A DNA stretch of 49,836 bases from an uncultured bacterium (GTDB taxonomy: Bacteria > Verrucomicrobiota > Kiritimatiellia > RFP12 > UBA1067), in NCBI GenBank assembly GCA_902761035.1, contig CACWIW010000009.1, positions 1 through 49,836 of the forward strand, written 5' to 3'. The notes beneath the pieces were generated by a model. The model searched no databases, was not told the DNA's origin, and saw nothing but the letters and a program-made list of their open reading frames with translations. Positions 1 through 49,836 of this stretch are shown piece by piece; position 1 is the stretch's first letter; every line of letters begins with the position of its first letter. The position numbers were made by a program, and so were the translations under genes.

Positions 1-52
1 GTGAATAGGCTTGTGAATGGGTTGTCTACACGGCGAACCGCTGAAAATGCGA

Positions 53-1186
53 TCACGCGGCGTTCAGGTTACCAGCGTTTCGGATTCCACCCAAGACCCT
101 CAATCCTGTCAAAAAGAAATCCTCAACAATACTCTTGTGCCAAACGCAGACCATCGGACTGTTATCGATCTTCCGCTTCCCGAATTTCGACACAGAGAAT
201 CCCGCACCCGGATCGTTGATGTCCACACGCGGATCGATGAACCTCACCTCTCCCGTTGTTGCGTCGATGAAGGTATTGCGCCCCGGCTTGAAGTCGTAGA
301 CCATGTACTGGTCATTATAGGCGATCTTGCGCGCCGACGGAGCGAAGTCCACGCTGGAATCGTCGCTCTCGGTTGTATCGATATCATCCGCACTTTGTCG
401 GTCCCATGCCTCATCGTAAATCTTGAAACGCCGATTCGCCTTGTTCAGCGCCTCAACTATCTGCCCCTCGCTCGGCGCGATGATGTGCCCTTCCGCATCT
501 GTCTTCGGCGTCACAAGCGGCTGTTCGAGAATCAGATAGAACTGATCATACCCGTTGTTGTCCCATACGGCGATATCACGAAGGATGTATGCGTCCTTCG
601 GGAAAAGATAGTTGTGATAGACGAACTTGGCCAGTTCGGACTTGACGCCATCCAGACTATATGCGGAAAGCTTGCGGACCTTGATTACCGTATGACCGCT
701 TGTAGCATACACAAAGCTCTCTGCCCCTCGGTCGAAGAACCGATGACCAGTGCCTATTGTTTCCTTGGGGTCACACCCATAGCGCGTTGCCATTCGCCGG
801 AGGCATCCCAACCAGCCGCTTCCCTGCGGATCATGTTCGCGCGAAACTCCATGGATGCTTTCGCCTCCTCCGAAGTATACTTCGGGGGATTCCAGCGATA
901 GGATGTAGTTCCATAGTCTTTCATGTACAACTTCTCCTGAGGCGGCGGCTTCTTCCTTGGTGAAGCGCGGATGCTTCAGCTCGCCGGTCCCCAGCCCGCG
1001 CATCACCGCAGTCAGCCGTTTTTGGTCCACGGCAAAGAGTTTACCATTATCCTTCCCCGCCGTCAACTCTCCGGCCGCAACCACCGCGAGTAAGAGCGCA
1101 TCCGCGAATCGTGCTGGAGGTACGAAACGTCCGCTCAAATGGTAGGGTCGCCTCGCCGAGGCGACCGTGACGCAAATGATTGGCAA
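53..1186 (-). CDS. Kinase-like polyvalent-protein domain protein
   Basis: The 377 residues include a stretch with an HTVIKVRK lysine segment, NYLFPKDAY, FYLILEQPL, a Y(M)VYDFKPGRNTF segment and FIDPRVDI. This order resembles the 'putative polyvalent protein kinase' domain found in proteins of phages and mobile elements, where the FIDP aspartate would take the DFG-like role. That assignment is from memory of the family; no activity is established. The translated start is a TTG inside an inserted repeat (1094-1265), so the first ~30 residues are repeat-derived. Before insertion, an ATG at the right-hand junction would have read straight into MLLAVVAAGELTAG, which looks like the ancestral start. 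The gene may therefore be mis-started or weakly expressed. Its neighbour is the Ro60 gene, transcribed in the same direction from the right. Confidence 0.55.
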   Translation of the reverse strand: MPIICVTVASARRPYHLSGRFVPPARFADALLLAVVAAGELTAGKDNGKLFAVDQKRLTAVMRGLGTGELKHPRFTKEEAAASGEVVHERLWNYILSLESPEVYFGGGESIHGVSREHDPQGSGWLGCLRRMATRYGCDPKETIGTGHRFFDRGAESFVYATSGHTVIKVRKLSAYSLDGVKSELAKFVYHNYLFPKDAYILRDIAVWDNNGYDQFYLILEQPLVTPKTDAEGHIIAPSEGQIVEALNKANRRFKIYDEAWDRQSADDIDTTESDDSSVDFAPSARKIAYNDQYMVYDFKPGRNTFIDATTGEVRFIDPRVDINDPGAGFSVSKFGKRKIDNSPMVCVWHKSIVEDFFLTGLRVLGGIRNAGNLNAA

Positions 1187-1265
1187 AGCGATTCAACGCT
1201 GATGGCGGCCCGCTCGGCGAGCGGGCCCTACCATTTTTCCAGCTTGTACGATTCGCGGATGCGCC
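1094..1265. mobile_element. MITE-like element with 17-bp inverted repeats
   Basis: Perfect 17-bp inverted repeats lie at 1096-1112 (GCGCATCCGCGAATCGT) and 1248-1264. The element is bracketed by a 10-bp direct repeat CCGCGAGTAA at 1084-1093 and 1266-1275, which looks like a target-site duplication. Inside are two 21-bp palindromes (1146-1166 and 1207-1227), each flanked on its outer side by GGTAGG/CCTACC and facing each other. There is no room for a transposase, so any movement would have been in trans. It sits in the 5' end of the kinase-like gene. Confidence 0.75.
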
Positions 1266-1384
1266 CCGCGAGTAACATTCCCAAAGTTGAAGCAAAAAAT
1301 CGTGCCCCAGAATGGGAACCTGTCGGATGATTCCCCCGACAAACGTCCAAAACGCAGTTCCAGGAGCACGAAATGATTTTCTTC

Positions 1385-2920
1385 TTATGCGACTGCACTC
1401 TTCCGCTTCTCCAGCACGAACTTCATGTAGTCGATCACGGAGTCGTTCCAGCCGAAGATCTGGTACACGTTCAGCCTCTTCGCCTCGGCCTCGGGGATGG
1501 GAGAGGTCATGTAGCTGTCGCCACGCAGGACAAACGCAACCGCCTTCGGATGGCGCTTGTGGTAGTTCTTCCATGCCTTCAACCAGCCGGAGCCGTACTC
1601 CTCCGTGTCCGTGAGGAACACGGCGTAGTCCGTGTCGATGCCCTTCTTGAGCATGTAATTCACGGCCGTCTCCATATACGTGCCGCCATAGACCATGTCC
1701 GTAATCGCCTTGATGTGCGTCATCACCGAATCGGCGCGCGGCACGAGGTAGGGTTTCACCTCTTCGTCCCACGGCAGAACCGTCACGTTTTCAAGCCCCT
1801 TCACGAAGAAGCCCACGAACATCGCGCTCACCGTCGCGTAGGTGAGGACGGAGGACCCGCCGATGCGCGAAGACATGGAACCAGACACATCCGGCGCGAT
1901 GATCCACCGCTTGCCCGCGAACGCGCTCCAGTCGTAGGACTGCGCGTACTCGTTCATCACCTCGGCGAGGTGGTCGAGCGCCCACTTGCCCTCTGCCGAC
2001 ACCTCCTGCGCCACGGCCAGATACGCCGTGTAGAGACGGAACGGGAACACCTTCGCCTTCTTGAGCGCCTCCACGTTCACCTTCGCCTTCAAGAGCTCGG
2101 GCGTCAGCACGCCCTCGCGCAGGAACTTCGCAAGGTACTTCACGAAGCGCATCACGGGCGAGCGCTTCGCAACGGCCGCCCAAAGCGCCTTGTCGAACTT
2201 GCCGTAGTAGGCCGTGAGCGAGTTAACATCCAGATTGTGCGCATCGAGGATCCGCGCCGCTGACGCGAGGTCGCCCGCCTCCACCGCGGACACGAAGTCG
2301 CGGTGTGCGGCGAGGTCGGGATACTCCGCATACGCCTTCTCCAGCTTCTCCGCGGAGTTGCCCTTTACGTCCGAATAGGCGTTGAGGATGTAGGCGTAGA
2401 TCGAATCCTCGCCCTTGAAGCGGGAGAGACGGATCGCGTCCGCAATCTGCTTGCGGTACTTCTGCGCGTAGTAGGGGTTCGTGTTGGACGCGATCCAGTC
2501 CGCGATGGCGGTCTTGAGGGAACGGCCGAAGCCGCGTACCGTCTTCGCGACCTCGATGAAGTCCACGAGGTCGTTGCCGGTGAGGATCACCTTCTTGAAG
2601 GCGTCCTGGAAGAGATGCGCGTTCTTCTTGGAGAGATAGACGAGTCCCAGGATCGGGAACACACGGATGAAACCCTCGCTGCGTCCGCGAACGATCGCGG
2701 CGGCGAGCGCCTGCGCGTCCGCCCGCTCGAGGAGCGCAACGGCCTCCTTCGCGGCCTCCTTCGCGTTCGCGTAGAAGGAATTGCCAAGCGTGCCAGTCAT
2801 CGCCAGCTGCTCCAGGAGCGCGGCGTCCGACGGCGTCCAGGCTGCGAAGCCCTCCGCGTTGGTCGTGTCTGCGGTGGCGTACATCGCCACCGTCTTCAGG
2901 TTCTCTTTCAGCGTCTTCAT
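1385..2920 (-). CDS. rsr: Ro60/Rsr family protein (TROVE and vWA domains)
   Basis: About 511 residues. The N-terminal two thirds is alpha-helical and fits the HEAT-like TROVE ring that binds misfolded and Y RNAs. The C-terminal third is a von Willebrand A domain with an intact MIDAS start (IIAPDVSGSMSS), then YGGTYMETA and a FLTDTEE strand. Bacterial Ro proteins bind Y RNAs and, in Deinococcus, Salmonella and mycobacteria, work with PNPase or RNA repair. The start MKTLKENL is chosen because GGAG lies 8 nt upstream; the reading frame is open further upstream but that stretch lacks such a site. Two structured RNA candidates lie within 250 nt upstream on the same strand. No rtcB, rtcA or pnp is next to it. 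Confidence 0.9.
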   Translation of the reverse strand: MKTLKENLKTVAMYATADTTNAEGFAAWTPSDAALLEQLAMTGTLGNSFYANAKEAAKEAVALLERADAQALAAAIVRGRSEGFIRVFPILGLVYLSKKNAHLFQDAFKKVILTGNDLVDFIEVAKTVRGFGRSLKTAIADWIASNTNPYYAQKYRKQIADAIRLSRFKGEDSIYAYILNAYSDVKGNSAEKLEKAYAEYPDLAAHRDFVSAVEAGDLASAARILDAHNLDVNSLTAYYGKFDKALWAAVAKRSPVMRFVKYLAKFLREGVLTPELLKAKVNVEALKKAKVFPFRLYTAYLAVAQEVSAEGKWALDHLAEVMNEYAQSYDWSAFAGKRWIIAPDVSGSMSSRIGGSSVLTYATVSAMFVGFFVKGLENVTVLPWDEEVKPYLVPRADSVMTHIKAITDMVYGGTYMETAVNYMLKKGIDTDYAVFLTDTEEYGSGWLKAWKNYHKRHPKAVAFVLRGDSYMTSPIPEAEAKRLNVYQIFGWNDSVIDYMKFVLEKRKSAVA

Positions 2921-2991
2921 TTGTTGTTCTCCATTTCTCTTCAAGAAGCCGATCATTCCTTCGCGGATTGCGTGATGAGGAATAAAGGGTG

Positions 2992-3061
2992 GGCTGGAAA
3001 CTACCATGTTGGAAACATGGTACGGGAATCGAACCCGTCATAACCAATGTTGAAACCAGCC
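2992..3061 (-). ncRNA. Candidate Y RNA with a tRNA T-arm mimic
   Basis: Read on the minus strand, this 70-nt stretch is closed by GGCTGG (3061-3056) pairing with CCAGCC (2997-2992). Inside is ACGGGTTCGATTCCCGT (3038-3022), a canonical 5-bp T-stem with a 7-nt TTCGATT loop. A stem AACAT(T)GGT/ACCATGTT with one bulge joins the two. An alternative hairpin ACCATGTT-TCC-AACATGGT is possible. There is no D-arm, anticodon arm or CCA-bearing acceptor, so it is not a tRNA. A tRNA-like module opposite a closing stem is the known layout of bacterial Y RNAs, and it lies 72 nt upstream of the Ro60 start. The 5' GGCTGGTTTCA also resembles the Ro-binding strand of vertebrate Y RNAs. Confidence 0.65.
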
Positions 3062-3085
3062 GAACACCTCAAGACACAAAATGAA

Positions 3086-3165
3086 AGCGAGGAATGAAAC
3101 GCGTTGGCTATTGCGGTTTACGAAACCACTACATGAAAAGTTGAAACCAACACAAGCACCTCGCT
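3086..3165 (-). ncRNA. Second structured RNA candidate upstream of Ro60
   Basis: On the minus strand an 80-nt segment is closed by a perfect 7-bp stem AGCGAGG/CCTCGCT. It has an inner GTTGG/CCAAC pairing and a GTGGTTT-CGT-AAACCGC hairpin. Its 5' part, GAGGTGCTT..TTGGTTTCAAC, parallels the 5' flank of the neighbouring candidate (GAGGTGTTC..CTGGTTTCAAC). This suggests a diverged tandem duplicate or a second Y-type RNA. It has no clear T-loop. Confidence 0.45.
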
Positions 3166-3500
3166 GAAATCTCGCAAAGGAACAATCGACTTGTCAAAGA
3201 TCGTGCCCCCTATCGGCGGCGCAGTCACTTTAGCACAACCCGTGCCAACACAGCTCGCCTGAAGACTTTGAACGTCAGGTCCAAGACGCAGACTGGACGA
3301 AAGCAACTCATTTCATACCAAAATCCTAACTTTTCACGAGCTCACGCCAAATCCAATCAGACTCAAAATCATTCCGCACCATAATCGCATTTCACCTCTC
3401 ACATGTCCACCCACGCCCCATCCTATCCAAAAAGATAGAATCTATCCGAAAGTATTAATTCGAAAATGCCGCCACACGGGGCACAGGTGTGACAAGGCCA
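3166..3500. other. Non-coding stretch upstream of the RNA candidates
   Basis: No convincing gene is visible. On the minus strand there is an extended -10-like TTTTGGTATGAA near 3307-3318 that could start a transcript through both RNA candidates. A TTTGACAAGTC segment near 3188-3198 is faintly like the 3' strand of animal Y RNAs, but this is weak. A near-palindrome around 3434-3446 (GATAGATTCTATC) is the only other structure seen. Confidence 0.3.
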
Positions 3501-4709
3501 TCAAGGCCCACGCTTGCATCCGACCACAATGCTCTCGCCGTATCCGAGCGGACGCACTTGCGGCCAGGGGAACGACTTGCCTCCCAGACGGTCCTTCCGC
3601 TCGTACATCTCCCAGTAGGACTCGCGATTGGACACACCATGAGTAATCTCGTTCTCGTGAGACGGGATCAGGACAGCCTTCGACCTGTCGAACCCGAGCG
3701 CGGCCGAGCACGCGCCGACCATCGCCCTGACGCGGTTCCACGTGGACGCGATGATCACGTCGGCCGGCGGACACTTTGCCAGCGACTCCTCCTTTTCTAT
3801 GGCCGAGTTGTCGCCGTTGTGGGCGACCGTTACGCCGTCGATCTCCATCAGGTACACGTTGCACGGGACCTTCTTGCCCTGATGTCCCATGAAGTTCCAG
3901 ACCTTGACGCCTCCGACGTCGATTGGCTTCGGGTTGTCGTGCGCCAGCACGATGCAGTTCTCCCCTGTTCCGGACACCCCGGCGGGCATATTCAATTCAT
4001 CCAACCCGCACGGCAACACGACGGGCTTGCCGGCGGAAAGATACGCCGCGATCCCCTTACCGCAGTAGTGGTCACCATGCGGGTGCGTCAGCACGAACAT
4101 GTCCGTCAACTCAACCAGCCGCCGCCAGTCCTTCGGTTTCCAGATGATGAAATCCTTGTTGGGCGCGCACCGGCGGTCGGGCTTGTCGCGGAACAATGGA
4201 AGGTTCGTCACGTCGATGGCCACCGTGTGCCGCGGCCCCTTGATAATGAACCCCATGTTGTAGATGCGCCAGAGGCGCAGTTGTCCCTCTGGGATCTTCG
4301 CGTTTACGACCTCGGCGAACACGCGGTCGCGCGCCGACGCGCAATAGGCGAACACGACCGCGTTGAACGCCCGTATGTCTTCCAGGGATGCGTCCTTGCT
4401 GTAGTTGTCGAAGTGGAGCGGATAGTCGATGATCCTCAGACCATGCTCACGCCGCTTGTCGTGGGAATCGCATCCCTCGCTTGCCTTGAGCAGTTCGGTC
4501 CCGCGCCCGATGGCCAGGTCCATCCACTCCGCCGCGCCCACGGACTTCTCGACGCGGTCCGCGAGGTTGTTTTCGCCCACCTTGCGCGCATACGCCACAA
4601 GGTCGGCCTTAAGTTCGGCAATGGGCTTGGCCTTCCAGTCAAAGGCCGCCGACGGCAGAACCGCTGCCACCGTCACCAAGGCAATTATAGTTTTTATCAT
4701 CGCCGTCAT
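3501..4709 (-). CDS. Secreted metallo-beta-lactamase-fold hydrolase
   Basis: 402 residues with a Sec-type signal peptide (MTAMIKTIIALVTVAAVLPSAAF) and a helical N-terminal region of ~130 residues. An MBL fold follows, with the zinc motif THPHGDHYCG near residues 207-216, downstream NFMGHQG, AHNGDNS and a late PSHENE. The metal site looks complete. The family acts on esters, phosphoesters or lactones; the substrate cannot be read from sequence. GAGGTG lies just upstream of the ATG. It follows the large GH43-GH78 gene on the same strand with a 120-nt gap and may share its transcript, which would fit a role in processing plant or host glycan products. Confidence 0.75.
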   Translation of the reverse strand: MTAMIKTIIALVTVAAVLPSAAFDWKAKPIAELKADLVAYARKVGENNLADRVEKSVGAAEWMDLAIGRGTELLKASEGCDSHDKRREHGLRIIDYPLHFDNYSKDASLEDIRAFNAVVFAYCASARDRVFAEVVNAKIPEGQLRLWRIYNMGFIIKGPRHTVAIDVTNLPLFRDKPDRRCAPNKDFIIWKPKDWRRLVELTDMFVLTHPHGDHYCGKGIAAYLSAGKPVVLPCGLDELNMPAGVSGTGENCIVLAHDNPKPIDVGGVKVWNFMGHQGKKVPCNVYLMEIDGVTVAHNGDNSAIEKEESLAKCPPADVIIASTWNRVRAMVGACSAALGFDRSKAVLIPSHENEITHGVSNRESYWEMYERKDRLGGKSFPWPQVRPLGYGESIVVGCKRGP

Positions 4710-4829
4710 TTTTCACCTCATTCCCGTCGCGCTCTCCACGAGCGGGGTCGTCGATGCCGCCCTTCACTACCACATCTCCGTGTAGTCGTAGGGGCAGCGC
4801 ATCGCGGCCTCGCGCGCGAACCCATTTGC

Positions 4830-7800
4830 CTACCTGATGACTGTGAACGAATAAGCACCCGAGCCGATTCTGCGATCGGGCTGACCGGGAAGGCGCACAA
4901 TGGCCGTTGTGTTCGGCGGCACCGTTACGTCAAGCGTCACCTTCTTCCCGTCGCGCCGCCACGCGGTGGTGATCGGTCCGTTGGGTCCGTTCACGGACGC
5001 CTTCGCCCACGTGAGCGCGTCGATGAACTGCGGCGCGATCACGACTTCGCGCAGCGCCGTCGCAGAAACATCGGGAATTGCCGCACTGCTGCCATCTTTT
5101 TCAGGTAGCTGGATGCCGCCGAGGTACTGGTACGCCCACGCCATGAAGTCGCCGAACATGATGTGGTTGCGGCTCGCACCGTCACCCCAGTCCTCCCACA
5201 ACGTCGTGCCGCCCTTCTGAATCCACTCGACGGGCGAGGGTTTCGTGGGATTCGTGAGCATCTTGAACGCGAGGTCGGTGCGACCGATACGGCTCAACGC
5301 ACGGAAAACGTGTTTGGAACCGAGGAGGCCAATGTCCACATGACATCCCTCCTTCTCCACTGATTCTACGAGTTTCGCCGCCACGGCCGCACGCTCGCTC
5401 TCCGGCACCACGCCGAACGCGAGCGGAAATGCCTGCGCCGTCTGGCGGGCGTTGTCATAGACGCCGTTGCCCTTGTAGAACTTCGCGTGGATTGCCGTCT
5501 TGATGGCATCGGCGAGCTTTGCGTAACGCGCCGCATCGTCGGCAAGACCCTTGATCGCGGCGATGCGCGAGAGAATCGCCGCCGCCTGTCGGTAGTAACA
5601 GCTGGAGGTGAGTTCTGTCGACGGCACATGCTTGCGGTTCACGTGGTTCCAGTCGCCGATACCATGCCGCACGAGGTTCCCCCGCGCCTTCGTCGATGTG
5701 AAATCGACGTAGCGCTTAAGCGCGGGATACACGACGTCCAGTATGCGGCGGTCGCCGCGATAGCACCAGAGGTTCCACGTGACCACGGGCATCGCGCTGT
5801 CCCACGCAGGACCGTTGCCCCAGCGGTAGCCCCAGCCGCTCGTGGGGACGATGCCGCAGATGTCGCCGCTCCCGAGCTGCGAGTCCATAATGTCACGCAG
5901 CCACTTCTCGTAGGCAGCCGTGTTCTCAAAGCAGTACTGCGCAAGCTCGGAGGCGATCGAGGCGTCGCCCGTCCAACCGTTCTTCTCGCGGTGCGGACAA
6001 TCCGTCGGATAGCCATCCGCGAAGTTGGAGCTGTACGCGCGGTCGCCCATCAGCATGAGCGTGTTGAACGTCTCGTCGGAGCAGGAGAACGAGCCGATCG
6101 ACGGGAAGTCGGTGTGTACCACGCAGCCCGTGATGTCCGCCGCACGCGGCGCGGTGCGCAGTCCCTTGAGGGTGACATACTGGAAGCCGTTGTACGTGAA
6201 GCGCGGCTCGTACCTTTCAACCGCCGCGCCGGAGGAGACGAAACGGTCGGTCTGGAACTCCGCGCCCGTGGCGCAGACGGCCTGCGAGGCCGTGTAGCGG
6301 AAATGGCAGTCGATGCGCCGCGTCGCTTTCCCGACATCCGGGCCGTGGAGGCTGCCCTTGAAGTTGTGGATGCCGTCAGGGGCGGACGTCCGCGCCGGCG
6401 AGAAGTCCTTGTTCGCGCGCTCGTCGTAGCGGATCACGAGCACGTCGCCCTTCTTCTGTCCGCGCACGTCCATCCGAATCCACCCCGCGAAGTTCTCGGG
6501 AAACTCCACCACGTACGTGCCGTCGGGAAACGCGTGAATCGCCTTCGGCGTAATCGTGCGCATCACCTTCGCGCCCGGACAGTTCTCCGCCACAAGCGCG
6601 CCCTTCGGCGCGGACACCTCGACCGCGCGTATCTCGCGCTTCGCGAAGTCGGGCTGCGCGGGATGGTGCGCGCCGATCACCTCGCCCTCGCGGATGCAGT
6701 CGTAGCCGACGGGACTTTCCACCTGACGCCACGAGCCGTCCGAGACGACCGTTTCGCGCGTACCGTCCGCATACGTGATTTCAAGTTGCGCGATCATGCG
6801 CGGGAAATTGCGCCACGGCGCGACGTCGAAGTTCCACACCGCGATCGAGCGCACGTCGTACCAGCCGTGTCCCACCAGCACCTTCAACGTGTTCTCGCCC
6901 GCCTTCAGCGCGCCGCCGAGATCGTAGGTGGAGTAGAGAACGTGCTTGTCGTAGGCCGTGGGCGACGGGTCGAGCACCTTGTCGCCGATCTTGCGTCCGT
7001 TCAGCGACGCCTCGTAGAAGCCGACGCCCGTCACGTGGAGAAAAGCGGAGGCGACGGGCTTGGTAATGGCGATCTTCTTCTCGAAGGCGGGCGACGCGAT
7101 CTCCTCGCGCGTGACAAGCGCCTTGCCGTACGGCGTATCGCGCAGGGCACCGAGATCGTTGCCGAGCGTTCCGTTCGTCACGATGCGGCGGCCATCGGGG
7201 AAACGCAACGCGCAGATGAACGCCTGCGGGGTTCCCCTTCCGCCTTTCTTCACGCGGACGGTCATCGTGTTCTTGCCAGGTTTGAGCCACTGCGTCATGT
7301 CGCGGAAGCGCAGATGGTTCCAGCGGTCCACCTGTCCCGAATGGCGATGGAACTCCTTTCCGTTCACGTCAATCTCGTGCCGCGTTGAGGCAGCGTGCAG
7401 CAGTTCCACATACTCGCCGGGCTTCGCGCCGGCGAAGTCGAACTCAAGCGAAATCACCACGTCGCCGCGGGCGTTGGGTTTGGCGGTTATCCAGCGCGCA
7501 CCGGACAGGTCCGCTTCGGGACGCGTCTCAGGGGCGGGTCCGATCCACTTTGCTTTCCAACCGTCGCCAGGCATGATGCCCGTCACCCATGTCGCAGGAA
7601 CGCTCCAGTCACTTTCCGCACCCGAGCCGTCCCACGTGCGCACCTTCCACCAGTAACGGCGCGACGAGGCAAGCTTTTTTCCGCCATACTCCACGTCAAT
7701 CGTGTCCGCGCTCGAAACTTTACCTGTGTCCCATAAGTCGCCCTTGTCCGCCACGAGATTCTCCTTCGAGCTTGCCACCATGATGCGGTACGCACTCTGC

Positions 7801-8861
7801 ACAACGCCCTTTGCGTCTTTCTTCGATGCCAGTTTCCAGCCGAAACGTGGGGACGGCGCGTCCATGCCGCACGGATTCTCCAGCCTTTCCACAGTCAGCC
7901 CGCACGGAGCGCCAAACGCACCAGCGCGGAATCTCTCAACCAGCGCGTCCTTCTCCTGCCTGGGCACCGCGATGACCGTGCCGTGGCGGATGCCTTTCGG
8001 CAGATGGAGCTCCGCCGTGCGGTCTTTCCAGGTCTTGCCGCCGTCGGAGCTGGAAATCATGTTATAGCGTCCGCGACGGTAGTTGTCGAAGCAAACGAAC
8101 ATCTCCTTGCCGACGAGGAACGGTGACGGCCCTTCGACCCAGTCGGGTCCGAAGTTGATTGGCCCGTCAAGCTTTGTCGGGAAACCCTTGTCCAGCGACT
8201 TCGTGCGCGTGGTGAGGATGTGCTTCTTCGCGACGGGCTTCTCCCGCTCGTCCTTGATCGTCATCACCCAGTCGTGCGTGAGGGGATCGCGCACGATCGC
8301 TGCGTCAATCATGCTATAGCCCGGATCGAACCACTTCTCCGTCGGCGTGAACGTCTTGAAGTCGCGGGTCGTCGTGCGGTAGATGCGGTGTCCGTCGCCG
8401 CGTCCGGAAATCGTCGACGCCCAGTAGATGTGGTACGTGCCGGTGTCGGGGTCGTAGGTGAGCTCCGGTGCCCAGCAGTTCCGGCATTCCTTCTCGTGCT
8501 CCATCACCGGAATCGCGCGCTGCTCGCTCCAGGTGACGAAGTCGCGCGTCTCGGCGTAGCCGATGATGCGGTCGTGCCAGCTCGTGGTCCAGACCATGCG
8601 GTACACGCCGTCCGGGCCGCGGCAGATGGAGGGATCGCGCATGAGGCGGTCCTTGCCCACCGTGGGCTTCAGGACGCTCTTGTTGCCGTTGAGCGCGGTC
8701 CAGTTCAAGCCGTCGTCGCTCACGGCGAGGTGCAGTCCGTCGCTCTGTCCGCAGAAGTACGAGAAGATGTAGGCTTCCGTGGCGGGAGTCTCGGGCGCGG
8801 CCTGCGCGAGCGCCGCCACCGCCGCAAGTCCTACGGAAATAATAATTTTATGAATCTTCAT
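4830..8861 (-). CDS. Secreted GH43-like / GH78 alpha-L-rhamnosidase fusion
   Basis: 1343 residues with a signal peptide. Residues ~25-300 look like a GH43-type five-bladed propeller (MRDPSICRGPDG, CWAPELTYDP, WVEGPSPF). The rest follows GH78 order: an Fn3-like region (~315-440), a rhamnosidase N domain (~600-780), a concanavalin-like domain, then the catalytic (alpha/alpha)6 barrel. The barrel has DCPHREKNGWTGDA near 954-967, where the glutamate is the expected acid, and TTLWEDWGDG near 1217-1226, the expected base. GH78 enzymes release alpha-L-rhamnose from pectin or glycosides; a GH43 partner would remove arabinose or related sugars. The fusion suggests one secreted enzyme for branched rhamnogalacturonan. 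An AAGGA ribosome site and an extended -10 lie upstream. Confidence 0.88.
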   Translation of the reverse strand: MKIHKIIISVGLAAVAALAQAAPETPATEAYIFSYFCGQSDGLHLAVSDDGLNWTALNGNKSVLKPTVGKDRLMRDPSICRGPDGVYRMVWTTSWHDRIIGYAETRDFVTWSEQRAIPVMEHEKECRNCWAPELTYDPDTGTYHIYWASTISGRGDGHRIYRTTTRDFKTFTPTEKWFDPGYSMIDAAIVRDPLTHDWVMTIKDEREKPVAKKHILTTRTKSLDKGFPTKLDGPINFGPDWVEGPSPFLVGKEMFVCFDNYRRGRYNMISSSDGGKTWKDRTAELHLPKGIRHGTVIAVPRQEKDALVERFRAGAFGAPCGLTVERLENPCGMDAPSPRFGWKLASKKDAKGVVQSAYRIMVASSKENLVADKGDLWDTGKVSSADTIDVEYGGKKLASSRRYWWKVRTWDGSGAESDWSVPATWVTGIMPGDGWKAKWIGPAPETRPEADLSGARWITAKPNARGDVVISLEFDFAGAKPGEYVELLHAASTRHEIDVNGKEFHRHSGQVDRWNHLRFRDMTQWLKPGKNTMTVRVKKGGRGTPQAFICALRFPDGRRIVTNGTLGNDLGALRDTPYGKALVTREEIASPAFEKKIAITKPVASAFLHVTGVGFYEASLNGRKIGDKVLDPSPTAYDKHVLYSTYDLGGALKAGENTLKVLVGHGWYDVRSIAVWNFDVAPWRNFPRMIAQLEITYADGTRETVVSDGSWRQVESPVGYDCIREGEVIGAHHPAQPDFAKREIRAVEVSAPKGALVAENCPGAKVMRTITPKAIHAFPDGTYVVEFPENFAGWIRMDVRGQKKGDVLVIRYDERANKDFSPARTSAPDGIHNFKGSLHGPDVGKATRRIDCHFRYTASQAVCATGAEFQTDRFVSSGAAVERYEPRFTYNGFQYVTLKGLRTAPRAADITGCVVHTDFPSIGSFSCSDETFNTLMLMGDRAYSSNFADGYPTDCPHREKNGWTGDASIASELAQYCFENTAAYEKWLRDIMDSQLGSGDICGIVPTSGWGYRWGNGPAWDSAMPVVTWNLWCYRGDRRILDVVYPALKRYVDFTSTKARGNLVRHGIGDWNHVNRKHVPSTELTSSCYYRQAAAILSRIAAIKGLADDAARYAKLADAIKTAIHAKFYKGNGVYDNARQTAQAFPLAFGVVPESERAAVAAKLVESVEKEGCHVDIGLLGSKHVFRALSRIGRTDLAFKMLTNPTKPSPVEWIQKGGTTLWEDWGDGASRNHIMFGDFMAWAYQYLGGIQLPEKDGSSAAIPDVSATALREVVIAPQFIDALTWAKASVNGPNGPITTAWRRDGKKVTLDVTVPPNTTAIVRLPGQPDRRIGSGAYSFTVIR

Positions 8862-8872
8862 CTTTTTTCCTT

Positions 8873-8884
8873 TCTATACCACTA
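8873..8884 (-). promoter_or_regulatory. Extended -10 element of the GH43-GH78 gene
   Basis: Minus strand TAGTGGTATAGA, 11 nt before the start codon. It shares the TG-R-TATA core seen at ten other sites in the window. Confidence 0.5.
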
Positions 8885-8895
8885 AAGAAATCTTT

Positions 8896-9003
8896 TATTT
8901 GCTTTCGCTACTGGGAGTTTCGGAGGCTTGGAGAATGGGAGAATTTTAAAATATTCTCCTTAACTCCGAGACTCCTAATCTCCCAGCAGCGAAAGCAATC
9001 ATC
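8896..9003. repeat. ~108-bp palindromic repeat, copy 1
   Basis: Nearly identical to 12735-12843. The arms start GCTTTCGCT and end AGCGAAAGC (8901-8996), followed inward by CTGGGAG/CTCCCAG, so the element can fold into one long imperfect hairpin around an AT-rich centre. It fills the gap between the isomerase-like gene and the GH43-GH78 gene. It could be a small non-autonomous mobile element that also terminates transcription. Confidence 0.8.
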
Positions 9004-9047
9004 ACGGCTATCCTCGTTTACATTCGCGTAGACACTGAGGTGTGCGA

Positions 9048-10646
9048 TCACGACTCGTAGACGACCTTGTAGCCGATCTTCTTCGCGAACGCCTCGACGC
9101 CCTTCTTGAAGTCGCCGAGGAACGTGACGCGGTGCCAGCCGAACTTGTTCCACTGGAGGTACGCCTTCTCGAAGTCGCCCGTCACCTCCACCACCATCTT
9201 CGTGCGGCAGCCGCGGTCGTCGGGGTCGTTCGAGAACGAACGGCCGGTCTGCAGCGCCACAAGGCGCTTGCCGATGTCGAACTGCACGGACGTGACGGGA
9301 TAGTTCCGGGGCGCGAGGGCGCGCACGGACGCCCCTTCGCGGTCCGCGCAGTGCGTCTCGATCTCGAACGGCGACGCCTCGCTCTCCACGCCCAGCAGCT
9401 TGCGCGTGGAGACGCAGTGCGCAAACAGCATCGCGCGCCGGGAGCTGTCGATGGCGGGATCGGAGATGTAGCCCATGCGCCCCTTCGTCATCGCGTTGAA
9501 CACGATCATCACGACGGTGGAGCGCACGTCGTTCTCGCACGTGCCGAAGAGGCCGACGTCCTGCAGCTCCATGAAGCCGAGGCACGGATAGGCCTTGAGC
9601 TTGCCATTGTAGCATCCGCCGAGGCAGTTGATCGTGATGGACACCGCGCCGCGGTCCTTGAGCACCTGCTTCATCGCGAAGAACATCTTCGCGCAGCCGA
9701 GGAGCGTCGCGTCCGTGACGCCGCCGATCTTGCGCGCCGTGCGCTTCCACTCGTCCACTTTCGGCTGCGCGACGGCGTCCGGAATCTTCTCCCACGCGGC
9801 GTTCAGCTCGGCGAACTTCAAATCCTCCACGACGATGCCGAAGTCCTTGAGGATCTTCGCCTTCTGCGCGGCCGGGAAGCCTTCCACGGAAAGGATCTTC
9901 TTGCCCTTCACGGCGGCGAGCGTCTCTTCCGGCGTCAGACAGTCGAGCGGCCCCTCCACGGGCTTGACGCCGCTCTCCGGCGGCGTGTGGGAGAGACGGT
10001 AGTCCGTCGCGGCCTTGACGAAGTCGTCCGCCGTGCCGTCCTTCAGCTTCTCGAACGCGCGCGCCGCGCCGATGGTGTCGTTGAAGTCGAGCGAGCTCAT
10101 GAAGGCGTAGTTCGGCCACTTGCGCTCGATCAGCGTCGAGTTGTCCACGTCCCATCCGCCGATGCCGGAGTACGGGAAGCTGCAGAAGAGGAGCGGCTTG
10201 AACGTCCGCGCGATCGGCGAGATGCAGCTTACCCAGTTGTTCAGCTGGATCACGAGGTAGCCCTTCACGTCGCCGGCGGCGTTGTCCTCGGCGACGATCT
10301 TCTTCGCGGTGGGTATGTCGCTCGCCATGCCCGGGACGAATGCGACGCCCTTCACGGCGGCGTTGAGGGCGTCCGTCACGTTTTTCATCACGGGACGGAA
10401 GTCGAAGCCGATGTGGGGCCAGGTCTTGCGCTTCTGCACCTCGTCGAAGGCGGCGAAAACAAGGCGTACCTTCACGGCGCCCGTCTTGTCGGGAATCGCC
10501 CCGGCGGGCGTGGGCGCGAGAAGCGCGGCCAGGAAGTCCTTGAACTCGGCCTTCGCGGCAAAACCGCCCATTGCGGCGGCGGCGAAGAGACTGTGGATGA
10601 AGTCACGGCGGGCGCAGCCCACGCAAGTTGTCGTTGCTTTTCTCAT
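9048..10646 (-). CDS. Tat-exported protein resembling L-fucose/arabinose isomerases
   Basis: About 532 residues. The start MRKATTTC is preferred because AAGGA lies 7 nt upstream; an ATG six codons earlier has no such site. The N-terminus CARRDFIHSLFAAAAMGGFAAKA is a twin-arginine signal, implying export of a folded protein. The body has alternating alpha/beta segments (VRLVFAAFD, GYLVIQLNNW, LLFCSFPY) and a C-terminal half with INCLGGCYNG, CLGFMELQD and GLFGTCENDVRST. This is like the metal-site region of fucose/arabinose isomerase-fold proteins. Membership is my reading, not proven; a periplasmic member would be unusual. It lies between two carbohydrate-related genes, which fits sugar handling. 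Confidence 0.5.
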   Translation of the reverse strand: MRKATTTCVGCARRDFIHSLFAAAAMGGFAAKAEFKDFLAALLAPTPAGAIPDKTGAVKVRLVFAAFDEVQKRKTWPHIGFDFRPVMKNVTDALNAAVKGVAFVPGMASDIPTAKKIVAEDNAAGDVKGYLVIQLNNWVSCISPIARTFKPLLFCSFPYSGIGGWDVDNSTLIERKWPNYAFMSSLDFNDTIGAARAFEKLKDGTADDFVKAATDYRLSHTPPESGVKPVEGPLDCLTPEETLAAVKGKKILSVEGFPAAQKAKILKDFGIVVEDLKFAELNAAWEKIPDAVAQPKVDEWKRTARKIGGVTDATLLGCAKMFFAMKQVLKDRGAVSITINCLGGCYNGKLKAYPCLGFMELQDVGLFGTCENDVRSTVVMIVFNAMTKGRMGYISDPAIDSSRRAMLFAHCVSTRKLLGVESEASPFEIETHCADREGASVRALAPRNYPVTSVQFDIGKRLVALQTGRSFSNDPDDRGCRTKMVVEVTGDFEKAYLQWNKFGWHRVTFLGDFKKGVEAFAKKIGYKVVYES

Positions 10647-10689
10647 TGCAGGTTCCTTGTTCATTTTTTCATTTTACTTTTCTTTGTTC

Positions 10690-12702
10690 TTAGGGATTGA
10701 CGCCCATTTCCTTGAATTCCGCAGCAGCGTTCAGGAAGTGCGCCGTGAGCCAGAAAACCGTCCAGCGCTCGGCGTACCCGCCGCGCAGTCTGTACACGTC
10801 GCTCATGTCGCCGCGCTGTCCGAAATTCGTGTGCTGAATCTGCTCGCCAAGCGAGCCGGAGTCATCGGTCAGTTGGAAGCAAGAGCGGTACATCACGGCC
10901 GCGAGCTTCTTTAGCCTGTCATCTTTTAGGTATTCACCCATCCGCCAGATTTCCGGCGTAGCCAACACGCCGAATGCGTCAAGGTGCTGGTTCTGCGCGG
11001 AGACGACCGTCCACCCCGTCGATTTGAACGCATGGTCGCTGAGGCGACCGGGCGGATACGTCGCGTCCCACACCATCGTATAGGTGAGCATCATGTTCAT
11101 CGCGTGCTGCGCGAGACGGGCGTATTTCTTTTCCTCGGCACTGGGAGATTGGATGTCTTGCCCGTTATCGGCTCGGCGGGGACGCCTCGCCCTACCGTTG
11201 ATCGCGTTCCACAGGAGTGCGGCGTAACCCTGGAAAGCCGCGTACGCGCCCTCCTTGTCCTCGCACCGCGCGTCGAGCGTGCCGCCCCAATAGACGCCAT
11301 CATAGCCGAAGTACCGCCGCTCGAACACGGCGGCCAGCTTCTTCGCCGCCGCAAGATGTTCCTTCTTCCCGAATATCTCCGATCCCGCGACAAGCGGCGC
11401 AACGAGGAATCCGGCGTTCGTCGATTTCGGCTCCTGCCAGTTTGGCTTGAGGATGCTCGCCGCAATCGCGTCGAGCGCCTTCTCAGCGAACGCGCGCCAC
11501 TTCGCAGAATTGAGCCGCCCGTCGGATTTCTCCGCGAAACGAATCGCCTTGACGATGCAGTTGAGGGCCTGTCCGCACGAGACGGGATCGCCGCCAGACG
11601 TCTTGCCGGTGTCCAGGTTGTAGCGCACGCAGAAGAGTCCGTCCGACGGACGTATCGTCGCGCCGAACATATCGCTGATGAAGTCGAGCGAATTCTGCGC
11701 CTTAACCCAGTCGCCCTTGTCAATGTCCAGCACCGGTAGCGCGTAGCCGCACGTCGCCGCACAGCCGCACCAGCCAAGGACGATCTCGCGCCGCCTGTGC
11801 GCGCGGTCGTAAACGTCTGTCATGCCGATTCCGCAGTCGTACATGTTGAAGCCGGACGCCCCCCGCTCCTCCATCCAGCGCGTAATCGCATAGTCGCGCT
11901 TTACGCGGAAGATGCGCTCGAACGGCTCGTAGCAGTCCGTGCGGTACGGCTTGAAGAGGTCGAGCGATACGTCCATAGCCTGCTCGAACCCAAAAGCGTC
12001 CTGCGTTGCCTTGCCCGTCTGAATCCAGAACGTCTTCTCGACGACCTGCCCCGGACGCAGCGTGACGTACGTCTCGTCGTACTTCATCGCCGCGCCCTGC
12101 CGTGCCTTCGCGACGGAGCGGCGGCGGTTGTAGCCGATGGGGCCGGAGAGCATCACGATGTCCGTGCCGCCATCCGCCACCTCCACGCCAATGCTCCACC
12201 ACAGGTCTTCGCGCACCGCACCGCGTATGGGCGACGGCAGCGTATGTATCGCAACGAACTCGCCACCGTTTGCATTCTCCAGCAGCACGAACGGCATCGG
12301 CAGCCGATGCTCCTCAAAGATCGCGAACTCGCCCTTGTCGCCCGCGAACACGGGAACGCGTCCGTCGGTGCGGCCCTTGTTGGACGGATTCCCGTACATC
12401 AGGATTCCCGGCATGAAAGGCTTGAGCTGTTTCGAATCGCCCTTGACGCGGCACCTGACGGACAGCGTCACCTTCTCAAGCGGTTCCTTGCCGTTCCACG
12501 TCCAGCGGCGGACGACCTTCACGAGGCCGTCGCGCACCTCCGTCGAGGAATCACGTATCTCAAGCCCAGGCACATCGCTTTTCCATTCGGCAACCCAGCC
12601 GTCCTTCCAGCCGAAACCCGTTTCGACCGGCAACATCGCCGCCATTCCGAACTTTGCCGCAATGACAGTAGCAGCCGCAAAAACAACTACACGTTTCCTC
12701 AT
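10690..12702 (-). CDS. Large secreted protein of unknown function
   Basis: 670 residues with a signal peptide (MRKRVVVFAAATVIAAKFGMA). The N-terminal half is beta-rich (TEVRDGLVKVVRRWTWNG, FAIFEEHRLPMPFVLLEN). The C-terminal half, from ~280, has repeated helix pairs with conserved Trp, Tyr and Gly residues (GWCGCAATCGYALPVL, DGVYWGGTLDARCED, SAQNQHLDAFGVLATPEIW). This suggests an (alpha/alpha) toroid like those of glycoside hydrolases or lyases, but I cannot name a family. Residues ~502-511 (NGRARRPRRA) are encoded by an interspersed palindromic repeat that entered in frame. AGGAG precedes the start. A 108-bp palindrome separates it from the upstream gene. Confidence 0.7.
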   Translation of the reverse strand: MRKRVVVFAAATVIAAKFGMAAMLPVETGFGWKDGWVAEWKSDVPGLEIRDSSTEVRDGLVKVVRRWTWNGKEPLEKVTLSVRCRVKGDSKQLKPFMPGILMYGNPSNKGRTDGRVPVFAGDKGEFAIFEEHRLPMPFVLLENANGGEFVAIHTLPSPIRGAVREDLWWSIGVEVADGGTDIVMLSGPIGYNRRRSVAKARQGAAMKYDETYVTLRPGQVVEKTFWIQTGKATQDAFGFEQAMDVSLDLFKPYRTDCYEPFERIFRVKRDYAITRWMEERGASGFNMYDCGIGMTDVYDRAHRRREIVLGWCGCAATCGYALPVLDIDKGDWVKAQNSLDFISDMFGATIRPSDGLFCVRYNLDTGKTSGGDPVSCGQALNCIVKAIRFAEKSDGRLNSAKWRAFAEKALDAIAASILKPNWQEPKSTNAGFLVAPLVAGSEIFGKKEHLAAAKKLAAVFERRYFGYDGVYWGGTLDARCEDKEGAYAAFQGYAALLWNAINGRARRPRRADNGQDIQSPSAEEKKYARLAQHAMNMMLTYTMVWDATYPPGRLSDHAFKSTGWTVVSAQNQHLDAFGVLATPEIWRMGEYLKDDRLKKLAAVMYRSCFQLTDDSGSLGEQIQHTNFGQRGDMSDVYRLRGGYAERWTVFWLTAHFLNAAAEFKEMGVNP
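11170..11196. repeat. In-frame GTAGGG palindrome inside a coding region
   Basis: GGCTCGGCGGGGACGCCTCG followed by CCCTACC: the same type of unit as at 49562-49587 and related to those at 1146-1232 and 23384-23438. Read on the minus strand it begins GGTAGGGCGAGGCG. It adds an Arg/Pro-rich stretch to the secreted protein without breaking its frame. Confidence 0.7.
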
Positions 12703-12734
12703 ATTCTCTCCTATGACTTTTCTGTATCCTTTCT

Positions 12735-12843
12735 TATTTGCTTTCGCTACTGGGAGTTTCGGAGGCTTGGAGGATGGGAGAATTTGTAAAATATTCTCCT
12801 TAACTCCGAGACTCCCAATCTCCCAATAGCGAAAGCAATCATC
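12735..12843. repeat. ~108-bp palindromic repeat, copy 2
   Basis: Arms GCTTTCGCT..AGCGAAAGC at 12740-12836. It differs from copy 1 at only a few positions and by one inserted base. It begins ~10 nt after the stop of the HzsA-related gene and ends ~30 nt before the start of the next gene, the same placement as copy 1. Confidence 0.8.
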
Positions 12844-12853
12844 AATGTGTTCC

Positions 12854-15800
12854 TCATTTATTCGTGCTAGCTACGTTGTCCAAATACTGCCCGCCCAGAG
12901 AGAGAACCTTGACTGCTGGCGGGATGATATCCGGCTCGGACGTGCGCAGGTTCCCTTCGCGCACGCGGATCTCGCTCACGCCCACGGGCGGCGACGTGAG
13001 GACGAGATCGTTCGCCCCCGTCTTCTCGACGACGGGCGCCCCCAGCAGGTCACGGCCCGAAATCCGCACCGGGCCATTCCGCGTGTCGATGAGAAGCGCA
13101 CTCCCGGGCGCCCACGTGACCATCCCCGCGAGCGCCGCATGCGCCGCCGACAGATTCTCGCCGAAGAAGCCCAGCTTCGCCTCGCCTGCCACGTGGATGG
13201 ACGCGCTCCGGCCCACCGCGCCCGCATCCTTCACCAGCAGACAGCCCCCTTCGACGCGCGTCGCGCCCGTGTACGTATTCGTCCCCAGAAGAACAAGCGT
13301 GCCGTATCCCGCCTTCGTGAGACCGCCCCCACGCGACGCCGAATCCTCCGCGAGCACGCCCGGCAACTCAGCCCATGCGTCAAGCCCCACCTCGATGCGC
13401 GCGCCTCCGGACTGAATCCGCGTCGTGATCGTCGGCGCGATGAATGGAACGCACCGCCGCATCCCCTCGTACGTCGCCAACGTGCCGCCGTTGAAATTGA
13501 CGGTCGCGCCCACCGCGCCCTTGACCGTGACGTCGCCGAGCACAAGGCGTCCGTCGCCCTCAAGCGTCACACTGCAGTTCCGGCAGGACGCGGCACGTCC
13601 CATTGAGAGATGCGGCGTCGAAAAGTAACCCGTTCCCCCCACGCGAAGATGTCCTTCGCCCTCTTCGCCCACATACACACACGTCTGCGGATTGAGCATG
13701 TGGAACGAACCTCCCGTCTGGTTGTACCAGCCGACGTCGCCCGGATAGCGTCCCAGCGCGGCAAAATTGTTCATCCGCACCTCGCCGCCCGTCTGGTTGA
13801 CGATGCCCTGGCAGCTCTCGTGCGGAGCGTTCTCCAATTTCGGATAGCAGCCAATCTGCATCATGCTCCGGTTCGTCGTGAGGTCCAGGACGCCGCCCGC
13901 GATCTCAAACACCTCCGGACGTCCCGCGCGGCCGTCCAGCAGAAGACAGTTGCGCAGCATGGGAGGCGGACGGTTCGTACGAAGTTCGGCATTGCCCACC
14001 CGCACGGACGCGTTCGTGCTCCAGGCGTAGGCCGCGTCGCCGTCCGGTTCGCCGTCCGTGCGGAAACGCGCACGCCGCAGCAGACCACGGTTCCACAGGG
14101 CGTAGTCGTCCGGCGTCCAGTCCGCCCGCTCGTCATACGCCCCGCAAAACGGCACGCCAAGATCCACCCAGCACGCCAGCGTGCGCAGCTCGGTATCCGT
14201 GAGGCCGGGGGCATGCCCTTTGTCGAGTTTTTCCGTGAAGAGACGGCTCTTACGCGAACCGCGCCAGTTCGGCGGCACGAGTGAGGCCGTACTCCCATTG
14301 TCGATCCAGTTGAGCATCGGATGCGCGCAGTCGCCCACCCAGGCGTTTTCCCACCACCTGGCGTTTCCGCCGTATTTCTTCGCGAGCGCCTTGTCGTCCA
14401 GACGCGCATGCGTGAGGCTAAGGTAGGACCGCGTCCACCAGCGCTTCGCCTGCGCATCGCGCACGCAGACGGACGTGAGGTCGGGGATCTTGTCGTTCAT
14501 CGGGTTGTGGCAGCGCACGCAGCGGCGGTCGAGGATCGGCTGCACCTCGCGCGGGAAGCTGAAACCGTCCTTTGCGGGCGGCAGCGTGGCGCGGGCGAGC
14601 GCGTGATGCTCCATGCGGTAGTCGGGCGCGTCGTTGAGCGACTCGTGGCAACCCACGCAGCTCGCCACCTCGCCGGGCTGCAACACGGTCCAGCTGCGCA
14701 TCGTCTGCACCATGCGCCCCTTCTCGTCCAGAAGCTGCAAATAGAACGGCGTGCGCGCGGGCAGGTTCACCGCCACCGAGCCATCCTCCGCCACGGGCAC
14801 TTCGCCGAGCACCTTCTTCACTAGCCATGTGCTGTTGCCGAGTCCGGGCGGCGTGGCGTTCATCGCGAATCCGCCCGGACCGCGCACCACGCTGCGGCCG
14901 ACGCCGGCGGGACGGTACGAGAACGACACTACGCGCATCGACTTGACCGTGCCGCGCGCAACGCCCTTCATCGACTCGCCGCGATAGACGTCGGCGATGG
15001 TGATCGTGCCGGTCTTGAGCGATTCGTCTGGACGCACCGAACTGCGGGCCGGAAGTTTGCGCGCGCGTACGGGGACGGGACGCCCGCACGAGATTTTTCC
15101 GTCCTGCGCCACCAGCACTTCGCGCGCACCGTTCACATCGGTCCACACGAGACCGAAGTCGCGGTCAGATGACACGCCCTTCGTGCGCCGCAGGTGCGTG
15201 GCCACCACGCTCTCCTCGTTGACCGGATACGGGAAGCAGTAGATCGCGCCCTGCTGTCCGAAATTGCCATCGCGCTTCACGAACTGGGCGCGGCGGAGCG
15301 GCGCCAGTTCCCAGCAGCCGGCAGTCTCCTCGCGCCCTTCGCGCGGATCGAACCGCATGAGCTCGCCCGGTTCCCACGAGTGGTGTCCTGTGCCGAGCGC
15401 GAAGAAGAGCGGACTGCCCGGCGCCATGCGCGCCTGCAGGATGCAGTTCGGGAAATAGGAGTTGCCGCCGTAGAGCGCGCGCTGGTAGGTGCCGTCGGGA
15501 TTCATCGAGAAGACCGGCTGCGTGTAGATCTGGCCGCGGTCGTTGTACTCCCAGCGCATGTAGAGCACGCGCCCATCGTCCGCGAGTGTGGGGAAGTAGT
15601 TGTTCACCTGGTCGTAGGTGATGCGCGTGATCTTGGAACCGTCCGCCTCGCAGCGGTAGAGGTTGAACACTTCGTTCCACCAGCAGTCCACAATCTGCCC
15701 GCAGCGCGTGGAGTTGAAGAGGATGCGTCCGTCCGGCAGGAAACAGCCCTCGATGTCGGCCGCGCCGAGTCCGAACGTGAGTTGCCTGACCTCGCGCGTC

Positions 15801-16270
15801 GCGAGGTCCATCGCGTAGAGGTGGAAGTCGTCACCCCTATCGCTCGCCTTGAACGAAAACAGCAGGCGCTTCCCGTCAGGCGAGACGTCCACGTCGCGGT
15901 AGCAGCCCTCCTTCGAGGAGAGGGGCGTCGTCTCCTTCCAGAGTCCGTCCGGCTGGTATTCGGCAAGGCAGAGCGACGACCCGATCGCGCGGTACGAGCA
16001 CTGCTCGAAGGCGTCGGAAAGTTCGGAGAGGTGCAGGAACGTGCTGCGGTGTCCCAGCACGTAGTGTCGGCAATACACCCACGTCTTCGACATCGCCGCC
16101 ACCGGTCTCAGGCGTTCCGCGCGGCGTGCGAGCTTTTCGGCCCGCCAGGCGGCATACGTCATGTTGGTCGGGATCGGGCCGTCCTGCGCAATCCAAACGG
16201 CCTCCATTTCATCCACCGCGTATGCGCCAAGCGCAAGTGCGGAAAAAGCAAGTAGCGACATCATCTTCAT
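12854..16270 (-). CDS. HzsA-related di-heme protein with autotransporter-type repeats
   Basis: 1138 residues with a signal peptide (MKMMSLLAFSALALGAYA). Residues ~100-450 carry PD40/WD40-like blades (DVSPDGKRLLFSFKAS, FLPDGRILFNSTRCG). Two c-type heme motifs follow: CVGCHES near 538 and CVRCHNP near 583. This order (propeller, then CxxCH cytochrome) is that of proteins related to the hydrazine synthase alpha subunit, widespread in PVC bacteria outside anammox; hydrazine synthesis is not implied. From ~760 there are beta-strand repeats (NQTGGEVRMNN, YNQTGGSFHMLN, TVNFNGGTLAT) and one classic autotransporter-associated motif, GYGTLVLLGTNTYTGATRVE, near 985-1005. No outer-membrane barrel or PEP-CTERM sorting tail follows, so how it is surface-attached is unclear. 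Likely extracellular or periplasmic. Confidence 0.78.
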   Translation of the reverse strand: MKMMSLLAFSALALGAYAVDEMEAVWIAQDGPIPTNMTYAAWRAEKLARRAERLRPVAAMSKTWVYCRHYVLGHRSTFLHLSELSDAFEQCSYRAIGSSLCLAEYQPDGLWKETTPLSSKEGCYRDVDVSPDGKRLLFSFKASDRGDDFHLYAMDLATREVRQLTFGLGAADIEGCFLPDGRILFNSTRCGQIVDCWWNEVFNLYRCEADGSKITRITYDQVNNYFPTLADDGRVLYMRWEYNDRGQIYTQPVFSMNPDGTYQRALYGGNSYFPNCILQARMAPGSPLFFALGTGHHSWEPGELMRFDPREGREETAGCWELAPLRRAQFVKRDGNFGQQGAIYCFPYPVNEESVVATHLRRTKGVSSDRDFGLVWTDVNGAREVLVAQDGKISCGRPVPVRARKLPARSSVRPDESLKTGTITIADVYRGESMKGVARGTVKSMRVVSFSYRPAGVGRSVVRGPGGFAMNATPPGLGNSTWLVKKVLGEVPVAEDGSVAVNLPARTPFYLQLLDEKGRMVQTMRSWTVLQPGEVASCVGCHESLNDAPDYRMEHHALARATLPPAKDGFSFPREVQPILDRRCVRCHNPMNDKIPDLTSVCVRDAQAKRWWTRSYLSLTHARLDDKALAKKYGGNARWWENAWVGDCAHPMLNWIDNGSTASLVPPNWRGSRKSRLFTEKLDKGHAPGLTDTELRTLACWVDLGVPFCGAYDERADWTPDDYALWNRGLLRRARFRTDGEPDGDAAYAWSTNASVRVGNAELRTNRPPPMLRNCLLLDGRAGRPEVFEIAGGVLDLTTNRSMMQIGCYPKLENAPHESCQGIVNQTGGEVRMNNFAALGRYPGDVGWYNQTGGSFHMLNPQTCVYVGEEGEGHLRVGGTGYFSTPHLSMGRAASCRNCSVTLEGDGRLVLGDVTVKGAVGATVNFNGGTLATYEGMRRCVPFIAPTITTRIQSGGARIEVGLDAWAELPGVLAEDSASRGGGLTKAGYGTLVLLGTNTYTGATRVEGGCLLVKDAGAVGRSASIHVAGEAKLGFFGENLSAAHAALAGMVTWAPGSALLIDTRNGPVRISGRDLLGAPVVEKTGANDLVLTSPPVGVSEIRVREGNLRTSEPDIIPPAVKVLSLGGQYLDNVASTNK

Positions 16271-16288
16271 AAGGCCATTGCCCTTTCC

Positions 16289-17506
16289 TCAATCACAACA
16301 CCCGTCAAGCAGGAATTTGTAGATCGGTTCGTGAATGATGCCGTTCCTTGAGAAATCCACCTCGTCCATTGACAGGACGTACTTGGGGTAATTGTCGGCA
16401 ATAGTCTCCAACACGGAAAATTCCCTATCGCGCACATCCTGCGTCGGCATCAGATACGCGACTTGGACGTATATCTTGCGTCCAGCGCGCTCAGCGACGA
16501 AATCCACTTCCCTCCCACCGACAAGGCCTACCGTCACGTCGTAGCCGCGACGCACCAGGTCAACCGCGACGATGTTTTCGAGAATCTGGTCGATGCAGGC
16601 CTCGTTGTTTCCGAACAGCGCCTCGCGAAACCCATGGTCCGCAAGATACACCTTCTCCTGCGACGACAACAGCTGCTTGCCCACAAGGTCGTTGCGCTTG
16701 AGCGTAATGGCAAGACACGCTTCATTCGCGTACTTGAGGTAATTGTACAGCGTCTCCAGCGACACGCTGCGGTTCTCGTGCCTGAGGAATTTCACGATGG
16801 ACTGCGCGGAAAACAAATGCCCGACCTCCATGATCAAGTAGGACAGAATCCGCTCCAACATGTCAACGTCCCTGACCTTGTGTCGCTTCGCAATGTCCTT
16901 CAACAACACGGAGTTGAAAACGTCAGTCACGTACGCCCGATACACCTCTCCAGATATTCCCGCGTCGTGTACAAAGGGCAACCCTCCCTCCCGCACGTAT
17001 TTCCTGAACGCATCGCGCATCGTGATCGCCGCATCGGACGCCTGATAACACGGAAGGGCCTCGGAGAACGACAAGGGATAGACGTGAATCTCGACATACC
17101 GCCCGGAAAGATATGTGGCAAGCTCTCCCGACAGCAACTTCGCGTTCGACCCCGTAAGATACACATCTACCTTGAAATCCACGGAAACGGCGTTTATCAG
17201 CGTCTCCCACCCTTCAACCTCCTGTATCTCATCGAAAAGCAAGTAAAGCGTTCGTTGCGGATTTTTCGCGGCCTTCTCCTTGATGAACGTGTAGATGCCA
17301 TCGACGTTCTTTGCAAACGGCAACATCCGCGACTCAAAGTTCACTTCGACAATCTGATTCTCGGCCACGCCTCTTTCAAGAAGAAGATCCCTAACAAACC
17401 CCATGATAAAGGATTTGCCAGAACGCCTAATGCCGACAAGAACCTTAATTATCGACTTATCGACAAATGGCTCAATTTTTCTGATATAGAACGGTCTTTC
17501 AATCAT
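16289..17506 (-). CDS. AAA_14 / DUF4143 ATPase
   Basis: About 405 residues. Walker A GIRRSGKS near residue 26, Walker B LYLLFDEIQ near 90, sensor YLTGSNAKLLSGE, then the DUF4143 C-terminal domain, which has a PD-(D/E)XK-like core (VGGREVDFVAERAGRKIYVQVAY). These are common accessory-genome ATPases of unproven role, with frequent expansion in gut bacteria. ATG at 17506 is preferred over the preceding in-frame GTG because it sits better after GGAAG. The gene has its own promoter core at 17530-17541 and ends 19 nt before the HzsA-related gene starts. Confidence 0.88.
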   Translation of the reverse strand: MIERPFYIRKIEPFVDKSIIKVLVGIRRSGKSFIMGFVRDLLLERGVAENQIVEVNFESRMLPFAKNVDGIYTFIKEKAAKNPQRTLYLLFDEIQEVEGWETLINAVSVDFKVDVYLTGSNAKLLSGELATYLSGRYVEIHVYPLSFSEALPCYQASDAAITMRDAFRKYVREGGLPFVHDAGISGEVYRAYVTDVFNSVLLKDIAKRHKVRDVDMLERILSYLIMEVGHLFSAQSIVKFLRHENRSVSLETLYNYLKYANEACLAITLKRNDLVGKQLLSSQEKVYLADHGFREALFGNNEACIDQILENIVAVDLVRRGYDVTVGLVGGREVDFVAERAGRKIYVQVAYLMPTQDVRDREFSVLETIADNYPKYVLSMDEVDFSRNGIIHEPIYKFLLDGCCD

Positions 17507-17529
17507 CACAATTCTTCCAGCGCGGCGTT

Positions 17530-17541
17530 AGTATATCATAC
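17530..17541 (-). promoter_or_regulatory. Extended -10 element of the DUF4143 ATPase gene
   Basis: Minus strand GTATGATATACT, 23 nt before the ATG. Confidence 0.55.
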
Positions 17542-17583
17542 GCCATACCGAAAAGCAACATGGAAAGCGACCCTTCTTTTCGC

Positions 17584-17738
17584 CATAACGAAATAATCGG
17601 ATTCGTGTGCCAACGGTGTGAGAACACCACGCACAAGTGCGCATTGAGCAAAATTTTCTTAATATAACGTGCAATATATTATCAAACAAATGATGTCAAC
17701 GAGCTGCGGCAAGCCACTAACCGCACATGACCTATCCC
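17584..17738. other. AT-rich gap, possible sigma70-type promoter
   Basis: No gene is visible. On the minus strand TTGACA (about 17694-17699) is followed by AT-rich TGATAATATATTG, which could be a second, distant promoter for the DUF4143 ATPase gene. Confidence 0.3.
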
Positions 17739-17915
17739 TTATTTTCGTCGGCCCGTGGAAGTTCGCCCGGTTTGAGCCGAACGTCCTGTGGCGAGGTCGC
17801 CGAAGAAGCGACCCAGCAAGGTGAAGAACGAAACAATCACGCTCCGCCAGGTGAGGCGGCGCGGACGTGCGCGCGGGCGCGGAAAGATACTCCAAGGTGA
17901 ACGGGCCATGGCCAT
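17739..17915 (-). CDS. Possible small basic protein (58 aa)
   Basis: Open frame MAMARSPWSIFPRPRARP.., ending in TGRRK, with a hydrophobic middle (SVIVSFFTLLGRFFGDL). Arg and Pro are abundant. A promoter core (TTGTGGTATACT) abuts the first ATG and there is no Shine-Dalgarno, so any transcript would be leaderless from the first or second ATG (17909). It could equally be a chance frame in GC-rich DNA downstream of the MBL gene. Confidence 0.3.
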   Translation of the reverse strand: MAMARSPWSIFPRPRARPRRLTWRSVIVSFFTLLGRFFGDLATGRSAQTGRTSTGRRK

Positions 17916-17927
17916 AGTATACCACAA
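17916..17927 (-). promoter_or_regulatory. Extended -10 element abutting a small ORF
   Basis: Minus strand TTGTGGTATACT, directly before ATGGCCATGG. A leaderless start is implied if it is used. Confidence 0.45.
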
Positions 17928-17953
17928 TTCTGCCGTGTGGCACCCCGGCGAAA

Positions 17954-19213
17954 TCAGACCTTTTTCTCGACGACGGAGAGCACGTTCATTGACTCGTCGT
18001 GCGCCTCCAGGAGGTAGATCCGGTAGGCGTTGCCGCCGGGCAGGACCTTGACGACGACGTGCGCGACATCGGGCACGAGGATGTTCTTCATGTACGCTTC
18101 TTTGATTTCCTTCGCCTTGCGCTTGGCCGGCATGAGGTTCGGGAGAATCGCCGGATCGGCGTACTTGCTGATCGTCCTGAGCGTCTTCGGCGCCAGCTGT
18201 CCCGGACACCACATGCACGCCACGTACGCCTGCGCGCGCACGGCCTTGACGAACGCCTCGTCCATCGAATCGGAGCAGCCGTGGTGGTTCATCTTGCAGA
18301 CGGTCACGGGCCCCACACGCTCGCCGACGAGTCCTTCGTAGTTGACGTCGCCGCCGCCCTTGACCTTGAACCGCCGCCCGACGTCGCCACCCGCATAGTA
18401 GCGGAACTTGCCGTACTGGATCACGAACGCCAGTGAAAGCGGATTCTGCGGGATTCGCCCGTCCTTCGTGACGGCCACATGTTCCGCGGCGTAGTCGCGT
18501 GCGCCGTCCTTGCCATCCCACAGCACGCCATTCGCGCAGATGTTGCGGATGGAGAACACGTCCTTGTAGCGGGCGGGATCGCGCTGAAGCGCAATCTGGT
18601 TGAGCGCGCCGACCTTGAACGGCTCGACGATCAACCCCTTCTTCTTCTGAGCCTCGATCCACGGTTCGAGCAGCAGCATGGACGAATCCTGCTTCTTGTA
18701 CTTGCCGTGTTCCGGGTACTCGTGGTCGAAGTAGTGCTTGACGTCGAACTCCTCGGCCACGCAGAGGAAGCCGTTGATATTGCGTCCATCCGGCGTCGTG
18801 CGGTAGCGGAGCCCCTCGTAGGTGGAGATAAACGTCGCGTGGCCGACATGATCCCAGTGCCAGTGCGAGAAGATGGCGTAGTCGATCGCCTTTTCAGGGT
18901 ACACGCGGTGGATGTAGCGCGCCATCCACTCGCCGCCGAGGCGGTCGGGCGAGGGCAGCAGCGGAACCTGGCCACGATCGCGCGTACGGAAAAAGTCGCC
19001 CGTATCGTTCAGGATGGCCGTGCCGTCGGGGAGACGGTAGAACATGTTCTCGCCGCAGCCCGTATAGACGAAATGGAGATCCATCTCGCCCGGCTTCCAG
19101 CCGGGGTAGGGCTTGCCGACCTCGTCGGAAGCGCCACGCGCAATGCCGGTTGCCGCAAGCGCGCCAAACGCAGTAGCATTCTTGAGAAAATCGCGTCGAT
19201 TCAGTATAAGCAT
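17954..19213 (-). CDS. Tat-exported metallo-beta-lactamase-fold protein
   Basis: 419 residues with a twin-arginine signal (NRRDFLKNATAFGALAATGIARG) and the motif FSHWHWDHVGHA near 114-125. Later metal-ligand-like segments are YYAGGDVGRRF and CKMNHHGCSDSM. The arrangement is like the ComEC-type branch of MBL proteins, standing alone and exported. Substrate unknown. GAGGAG lies upstream of the ATG. It starts 10 nt after the GH5 gene ends, so the two are almost certainly one operon. Confidence 0.8.
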   Translation of the reverse strand: MLILNRRDFLKNATAFGALAATGIARGASDEVGKPYPGWKPGEMDLHFVYTGCGENMFYRLPDGTAILNDTGDFFRTRDRGQVPLLPSPDRLGGEWMARYIHRVYPEKAIDYAIFSHWHWDHVGHATFISTYEGLRYRTTPDGRNINGFLCVAEEFDVKHYFDHEYPEHGKYKKQDSSMLLLEPWIEAQKKKGLIVEPFKVGALNQIALQRDPARYKDVFSIRNICANGVLWDGKDGARDYAAEHVAVTKDGRIPQNPLSLAFVIQYGKFRYYAGGDVGRRFKVKGGGDVNYEGLVGERVGPVTVCKMNHHGCSDSMDEAFVKAVRAQAYVACMWCPGQLAPKTLRTISKYADPAILPNLMPAKRKAKEIKEAYMKNILVPDVAHVVVKVLPGGNAYRIYLLEAHDESMNVLSVVEKKV

Positions 19214-19223
19214 GATTTACTCC

Positions 19224-20336
19224 TCAGTAACGCCTAAGCAGTTCGAGCATCTTGCGGTCGAGCTTGTGGCCGTTGAAATCCTCGTATGCGACATCCTTGC
19301 GGCCGGAATCCATGATTCCGAAACGTCCGCGCAGGTTCCAGAGAGCCCAGCCGATGTTCTTGCCCTTCCAAAGCTTCAGACAATGCTCCATCCAGGCAAG
19401 CACCACGGCGTGCGGCGTCCCGTTGTTGCAGCCGAACTCACCCACCATGCAGCATTCGCCGGCGTCGAGAGCCCTCTGGTACTTTGAGACCGTCGACTCT
19501 GGCGATGCGCTCAACCCGCCAGAAGCGTACTTCGGCGCAAGCGGCCAGGTGGGCGGAGCCTTGGGAATGCCATGGATGTAGTCCGTGCCGTAGTGCGTAA
19601 TGGCGTGCGGCGTATAGCCCCGGAACGCCTGCCCCACGGACGGCACCTTGTACAGCTCCGGAACAGGGGTACCCGCACAGTAGTTTCCGTCCACCATGAT
19701 GAAGCGCGCGGGGTCCTCGTTGCGTATCGCCGCGATGAGCTTGCGGCAGAGCGGCAGGTAGTTCTTCCCCGCCGTGTGACGCGTCGGCTCATTGAAGAGG
19801 TTGAAGGAAAGGACTTCGTTGGGGATGCCCTTCCATCTTTTCGCGAACGCCGCCCACATCTTGCAGGCGGCCTCCTGCGCCACGGGACTCGTGCCGAGCG
19901 GGAACGCCTCGGTCTGGTCGAGGATGCAGTAGCCGGGAATCCGGTGGAGCGCGATCTGCACGTGGATGCCGTACTGGCGTCCCCACCTGACCGCGGCGTC
20001 GAGGTGCTTCATTTTCTGCTCGTTCAGATTCGTCCAGCTGTCCCCCGCTATCAGGATGCGGTAGTCGAGGGGCAGCCGCGCGAAGTTGAAGCCCCAGTCG
20101 TGCAACGCCTTGAACTCCCACTCGACGAAATGCCCGTCCACGCGCGGATCGGGCGCAAGGCCCGTCGTCGGGCAGCGGAACATGCCCAGTATGTTGAAGC
20201 CGCGCCACCTCTCGGCCGGACGCCAGTCCGTCACTGGTTCGGCGGCCATGCCCCATTTCGCCACTGCGGACGCGCCGATGCCGGCGAGAAACCCTTTCCG
20301 GGTGATGCCATTTGGCAGATCAACTTTGCTTGTCAT
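19224..20336 (-). CDS. GH5-family glycoside hydrolase
   Basis: About 370 residues starting at MTSKVDLPNG, preceded by AAGGAGA. A signal of TRKGFLAGIGASAVA type (RK variant of the Tat motif) suggests export. Catalytic residues are visible: the acid/base Glu in LFNEPT near 182 and the nucleophile Glu in MVGEFGCNNG near 298. NFARLPLDYR, YGIHVQIALHRIPGYC and IGWALWNLRG match GH5 strands. It probably cleaves beta-1,4-glucan or -mannan; the subfamily cannot be set. First gene of a two-gene operon with the MBL protein. Confidence 0.88.
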   Translation of the reverse strand: MTSKVDLPNGITRKGFLAGIGASAVAKWGMAAEPVTDWRPAERWRGFNILGMFRCPTTGLAPDPRVDGHFVEWEFKALHDWGFNFARLPLDYRILIAGDSWTNLNEQKMKHLDAAVRWGRQYGIHVQIALHRIPGYCILDQTEAFPLGTSPVAQEAACKMWAAFAKRWKGIPNEVLSFNLFNEPTRHTAGKNYLPLCRKLIAAIRNEDPARFIMVDGNYCAGTPVPELYKVPSVGQAFRGYTPHAITHYGTDYIHGIPKAPPTWPLAPKYASGGLSASPESTVSKYQRALDAGECCMVGEFGCNNGTPHAVVLAWMEHCLKLWKGKNIGWALWNLRGRFGIMDSGRKDVAYEDFNGHKLDRKMLELLRRY

Positions 20337-20356
20337 ATTTTTCTCCTTGGCCGGGT

Positions 20357-20368
20357 AGTATATCAAAT
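20357..20368 (-). promoter_or_regulatory. Extended -10 element of the GH5-MBL operon
   Basis: Minus strand ATTTGATATACT, 20 nt before the GH5 start. The identical 12-mer occurs at 42972 and 49219. Confidence 0.6.
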
Positions 20369-20415
20369 CCCCACCGCCTGGGAAAGCCGCCATCTTGGCG
20401 TCTGGGCGGTCTCCT

Positions 20416-21984
20416 TCACAATTCCGAATGCGGGGGAACGATCGGTTTTACCCCGTGTACGGCGAGAATCTCGTTCACGCGGTCGACGTCGTAGATGCCC
20501 GCGATGACGCATCTCCGCACAATCATGTCCTCGAGCATGAATTCCGACAGCGCGAAACCGGCCGCCCCCAAGAAGTCGAGCAATTCCCGCCCGGTAAGCC
20601 GCAACGCCAGCGCGAACGCGATGGCCGTCTGTTTCGAAACGGGACGCAACTCGTTGCTGACGATGGCCGAATAAGTCTTGCGGCTCACATGCGCCGCGTT
20701 ATAGACCGCCGGAGCATCTCCGCCAAAACGATCTCGCACGAGAATGATCAGCCGTGCGGCGAACGACGGGTTCGCGCTTGTCAGGTTGGGTGTGCGCACC
20801 GTCTCGCGATTCATCGCCGGCGGCACCACCGTCCCTTCCGGCTTGTCCTCCAACAGCCAGTCCTTCCCGTGCTTCTCCGCAACGTCGCGTCGCTCTTCCG
20901 GACGTCCGACGCTGACATTGCGTGCGAGGCTGTAGTCAACGTCATCACCACTCTGTTCCAGCTGTTTCTTCGCATCGAAGATCAGCAGTTCGGCATAGAG
21001 ACGCTCGTCACTTTCGTCTTCGCCGGCCGCCCTCATGATCGCGACGGCTTTCGGATGGCCGCTCTGTGCCGCCATCCGCAACAGTTCCACGCACTTCGCG
21101 ACGTCGCGCGGCGCCTCCCTGCCGTAGGCGTAGATGTGCGTCAGACGCATCTGGCTCTCGCTGTCGCCACGGCCCTCCGCCAGCTTTCGGTACCATTCCA
21201 TGCCCAGTTGCCTGTCGGCAAGGATCCTATCCCGATGCCACGTGGCGGCACCGGACTCCTCAAGGGTGCGCCATCCTCCGCCGATTCCCTTCAACAGAGC
21301 GCGCGCGTAGTTCCGCTGTCCCTGGAGACACCCACCCTCGGCAGATTTCCTGTACCATTCGCGCGCGGCAGGGCCATCGCACAACCTGACGCCCAGCTCC
21401 TTCTCAACGGCCGACACGACGTACCGAGGCCGCCCGCTCTCGCAGAACGTCCCAACGACATTCTGCGCACGCGCATTGCCACTTTTCGCCGCCTCGAAAA
21501 TCTTGTCGACCACGCGCAGGAATCGATCCTTCCGCGACATCTCGCCGCCGACGTAGATGTTGCCGCCGAGTTCCTCCGGAAACCAAAAGCACTTGATGGA
21601 GTCATTTGCGTAATCCTCCAGCACTTCCGGCGACGCCTGTTTGAACTCCTCGCAGACCATGCGGCAATAGGGGATGATCCAACCGTCGCCCTCGTACCAG
21701 GCGGAACGCTTCATGAACGTGTCGTATGCGCGACGGTCAAACCATTCCACGCACAGCCGCTCCTCCTCCGTCATCCAGGCCGTCTCTTCTGGCGTGGGCA
21801 ACGCCATGCCGTTTGAAGACGGCGCGCGCCGGACCTCGTCCAGCATGGAATCGTACTTGGCTCTGCCCGACGTCTCGAAGTCCAGCTTCGCCTGCTGGAA
21901 TTCTCTCTGTGACTTATTCGGATAGTCCTCCTCTTCATCCGGGATATCCTCTTCTTCAAAATCGTCGTCGTACGAATCCAACAT
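20416..21984 (-). CDS. Sel1-repeat protein with C-terminal HTH-like domain
   Basis: 522 residues. The N-terminus is acidic (DDDFEEEDIPDEEEDY) and charged. The middle holds Sel1/TPR-like repeats (GNARAQNVVGTF, GGCLQGQRNYARALL, GDSESQMRLTHIYAYG, GHPKAVAIMRAAG). The last ~110 residues (VSRKTYSAIVSNELRPVSKQ, FALALRLTGRELLDFLGAAG, DVDRVNEILAVHG) match a small helical domain I recall at the end of macro-domain and other accessory proteins, probably a degenerate HTH. A role as a protein-protein scaffold with DNA or self binding is inference. AAGGAG precedes the start. Confidence 0.65.
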   Translation of the reverse strand: MLDSYDDDFEEEDIPDEEEDYPNKSQREFQQAKLDFETSGRAKYDSMLDEVRRAPSSNGMALPTPEETAWMTEEERLCVEWFDRRAYDTFMKRSAWYEGDGWIIPYCRMVCEEFKQASPEVLEDYANDSIKCFWFPEELGGNIYVGGEMSRKDRFLRVVDKIFEAAKSGNARAQNVVGTFCESGRPRYVVSAVEKELGVRLCDGPAAREWYRKSAEGGCLQGQRNYARALLKGIGGGWRTLEESGAATWHRDRILADRQLGMEWYRKLAEGRGDSESQMRLTHIYAYGREAPRDVAKCVELLRMAAQSGHPKAVAIMRAAGEDESDERLYAELLIFDAKKQLEQSGDDVDYSLARNVSVGRPEERRDVAEKHGKDWLLEDKPEGTVVPPAMNRETVRTPNLTSANPSFAARLIILVRDRFGGDAPAVYNAAHVSRKTYSAIVSNELRPVSKQTAIAFALALRLTGRELLDFLGAAGFALSEFMLEDMIVRRCVIAGIYDVDRVNEILAVHGVKPIVPPHSEL

Positions 21985-22063
21985 TGCAAACTCCTTACTG
22001 AAAGGCGACGCCGGGAAGCGACATGATCACGGTCAAGTCCTTCGCCGACGCCACCACGCGAAC

Positions 22064-22147
22064 TCATTTCTTGCGGAAAACAGATATGACGATTCCGATC
22101 AAGCCGATGATCATAAACGCGACGATATAGGCCATCAAACGTTCCAT
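22064..22147 (-). CDS. 27-aa single-span membrane peptide B
   Basis: Starts MERLMAYIVAFMI, continues as an unbroken hydrophobic helix rich in Ile, Gly and Val, and ends VFRKK. A perfect GGAGG lies 6 nt before the ATG. Same length (84 nt) and same basic FRK-type end as the peptide encoded 13 nt upstream. Function unknown; it could be a subunit stabiliser, a small toxin or a membrane-stress peptide. Confidence 0.6.
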   Translation of the reverse strand: MERLMAYIVAFMIIGLIGIVISVFRKK

Positions 22148-22160
22148 GACGAACCTCCTC

Positions 22161-22244
22161 TCATTTCCTGAACATCGACCTCAACCCGAGATACATCAAG
22201 TATCCCAGGACCATTGCCCCGACCGTAACCCAGAACTCTCTCAT
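22161..22244 (-). CDS. 27-aa single-span membrane peptide A
   Basis: Starts MREFWVTVGAMVLG, a hydrophobic span continuing to YLGLRS, ending MFRK. An AAAGGTG ribosome site precedes it. Its end contains the Shine-Dalgarno of peptide B, so the two are translationally linked. No similarity to known peptides recalled. Confidence 0.6.
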   Translation of the reverse strand: MREFWVTVGAMVLGYLMYLGLRSMFRK

Positions 22245-22363
22245 TTCACACCTTTCTGTTCATTTTACCTTGCGACCCCATCCAACTGCGGACGAGCAAC
22301 CTATCGCTCCGGCGGCGGACATATTACCACAATTCCATCCATTCCAACGCCCTGCCCGGCAAA

Positions 22364-22382
22364 TGTCTCCCGCGTGGAGACA
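22364..22382 (-). terminator. Hairpin after the degenerate acidic ORF copy
   Basis: TGTCTCC-CGCGT-GGAGACA, 7-bp stem just after the stop codon. The same hairpin follows the second copy at 27029-27047. No U-tract, so termination is only probable. Confidence 0.35.
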
Positions 22383-22388
22383 ATGCGC

Positions 22389-22531
22389 TTATCGCTTCAT
22401 ATTACCTTGACTTGGGTCGCCCACATCACTCACCATATCATCATCCCAGTCCTCCCGCCAATCGGGATCGTCCCAGTCGTAGTACGGTTCCTCCTCGTCC
22501 CATTGTATCCAAGATCGGCTCCCGTCAACGC
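22389..22531 (-). pseudogene. 5'-truncated copy of an acidic micro-protein gene
   Basis: Minus-strand frame WDEEEPYYDWDDPDWREDWD.. to a TAA at 22389 matches the intact 49-aa gene at 27054-27203 almost residue for residue. The upstream part (GVDGSRSWIQ) is unrelated and has no ATG, GTG or TTG start in frame before a TGA at 22584. It looks like a broken duplicate joined to other DNA. Confidence 0.6.
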
Positions 22532-22575
22532 CGCCGCGTTTGTCAAAGTCGTTTCGATCCGGTCTATCCCGGCGC

Positions 22576-22974
22576 TTATGAAATCACCTCTGTATCCGCG
22601 AGTCGCCTGAACGACTTTTCACACGAAAGCGTGATCTGGCCCTGTTCCCTATAGCCAGAAGCAAGCATCCGATCGACGAAGCCAGGATTCGCCTTATGGA
22701 TGTTCGGCGTGTTGATCGACGCGGCGAAATTCTGCGAAAACGCAATCCCTTCTCCAGACGAGAATGCCGTGAGCGCCGACAGCGCCTCTTCCTTGGTCTT
22801 GCCGTAATGATGCTGAATCGCATAGTACGTCTCAGACGCGACAATGTCGCTCACATAAAAGGAATCCCCATTGGCAATTCCCTCCTGATAGCGGGCAAGT
22901 GTACGGGCGGCAAGCTCCTGCGGTTGTCCTGTGAGAAGCCGTAAAACCACGGACGTATCCAATCCGAACGTCAT
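22576..22974 (-). CDS. PIN-domain toxin (VapC-like)
   Basis: 132 residues. The N-terminal LDTSVVLRLLTG gives the first catalytic Asp, SDIVASETYYAI the Glu in helix 3, and the C-terminal half has an aspartate in FVDRMLASGY. PIN toxins cut tRNA or rRNA. It starts 3 nt after the antitoxin gene ends, the normal antitoxin-toxin order. The last codons overlap the remnant region of the acidic micro-protein copy. Confidence 0.82.
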   Translation of the reverse strand: MTFGLDTSVVLRLLTGQPQELAARTLARYQEGIANGDSFYVSDIVASETYYAIQHHYGKTKEEALSALTAFSSGEGIAFSQNFAASINTPNIHKANPGFVDRMLASGYREQGQITLSCEKSFRRLADTEVIS

Positions 22975-22977
22975 GAC

Positions 22978-23241
22978 TTAGTCTCCGTGACGACGGGCGA
23001 TGCTTTCACGAATGGATGCCATGTCGTGCGGCAGATTCGGATCGACCTTGACGCTCCCAAACCACGACGGGGTCTTTGGCCTTCTCTTCCTTGTCTGCCG
23101 CGTGGCCTCGGTGCGCGGCTCGTCGCCAAGCCACTGCGAGTAAAGAGCCAGCGTAATGGCGCGAACGGTACTGCCCTCCTGGGCAGTCCGCGTCTTAATG
23201 CGTCGATACATCGTATCTGGAATGTCTAAAGTTGTTCTCAT
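22978..23241 (-). CDS. Antitoxin, ribbon-helix-helix type (VapB-like)
   Basis: 87 residues beginning MRTTLDIPDTMYRRIKTRTA, the usual RHH start, with a charged C-terminal tail (WFGSVKVDPNLPHDM) that would wrap the toxin. The gene has a promoter core at 23251-23262, only 9 nt before the ATG, and no strong ribosome site, so a near-leaderless mRNA is likely. RHH antitoxins usually repress their own promoter. Confidence 0.8.
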   Translation of the reverse strand: MRTTLDIPDTMYRRIKTRTAQEGSTVRAITLALYSQWLGDEPRTEATRQTRKRRPKTPSWFGSVKVDPNLPHDMASIRESIARRHGD

Positions 23242-23250
23242 GTCGCGTGA

Positions 23251-23262
23251 ATTATATCACAT
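23251..23262 (-). promoter_or_regulatory. Extended -10 element of the toxin-antitoxin operon
   Basis: Minus strand ATGTGATATAAT, 9 nt before the antitoxin ATG. Confidence 0.55.
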
Positions 23263-23324
23263 CTGCTGCGATGCAGCAATATGGATTTATTGATTTATGC
23301 ATATCTGTCGACGAATCTCCTATA

Positions 23325-23521
23325 GGGCGGCCTATGAGTAGGGCGCGCGCTGAATTTCCCCACGCCCCACGACCGCCTGGTAGGGCGCGCTCGCCGAGCG
23401 CGCCGAATCCCCGGTAGGGCGGTCGCCCCGCGACCGCCGCATCGGGAGCGGCCGCGCTTGTCGCGGCCGAACACAAGCCCGTCGCGGCCATTCGGGGAAG
23501 CGGCACTCTTGCCGCTTCCCC
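23325..23521. repeat. Cluster of GC-rich palindromes
   Basis: Contains two 21-bp palindromes preceded by GTAGG: GGCGCGCTCGCCGAGCGCGC at 23384-23404 and GGCGGTCGCCCCGCGACCGC at 23418-23438. It also has CGGCCGCG..CGCGGCCG (about 23449-23469) and a perfect 11-bp hairpin GGGGAAGCGGC-ACTCTT-GCCGCTTCCCC at 23494-23521. Partial GTAGGG units precede them. It sits between the toxin-antitoxin operon and the RloB gene. The last hairpin may terminate transcription from either side. The CGGCCGCG unit recurs near 27319-27341. Confidence 0.75.
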
Positions 23522-23760
23522 AACCCACCAACTGTTCAATTCACGGTTTCAGACAACCCAGCGGACAGACGACAACGCCATCGTCCCGCGTGTATCCAAG
23601 ATCGGTTCCCATCAACATTATTCTCGCACTTCACCTTCATTCATTAAATCGTTATTTAAGCTGAAAATGCGCCAATTACGCCACATAAAACAAGCGGAAA
23701 GACAATCCCACTCCCGAAAATTAAATGATTTCATTCCAGAAAATTAAAAGCTGCTTAGCC
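23522..23760. other. Gap with a short shared sequence
   Basis: No gene of normal length. A 25-bp stretch at 23592-23616 repeats 22505-22529 with two mismatches (GTATCCAAGATCGG core). Downstream is AT-rich DNA. On the minus strand a 25-codon frame (MLMGTDLGYTRDDG..) crosses it; coding status uncertain. Confidence 0.35.
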
Positions 23761-24405
23761 CTACCCATTTTCCTCTGACAATTCTTCCATCATCTTGGCC
23801 TCTTCTTCGGCATCGACATGACGCATGGCCTCGCAAAGCGTAAAGACCGTCGTCTTGCCCGCTTCGCGCGGCCAGTCCGTCGGATCTCCCGTCCCCAGCA
23901 GAACCTTCGCCCTTTGAATTGCGGTAGAAATGCTTGCTGCGTCAAAATCTGACCTCGCGAGCGACTTATTGTACTCAGGCAAATACGCACGCAACGCCTC
24001 AAGACACGCCTTGGACGTCGTATGCTGCGTGCCGTCCTCAAAGTGCAGGAGCAACCAAAACTCGAACTTCGGATTGGAAAGCGAGAATCCCTTGCATTGT
24101 CCCGGCGACTCTTTCGGATCCTGTGCCCACATTCTACAGAGCTCAAGTTCCTCCTCCGGCCATTCGTCGCGATCGACGACGACCCAAAGATAATCGCCGT
24201 CGCGCAACTGAAAACGCGGAATCGCGGCCTTCAACGCCGAAAGAACCTTCTTGGGGCTGTTCCCCTCACGGCTCGACACGGGAATCACATGTACATACGC
24301 AGAATTGAACATCGAGAAATAATCGCATTCAGTCCGCGTTCCCTCCACGCCGACCAGAAAGAGCCGCTTGTAGAACCGTTTGCCTGAAGATCGCGTAAAC
24401 TGCAT
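23761..24405 (-). CDS. rloB: RloB-family protein (AbiLii-like)
   Basis: About 214 residues from MQFTRSSG. Motifs of the RloB/TOPRIM-like family are clear: VEGTRTECDYF near 19-29, WVVVDRDEWP near 70-79 and SNPKFEFWLLLHFED near 105-120. RloB proteins are the nuclease-like partner of an AAA ATPase in the AbiL type of abortive infection. The ATPase gene ends 14 nt upstream. A run of nine G on the coding strand (24410-24418) lies 4 nt before the ATG, in the ribosome-binding position, which may make translation phase-variable. Confidence 0.85.
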   Translation of the reverse strand: MQFTRSSGKRFYKRLFLVGVEGTRTECDYFSMFNSAYVHVIPVSSREGNSPKKVLSALKAAIPRFQLRDGDYLWVVVDRDEWPEEELELCRMWAQDPKESPGQCKGFSLSNPKFEFWLLLHFEDGTQHTTSKACLEALRAYLPEYNKSLARSDFDAASISTAIQRAKVLLGTGDPTDWPREAGKTTVFTLCEAMRHVDAEEEAKMMEELSEENG

Positions 24406-24409
24406 GTCG

Positions 24410-24418
24410 CCCCCCCCC
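24410..24418 (-). repeat. Poly-G9 tract in the rloB ribosome-binding region
   Basis: Nine consecutive C on the plus strand lie between the RloA stop and the RloB start. Such tracts slip during replication and can change the spacing of the ribosome site. Confidence 0.6.
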
Positions 24419-24419
24419 T

Positions 24420-25745
24420 CTATCGAATGACAATGGACGGCAGTCCGCCCATACGTCCCGTGAGATAACTCTTCCGGAGGTCCGTGTCTTTCCGCGCCTC
24501 GGAGAAATCGGACACGGCAAAGATCTCCGACACCTCGTCGCGATTGCGCTCGGCGAGCCACATCTCATCGCGCCGCAAGAGCGACTGCGACAAGAGCCCG
24601 ATGTCATGCGTGGTCGCCAGAAGCTGTCCGCGCGTGTCATTCGTACAGCCATCCAGGAACGTCATGACCAGTTTGCGCGCAGCATACGTATGCAGACATC
24701 GGTCGATCTCGTCAATGACATAAACGCGCTCGCTCGTCTTGTTCTCCATGTCGGCGAACGCCGGGAGCAAGTCGAGGATGCGTTTCGTTCCATCCGATTC
24801 GTGCTCGAGCTCGAATTCCTCCTCATGCCCGTCATGGGACACATGGCACGCGACCAGTTTCTCGGCCGTGACGACACCGTCCTTGCGCGTCAGCAAATAG
24901 GGCCAGGTGCGATCCTCGCTCTCCACGCGGACCGTCTGACCTTCCTTCAAGTGATCCGTGACCATTTTCACGACCGCCGGCGGAATCGGCAAGGCATCCA
25001 CGCTGACGGGCTTGCGGACAATGCGCTTGATGCCCGTGTCAAAATTGGCAAGGATTGCATTCATCCGAGCAAAGTACGGCGCAGACTCATCGGCATAGCG
25101 TTCCTTCGGCGCATAGTGGGCATTGGGCGCAATCAGGCAGAGGGTCTTGTCAAACCAATCATAGACCGGCTTGAACGCCATGACGTTCTGGGTTGAGGCC
25201 ATCATCAGAAAGAGCTGATTGCCGCGCGTGGACTTGGCAATGAGTTCAAGGAGTTGCTTCTCCTGCTCGTGGGCCGCACCAAACTCGTACGTGTAACCCT
25301 CAGACACCGCATCATAAGTCCGTTCGAAACGCACGTCATCGGCAGGTGCAGTCTCTCTGAAGAGTTTTTCGTGTATGACGCGAATTCCGTCCACTGAAAA
25401 CTCGTATGCATAGACGTCATCGCCAATCAGCAAGCGGAACGCCATCGTCGTCGGCTTCTTCCGGCTGTCGGCGTCCAAAAGATACGGCTCAACGGGAATC
25501 CGCGCATCGGGCGCGAGAAAATACCCTCTCGTCACCATGAACTTGGCAAAGTCAAGTGCACGGAAGAAATTTGTCTTCCCGCTGGCATTTCCACCGAAAA
25601 GAACGGCAATCGGCAGGAAACGTGCCTGTAAACGCTTCACTTTCGTCACGCGTTCCCCATGATGTTGCTCACGGGTCGCAACAAAAGTAATCTCGCTTTT
25701 ATTGCGATAAGACATCCAGTTCTCAACTGAAAAGCTAATTATCAT
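24420..25745 (-). CDS. rloA: AAA ATPase, RloA/AbiLi-like
   Basis: 441 residues. MIISFSVENWMSYRN is the typical start of AAA_15/21 SMC-like ATPases. Walker A is VLFGGNASGKTNFFRAL near 48-64, the signature-like ESDGTKRILDLLPAF near 314-328, and Walker B VYVIDEIDRCLH near 340-351 with HD in ATTHDIGLLSQ. Together with RloB it forms an AbiL-type phage-defence pair. Promoter core at 25773-25784, GGAGAAGAAGG before the ATG. Confidence 0.88.
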   Translation of the reverse strand: MIISFSVENWMSYRNKSEITFVATREQHHGERVTKVKRLQARFLPIAVLFGGNASGKTNFFRALDFAKFMVTRGYFLAPDARIPVEPYLLDADSRKKPTTMAFRLLIGDDVYAYEFSVDGIRVIHEKLFRETAPADDVRFERTYDAVSEGYTYEFGAAHEQEKQLLELIAKSTRGNQLFLMMASTQNVMAFKPVYDWFDKTLCLIAPNAHYAPKERYADESAPYFARMNAILANFDTGIKRIVRKPVSVDALPIPPAVVKMVTDHLKEGQTVRVESEDRTWPYLLTRKDGVVTAEKLVACHVSHDGHEEEFELEHESDGTKRILDLLPAFADMENKTSERVYVIDEIDRCLHTYAARKLVMTFLDGCTNDTRGQLLATTHDIGLLSQSLLRRDEMWLAERNRDEVSEIFAVSDFSEARKDTDLRKSYLTGRMGGLPSIVIR

Positions 25746-25772
25746 CCTTCTTCTCCAATGGATTTGGACGAT

Positions 25773-25784
25773 ATTCTACCAAAT
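25773..25784 (-). promoter_or_regulatory. Extended -10 element of the rloAB operon
   Basis: Minus strand ATTTGGTAGAAT, 27 nt before the RloA ATG. Confidence 0.5.
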
Positions 25785-25818
25785 TCAGCCTTGCGCGTCA
25801 AACGGAAGATGCGATAAT

Positions 25819-25902
25819 CTAACAACATCCATATTGCTTGTCTTGATGGTTGTGCCACTTGAACCGCGACCCCGCGATGTCGCCGACAATCACGCCGATC
25901 AT
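25819..25902 (-). pseudogene. N-terminal remnant of an ADP-ribosylglycohydrolase
   Basis: A 27-codon frame starting MIGVIVGDIAGSRFKWHN and stopping at TAG soon after. The opening is the hallmark of ADP-ribosylglycohydrolase (DraG/ARH) proteins, where GD-(I)-GS binds metal and substrate. The remaining ~230 residues are missing. AGGA lies upstream of the ATG. Lies between the DUF3298-like gene and rloA. Confidence 0.55.
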
Positions 25903-25919
25903 TCCAATCCTACTTTCGC

Positions 25920-26975
25920 TCATTCCGTCTTTTGCTTTCGGTACATCTGTCCCTTATCCTTCGGTTGAGCAATCCCAATATCTGACCTTGCCTCCTGCGA
26001 AAGCATGGTTTCAGCCGATTGGAATCCCTTGATGCCGCAGTTGCCGTAATAGGGATCCCCCCAGGGAACGAACAAAGACGGAAACTTGTCGTGTTCTTCA
26101 TACACATGTGGGGCCACAATGGCATAGTCGCCCCCAAAACACCAGAAACCGTCTTTGGTGAAGAGCGGCGCATCCGGGACGGCGATCCCGAGCCCGTAGA
26201 GGTCGGCTGTTTCCTTAAACCGGATTTTCGCCAGCTCGCGGACCAATCTAAGCACGGCATTGGTGTCGGTGAAGGCATCCCATCCGAGTATCTTGCCGTC
26301 CGACTTTCGGAACGTGGCACACTTGACGTATGCCGCGCTCGTCGAATTTTCGACAAAGAAACCGTGAAACCCCGAACGATAGGAGACGATGCGCGCGTCC
26401 TCGTATTGAATGATGGCGCTACGGCGGCAGATCCATTGCGCTCGTTCTTCCAGAAAGACGTCCGCGCCGGGATCGACGTCTGGCTTGCCGTCCCGATGCT
26501 TATCCGATTCGGAGCGCCATTCATTTTCAATATGCTTCGCATCGTTATCGGCGAGGAACTGCCTTCCGTAAAAGCGCGTCATGGCGTCCCAGTCCGTGGC
26601 GTCGCCTTTAAATGGTTCACGGCGATAATTCCGCAGCCGTTCCCCGATCCATGTCCGCGCGGCCTTGGCGGCGGGAGAGCCGCCCGTGGGCCAGTCGGCG
26701 ACGGCCGTCCAGTCCACGCGCATCCCGCCCCAGGCGTCCGTCGCAAGCGCCGCACGCCGCTCATGCGCGAACGGCTCCGGTTGTGCGACGCGGGTTTCTT
26801 TACCTGTAGATTGTGCAGCAAAGCCACCAAGGACCGCCACGACGGCAACCAACATCATCCATCGGCGGCCCACAACACAGCGAGAAGTTGTGGCCAGTTC
26901 TGTCAGGACGTTCCCTACGCCCCGCCGCCCAGTCTCCGTGAGCAACGCCCCGAATCGTTTCTTGTTTTCGTTCAT
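25920..26975 (-). CDS. Membrane-anchored DUF3298 (RsiV-like) protein
   Basis: About 351 residues from MNENKKRFG, preceded by GGAG. A single membrane span (WMMLVAVVAVLGGFAAQS) follows a ~35-residue cytoplasmic tail. The exported part contains YRSGFHGFFVENSTSAAY, FTKDGFWCFGGDYAIVAPHVY and LFVPWGDP, the pattern of the DUF3298 fold found in the lysozyme-binding anti-sigma factor RsiV. There is no adjacent sigma-factor gene, so a sensor or scaffold role is only inferred. The acidic micro-protein gene lies 78 nt upstream. Confidence 0.6.
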   Translation of the reverse strand: MNENKKRFGALLTETGRRGVGNVLTELATTSRCVVGRRWMMLVAVVAVLGGFAAQSTGKETRVAQPEPFAHERRAALATDAWGGMRVDWTAVADWPTGGSPAAKAARTWIGERLRNYRREPFKGDATDWDAMTRFYGRQFLADNDAKHIENEWRSESDKHRDGKPDVDPGADVFLEERAQWICRRSAIIQYEDARIVSYRSGFHGFFVENSTSAAYVKCATFRKSDGKILGWDAFTDTNAVLRLVRELAKIRFKETADLYGLGIAVPDAPLFTKDGFWCFGGDYAIVAPHVYEEHDKFPSLFVPWGDPYYGNCGIKGFQSAETMLSQEARSDIGIAQPKDKGQMYRKQKTE

Positions 26976-27028
26976 CGTTTTCTCCATTTCAAATCAGTTG
27001 ACAAGCGGTACTGGCGGGAAGTGGCAAA

Positions 27029-27047
27029 TGTCTCCCGCGTGGAGACA
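27029..27047 (-). terminator. Hairpin after the acidic micro-protein gene
   Basis: TGTCTCCCGCGTGGAGACA, 7-bp stem six nt after the stop. Identical to 22364-22382. Confidence 0.35.
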
Positions 27048-27053
27048 ATGCCC

Positions 27054-27203
27054 TTACCGCCTCATATTACCTTGACTTGGTTCGCCCACATCACTCACCA
27101 CATCATCGTCCCAATCCTCCCGCCAATCGGGATCGTCCCAGTCATAGTACGGCTCCTCCTCGTCCCATTCGGACTCATCCGGGCTGTCAAACTCATTCTG
27201 CAT
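27054..27203 (-). CDS. 49-aa acidic micro-protein
   Basis: Begins MQNEFDSPDESEWDEEEPYY and continues with a Trp/Asp-rich core (DWDDPDWREDWDDD) and VVSDVGEPSQG. Strongly negative. An AAAGGAAA ribosome site lies upstream. A degenerate second copy with ~90% nucleotide identity lies at 22389-22503, and the end of the LRR protein (44015) carries a similar tail, YPDPDWREESGWND. The repeated DPDWRE/DW module suggests a short acidic interaction motif or DNA mimic; this is inference. No named family recognised. Confidence 0.6.
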   Translation of the reverse strand: MQNEFDSPDESEWDEEEPYYDWDDPDWREDWDDDVVSDVGEPSQGNMRR

Positions 27204-27393
27204 TCTGATTTTCCTTTCTGCCTCCTACTCGCTTCCCATCCGGAAATCTTACACGCCTTTTTCACAATTCCGTACCAACCATCTTGGCGGTGCATTGACA
27301 GGGTTACACACACCACGGGGAGTGGCCGCGCTTGTCGCGGCCGAAAATAAAACGGAGTTATTGCCGGGAAGCGGATGTTTCGATTCGATTGTT
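27204..27393. other. Gap with GC-rich palindrome fragment
   Basis: No gene. Contains a CGGCCGCG-type palindrome (GGCCGCGCTTGTCGCGGCC, about 27326-27344), the same unit as in the 23325-23521 cluster, then a GGGAAGCGG half-unit. Confidence 0.5.
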
Positions 27394-27810
27394 TCAATCT
27401 CCACTGCGGAGCGAGGACATCGCAGCCCACGTTCCTTCATCCCCGGACTGATGGCCGCGGACCACGGCAAACCCTTCGCCGGCAATTCGAATTGCCGAAT
27501 TGGGCTTAAGCATGTTCCAAGCCTCGTAAAACGAGCGCATGTTCTTCAAGCTTCGACCGCTAAAGCCCCGCAACCCCGGCAACTCAGCCTTCAATCGTTC
27601 ACTAATACCGTCTATAATCCCTGCGCCCCAATTCCGCTTACGCGTATTGACCGAAATGAACCGCACAATGCCATAGTAAAGCGCGAGCTGTTCCTGATTG
27701 ACCCCACGCGCAGCACGTGCCTGGCTCTACAGAATCTCAGTCTTGATGACAGAAACCGCATCCGACAGTTCGGCAGGATGCTCCTCTTTTATTTCAATCC
27801 CATTATCCAT
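27394..27810 (-). pseudogene. DUF1016 (PDDEXK nuclease) N-terminal fragment
   Basis: From ATG at 27810, preceded by GAGGAGAC, the frame reads MDNGIEIKEEHPAELSDA.. into a TAG at 27727. It continues in the same frame with RGVNQEQLALYYGIVRFISV, RNWGAGIIDGISERL, ELPGLRGFSGRSLKNMR and FYEAW, the DUF1016 N-terminal domain. The TAG most likely replaced a Gln CAG. After ~FAVV the family pattern stops and the frame runs into palindrome-derived DNA. So it has an internal stop and a 3' truncation. Confidence 0.75.
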
Positions 27811-27812
27811 AC

Positions 27813-27899
27813 TCAACGTCTCCTCACTCCAACGGCTTGATCATCGACTTGATGAATGCGCTGGATGATTTGTCCAAACTCTTTTTCGATCTTCATCAT
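27813..27899 (-). CDS. Short ORF (28 aa) ahead of the DUF1016 fragment
   Basis: MMKIEKEFGQIIQRIHQVDD.., with AAGGAAGG before the ATG and a promoter core at 27918-27929. Ends 2 nt before the DUF1016 fragment starts. The FGQIIQRIH segment resembles the first helix of some DUF1016 proteins, so it may be a leader or another remnant. Confidence 0.35.
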   Translation of the reverse strand: MMKIEKEFGQIIQRIHQVDDQAVGVRRR

Positions 27900-27917
27900 C
27901 TTCAACCTTCCTTTCAA

Positions 27918-27929
27918 ATTATACCATCA
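27918..27929 (-). promoter_or_regulatory. Extended -10 element before the DUF1016 remnant
   Basis: Minus strand TGATGGTATAAT, 18 nt before the 28-codon frame. Confidence 0.5.
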
Positions 27930-28069
27930 TTCGAACTGGCGCCTGCACGACAGACTTCCCCGTCCCGGCCTCACCCGACACGTAGAAGTTTCCGTCCATG
28001 CGCCCCGGCAAAGTCTATCGCCGACGCCTCCTTCGGATCAAGTTTCTCTCTTTTCGGCAACCAGCTCAT
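27919..28069 (-). pseudogene. N-terminal remnant of a P-loop helicase-like gene
   Basis: Starts MSWLPKREKLDPKEASAIDF one nt after the stop of the 700-residue gene. After ~21 codons the frame shifts; in the next frame RMDGNFYVSGEAGTGKSVV is read, containing a Walker A GEAGTGKS, then a TAA at 27919. This is the beginning of a nucleic-acid-type helicase or ATPase, broken by a frameshift and deleted after the P-loop. A second, shorter N-terminal copy lies at 30170-30283. Confidence 0.6.
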
Positions 28070-28070
28070 A

Positions 28071-30173
28071 TTACACCCCATTTTTAAACCATTGGTTTTT
28101 TACTGCAAGCATAATCAAGCCAACAATCACACCTGCAATCACAGAAGACAAAATCGGCCAAAACAGTTTATCCCAAATTGACGACTTTACTCCTATCACT
28201 TGATTCTTTTCAACTGTTCTTGTTTGATGCTGAGACGAACCGGGACTACCGATTTGCATGTCCCCCTTGCTACCAATCTGCATATTCCCATTGTTAATGA
28301 TTTTAACACCTGAATTCGTTGCATTTTTCTCTTTCATGTCGTTATCCTCGTGTATGTCAATTTTACCTGCTTTCCTCTCATCCGGATTTCCATAGTCACT
28401 CAAAGAGGTGTTTTCTATCCTCTCACGGGCATCAGCGCTTCGTCTCACCTCATTATAATATCGAGGATGCATTGCCTCGCGAAGCCCCTGAAGGACATCC
28501 TCAATTGGCTCTGAGTCATAAACGATCTTACCAGATACTGCTTGCCGCTTAAATAGATACACGATAGGATCTTGCCTGTTTTTGAACCCGTACAAATCCC
28601 AAATCACACAATCTTCTTCATAATCCGCTCCAATTGTTATATGCAAGCGCTCAACCCATTGATCGAATGCTTTCAGCACAGAAACAAATGCACGCGCCAT
28701 TTTGCGATCATCATTATCCTTCAACACTATCGGGGTTTCTGTTAATCCATAGAGAGCCCGAAAGAACCAATTATAACGCGGAAGGTCACGATCTTTCTTC
28801 CGTGTCAAATCACCAATTGCCTTCTTTAAAAAAGTACAAATTAAAATATATCGCGCAGGAGAAGGCGAATCGGCCAATATCCTCTCAACATCATCACTTA
28901 GCTTTTTATAAGGGTTCGTTTTTGAAAATACATCTTCATCGAGCAACCCTACCTCTTTACGCAATTGCGCGTAGCGGCATTGAAAATATTCCGTCTTCGT
29001 CTCTTCGATGTTATCTCTAATACCTTCTATGAACTCTCCGCTAAAATGCCAGCCGTCACCATCTTGATCCCTTTCAATAAATATCTTTTGACATTCGTCC
29101 TCTAAATCTTTTTTCGGCACATTGCCAAAACGCTCTATCAACCAATCAATAACAGATTTTACATTGATCGGTGTTTCTTTGAGTTGTGCGGTCGCCCAAG
29201 AAAGGCTCCGCTCAACAAGCACAGCCATTACTTTAGCCGTGCGGACGCGATCGTACTCCGTCTGAATGTCTTCACGACAACAAATTTCTTCAAGTGCCGC
29301 CTTCATCCAATCATACGAAAACACCAAAGGATCCAATATGTTCGTAGCGTGTTCAAGCCCCCGTTTTATGACTTCGCAAACATCAAAGAAATTACCCGCA
29401 TATTGCATTGCCTCAATCAAATCATCCACAATATCCTCATACCACTCATCCAATGCTAATTCATCATCCATTTGCAATCCTGTTTCATGTATATTTTCGG
29501 ATCGAGCTTTCGCATCCAATTCATCTTCATACTCTCGCATACATCTTGCCAATTCAATCATCTTTTCGCGATATGTTTTATAGGCCGAAACTATTTCAGG
29601 CACGAGCGCACTCCGACTCTCTTCCCCCATCAATGGATTTCCAAACGCCCTAACCCAATCAGAGAAAGCTCCCTCCGCATCCCAAACAAGTAACTTGGGA
29701 TTAATCTTTCCAATCACATCAAAGAAAATTCGCCCGACATTGGAAATATCCACCCCTGAAGGATTATGCTTAGGGGAGCATTTGATAGGCAATCGCACCT
29801 TTTCCGCATTGATGTGCATTATGTCAAACAGATCCTCGCCACAACGTGGATATCTTGGATTAAGGCGATCAGATAAACGACGCATTGATTCCGTCAAAGG
29901 AAACCCATCAAAATAAAACGCAGCCGAGCTCTTGATGCCGGACAACGTTACAACCATCTCATACCCATGCCAACAAATCCCCACCTCGTCCAACTCTGCA
30001 ACCTGCGATTTCCTTGGTCCAAATATGTGCCGAATCAATTTTTCCGCAGCTTCATTAATGGTGCCAAATTCAGCTTGCGTCAGTAGCCCGCGCGTTAACA
30101 AGAACAATAAACCGCCAGAGAGCCGATTATACTCCTTGGTCCAATCTATAACATTTCCTTTGTTATCTGTCAT
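28071..30173 (-). CDS. 700-aa C-terminally membrane-anchored protein, unknown
   Basis: The body is rich in helices with no motif I recognise. Points of note are LLFLLTRGLLTQAEFG, VGICWHGYEMVVTL, HINAEKVRLPIKCSPKH, WYEDIVDDLIEAMQYAGNFF and RDLPRYNWFFRALYGLTE. Residues ~625-650 carry a near-repeat (NMQIGSKGDMQIGSPG). A single membrane helix follows near the end (FWPILSSVIAGVIVGLIM). It looks like a cytoplasmic sensor or effector held at the membrane. Its ATG overlaps the stop of a 37-codon frame (ATGA), so it is translationally coupled. AT-rich compared with the first 20 kb; it sits at the edge of a defence island, flanked by two helicase N-terminal remnants. Likely defence-related, function unknown. 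Confidence 0.6.
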   Translation of the reverse strand: MTDNKGNVIDWTKEYNRLSGGLLFLLTRGLLTQAEFGTINEAAEKLIRHIFGPRKSQVAELDEVGICWHGYEMVVTLSGIKSSAAFYFDGFPLTESMRRLSDRLNPRYPRCGEDLFDIMHINAEKVRLPIKCSPKHNPSGVDISNVGRIFFDVIGKINPKLLVWDAEGAFSDWVRAFGNPLMGEESRSALVPEIVSAYKTYREKMIELARCMREYEDELDAKARSENIHETGLQMDDELALDEWYEDIVDDLIEAMQYAGNFFDVCEVIKRGLEHATNILDPLVFSYDWMKAALEEICCREDIQTEYDRVRTAKVMAVLVERSLSWATAQLKETPINVKSVIDWLIERFGNVPKKDLEDECQKIFIERDQDGDGWHFSGEFIEGIRDNIEETKTEYFQCRYAQLRKEVGLLDEDVFSKTNPYKKLSDDVERILADSPSPARYILICTFLKKAIGDLTRKKDRDLPRYNWFFRALYGLTETPIVLKDNDDRKMARAFVSVLKAFDQWVERLHITIGADYEEDCVIWDLYGFKNRQDPIVYLFKRQAVSGKIVYDSEPIEDVLQGLREAMHPRYYNEVRRSADARERIENTSLSDYGNPDERKAGKIDIHEDNDMKEKNATNSGVKIINNGNMQIGSKGDMQIGSPGSSQHQTRTVEKNQVIGVKSSIWDKLFWPILSSVIAGVIVGLIMLAVKNQWFKNGV

Positions 30174-30283
30174 AATGAATTATTGTTATTGCAAACAGGA
30201 TGACGAGTCGTCTTCTCCTCGGCAAAGGCAATGACCGACGACTGCTTCAAATCAGGTTTTTCTCTTTTCGGCAAACAGCTCAT
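30170..30283 (-). CDS. 37-aa remnant/leader coupled to the 700-aa gene
   Basis: Begins MSCLPKREKPDLKQSSVIAF, matching the start of the helicase-like remnant at 28069, then diverges (EEKTTRHPVCNNNN). Its TGA overlaps the ATG of the 700-residue gene. A promoter core ends exactly at its ATG. It is probably a decayed helicase N-terminus that now acts as a translational leader. Confidence 0.5.
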   Translation of the reverse strand: MSCLPKREKPDLKQSSVIAFAEEKTTRHPVCNNNNSL

Positions 30284-30295
30284 GTTATACCAATC
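30284..30295 (-). promoter_or_regulatory. Extended -10 element of the 700-aa gene
   Basis: Minus strand GATTGGTATAAC, directly followed by ATG, so the first ATG itself may not be in the mRNA. Confidence 0.45.
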
Positions 30296-30388
30296 TCTCT
30301 TGCATCCGCAACTTAGTCTGGCAATTTACTGTGGCAATCATGTCTGAACCCCAATGATCCCAGACCGCTTTGCTTTCCTCATAATATT

Positions 30389-31795
30389 TTACAGATACTT
30401 TTTTGTGTCCGCAAGTTCCGACGGACGCAAACTACGATGATGGCGAATCAAGCCCGGTAGTTCTCTGGAGAGATTAACATATGAATGATTTGTCGCTAAA
30501 CTTTTGAACAACTCCTTTGGATTCATCCCGCACTCAACTAAAATCATGGCCGTGATAAATTGATGCATCCACATTTTAGCAAAGATAAATAAGCGTAACT
30601 CATTATGATAATCATCTGGATTGGCATGTGAATAGTTGTCTCGACGTTTCTTGATAAATATAGCCAAAGACAATCCTAACTCATCATCACCCAAATACGG
30701 GAACACATCCGCCAGTCGAGCTAACTCATCAATAAATCTCAAAATCAATTTCCTGTCTGCGCCATACAACTCCCGATGAATGCCCTCAAACATAAACACC
30801 AATTCAGACAAAACACCCTGAGTCATATTTGAATCACAACCATTCAAATAAACAAGGTGGCCAGCAAAGTCGCGCGCCAACTTCGGCAGTTTAAAGAAAT
30901 TACTCGTCACTTCGCGAACATTCCCAAGTTTCGCGTATGGCACCAAGACATCAAGCGGCGAAAGCCCCTTTTCCGGCAACCTCGGCATGTCGCGACGCCA
31001 TGTATGCTTAAGAACAATCTCCGAGACAAATGGCTTACCATCATGAGGCATCTCATATCGTTGCAATACACCCGTACAATTGTAAAGAGGTGCGGGCGCA
31101 CCTGTCATGAGCCCGATTATCGCACGAACAAAATTCAGATAAAACTCGTACGACCGATCATCACCGTAAAACGGCAGTTTACCCGCCTTTGACTTAATGA
31201 CAAATTGAGCTTCATGCCGTACATCCGCCTCGGTCTGACCAATAGCCCGAGTAGGCCCCTTCCAGGCATATCCAACAGAGATCGTCACATAGTCATCTTC
31301 AAACAACAGCACATCTTCCGGACGTTTATAAACAAGTTTTGTTTCATGAGCTTCCCAATTATCGTCAAACGAAAAAGGACAAACATTATGCCACGCCGAC
31401 AGCCCGAACATCCCGGCACTCAAACTAAAGAACGCTATATCTTCTTTCTTCTTATAGCATTCTGGCCCAACCCATCCCTCCAAGCACCAAAGCTTGGTTT
31501 CGTCCAATTCTGCAGGTTCTGATCCGTTAGATTCCTGCCCCACAACCGACACATCGAACATCGTAAATCGCTTTAACCCATGACTTGCGCCATTGACGAC
31601 AGGATAATTCTCAAAGGCAAATTTCCTTTCTCCCAGCGAGAACGTACCCAAGAGTTGCAAATCCAGTTTTTCGCCCTCGGCAATTCGCATGACTCCAGAG
31701 ACATTGCGCTGCTCGGCGTCGTCACTGGGTATCCACCAAACGCCGAGATACTCCTGCTCTTCCCGCTCTTTTAATATGTCATCTTTGTCTGCCAT
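30389..31795 (-). CDS. apeA: ApeA-like anti-phage HEPN protein
   Basis: 468 residues. The N-terminal ~300 residues are a beta-rich domain beginning YLGVWWIPSDDAEQRNVSGVM, the start typical of ApeA. The C-terminal domain is helical with the HEPN RNase motif KRRDNYSHAN (R-x4-6-H) near 388-397. ApeA is a single-gene abortive-infection protein whose HEPN RNase is required for defence. AGGGG lies upstream of the ATG, 11 nt after the DUF262 gene stop, so the two are co-transcribed. Confidence 0.8.
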   Translation of the reverse strand: MADKDDILKEREEQEYLGVWWIPSDDAEQRNVSGVMRIAEGEKLDLQLLGTFSLGERKFAFENYPVVNGASHGLKRFTMFDVSVVGQESNGSEPAELDETKLWCLEGWVGPECYKKKEDIAFFSLSAGMFGLSAWHNVCPFSFDDNWEAHETKLVYKRPEDVLLFEDDYVTISVGYAWKGPTRAIGQTEADVRHEAQFVIKSKAGKLPFYGDDRSYEFYLNFVRAIIGLMTGAPAPLYNCTGVLQRYEMPHDGKPFVSEIVLKHTWRRDMPRLPEKGLSPLDVLVPYAKLGNVREVTSNFFKLPKLARDFAGHLVYLNGCDSNMTQGVLSELVFMFEGIHRELYGADRKLILRFIDELARLADVFPYLGDDELGLSLAIFIKKRRDNYSHANPDDYHNELRLFIFAKMWMHQFITAMILVECGMNPKELFKSLATNHSYVNLSRELPGLIRHHRSLRPSELADTKKYL

Positions 31796-31806
31796 ATAGC
31801 AAACCC

Positions 31807-33456
31807 CTATGATTCCTCGTCCGCATCCTCGTCCGCATCAATCGTTGCGGCTGAAAGCGTCTCGACGTTGTCATTCACGCGACAAAGCTCCTCTATCTTG
31901 TTTAATAGACTTGTACCACGAATGCCGACAAAGGTTTCGAAGTCATCGCGCTTTGCCGCCGCAAATGCATCCGGCATAATGTAATGAAGCTTTAGATTAT
32001 CACCAATCTGCAGATTGGCCGCCTCATATTTGGCCAAATACACCGATGGTTTCTTGTTGAGAATCTCGCCATTAAGTCTCTTTGAAATGAACGCGAAGTT
32101 CAAGACAGAATTGATGTCGTTCTTCGTGAGCGCGAATTCTCCGTAAAGCGAATAAGGAAAGAAGTGATGATTCTCCTTGGAGTTCGCACGTGAAGCATTC
32201 GTCTTATCCAACGTAACAACATCACCGTTGTCAAAATCAACCGGCGCATTCATTGCCATTATGCACAATACGCCATTCTTAATCACCGAACGCTGATTCA
32301 TCCGCGCCTTGCGCAAATCGGTCAGGGTCAGTTTAACCACGAAGACACGCGGTGCCTTATTCCCGCCGACGAGGTCACGAATCCAAGCGGCATCCTCATT
32401 CATCCGCGATAAGGCTGAGCTCGAATAGCGCTGCGAGAACGTCGCCGTCCAGAACCAATCAGAAATCAGCGACTTGTCATCTAGTACGATCACATCCTTA
32501 TCCGCCACAAAGAAGTAATGCTGGATGATTGCTAACAAACTAGGATATGGGATAATCGCCATTTGCTGAACGCCGAAGTTCTTTATGAAATCAACGGCGA
32601 GCCTGATACACTCCACCGTGCGCTTCCAATGTGTGCGGCAATCCTGATTGGTCAACTCCAACTGATGTCGGTTTGTGCAATCGTTTGAAATATTCAGCGC
32701 AAGCGATTGCGTGAAAATCTCCGCGCCGATTTCGCCGAAAAGTTTGATCGCGGGTTCGTCATTGACTTCCTCTATCTTCTCCCGCAGATCGAAGTCAGCC
32801 GACCAGGCCGAGGCGTGAACAAGATCGAAAAGCGTCAGCCGCTTGCCGCCCTGATTGATGCGCTCGAAGATTTCCACGACTTCATCGATTCCCATGTTGA
32901 GAGACTTGATTACGCTCAACGGATATTGTCGCAACAGCGTACTGCAATTGATAATTTCGGGAACATCACTGGCTCGTCCGGTTGTACTGTATTCTGCAAT
33001 TAGTTTCTGAGATTCCGTTGCGTCATATAGTTTATAAACAGGAATGTCTCCCGCCTCAGGCCGTGGACGAGGAATCCTGAACTCCTTTTTGTCGATATTG
33101 AAACAAATCTTTGAATAGTCCCTCGCCTCAATGACTTTGCCTTTAAGCCCAACGTAGAGAGACGTAATTCTCTGCTGGCCATCAAGAATAAACGAGAACC
33201 TTCCCGCTTCGGGTCTGTCAGGAAGATCCAGATGCGGGACTTTTCGGCAAAAACATTCCATGCCTCTGTCAGTTTCCCAAAGAAAGAATGTCCCAATCGG
33301 ATATTCCTTGTACATGCTGTTCAGCAATTTGACGACCTTGGACGGTTCCCACACATAGGCCCGCTGAAACCGCGGGACACGCAGATTCCCGTTTTCGAGT
33401 TCATTGATAAGGTTCACCACCTTCCAATGCGTTATCATCTGAATACGTTCGGACAT
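31807..33456 (-). CDS. DUF262 protein, GmrSD-type nuclease/NTPase
   Basis: 549 residues. The N-terminal DUF262 domain has VPRFQRAYVWEPSKV, YPIGTFFLWE and the key FILDGQQRITSLY motif. The C-terminal region has KENHHFFPYSLY, the HNH-like motif of DUF1524-type domains. GmrSD enzymes use NTP to cut modified phage DNA; stand-alone variants of this size are common in defence islands. A strong AAGGAGGG lies before the ATG. First gene of a pair with ApeA. Confidence 0.85.
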   Translation of the reverse strand: MSERIQMITHWKVVNLINELENGNLRVPRFQRAYVWEPSKVVKLLNSMYKEYPIGTFFLWETDRGMECFCRKVPHLDLPDRPEAGRFSFILDGQQRITSLYVGLKGKVIEARDYSKICFNIDKKEFRIPRPRPEAGDIPVYKLYDATESQKLIAEYSTTGRASDVPEIINCSTLLRQYPLSVIKSLNMGIDEVVEIFERINQGGKRLTLFDLVHASAWSADFDLREKIEEVNDEPAIKLFGEIGAEIFTQSLALNISNDCTNRHQLELTNQDCRTHWKRTVECIRLAVDFIKNFGVQQMAIIPYPSLLAIIQHYFFVADKDVIVLDDKSLISDWFWTATFSQRYSSSALSRMNEDAAWIRDLVGGNKAPRVFVVKLTLTDLRKARMNQRSVIKNGVLCIMAMNAPVDFDNGDVVTLDKTNASRANSKENHHFFPYSLYGEFALTKNDINSVLNFAFISKRLNGEILNKKPSVYLAKYEAANLQIGDNLKLHYIMPDAFAAAKRDDFETFVGIRGTSLLNKIEELCRVNDNVETLSAATIDADEDADEES

Positions 33457-33601
33457 ATCGCCCTCCTTGCGTTTTGACTATTTGCAATCACCGGACACAC
33501 CCTCCAACACAAGCAGACGACAACACTTGCCGCCCAAGTTCTTCCACTCGCTCAAACCTTTTTAGGATATATGCTTCGTGCTTCATCCTTCACTCCCTTA
33601 C

Positions 33602-34351
33602 TTAGCCCTGAAAGGCCCTTATCGAAATATACGTCATAACGGGAAGCCCTCTCGGAGTCGCGATGACAAGATGATCCACAACATTGATGTCAAAAAGTTT
33701 GGCCGCGTCAATCACCCGTTTCGTCAATTCAATGTCTCCACGGCTTGGGGTTGGATCGCCAGAAGGATGGTTATGCGCCAACATAATCGACTTCGCTCCC
33801 CATCTGACGGCCTCCTTGAAAATGTCCCGCACGCAGGCCGGGGCATAATCATCCGAACCTATGCTCATGCGTATCGGCTCGGACAGCGGATGGTTTTTGA
33901 CGTCCAGAAGCAGGACGAACATGCTCTCCTTTTCTTCTCCAGGTCGAATCACCGCCCTGAACAACCTGAATCCGTCATCCGGCGTCATGACAGAGGCGTT
34001 CCGCATCTCTTCCGGCGACATGCGATTCGCTCGCCGCCCCATCTCAAAGGCCGCGGCAAGTTCCAGACACTTCACCCGGCCGATTCCAAGTATCGGTCGA
34101 TCAGGATAATCCTTGTTGTGCTTCTTGATCCGCTCCTCAATATCGCGCCAATCGGACGAAATAAGCTTGTTCAAGGAGCCAAATGCATCAAGCAAACGCC
34201 GCGAAAGCTCTCGGACATCACATCCCGCGGCACCTGTCTTCAGAATAATCGAAAGCAACGCCTCGTCCGGGATTGTCGACGGATCTGCCGCGCGTTCCAT
34301 CAAATCACGCGGCAACAGTTCCGACGGCAAGTCTTCAAAGTTGTTCGCCAT
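33602..34351 (-). CDS. radC: RadC-family JAMM/MPN protein
   Basis: 249 residues. An N-terminal helix-hairpin-helix region (LGIGRVKCLELAAAFEMGRR) is followed by the RadC JAB domain with the metal motif AHNHPSGDPTPSRGD near 190-204. RadC-like proteins are frequent in mobile and defence loci; no repair function has held up. The ATG is 3 nt after the stop of the type III restriction gene, so it appears to be a third gene of that operon. Confidence 0.88.
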   Translation of the reverse strand: MANNFEDLPSELLPRDLMERAADPSTIPDEALLSIILKTGAAGCDVRELSRRLLDAFGSLNKLISSDWRDIEERIKKHNKDYPDRPILGIGRVKCLELAAAFEMGRRANRMSPEEMRNASVMTPDDGFRLFRAVIRPGEEKESMFVLLLDVKNHPLSEPIRMSIGSDDYAPACVRDIFKEAVRWGAKSIMLAHNHPSGDPTPSRGDIELTKRVIDAAKLFDINVVDHLVIATPRGLPVMTYISIRAFQG

Positions 34352-34354
34352 CAA

Positions 34355-37321
34355 TCAATCCTTCAAAACATCGGCAATGATCCCTGCTATCTTGTCCTGC
34401 TTGAGTTGGGGATGGAATACGACCTTATACCCCTCTGCCTCAAGATTCGCAAAAAACACCTTGGCACATTCGATCTTGACCATCTGATCCGCCGGAATCT
34501 GATCCTCCCGGTCATAATCCTTTGTCTCGACAATCAGATTCAGAATCTTCGTGCCGTCTTTGCGCTTCACCACATACATGAAATCAGGGCTGAACGTCCC
34601 TCCGGCAATCGTTGGAATCGCAACACTCCGCCGCGGAATCTTGCCAAACACGACAATCTCGTCAATGTCAGTCAGGACATTTTGCTTTTCAAGCGGAGAA
34701 TCGTATGTGATTGCATCGTAAAGGTACTTCTTGCAAGGTTTCCCCGCAATGATCTTCGTGCCGATCACGCCCTGCGTAACGGTCTTTCGCATCGAACCGT
34801 CCTTGTTGGTCAATGCGGTCGCTGTAACCTTGTCCGCACTTTTCTTATAGCAGAACCGCCCCTGAAGTTTCTTGTTCTTCCACAACTGGAACTCATCGCA
34901 GAACCGCGCCACAGACCGTTCGTTGATCTTCACGGCGTCCGGCGCTCCGTTCTTCTTCGCATAGAGCCTCAATCCCTTGTCAACGACATCCACGGGAATA
35001 TTCGTCACATTCGATATCCGTCGCAAAAACGTCCCGTAGGGAATCGGGCTCTCAATGACGTAGGACGCCCCCGTCTCCTCCACAACCGACAATGCAGCGC
35101 CATCGCTCGCAATCTTGACGCGCGAACTCGTCAGCGTAACGTCCTTGAACACATCCCTGGCGAAAATCTCTGCGACGACCTTCGGCAGTTTGGCGTTCAA
35201 TTCCTCTTCGTAGAACAGCACATACCGCTGATTAATCTCCATCCAAAGCTTCTTGATCTTGTCGAACGGCTCCTTGCGAACTTTGATTTTCTGCGCCTTC
35301 TCCTTGTTGGCATCCTTGACCTTGCCGCCATTGAGACCTCCAACGAAGTCGGGATATTCCTCTAAGAACGCCTCACGGTTCTCCGGCTGGATGTTCCGAC
35401 TGAAATCAACGAACTTCTTCGTCAGCAACTCAATCATCAGCTCGTCGGGCGACTTGCCGAGCTTCACCGCAACCTCTCGCAGCTTCTGCTCGGTGATTGT
35501 CACTGCCAGCGGCGCCTCGGCATTGATTTGTGAAACAAGCTTTTCCGCAAAGTCCGCCTCGCTGAAATCAACAATGTAGTTGAGCTGGAACTCCATGTCC
35601 GAGACACGGTTGCCGTTCTCATCGACCGGCAGGCGCAGTCCGCGCCCAACCTCCTGCAACTTGCTGATCTCACTGCCGCTGGACCGCAGCTTGGCGATAG
35701 TGAACACATTCGGGTTGTCCCACCCCTCCTTCAACGTCCACTTGGAGAAGAGGAACCGCCGGACATTCCACTTGCCATCCTCGTCCTTGAACGACAACAG
35801 CTTTTTCTTGCCGTGCAGAATCTCGTCGACTTCCTTGGCAATCGCCTCGTCTGACGAATCGTTGTCCTTGGCGAAATATCCAGCGTGACATTCCTTGATG
35901 CGCTTCAAGCTGTCCTCAAGGAATTCCCTGTATTCCGTCTCGGACGGCTCCAACTCCTTCAGCACGATCTTGATGCGTTCCTTGAGCAACTTCTCGAAGG
36001 TCGTCCGCAAATAGGCCTTGTCCTCGTCCTCGCCGTCACCGCGATAGGATACGATGTCATCAATGAAGAACAGCGCCAGCGTCTTGATTTTGTTCGGCTG
36101 GTCGCAGAAGTTGTGGCGCTCGACCTCGAAATGCCGCTCCAGAGCCAGCTTCATCATCTGTTTCTGGTAGCTTTCCATATAAACATCGACGCTCATCTCC
36201 TCGCCAACACGCTTCTCCGACTCGTTGGAAAAGACCACCACATCCGACCCGATCGCCTGCACGGTGATTCCACTGAACGCTTCGTTCACAGTCGAAAGCG
36301 AATCGCCAACGCACAAGGTGAAGCTCTTCTTCGCCTTGCCCGCTTCAAGATACTGCATCCGTACGGACTTCTTGGACTCGATCTTGACGATCTTGACTTT
36401 CGCGTCCTTCTGATGCTCCGGCTCGAAGTGCTCCTTCACCACACCCTTTATCAGTCCCTGATTGAAGGACTGACAGGCATTCAGGTCGTAAAGGAGATGC
36501 CGATAGTCTTTTACGGAATGCTTCGACTTGCCAAATCCCTCCGTCCGCAGGGGAAACGTCGCGCCGAAGCGGATGATGCACTGCGGATCCAGTTCCTTCT
36601 CGATGGCCTGGTACGCCTTCTGGTCACGCGAGAAGCGATGCGGCTCGTCGATGATCACGAACGGACGCGTCGCCTTGATTGCGTCGAACGGACGGTAAAA
36701 GCCCTCGACGCCCGCATCGTAGTCGTCACGCTGAAGCAACGAATTCTTGCTTCCCGTCAGAAGCTGCATGTTGACCAAAAGCACATAGATGCGGTTATCA
36801 ACCTGACACGACCCCTTGACGAAATCCTCAACCGCCGCGGGAAAGTATTGCCGCCCCTTCTTCTTGTTCTTCGGCGGCTCCAGCACCTCGCACTCAATCT
36901 CGGCCCCGTATCCGCACTGGTCCTTGAAGTGCTTCTTGACATAGCCATCCGTCAGGAACTGCGCCGTTCCCGCCTTGATCGCCAAGGACGGCACCGCAAT
37001 CACAAACTTGTTGATCTTGAACTTCTGATGGAGTTCGTAGATGAGATGAGTATAGACGTAGGTCTTCCCCGTCCCCGTCTCCATCTTGATATCCAGCGGA
37101 AGATAGCGCGAGCCTGTTTGAATCCCGCGAAACGCATAATCTATCTTGTTCTCATCCTGAACCCGGCGAAGATTCTCCGTCATAGCCGGGCTCCCGAATA
37201 TCACCTTGGGATTGGCGTAGAACTGGTGCGGCGGCAGGAATGTCACGCCCGCAAAGACGCCGCTCACAGCGTCCACCGCCTTTTGCTGATGCGGCAATGC
37301 CTTCTGAAGTATAATTTCCAT
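34355..37321 (-). CDS. res: Type III restriction endonuclease subunit (Res)
   Basis: About 988 residues from MEIILQKALPH, with GAGG upstream. SF2 translocase motifs: KMETGTGKTYVYTH near 79-92 (Walker A), FVIIDEPHRFS near 225 (Walker B DEPH), RFGATFP, and later EGWDNPNVFTI and QEVGRGLRLPVD. The C-terminal nuclease PD-ExK core is visible as SPDFMYV..LIVETKDYD near 930-955. It cuts DNA 25-27 bp from an unmethylated head-to-head site in complex with Mod. 13 nt downstream of mod. Confidence 0.92.
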   Translation of the reverse strand: MEIILQKALPHQQKAVDAVSGVFAGVTFLPPHQFYANPKVIFGSPAMTENLRRVQDENKIDYAFRGIQTGSRYLPLDIKMETGTGKTYVYTHLIYELHQKFKINKFVIAVPSLAIKAGTAQFLTDGYVKKHFKDQCGYGAEIECEVLEPPKNKKKGRQYFPAAVEDFVKGSCQVDNRIYVLLVNMQLLTGSKNSLLQRDDYDAGVEGFYRPFDAIKATRPFVIIDEPHRFSRDQKAYQAIEKELDPQCIIRFGATFPLRTEGFGKSKHSVKDYRHLLYDLNACQSFNQGLIKGVVKEHFEPEHQKDAKVKIVKIESKKSVRMQYLEAGKAKKSFTLCVGDSLSTVNEAFSGITVQAIGSDVVVFSNESEKRVGEEMSVDVYMESYQKQMMKLALERHFEVERHNFCDQPNKIKTLALFFIDDIVSYRGDGEDEDKAYLRTTFEKLLKERIKIVLKELEPSETEYREFLEDSLKRIKECHAGYFAKDNDSSDEAIAKEVDEILHGKKKLLSFKDEDGKWNVRRFLFSKWTLKEGWDNPNVFTIAKLRSSGSEISKLQEVGRGLRLPVDENGNRVSDMEFQLNYIVDFSEADFAEKLVSQINAEAPLAVTITEQKLREVAVKLGKSPDELMIELLTKKFVDFSRNIQPENREAFLEEYPDFVGGLNGGKVKDANKEKAQKIKVRKEPFDKIKKLWMEINQRYVLFYEEELNAKLPKVVAEIFARDVFKDVTLTSSRVKIASDGAALSVVEETGASYVIESPIPYGTFLRRISNVTNIPVDVVDKGLRLYAKKNGAPDAVKINERSVARFCDEFQLWKNKKLQGRFCYKKSADKVTATALTNKDGSMRKTVTQGVIGTKIIAGKPCKKYLYDAITYDSPLEKQNVLTDIDEIVVFGKIPRRSVAIPTIAGGTFSPDFMYVVKRKDGTKILNLIVETKDYDREDQIPADQMVKIECAKVFFANLEAEGYKVVFHPQLKQDKIAGIIADVLKD

Positions 37322-37334
37322 TTGCCTCTTGCCC

Positions 37335-39302
37335 TCAGTAACGCTTGTCGAGGATGACGTGCTTGTTCGTGCCGTTCGCGGCAATCTTCAGGAGATTGTT
37401 CTTCAGCGCCTCCAACTGCGTCCACGAGAAGCTGTAGCCGAACACAACCACATTGCCCGGATTGAACGAGCCCTCAGTCTCGAACTTGTCAAAGAGCGCA
37501 GAGATGCCCTTGTCGCTCAATCCCGGCTCAATCAGGTAGATGTGCTTCTCCATCCAATACGCCTTGTAGCCGTCAAGGTCAACCACCTTCGGTTCGGCGG
37601 AGAATCCATAGCCGTCATGCACCAGCCATGTCGCCAGCACCGTATCAACACCGAACTCCTTCAGAATGTCATCCGTCGCCGCCAGGGCATTGTCATTCAA
37701 ATCAAACTTCTCGATCTTGTCGAGCGTATTGCCCTCGACCTCCTTCAACGTGTAATGCTTGAAGCCCAAGTCCATTGTTTTTGCGACCTTGGGATTTTCC
37801 GCGACAATTTTCGCCGCAGCCTTCTTGATTCGTGCTTGGCCAATCTCATCAATAGTCCTGTAGCCAAACTTGTACGCCGGCTTGTCATTCGGTATGCTTT
37901 CGGGCAACTGCACCAAAATATAACTCGGCCCCTTTCCTTCGGCCTCCTTCTCGTTGGCACGCAAAACTGCATCTGCAGTAGTTGCTGACCCAGAAAAGAA
38001 ATCCAACACAACATCTCCATCGCCGACATGAGACATCGCCAATATCTTTTCGACAAGCCACGGAGACTTGGGGCCTTGGAAGATTTTTTCATCCGTCTCA
38101 AAAAGCGAATTAACAACCTCTTGACCACGCTCCGTCGAAATCTTCCGCCCAAGCCAAATTGACTTCAATTGCCGTTGCACAACTTCACCATCTTGCATCG
38201 CATAAGACTTGCGGAAAATCGTCCACCTTCCCTTCACCTCATGTCCCACGAGCAATTCAATCTCATTCGAAGCTTTTTTCTTATCCCAAGTCCAACATCC
38301 TTCAAAGCCATCCTCCCATAATGGATAAACCGCCGTATTGAATTCAGCCGAGCTCTCCAAAGCCACATCGCCAAACTCATTGACATAAATCGGGTAATAT
38401 AGATTAGGCCGATTATGCTTGCCGAAATCACGATGCGTGTTTCGCAATTCCAGCTCTCGATATAATCCGTACTCGTCCTCCAAAGGATATTCCGAGATTA
38501 TCTTGCTTTGATCCTTATCTATCGACAATGCGCCCTTTTCAAGCTTTGTTCTCGAATATACCAACAAGTATTCGTGACATGTCGCAAGATACATATCTTG
38601 CGACCGGCCCTTAGGATTGCACAATGTAGTAATCTTAGCAATAAATCGATCTTCGCCAAAAATGTCATCGCACAACAACTTCAGATTGTCAACCTCGTTG
38701 TCGTCTATCGAAATAAAAATGACTCCTTCCTTGGCAAGCAATTCTCGTGCAAGCATAAGCCGTGGATACATAAACAAAAGCCATGCCGAATGGGAAGCGC
38801 TACCGCGCTTAGTGAAGTCGAGGATACGCTGTGCATCTTCCTCAGTAATCGAAAGTTTGTTAGCGAGTTCGTCGACCTTAAAGTTGAACGAATCCGTATA
38901 AACAAAAGCGTCTGAATCCGTATTATACGGCGGATCGATGTAGATGCACTTCACCTGCCCCTGCTTGGACTGCAGTAGGTGCTTAAGCGCATCGAGGTTG
39001 TCGCCGGAGATATAGACGTTCTTGCTCTTCGCATTTTCCGGCTTCGCATTGTGCTTCTTGTCCGGCACCACGACCGTCGTCGTCTCCAGCGAAGTCAGAA
39101 GCCGCGCATAGTTCTTGCCAAGAAACTTCAGCTCGTATCCCTCGTTCGAAATCGCCACCTGATCGCCCAGCCGCGCCTTCAGCTTCTCCAAATCCAGCGA
39201 CCCGTCGCTATTGAAGCACATCCCGAAGTGCTTCTTCAGCACCTCCAGATCCGCCCCATTTGGCGTCGCCTTCTCGTTCTTCTCCAACACATCTTTAATC
39301 AT
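37335..39302 (-). CDS. mod: Type III N6-adenine methyltransferase subunit (Mod)
   Basis: 655 residues. Catalytic motif IV DPPYNT at 123-128 precedes the SAM motif DFFSGSATTADAV near 430-442, the beta-class order of type III Mod enzymes. The middle region between them is the target recognition domain, somewhat AT-richer than the flanks, as expected for a variable domain. The protein confers specificity for both methylation and restriction. Own promoter core 33 nt upstream; AGAGGAAG before the ATG. Confidence 0.92.
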   Translation of the reverse strand: MIKDVLEKNEKATPNGADLEVLKKHFGMCFNSDGSLDLEKLKARLGDQVAISNEGYELKFLGKNYARLLTSLETTTVVVPDKKHNAKPENAKSKNVYISGDNLDALKHLLQSKQGQVKCIYIDPPYNTDSDAFVYTDSFNFKVDELANKLSITEEDAQRILDFTKRGSASHSAWLLFMYPRLMLARELLAKEGVIFISIDDNEVDNLKLLCDDIFGEDRFIAKITTLCNPKGRSQDMYLATCHEYLLVYSRTKLEKGALSIDKDQSKIISEYPLEDEYGLYRELELRNTHRDFGKHNRPNLYYPIYVNEFGDVALESSAEFNTAVYPLWEDGFEGCWTWDKKKASNEIELLVGHEVKGRWTIFRKSYAMQDGEVVQRQLKSIWLGRKISTERGQEVVNSLFETDEKIFQGPKSPWLVEKILAMSHVGDGDVVLDFFSGSATTADAVLRANEKEAEGKGPSYILVQLPESIPNDKPAYKFGYRTIDEIGQARIKKAAAKIVAENPKVAKTMDLGFKHYTLKEVEGNTLDKIEKFDLNDNALAATDDILKEFGVDTVLATWLVHDGYGFSAEPKVVDLDGYKAYWMEKHIYLIEPGLSDKGISALFDKFETEGSFNPGNVVVFGYSFSWTQLEALKNNLLKIAANGTNKHVILDKRY

Positions 39303-39335
39303 TGTTTTCTTCCTCTCAGGTTGTTGGTGATTGAT

Positions 39336-39347
39336 ATTATACCAAAT
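39336..39347 (-). promoter_or_regulatory. Extended -10 element of the mod-res-radC operon
   Basis: Minus strand ATTTGGTATAAT, 33 nt before the Mod ATG. Confidence 0.6.
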
Positions 39348-39357
39348 TGGACTTCTA

Positions 39358-40242
39358 TTATGACAGCATTTCCCGATGACTCTTTGCCGTCAAATCTTCT
39401 TTAGCCTGAAACACACCCCGGGTAAGCTTATACACAACATCAGGCACAAGAACGGCACTCTTTCGATGTTTATAGATCAAATCTTGCAACTGCATTAGTT
39501 CCTTATCCGAATCAGCGCATTGCATGATTTTCTTCTCGGTTCGCTCAAATAGATCCCGCATCCTATTAATTCTTACAACATCGTTCCAAAGCGCCCAACA
39601 TAATTTGCCAATTATAAACATACCGCCGCCACACCAGCACAATGTTGGCAACGCATACCGCAAAGTAACATCAAACACGCGTACAAAAGCCCAAAAGATC
39701 CATCCCACCAAAATCATTAGCAAGACAACTAAAAGCAGAATCCGTAACGATCTATCCCACCGCACATTTTCCTTTTGGCAACACAATACTGCATATTGCC
39801 CACTGAAAGTCGAATAATCAGAATACCAATCCCTTACCTTCTCACGCTCAACATCCTCTTGCGTAACCTTTGATACCCGCAGCGCAATATCTGAAGGTAA
39901 TGGCATTCCCTGCCATTCACAACATTGTCCCAACGCACTGGTAAACAGTTTATGGTCCACATATTGCTGAAAGCCTGCTGCCGTTTTTACAATAGAATCA
40001 CGGAGCATTCCAGTTAACCATGTACTAACCCAAACGAATACTGAAATCCCAACTGACACCCAGTCGCCTACGCCACATCCATCCGTACTTTTTTCAAAAC
40101 ACAAAGGCACAACCACACTTGCAACCATTGCGCCCGCTGGCACAACTTGCCAGTATTTTACAGACGAATACAAGCGGCGCTGAACGACCAAGCACTTTAA
40201 TATTTCCGGCTGATTCTGCCGTTGATAGATATCATTAGCCAT
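39358..40242 (-). CDS. CBASS S-4TM membrane effector
   Basis: About 294 residues from MANDIYQRQNQ. Four hydrophobic segments in two pairs: VVPAGAMVASVVVPL, VSVGISVFVWVSTWL, ILLLVVLLMILVGWIFWAF and ALPTLCWCGGGMFIIG. The end, RKSAVLVPDVVYKLTR, is typical of the S-4TM family. In CBASS such proteins are thought to open the membrane when the cyclic nucleotide arrives. Its start overlaps the last 8 nt of the CD-NTase gene, so it is translationally coupled to its activator. Confidence 0.82.
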   Translation of the reverse strand: MANDIYQRQNQPEILKCLVVQRRLYSSVKYWQVVPAGAMVASVVVPLCFEKSTDGCGVGDWVSVGISVFVWVSTWLTGMLRDSIVKTAAGFQQYVDHKLFTSALGQCCEWQGMPLPSDIALRVSKVTQEDVEREKVRDWYSDYSTFSGQYAVLCCQKENVRWDRSLRILLLVVLLMILVGWIFWAFVRVFDVTLRYALPTLCWCGGGMFIIGKLCWALWNDVVRINRMRDLFERTEKKIMQCADSDKELMQLQDLIYKHRKSAVLVPDVVYKLTRGVFQAKEDLTAKSHREMLS

Positions 40243-41242
40243 ACTTGGGGAAATCCTCTCCAAACACCTCTCGCCATAAATTGATAGCCGTCTCGTGATT
40301 CTCTTTTCGCTCATATTCCCTGGCCTCGTCTGCCTTACCTTTGTCTTGCAAGGCACGTGCTCGACAAGCGCTGCGCTGCTGTCCATCAAGTGTATTCAAA
40401 TCCCCTTGAATTCCTTTGATGTCATCAATCCGACAACATATAGCTTCAGCATAATCTCCAAGAAAATGCTTAAACATCAGGTCTGGCCATTCACACAACT
40501 CCGTCTTATTTTGGCACTTATTAATGACCAAGGTCTCAAGTGCGTATGACGCCAATGATGGGATTTTCTTAATCCGATTCCACATTTTCATCATACGCAC
40601 AAGCAACCGCATTCTGTGCTTTAATCTCACATCTTCGTACTCCACCTTATCCCGATCCACAACGGGATCCGTCTTCATCCAATTCCCCTTGCCATTTGGT
40701 ATTAGATAATAGTTTCGCCCATTCGCTTCTGTCGTTGTGTAAAAACAAGGAACTATGTCGAATGACCATTCTTTAGACACAAGATTTAAAACGGCCGCCT
40801 GTCCGTTCTTATGTACTTCCGAGCGATGATATTCTCTGACGCCCGTCAACTTCTTGACAAATTTGTTTATGACCTTTGTGCTATTCAGCCGATTTTCATC
40901 CTCGTCATCAACACATGATAACAGCCGTTCATCATCTGTACCGCCTGTGTAAATGGGAATATCACCCCATGGACTATCGGTATCATATGTGCAGCCATTT
41001 GCCGACAAACACACCATATAATCGATGTCGTCCAAAGGCCGGCATTTTGTGCCGCGTCCAAATGAACCAAATTGAATACGCTTCTCCCAATACAATTTGA
41101 AGAAGTCACTATCTCCATCAAATTCTTTAATGTTATCTAGTAAGTTGTCGCGACTTTGTCGTGCCTCCGTTACCAAGTCTGGATCAAGATTGACAACATC
41201 ACGAATAAACTCCGCAAACGCCTCATTAACCGTCTTCGCCAT
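40235..41242 (-). CDS. CD-NTase (CBASS cyclic oligonucleotide synthase)
   Basis: 335 residues. Nucleotidyltransferase core: GSFGRGTKCRPLDDIDYMV at ~59-77, with GS and the two metal-binding Asp (D72, D74), and the third Asp in WSFDIVPC near 162. Length and the C-terminal helical lobe fit the cGAS/DncV-like enzymes. It would make a cyclic di- or trinucleotide on phage infection and activate the S-4TM protein. No HORMA/Trip13, E1/E2 or NucC genes are next to it, so this is a minimal (type I) CBASS. GAGGATT precedes the ATG. Confidence 0.88.
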   Translation of the reverse strand: MAKTVNEAFAEFIRDVVNLDPDLVTEARQSRDNLLDNIKEFDGDSDFFKLYWEKRIQFGSFGRGTKCRPLDDIDYMVCLSANGCTYDTDSPWGDIPIYTGGTDDERLLSCVDDEDENRLNSTKVINKFVKKLTGVREYHRSEVHKNGQAAVLNLVSKEWSFDIVPCFYTTTEANGRNYYLIPNGKGNWMKTDPVVDRDKVEYEDVRLKHRMRLLVRMMKMWNRIKKIPSLASYALETLVINKCQNKTELCEWPDLMFKHFLGDYAEAICCRIDDIKGIQGDLNTLDGQQRSACRARALQDKGKADEAREYERKENHETAINLWREVFGEDFPKYG

Positions 41243-41310
41243 CGTAAATCCTCGCTAAATTTTTCAGTTGAATTATCACTCTACTAAAATTTTGCTTACA
41301 ACCCCTTCTA

Positions 41311-42201
41311 TCATACAATATTCGCCGATGCCACGTTTTCATTCCAAGCCACACAGTTCTGTGGCAAATAGTCGGGCGAATAACCAAGCGCCCGCAATTG
41401 TGCAACAGTAGGATACACAACATCCGTCATGCTGACTTTACGATTGAAATAGTGGTCAAACGTACAAAGGCCAATAAACCACCAACCGAATTTCCGCGTT
41501 TCGTCATGCATGACCGGCATGGTCGAATCGAAGTATGGTTCACTCGGAATCTTCGCCTGATCAACAAGCAACCCACACTTCGTGGAAAGACGAACCATCC
41601 AGTTCAACGGTGCGTACGACAAATCCGATTCCTTATATCCTCCTCCCACGTCCGAGTGACAACCCGGAAACCACACCTCAACGGCTTGCGGGGAATCCTT
41701 GAAATGCATTACGTCAAACAATCCACGATGCTCGTCAATTGCCATCGCGTGAAACGCATGTTTGACATTCTGAGGTGCAACATCAACTTCCGGCCCGTTG
41801 ATAGTCGCTTTCACGGTATCCCACACACCAAGAACTTCAATCTCATACGAGATTTTCGTGGCAAGCCAACGTACAGCATATGCTCCGCGACTAAAACCAA
41901 ATAGATAGATGCGCGGAATTCGTCCATCCTCCTTGGCGATCCTCACTTCATTATCCAACCAAGACGCTGCTTCATTAACACGGTCGCTAAGATAGGCTCC
42001 CCTCGCCTGCCCGCGCACCAGTTCCCAATGCCGCGTACCAACTCCTGGTTTGTATATCACATTTTGAGAGACCTCATCCGTAGACACTTCTTCGCACGCA
42101 TGCCACAACCGCGCGACATTCGTCTGCTCTTCAACAGACTTCTTGAAATCATTGTTTCCGGTTCCATCGATGAAAACGACCAGATTCGCGAACTTACTCA
42201 T
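41311..42201 (-). CDS. DUF2235 alpha/beta hydrolase (phospholipase-like)
   Basis: 296 residues. Starts NLVVFIDGTGNND, the DUF2235 opening, then LFGFSRGAYAVRWLA with the GxSxG nucleophile near 104, GVWDTVKA, and WFPGCHSDVGGGY with the catalytic His/Asp region. The family includes the T6SS phospholipase effectors Tle1. No T6SS genes are present. Its ATG overlaps the stop of the lipoprotein gene (ATGA) and it ends 68 nt before the CD-NTase start. It could be a membrane-damaging effector working beside the CBASS pair; this is inference. Confidence 0.82.
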   Translation of the reverse strand: MSKFANLVVFIDGTGNNDFKKSVEEQTNVARLWHACEEVSTDEVSQNVIYKPGVGTRHWELVRGQARGAYLSDRVNEAASWLDNEVRIAKEDGRIPRIYLFGFSRGAYAVRWLATKISYEIEVLGVWDTVKATINGPEVDVAPQNVKHAFHAMAIDEHRGLFDVMHFKDSPQAVEVWFPGCHSDVGGGYKESDLSYAPLNWMVRLSTKCGLLVDQAKIPSEPYFDSTMPVMHDETRKFGWWFIGLCTFDHYFNRKVSMTDVVYPTVAQLRALGYSPDYLPQNCVAWNENVASANIV

Positions 42202-42509
42202 TTGTTCACCTCATACGTAATGTCAAACGGCATCCAAATGCCAAACGAAAGAACGGATCCAAGTGCATAGAGATAATTCGTATGGAGTTTTACGGCCCCA
42301 AGCGTCCCCCGCTCTCCAACTCTTATTTCAGTTTTCCCGCCCTCAAGATCCATGCTCCATCCGCACTCATTGACGAAGGCCTCCTTTTCCTGAGGATTCG
42401 TTTCACGCGCGACAAGACGTACGGACGCACACCCCGTCGCAATCAATGCGGCAATTACAACCATGCCGATTATCATAATTCCATCTTTGATCTTTTCTGT
42501 AATTTTCAT
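42198..42509 (-). CDS. Small lipoprotein coupled to the DUF2235 gene
   Basis: 103 residues from MKITEKIKDGIMIIG, GGAG ~9 nt upstream. A lipobox LIATGCAS ends the signal peptide; the mature part has GWSMDLEGGKTEIRVG and a hydrophobic stretch YALGSVLSFGIWMPFDITY. It is anchored outside the cytoplasm, like the immunity lipoproteins of secreted phospholipases. The 4-nt overlap with the DUF2235 gene supports an effector-immunity or partner relation. No named family. Confidence 0.65.
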   Translation of the reverse strand: MKITEKIKDGIMIIGMVVIAALIATGCASVRLVARETNPQEKEAFVNECGWSMDLEGGKTEIRVGERGTLGAVKLHTNYLYALGSVLSFGIWMPFDITYEVNK

Positions 42510-42511
42510 AA

Positions 42512-42961
42512 TTAGCACTCCACTGTAAGTTGTCCGCGAAACTCGTGATGATAGATGAGAAAATACAAACACGGTGCGCTGTAAAGACAGTCCGCCATTC
42601 TGCCACCTTGCCTTTCTTCAACTTGGACGCTGTCGCGGCGAATTGCGTTTCGGCGTCTGCGTAGCACATCGCGACTCCATCCGTTCTGAATCGTGCGCCG
42701 GACGTAGAACAGCGCCTTCTCAGGTTGGGAATGGCACTTGTCGATTATCAGCATACGGTGCCCCCACGGGACACGGGTCAAAACGGCGTGGATGTCCGCA
42801 AGCGAAAAGCTGTGCCTCATGGAGCCGCCAACGATCGGCTTCGGATAGTGTTTCGTCAGAATCGGACCAAGCATGTCGAGTGCGCGGACGTAGGACGCGG
42901 CCTTGCCGCTTCCGTCCGTGTTCGTGGCGAAGATGAAGTCTGTAAACGATTGCCTCAACAT
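42512..42961 (-). pseudogene. Chimera of a nuclease N-terminus and DUF1016
   Basis: 149 codons. The first ~70 residues (MLRQSFTDFIFATNTDGSGK, ASYVRALDML) resemble the N-terminal part of HNH-type restriction proteins. From ~72 (WGHRMLIIDKC) the sequence switches to a DUF1016 middle segment, ALFYVRRTIQNGWSRDVL, then drifts out of the family pattern. It is too short for either family and looks like a recombination product. Promoter core 10 nt before the ATG and no clear ribosome site. Confidence 0.55.
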
Positions 42962-42971
42962 GGCGGGAAGA

Positions 42972-42983
42972 AGTATATCAAAT
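42972..42983 (-). promoter_or_regulatory. Extended -10 element before the nuclease chimera
   Basis: Minus strand ATTTGATATACT, identical to 20357 and 49219, 10 nt before the ATG. It may now drive the lipoprotein-DUF2235-CBASS genes downstream. Confidence 0.6.
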
Positions 42984-43051
42984 CGGCGGGATGAATGAAA
43001 GCGCGGACGAAAAGTTTGCGGGGCCTTTTCATTGCCGCCCAGTCTCTATTC

Positions 43052-44011
43052 TCACACGAGATATTCATTTTGTTCGGTTTGCCGCCTCCGCCAGTTCCTC
43101 ATCACAAACTCATCGCTAAAGTTGGCATAGCAATACTTACACAAATGCGGACAGGTGTTGTACGCACCAATATCCTTACTGACGATACAACCACACGCCT
43201 TGCGCTGACCTTTATCCTTCTTTGACTTACGAATCTGCCAACCATTGAACATATCATATTCTGCCCCGATGAAATCCATCAATTCTACATCGTCATGAAA
43301 GAGCCGCATCATCAGTTCGTCATCAACACACTTGTTATGCCTTATTCCATACGCACTCAAATCTATGAGTTCGCCACAAGTGGCAAGCTCAAAACCGAAC
43401 GCCCTGTTCAGCTCGGCAAGGCCCCGAGCAAATTTAACCTGGTCATCTGGTGAAAACTCCCGAACTCCAATTCCCATAAGATTCTTCTGTACCTTCCTAT
43501 AGGCAGCAATGTCGATAAAGCTGAACTCGAGCTTCTCCGTGTATCCCTTCAACTGCTGGCCGATATTACTGATGCGTTCCAACAGAACCTCTATGGAAAT
43601 CTTTTCCGTCAATATCAGCGGATCAAAGCGCCAGATGACACGCTCCTTCCCTATCCGATCTGCAAGTCGTCTAAATGTATCAACACGTTCTACAGCTGAC
43701 GGTACATTAGGCTCCAACCCTTCTGAAACGTAGTCATTCAGCGTGAACTGAAAGTAATACTGCCTGAAACCCAGCGCCTCTACTTCATCTAACCTATCTA
43801 GCATTGGCATAGGATTTTTTGACCAAAATACAGTACACCGCGCCTTACCAAAATTAACACGATATCTCTGTTGATTAAATGGATTGAGCCAACCACACCA
43901 CCCGTCCTTCAATCGCTCAACAAACCAATCCGCATAAAACGCCGACACATCCGTCTCACGACTGGCGGAGAGGATTATAGGTGGGGTGGAAAAGTTCTTA
44001 TATCGAAACAA
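43052..44011 (-). CDS. DUF1848 family protein
   Basis: 319 residues. ILSASRETDVSAFYADWF, VFWSKNPMPML, YYFQFTLNDY and VIWRFDPLILT follow the DUF1848 pattern. The C-terminal cysteines (CGCIVSKDIGAYN, CPHLCKYCYANF) could hold an iron-sulphur cluster, reminiscent of radical-SAM and SPL-like enzymes. The biochemical role is unknown. It starts with TTG 3 nt after the LRR gene stop; GGAG ~9 nt upstream lies in the end of that gene. Confidence 0.82.
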   Translation of the reverse strand: MFRYKNFSTPPIILSASRETDVSAFYADWFVERLKDGWCGWLNPFNQQRYRVNFGKARCTVFWSKNPMPMLDRLDEVEALGFRQYYFQFTLNDYVSEGLEPNVPSAVERVDTFRRLADRIGKERVIWRFDPLILTEKISIEVLLERISNIGQQLKGYTEKLEFSFIDIAAYRKVQKNLMGIGVREFSPDDQVKFARGLAELNRAFGFELATCGELIDLSAYGIRHNKCVDDELMMRLFHDDVELMDFIGAEYDMFNGWQIRKSKKDKGQRKACGCIVSKDIGAYNTCPHLCKYCYANFSDEFVMRNWRRRQTEQNEYLV

Positions 44012-44014
44012 CGG

Positions 44015-46246
44015 TTAATCTCCAAAATCAATTATATCTGACGCTTCTACCCCACGACCATATACATCATTCCAACCAGATTCCTCTCTCCAATCGGGAT
44101 CGGGATACCAATCATCATCGTAGGTATTACGATGACAATTTCGACGCACAGGTTCATATTCAAGAGCTTCAGCAGCTACAGACCTGATAACACCCGTCTT
44201 TCGGTCGAAAAATCGAATATTTTTTAGATTAACGCAGCCGCTAAATGCACCTTCCAATAATTTACATGAAGCCCTTCCACTTATAAGAACATCTGTCAAG
44301 TTAATACAATCTTTAAAAGCATATTCCTCAATCCGCTTCACGTTATCAAGTATCATCACGCTCGTCAGGCAGCTACAGCCCGCAAATGTATATTTACGGA
44401 CACTGGTCACACCCTCAGGAATGACCAGTTCCGTAACTTTTTCGTTGTTGAGATAAAGATTATGAGCAAAAGACAGAGGATTTGCTTCTAAATCATTAAA
44501 AGAAATACTGCACCACTTCGTAACATCAGCGATATGCACACTTGCAAGATTGTTACAACCATTGAATGCATTAATTCCGATACTAGTCACGCTTGAAGGT
44601 ATCGTCACGCTCGTCAGACTACAACAAGCTTTAAATGCCCCCCTTAAGATGCGCGTTACACTCTCGGGAATCGTAACGTTTGTCACCCCACTACAATGGT
44701 AAAACGCAAACTCCCCAATACTCGTCACGCTGTTCGGAAGAGTCATGCTAGCTAGAGCACAGCAACCGGCGAACGCATGATCCCCGATGTTCGTCACACT
44801 GTTTGGAATCATTACGCTCGTCAGACAACTACAATCACTGAACGCACAATGACCTATGCTCGTCACACCATTGACGATTACAACTTCTTCTAAGGTATGA
44901 CATCGGTCAAATACATGCCGGAACGAATTTACAACCGACTGCGGAATCATCACTTTCGTCAAACTATGGCAACCAGAGAATGCAGAAGCCCCAATACTCG
45001 TCACGCTCGAAGGTATCGTTAAACTGGTCAGGCTACTGCAATTCTCAAACGCCCCCCTCCCAACACTCGTCACGCTAGAAGGAATCGTCACACTCGTCAG
45101 ACCAGTACAACCGCGAAACGCATGATCAGCGATGCGTGCCACACCGAAAGGTATCGTCACATTCATCAAACTACAACAATTCTCAAATGCCTCACTACCG
45201 ATATTCGTCACGCCATCAGGTATCGTTATACTTGTCAATCTCCTACACCCTTTAAATACACTGAACTCTATATTCTTCAAGCTAGAAGGCATCGTAACAC
45301 TTGTCAAGCCGCAGCAATCCTCAAACGCCCTCGATCCAATACTTGTCACACCGGAAGGAATTATCACACTCGTCAGACTAGAACAACCTCTAAATGCATC
45401 ACTCATGATACTGATCACACTAGGGGGAATATTAATGCTCGTCAAATCGCTACAACCAGAAAATGTAGAAGCCCCAATACTTGTTGCTCCATTAATGATC
45501 ACTACTTCTAAAATATTACATCCGCTGAAGATATCTCTGAAAACATCTATGACCGACTGTGAGATCGTCACGCATTTCAAACCGTCGCAATGAAAAAAAG
45601 CCCCCTCCCCGATACTAGTTACACTTGCTGGTATATTTATGTTCGCAAGTCCACTACACCGAGAGAATGCCTCCCCCCCGATATCCACCACACTGTCAGG
45701 AATCATCACTTTCGTCAAAGCACGGCAACCTGAGAATGCATAAGCGCCAATACTCCTTACGCTGTTTGGGATCGTTATACTCGTCAAACTACCACAACCA
45801 TAGAACATCGCAGACCCAATGTTCGTCACATTGCCTTGAATCATTACGTTCGTCAAACCACTGCAACCAGAGAATAGAGAAGACTCAATGTTGGTCACAC
45901 CACTTGGGATGGTCACGCTAGTCAGACGATTGCAATCGGAGAAAGAGGAAGATCCGATACTAACCACACTGTTCGGAATCGTCACGCTCGTTAGACTATT
46001 ACAACCAGAGAAAGCAGCAGATCCGACACTTGTCACGTTGTCAGGAATCATTACACTTTCTAGTACATCACACCTAGAAAATGCACGAGGGCCTATTTTA
46101 TCCACCTTGCACCTATCAATTTGCGAGGGAAGTACGAGTACCCTCTTGACGTTCACCCCTTTGGTGATGACTACATACTTTACGCTACCGTCTTTGCTAG
46201 TATCAAACTTGTACTCTATTGTGCTCCCATTGACTTCTGTTGTCAT
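44015..46246 (-). CDS. BspA-type leucine-rich repeat protein (LRR_5)
   Basis: About 743 residues from MTTEVNGSTIEY, with GGAAGGG upstream. About 26 copies of a 23-residue repeat (AFSGCxxLTSVTIPxSVTSIG pattern), with one break near FNDLEANPLSFAHNLYLNN. There is no signal peptide or sorting signal, so it may be cytoplasmic, unlike most BspA proteins, which are surface adhesins. The C-terminal tail RNTYDDDWYPDPDWREESGW is acidic and resembles the 49-aa micro-protein. The repeats could give a variable recognition surface in this accessory cluster (inference). Confidence 0.85.
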   Translation of the reverse strand: MTTEVNGSTIEYKFDTSKDGSVKYVVITKGVNVKRVLVLPSQIDRCKVDKIGPRAFSRCDVLESVMIPDNVTSVGSAAFSGCNSLTSVTIPNSVVSIGSSSFSDCNRLTSVTIPSGVTNIESSLFSGCSGLTNVMIQGNVTNIGSAMFYGCGSLTSITIPNSVRSIGAYAFSGCRALTKVMIPDSVVDIGGEAFSRCSGLANINIPASVTSIGEGAFFHCDGLKCVTISQSVIDVFRDIFSGCNILEVVIINGATSIGASTFSGCSDLTSINIPPSVISIMSDAFRGCSSLTSVIIPSGVTSIGSRAFEDCCGLTSVTMPSSLKNIEFSVFKGCRRLTSITIPDGVTNIGSEAFENCCSLMNVTIPFGVARIADHAFRGCTGLTSVTIPSSVTSVGRGAFENCSSLTSLTIPSSVTSIGASAFSGCHSLTKVMIPQSVVNSFRHVFDRCHTLEEVVIVNGVTSIGHCAFSDCSCLTSVMIPNSVTNIGDHAFAGCCALASMTLPNSVTSIGEFAFYHCSGVTNVTIPESVTRILRGAFKACCSLTSVTIPSSVTSIGINAFNGCNNLASVHIADVTKWCSISFNDLEANPLSFAHNLYLNNEKVTELVIPEGVTSVRKYTFAGCSCLTSVMILDNVKRIEEYAFKDCINLTDVLISGRASCKLLEGAFSGCVNLKNIRFFDRKTGVIRSVAAEALEYEPVRRNCHRNTYDDDWYPDPDWREESGWNDVYGRGVEASDIIDFGD

Positions 46247-46394
46247 TTGTCCCTTCCTCACTTTCTTTAAACAGATAAATACAACTTGCGAAATTCCCCC
46301 AACCATTTCTTGGCCCAAGCTAGTAAGCAGCCCGAGCCAAATATTTCATTAAAAAATCCATTACATACGCTTTCATTGCTATTCCCCATGTCTT

Positions 46395-47186
46395 TTAGAG
46401 TGAGATACTCCGACAACTCATGCCATAAACATTGTAATCACGTATTGCGGCATATAAAGCTACATGCCGATTGCTTTCCTCAATTGCACATCTAAGAATT
46501 TGTTCCATTTTACCATCCATCGCCTTTAATAATGATTCACCAATTGTGATACTAACAAGAGAGTCCAATGGCAACAACCATCGATAAATTTTGTTTTCAG
46601 GATCTAAGTGAACTGCGTCATTTGGCCCCCTAAACACAACGCGAACCTCTTGTTCTGGTTCCCAAATTTTGTGCTTCGTAACGAGGCATTTATCAATAAA
46701 ACTGTCTAGTTCGCCTATATGGTGAACCATGGACAAATCCAACTTCGGTGCCTCTTCCGTATATCTTATTACCTCTGGATAGAATGGCATCTTTTCAGTA
46801 TCAAACTCAAGACGAACTCCCATTCCACAATCTGCATAATGCGTCCACATACGAATGTCTGAACCCGCGAACTGATTCGCTCTATGAGAATTTACAAAGC
46901 AGGATATCTTATACGCTTGCCCTAAAAACTTTCGATCACGAAACGCTCTCCATAGCCAATTCACAGCATATTTAGTTGTATCGCCATACTGCGATGCCAC
47001 TAACAATTGATCTGGTCTGTCTGCGTAAAATTCTTCTACGAATGTACATGTTGGACATCCAAACACTCCTCCGGTACATTCAAATGGATCATTAAAGTCG
47101 CACGGATGGCTTGCCTTCACCCAAAAACCTTCTGGTGTTAATGCGCGGTGAATAACATCTGCCTTTACGTACTGATATACCCTCAT
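46395..47186 (-). CDS. DUF2971 protein
   Basis: 263 residues. MRVYQYVKADVIHRAL and SHPCDFNDPFE open the family pattern; SCFVNSHRANQ, MWTHYADCGMGVRLEFD and KHKIWEPEQEVRVVF complete it. DUF2971 proteins are frequent in phage-defence and toxin contexts with unproven activity. AAGGAGTGAGGAG lies before the ATG. If the apparent frameshift in the upstream NE0113 gene is corrected, the two genes overlap by the classical ATGA. 148 nt separate it from the LRR gene downstream. Confidence 0.82.
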   Translation of the reverse strand: MRVYQYVKADVIHRALTPEGFWVKASHPCDFNDPFECTGGVFGCPTCTFVEEFYADRPDQLLVASQYGDTTKYAVNWLWRAFRDRKFLGQAYKISCFVNSHRANQFAGSDIRMWTHYADCGMGVRLEFDTEKMPFYPEVIRYTEEAPKLDLSMVHHIGELDSFIDKCLVTKHKIWEPEQEVRVVFRGPNDAVHLDPENKIYRWLLPLDSLVSITIGESLLKAMDGKMEQILRCAIEESNRHVALYAAIRDYNVYGMSCRSISL

Positions 47187-47703
47187 ATTCTCCTCACTCC
47201 TTTTATCGGCGACTGCAATACATGATACTCTTTGTTCTGTTCACGTCCAATAGTACGACTCGCGAGAAGAGAAGCGCGCTCATCGTCTTGCGCCCACCCG
47301 CTATGGAACAAAGGATGGTGGTTTCGGTGTCCTCCGTGTATTTGCGCAGTTCGCCAAGCATGAAGTCTGCCGCGCGAAAATTGTCCGCGCCTGTGCGCAA
47401 ATCAACTATCTCGTTCCCGCTTTCATCGGGCGTGACACGGATGGAGGTGTCGCCGAATACGAGCTTTCCGTCGATCGCGATCTTTTCCTTCCGCAATGCC
47501 GCCTTAAGCCGTTCCCACACGCTAGGCTCGCCCGACATGACCGCCGTGCGCAAGGCATCCTTGCCGGACTTCGTCGTAATCACCACGATCTCATCCGGCA
47601 CGATGGGTTGTTCCTGGTGCGCAAGCGCCCAGACCGTCTCGGTGAGCACCGCCGGAGAGGTGCCCATGCCCGCGATGAGGATTGTGCGATTGGCCGACTT
47701 CAT
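47183..47703 (-). CDS. Cas_NE0113-like CARF protein with apparent frameshift
   Basis: Read as it stands, the gene ends at 47203 with 166 residues. ILIAGMGTSPAVLTETVWAL, IVVITTKSGKDALRTAV, VDLRTGADNFRAADFML and CSIAGGRKTMSALLF are the motifs of the NE0113/Csm6-CARF family, which bind cyclic oligoadenylate. At 47246-47249 the family pattern LLGREQ is lost: the DNA has TTGGACGT where TTGGGACGT would give it. With one G restored, the frame reads REQNKEYHVLQSPIKGVRR and stops at 47183, overlapping the DUF2971 ATG. I annotate the restored span. It starts inside the stop of the AlbA_2 gene. No CRISPR array or cas genes are in view. Confidence 0.7.
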
Positions 47704-49199
47704 CAGATCACCTCCCAATGGCCGCCTTTGTCGGGACCAACGCGGCGGATGATGCCTTTGGCTTTTAGTTGATTAAGTTGCCATTCAATTCCACGACGCG
47801 ATAAACCTATCGCTTCGACCAATTGCTGTTGTGTTATCGACGGATTCCCTCGCATGGCGGACAAGATTTTCTCCACAGTTTTCTCCACAGTTTTCTCCAC
47901 AGTTTTCTCCACAGTTTTCTCCACAGTTTCATGGGCGGCCTCTTGGGCGGTCTTCGCTTGCGGAAATTCGCTCGCAAACGCACGGTCTGCGGAATACTCG
48001 TCGTTGAGCGGAACAATGAGGCGGAAAACATCGTCTTCGTCAAACACGGGCTCGGCATTCGAGTATATCTTGACGTAGTGGTAGAGGTTCCGGACGCCGG
48101 AACCGAGTTCGTCGGCAAGACGAATCTGGTGGAAGAAGTTCGCGATAATCGGGTTCTTCGGCTCGGGTTCCAGGTTCTTCGGCGTAATGCGCCCGTAATG
48201 GAACGCACGATTGGCGTTCTCGGTGTACATGCGGTCGCGCTCGATGATAAAACGCGCATAGCGTGCGCTTGAGAACTCACGATGGATGAGCAAGTTGCCG
48301 ATCATCTCGCGCAGGATCTTGTCGCGAAGCGACACCCGCATGTCGTCCTCAAGGTAGAACTTGTCGAGAAGGTGCTTTTCGCCAAAGGCGCAAAGCTGGT
48401 CATAGCTGTCGAGCAGATTGGTCGACACGGTCACGCGGTCGTCGTAGCGGTCGACGTTCACACGGCGGAGCAAAGCATCTGTCTTGTAGGCGGGAAACAC
48501 GTCGCCGATGCAGTCGTCTGATCCCAGAAGCAGTACGGCCGCGGCCTTGAAACCCTTCTTGCCCGACTCGGCATCCACGCCCAGCAGTTTCGCGCTCTTG
48601 AATATCGCATCCGCAGACATCCGACGCCACGGATGTCCGTCTCGCGTCATCTCCTTGATGCGCGGCAGCAAGTCGAGCCGCATGTCCTTTTTCGTCACGT
48701 ACGGGAAAACCCGTTGTTCGGTAAAGACGTGCTGCTTCCGAATGAAAAGTTGCGCAAGAGGCTCCGTCCCCTTCACCCGCACATCCGACTCGTGTACGCG
48801 CACGTACGTAGCGCCCTTGAACCGATGGACTTCCGGGCTTTCCGGCACGTGCACATAGATCAGATGCTTGCGCTTGTAAACGATGTGCTCTGGATACAGC
48901 TGCGTCGTCGGTTCAAAGAGATTCGGGTCGTTCATCACCTTGACGAAGTTGCGAATCATCGCATCAATCGACTTGGGCGGCAAACCAACGACCGTCCCGT
49001 CATCGTCAACGCCAAGCAGCAGATCGCCTCCCGCCTTATTGAGAAACGCGCAAACGGACTCGAAGGTGTCGGCCTTCGGCCCGTCGCCCGCACGCTTGAA
49101 CTCGATGTTCAGGTTTTCGCCAATGGTGAGAAGCGTGTTGATTCTTGATGGCGTGATTTTCACGGATTTTGTGTTGATTCTTGATGGCGTGATTTTCAC
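47703..49199 (-). CDS. AlbA_2/Schlafen-type putative ATP-binding regulator
   Basis: 498 residues starting with GTG, GGAG ~7 nt upstream. The AlbA_2 DNA-binding domain covers ~30-140 (NIEFKRAGDG, GGDLLLGVDDDGTVVG, TYVRVHESDVRV). A middle helical/ATPase C-like part has REMIGNLLIHREFSSARYA and FHQIRLADELGSGVRNLYHY. The tail carries five TVEK repeats (~427-446), then a winged HTH (ITQQQLVEAIGLSRRGIEWQ). Such proteins are usually transcription regulators. First gene of the cluster; its stop overlaps the NE0113-like start. Confidence 0.85.
   Translation of the reverse strand: MKITPSRINTKSVKITPSRINTLLTIGENLNIEFKRAGDGPKADTFESVCAFLNKAGGDLLLGVDDDGTVVGLPPKSIDAMIRNFVKVMNDPNLFEPTTQLYPEHIVYKRKHLIYVHVPESPEVHRFKGATYVRVHESDVRVKGTEPLAQLFIRKQHVFTEQRVFPYVTKKDMRLDLLPRIKEMTRDGHPWRRMSADAIFKSAKLLGVDAESGKKGFKAAAVLLLGSDDCIGDVFPAYKTDALLRRVNVDRYDDRVTVSTNLLDSYDQLCAFGEKHLLDKFYLEDDMRVSLRDKILREMIGNLLIHREFSSARYARFIIERDRMYTENANRAFHYGRITPKNLEPEPKNPIIANFFHQIRLADELGSGVRNLYHYVKIYSNAEPVFDEDDVFRLIVPLNDEYSADRAFASEFPQAKTAQEAAHETVEKTVEKTVEKTVEKTVEKILSAMRGNPSITQQQLVEAIGLSRRGIEWQLNQLKAKGIIRRVGPDKGGHWEVI
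47867..47926. repeat. Five 12-bp tandem repeats inside the AlbA_2 gene
   Basis: Unit TTTTCTCCACAG repeated five times without change, encoding TVEK repeats in the linker before the C-terminal HTH. Being a multiple of three, copy changes alter linker length only. Confidence 0.95.
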
Positions 49200-49206
49200 G
49201 GATTTT
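49135..49206. repeat. 36-bp tandem duplication over the AlbA_2 start
   Basis: Two perfect 36-bp copies (49135-49170, 49171-49206). Both contain an in-frame GTG, so the protein begins with a duplicated 12-residue stretch, KITPSRINTKSV-like. Only the outer GTG has a ribosome site. A second start at 49163 is possible. Confidence 0.95.
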
Positions 49207-49218
49207 TCTCCACGGCAA

Positions 49219-49230
49219 AGTATATCAAAT
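49219..49230 (-). promoter_or_regulatory. Extended -10 element of the AlbA_2-NE0113 cluster
   Basis: Minus strand ATTTGATATACT, 19 nt before the GTG. Confidence 0.6.
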
Positions 49231-49286
49231 TTTCCGATGCTTGTGCGCCGATTTCGTCAGCACCGCAGGGGCGGTTCGTGGAAATT

Positions 49287-49836
49287 ATGGGCGCGCTCAT
49301 GATGTTCTACGCCGCCGCGACCGCACAGGCCGAGGACATGGTCCGCCGCATCCACGACGCGACGATCGCCCTTGTCTCGCTCGACCGTCAGATGATTGGC
49401 CGTCTGGCGTACGTCGTCGTTCCCGATTTCATGTACCTGGAGTACAGGGCGTTGTATTTGGAGTTGAGGCCGTTCAGGGATTTCCATGGCCGCGTTCCGC
49501 CGATAGTGCGGGCGCCGGTCGCGTCCGGTGCGGCGGTCGCGGGGCGACCGCCCTACCCTGCGGCTCGGCGGGACGCCTCGCCCCACCATGCAGCCGTGAC
49601 GGTGGACGATCTTCAGAGAGCTGTTGAGGAAGTGAAGCGGACCGTGCGCAAGGCCAAGCGCGAGATCATCGAGGACGCCCACACCGCGCGCGCCAGCGAG
49701 GCGGACAATCGGCGCGTGCCCACGGGCGAGCGCAGCAACCAGATCGCCGCCGTGCGCAAGCTCGTGCGCGAGGCGCGCGCCAGCGGCAAGAAAATGTCGA
49801 TTCTCCGCGCGTGCCGCGCGGTGTGGCGGGACGTCA
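49287..49836 (+). CDS. Partial gene of unknown function, open at the window end
   Basis: At least 183 residues, starting MGALMMFYAAATAQAEDMVR, and with no stop before the window ends. ATG at 49287 is chosen as the first ATG; GTG at 49278 is possible and there is no strong ribosome site. The first ~70 residues are helical (RIHDATIALVSLDRQM, RLAYVVVPDFMYLEYRALYL). Residues ~83-100 (AVAGRPPYPAARRDASPH) are encoded by two adjacent palindromic repeats. From ~102 there is a long charged helix (VDDLQRAVEEVKRTVRKAKR), then a segment with AAVRKLVREARASGKKMSIL that looks DNA- or RNA-binding. No family recognised. The only plus-strand gene; it diverges from the AlbA_2 gene. Confidence 0.5.
   Translation, partial: MGALMMFYAAATAQAEDMVRRIHDATIALVSLDRQMIGRLAYVVVPDFMYLEYRALYLELRPFRDFHGRVPPIVRAPVASGAAVAGRPPYPAARRDASPHHAAVTVDDLQRAVEEVKRTVRKAKREIIEDAHTARASEADNRRVPTGERSNQIAAVRKLVREARASGKKMSILRACRAVWRDV
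49532..49587. repeat. Two adjacent GTAGGG palindromes inside a coding region
   Basis: GGCGGTCGC-GGG-GCGACCGCC at 49532-49552 followed by CTACC, then GGCTCGGCGGGACGCCTCGC from 49562, followed by CCCACC. Both read in frame through the partial plus-strand gene. The first is the reverse of 23418-23438, the second matches 11170-11196. Confidence 0.75.

What the first reader, a model, noticed from the sequence alone, without database searches (positions are those of the whole stretch)
1385..3165. Ro60 gene with two tRNA-like RNA candidates directly upstream
The minus strand holds a TROVE-vWA gene and, 72 and 166 nt before it, two compact RNAs closed by perfect 6- and 7-bp stems. The nearer one contains ACGGGTTCGATTCCCGT, a canonical T-arm, without the other arms of a tRNA. 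That is the bacterial Y RNA plan: a Ro-binding stem plus a tRNA-mimicking end. Ro60 with Y RNAs is described in few bacterial phyla, and a PVC-type pair with duplicated, diverged RNAs would be new to my knowledge.
Basis: partly seen in the sequence, partly recalled or inferred. Interest (0 to 1): 0.82.

Follow-up and report, generated by a model that had tools for sequence, protein, structure and literature searches.

The report
Ro60 operon with tRNA-mimicking Y RNAs
Next to a bacterial Ro60 gene lie two small structured RNAs that belong to a new, repeated type of bacterial Y RNA; one copies the T-arm and acceptor end of a tRNA and the other copies a tRNA anticodon arm, which makes the idea that Y RNAs act as tRNA decoys or tethers in RNA repair directly testable.

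Summary
Window 1388-2920(-) encodes a divergent Ro60/Rsr (TROVE ring plus vWA). Upstream of it, behind a sigma54-type promoter, lie two RNA units of 78 and 98 nt. Both are built on one module: N6-UG-...-inner stem-UUUCAAC-[effector]-inner stem'-...-AUU-N6'. I found 41 distinct copies in ruminant Kiritimatiellae and more distant genomes of the same phylum, in tandem arrays of one to five, always at Ro60/RNA-repair operons. The two module stems covary at all 12 pairs. In relatives the array stands between a divergent rtcR and Ro60-(rtcA)-rtcB. A second array precedes HD-cpYpsA-kinase-Thg1 genes. These are therefore Y RNAs of an RtcR-type RNA-repair regulon. They do not match Rfam YrlA, which accompanies the classical TROVE genes of the same phylum. 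The nearer unit is a YrlA-like permuted T-arm/closed-acceptor mimic without a D-arm. The farther unit carries an anticodon-arm mimic (15 of 17 nt match host tRNA-Thr(UGU); its loop equals host tRNA-Thr(CGU)). Other arrays mimic Phe, Leu/Arg and Cys arms. Known YrlA mimics D, T and acceptor arms only. The identity is well supported; the mechanism (Ro60-tethered tRNA-part mimics that recruit or decoy tRNA-cutting or tRNA-repairing enzymes) is inferred. No transcript data were available.

The parts
1385..2920 (-). Ro60/Rsr gene (511 aa; TROVE ring plus vWA, MIDAS DVSGSM at residues 344-349)
   Evidence: phmmer/hmmsearch to Ro60 structures, E 6e-16 and 4e-25; Foldseek top 13 hits all Ro60/Rsr/TROVE; NCBIfam Rsr E 1e-16 but far below that model's equivalog cut-off; conserved at 83-97% in close relatives and 51-56% in other families
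2975..3072 (-). Y unit 2 (98 nt), type B: outer stem UGAGG/CCUCA, UG, inner stem GGCUGG/CCAGCC, UUUCAAC, then T-arm plus closed acceptor mimic, AUU
   Evidence: compensatory changes in inner stem, T-arm and acceptor hairpin among seven orthologues
3022..3038 (-). T-arm mimic ACGGG-TTCGATT-CCCGT
   Evidence: sequence; 14/17 to host tRNA-Gly(UCC) T-arm; first six loop positions invariant in the 7 orthologues
3003..3021 (-). closed 7-bp acceptor-like hairpin ACCAUGU-UUCCA-ACAUGGU directly after the T-arm, the order used in YrlA (circularly permuted tRNA)
   Evidence: YrlA consensus printed
3087..3164 (-). Y unit 1 (78 nt), type A: outer stem GCGAGG/CCUCGC, UG, inner stem UGUUGG/CCAACG, UUUCAAC, then anticodon-arm mimic, AUU
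3113..3129 (-). anticodon-arm mimic GUGGU-UUCGUAA-ACCGC (U33, A37, A38; 'anticodon' CGU)
   Evidence: 15/17 to host tRNA-Thr(UGU) arm, 0/100 shuffles reach this; loop identical to host tRNA-Thr(CGU)
3230..3248 (-). sigma54-type -24/-12 promoter TTGGCACGGGTTGTGCTAA
   Evidence: 1 mismatch to the consensus, 0.1 expected at up to 2 mismatches in the whole window; a promoter of this type precedes nearly every array whose upstream DNA is held; sigma54 gene in own genome
3423..3447 (-). possible enhancer-binding (UAS) site GGATAG-ATT-CTATC...GGATAG, about 200 nt upstream of the promoter
   Evidence: present in four related array-1 promoters (L012, L013, L015, L017); ATAG-N3-CTAT also lies about 57 nt before the rtcR start in three relatives; absent in distant relatives, so tentative
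53..1186 (-). Kinase-PolyVal gene, conserved between Ro60 and array 2 in L011, L013, L018
   Evidence: Pfam PF18762 E 6e-9 to 2e-10; relation to the system unknown

Best explanation
The locus is an inducible Ro60 ribonucleoprotein module of the RtcR RNA-repair type. Damage to tRNA activates an RtcR-type sigma54 activator, which switches on the array promoter. The transcript carries modular Y RNAs. Each has one shared Ro60-binding stem (two helices separated by UG/AUU, then UUUCAAC) and a private effector tip that copies part of a tRNA. Ro60 holds the stem. The tip docks proteins that normally handle that part of a tRNA. The T-arm/acceptor tip (unit 2) would recruit tRNA-elbow or acceptor-end binding enzymes, as Y RNA recruits PNPase in D. 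radiodurans. The anticodon-arm tip (unit 1) would bind, and so tether or decoy, anticodon-loop enzymes such as anticodon nucleases or repair enzymes. Shown here: Ro60 identity, the repeated covarying module, its linkage to the Ro60/RtcR/RtcAB operon in relatives, the promoter-like site, and the tRNA-arm similarity. Inferred: Ro60 binding, induction by tRNA damage, and the recruitment or decoy function.
For: Protein. Module: 41 distinct units. A full 6-bp outer stem next to ATT occurs in 24 of 41 units versus 0.6 expected with shuffled hexamers. On 28 modules 97.9% of cells pair (69.4% shuffled), the covariation score is 0.82 (0.23 shuffled), and all 12 pairs change on both sides. Operon: in L236 and L237 a divergent rtcR | sigma54 | array | Ro60 | rtcB, with RtcR and RtcB confirmed by Pfam; L232 has array | Ro60 | rtcA | rtcB with an RtcR-like N-terminus divergent. 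Array 2 precedes HD_4, cpYpsA, AAA_33 and Thg1 genes. Mimicry: anticodon-type loops in 7 of 27 unit families versus 0.96 by chance, 0/1000; four families match host anticodon arms at 14-15/17, never reached by shuffles. Precedent: RtcR binds 5' tRNA fragments with cyclic phosphate ends and drives rsr-yrlBA-rtcBA, and a competitive-inhibitor role of YrlA was proposed (PMC7790460); YrlA links Rsr to PNPase (PMC8394870).
Against: No expression or binding data. In the window's own genome (a MAG, 89.8% complete) RtcB was not found and only a divergent RtcR-domain activator was. Most effectors of the distant relatives do not resemble tRNA arms, so tRNA mimicry is not universal. The possible UAS is not shared by the distant loci. 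A full cloverleaf for type A units is not the predicted minimum-energy fold.
Confidence: 0.72

Rival explanations
1. The units are leader elements of the Ro60 and repair-operon mRNAs: Ro60 binds them in cis and feeds back on translation, processing or stability, and they never act as free Y RNAs.
For: All arrays lie between promoter and first gene, and both operons of the regulon have them.
Against: The effector tips vary greatly and several copy tRNA arms, which a simple leader does not need. Salmonella yrlBA also sits inside its operon (PMC4987338) and is regarded as Y RNA.
Confidence: 0.2
2. The anticodon-like tips are ordinary hairpins whose likeness to tRNA is coincidence, or leftovers of captured tRNA fragments without function; only the Ro60-binding stem matters.
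For: The window's unit 1 has no clear D- or T-arm, and many units elsewhere have unrelated tips.
Against: Anticodon-type loops exceed shuffles (7 versus 0.96, 0/1000). Four unit families match host arms at 14-15/17 with different anticodons, and their stems differ yet pair.
Confidence: 0.2
3. The RNAs are canonical YrlA RNAs that Rfam scores just under threshold.
For: Same overall plan; unit 2 has T-arm then closed acceptor stem in YrlA order.
Against: No Rfam YrlA match up to E 5 in 801 nt of the window or E 10 in relatives, although YrlA scores 70-79 bits at classical TROVE loci of the same phylum. Stem consensus differs (UUUCAAC/AUU instead of CUAC/ACUUG) and there is no D-arm.
Confidence: 0.05
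4. A decayed tRNA gene left a T-arm here by chance.
For: A perfect T-arm without a full tRNA.
Against: Seven orthologues keep the T-arm loop and compensate in its stem, and the module recurs in at least 13 loci.
Confidence: 0.01

Closest known systems
YrlA (Rfam RF02553) bacterial Y RNA of rsr-yrl loci
   Same: Two-part Ro-side stem with an internal loop; tRNA-mimic tip with T-arm followed by a closed acceptor stem (unit 2); linkage to Ro60/Rsr and, in Salmonella, to rtcBA under RtcR.
   Different: Not matched by the model; different conserved stem letters (UG...UUUCAAC...AUU); D-arm lost in unit 2; tandem arrays of one to five diverse units; type A units copy anticodon arms, absent from YrlA as described.
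Salmonella rsr-yrlBA-rtcBA RNA-repair operon controlled by RtcR (PMC7790460)
   Same: sigma54 promoter, divergent rtcR, Ro60, Y RNAs, RtcA/RtcB in relatives.
   Different: Y RNAs lie before Ro60; a second array with HD-cpYpsA-kinase-Thg1; rtcR not next to Ro60 in the window's genus.
Metazoan Ro60-Y RNA RNPs
   Same: Ro60 fold; short RNAs with one conserved stem and variable loop.
   Different: No sequence homology of the RNAs tested; tRNA-part mimicry as the variable part.
Phage Ro60 (for example Thermus phage phiLo 9l5y; viral contig L279 found here)
   Same: Ro60 homologues in phages; L279 has two units of this same plan directly upstream of its Ro60 gene.
   Different: L279 Ro60 is 43% identical; its units have other tips; no RNA data.

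Membership tests
Ro60/Rsr (TROVE + vWA) | Sequence similarity to Ro60 over TROVE and vWA domains | tested here: met
   Pfam TROVE model itself did not reach E 0.001, NCBIfam Rsr below its equivalog cut-off
Ro60/Rsr (TROVE + vWA) | Ro60 ring fold | tested here: met
   Foldseek top 13 hits are all Ro60/Rsr/TROVE, E down to 7e-13, although model pLDDT is only 68
Ro60/Rsr (TROVE + vWA) | Binds Y RNA | not testable with these tools
   Needs a binding assay
Bacterial Y RNA (broad sense) | Conserved base-paired stem plus variable tip, encoded next to Ro60 | tested here: met
   arrays next to Ro60 or its repair operon
Bacterial Y RNA (broad sense) | Transcribed as small RNA | not testable with these tools
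   No RNA-seq
YrlA RF02553 | Score above gathering threshold | tested here: not met
   positive control positive
YrlA RF02553 | tRNA mimic with T-arm, closed acceptor and D-arm | tested here: not met
   T-arm and closed acceptor present, D-arm absent
RtcR-controlled RNA-repair operon | sigma54 promoter before the array | tested here: met
   (by sequence only)
RtcR-controlled RNA-repair operon | rtcR and rtcAB linked | tested here: inconclusive
   Met in distant relatives; in the window's genus rtcR is elsewhere; the own MAG lacks a canonical RtcR and RtcB
tRNA gene | Full cloverleaf recognised by ARAGORN/Rfam | tested here: not met

The most novel reading that the evidence does not exclude
These bacteria keep an array of Ro60-bound RNAs, each displaying one part of a tRNA. 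The anticodon-arm copies serve as baits for anticodon-cutting nucleases (or as docking sites for the repair enzymes), so that Ro60 and Y RNAs form a modular tRNA-damage decoy and sensor within the RtcR regulon.
Probability: 0.3. Interest if true: 0.87.

Novelty: new variant of a known kind. Interest (0 to 1): 0.7.

Why it matters
What bacterial Y RNAs do in RNA-repair operons is open. Known ones mimic the D, T and acceptor parts of tRNA, and a competitive-inhibitor role against anticodon nucleases was only suggested (PMC7790460). A Y RNA type with real anticodon-arm copies, several anticodons, and a fixed Ro60-binding module turns that suggestion into a direct test. It also adds a second, YrlA-independent solution to the Ro60-binding RNA problem, with many natural variants for structure work, and gives a search motif for Y RNAs that Rfam misses.

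Tried and rejected
Rfam YrlA in relatives: sub-threshold full-length hits (L041-L044, L046) turned out to be tandem tRNA gene pairs. Decayed tRNA and chance hairpin: rejected by covariation and recurrence. CRISPR repeat: the GTTTCAAC motif and a Cas1-Cas2 pair next to Ro60 in L014 raised this, but that locus has its own separate 37-nt repeat, and the units have unequal lengths and covarying stems. Full cloverleaf in type A units: suggested by eye (UA-GCUU-AGAG-AAGC before the arm), but the predicted fold prefers another pairing, so not claimed. Known defence models: no PADLOC hit for seven of the proteins. Relatives of the distant loci by family: no further loci.

Full report
Observation. The minus strand of 1385-2920 encodes a 511-aa Ro60 homologue. 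Sequence search aligns it over nearly its full length to human Ro60 (E 6e-16) and D. radiodurans Rsr (E 2e-15), and Pfam gives vWA_Ro60. The curated TROVE model does not reach E 0.001. An AlphaFold model of modest confidence (pLDDT 68) finds only Ro60, Rsr and TROVE structures among its 13 significant Foldseek hits. Two structured RNAs precede the gene. They fold better than shuffled sequence (z -2.9 and -4.4), and their shared motif is never found in shuffles of the window. ARAGORN and Rfam find nothing in them.

Relatives. Ro60 of this kind (83-97% identical) occurs in ruminant-gut Kiritimatiellae and close relatives. A profile search of 388 genomes of the phylum added six more distant copies (51-56% identical) in two other families. 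All have the same anatomy upstream: a -24/-12 type promoter (not visible in L233, where the contig is cut), then one to five RNA units, then Ro60. A motif search found 28 units in 10 of 115 family genomes, while the reversed pattern found none. A viral contig with a 43% identical Ro60 also has two such units directly upstream.

The module. The units read: hexamer, UG, spacer, inner stem, UUUCAAC (or GUUCAAC), effector, inner stem complement, spacer, AUU, hexamer complement. In 24 of 41 units the hexamer next to AUU pairs over all six bases. Letter-shuffled hexamers would give 0.6. This control matters because the 3' arms were located by pairing. Counted on 28 modules, 97.9% of pairs are standard against 69.4% after shuffling, all 12 pairs change on both sides, and sliding the register destroys the signal. 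Outer stems include GCGAGG/CCUCGC, CCGGAG/CUCCGG, UCGGGU/ACCCGA, CGAGGG/CCCUCG and UAGAGG/CCUCUA. This is strong evidence for a conserved RNA structure. By position and by analogy with Y RNAs it is the Ro60-binding stem; the binding itself is inferred.

The effectors. Unit 2 of the window is conserved in six relatives. Its T-arm and 7-bp closed hairpin show compensatory changes. T-arm followed directly by a closed acceptor stem is the circularly permuted order of the YrlA consensus printed, but the D-arm is missing. Unit 1 carries GUGGU-UUCGUAA-ACCGC. The tRNAs of the window's own genome show that this is an anticodon arm: 15 of 17 bases match tRNA-Thr(UGU), and the loop is that of tRNA-Thr(CGU). 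Other arrays hold GCGGA-GUGAAAA-UCCGC and GUGGU-CUGAAAA-ACCGC (Phe-like loops), GCAGA-CUCCUAA-UCUGC (stem of Leu(CAA), loop close to Arg(CCU)) and AUGA-CUGCAAA-UCAU (Cys loop). Anticodon-type loops occur in 7 of 27 unit families against 0.96 in shuffles, never reached in 1000. Four families match host arms at 14-15/17, reached by none of 100 shuffles each. Most effectors of the distant relatives show no such likeness, so the tips are diverse.

Operon and control. In L236 and L237 the order is rtcR (divergent), promoter, array, Ro60, rtcB, with RtcR and RtcB confirmed by Pfam. L232 has array, Ro60, rtcA, rtcB, with the RtcR-like N-terminus divergent. L234 adds a Zeta-toxin-like kinase, an AAA_33 kinase and Thg1 after RtcB. 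In the window's genus the cluster is array 1, Ro60, Kinase-PolyVal, array 2, a 71-aa protein, HD_4, cpYpsA, AAA_33, Thg1. In L013 cpYpsA follows the 71-aa protein directly. In the own genome array 2 lies on another contig (G000:C150) that homology places next to the window's end. RtcR is present in all six other genomes with this Ro60 examined, one of which has the same promoter sequence facing its rtcR gene. The own MAG has sigma54 but no detected RtcB and only a divergent RtcR-domain activator, which may reflect incompleteness. A shared ATAG-N3-CTAT element before several array-1 promoters and three rtcR genes is a candidate activator site but is not universal.

Mechanism. In Salmonella, RtcR is switched on by 5' tRNA fragments with cyclic phosphate ends and drives Rsr, Y RNAs and RtcBA. 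The authors suggested that YrlA might competitively inhibit the anticodon nuclease (PMC7790460). In D. radiodurans, Y RNA tethers PNPase to Rsr (PMC8394870). The simplest reading of the present anatomy is a damage-induced Ro60 RNP set whose tips copy separate parts of a tRNA. The T-arm/acceptor tip would dock enzymes of the tRNA elbow or acceptor end. The anticodon-arm tip would dock, tether or distract enzymes of the anticodon loop. I hold the identity as Y-type RNAs of a repair regulon at about 0.9, tRNA mimicry as functional at about 0.7, and the decoy or bait role at about 0.3. The main rival is a cis-acting leader bound by Ro60.

Known and new. Classical Ro60 with canonical YrlA exists in the same phylum, so a Ro60-Y RNA pair as such is not new there. 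New, as far as the tools and the open literature reach, are the YrlA-independent module, the tandem arrays, the second repair operon under the same array type, and the anticodon-arm mimics. The key YrlA papers (Chen 2014, Wang 2018, Sim and Wolin 2018) were not held, so statements about what YrlA lacks rest on the Rfam model and on reviews that describe D, T and acceptor mimicry.

Noticed in passing
L014:5844-7087 (G068): A type II-like Cas1 (TIGR03639) and a Cas2 directly follow Ro60, with a 37-nt repeat seen twice nearby: a CRISPR adaptation locus abutting the Ro60 operon.
   Followed up: partly
G000:C40:47303-47671 (L031) and G013:C7 (L037): A sigma54 activator with a divergent RtcR-CARF domain next to a ResIII/DEAD helicase gene and unknown genes; possibly an RtcR-linked defence cluster like those described for CoCoNuTs.
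   Followed up: partly
L232:5936-6010(-) and L234:5353-5428(-): A tRNA-Leu(CAA)-like gene lies inside one array operon just before Ro60, and a tRNA-Ile(UAU) gene lies about 18 nt after Ro60 in another; perhaps replacement tRNAs.
   Followed up: no
L279:2790-2975: Viral contig with Ro60 and two units of the same plan upstream.
   Followed up: partly
window 53-1186(-): Kinase-PolyVal gene kept between Ro60 and array 2 in several relatives; role unknown.
   Followed up: no
L041, L042, L043, L044, L046: The Rfam YrlA model cross-matches adjacent tRNA gene pairs at 30-43 bits, a trap for YrlA surveys.
   Followed up: yes
window 4830-8861(-): Large fusion protein with arabinofuranosidase-like and alpha-L-rhamnosidase-like parts, in line with a rumen polysaccharide degrader.
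   Followed up: no
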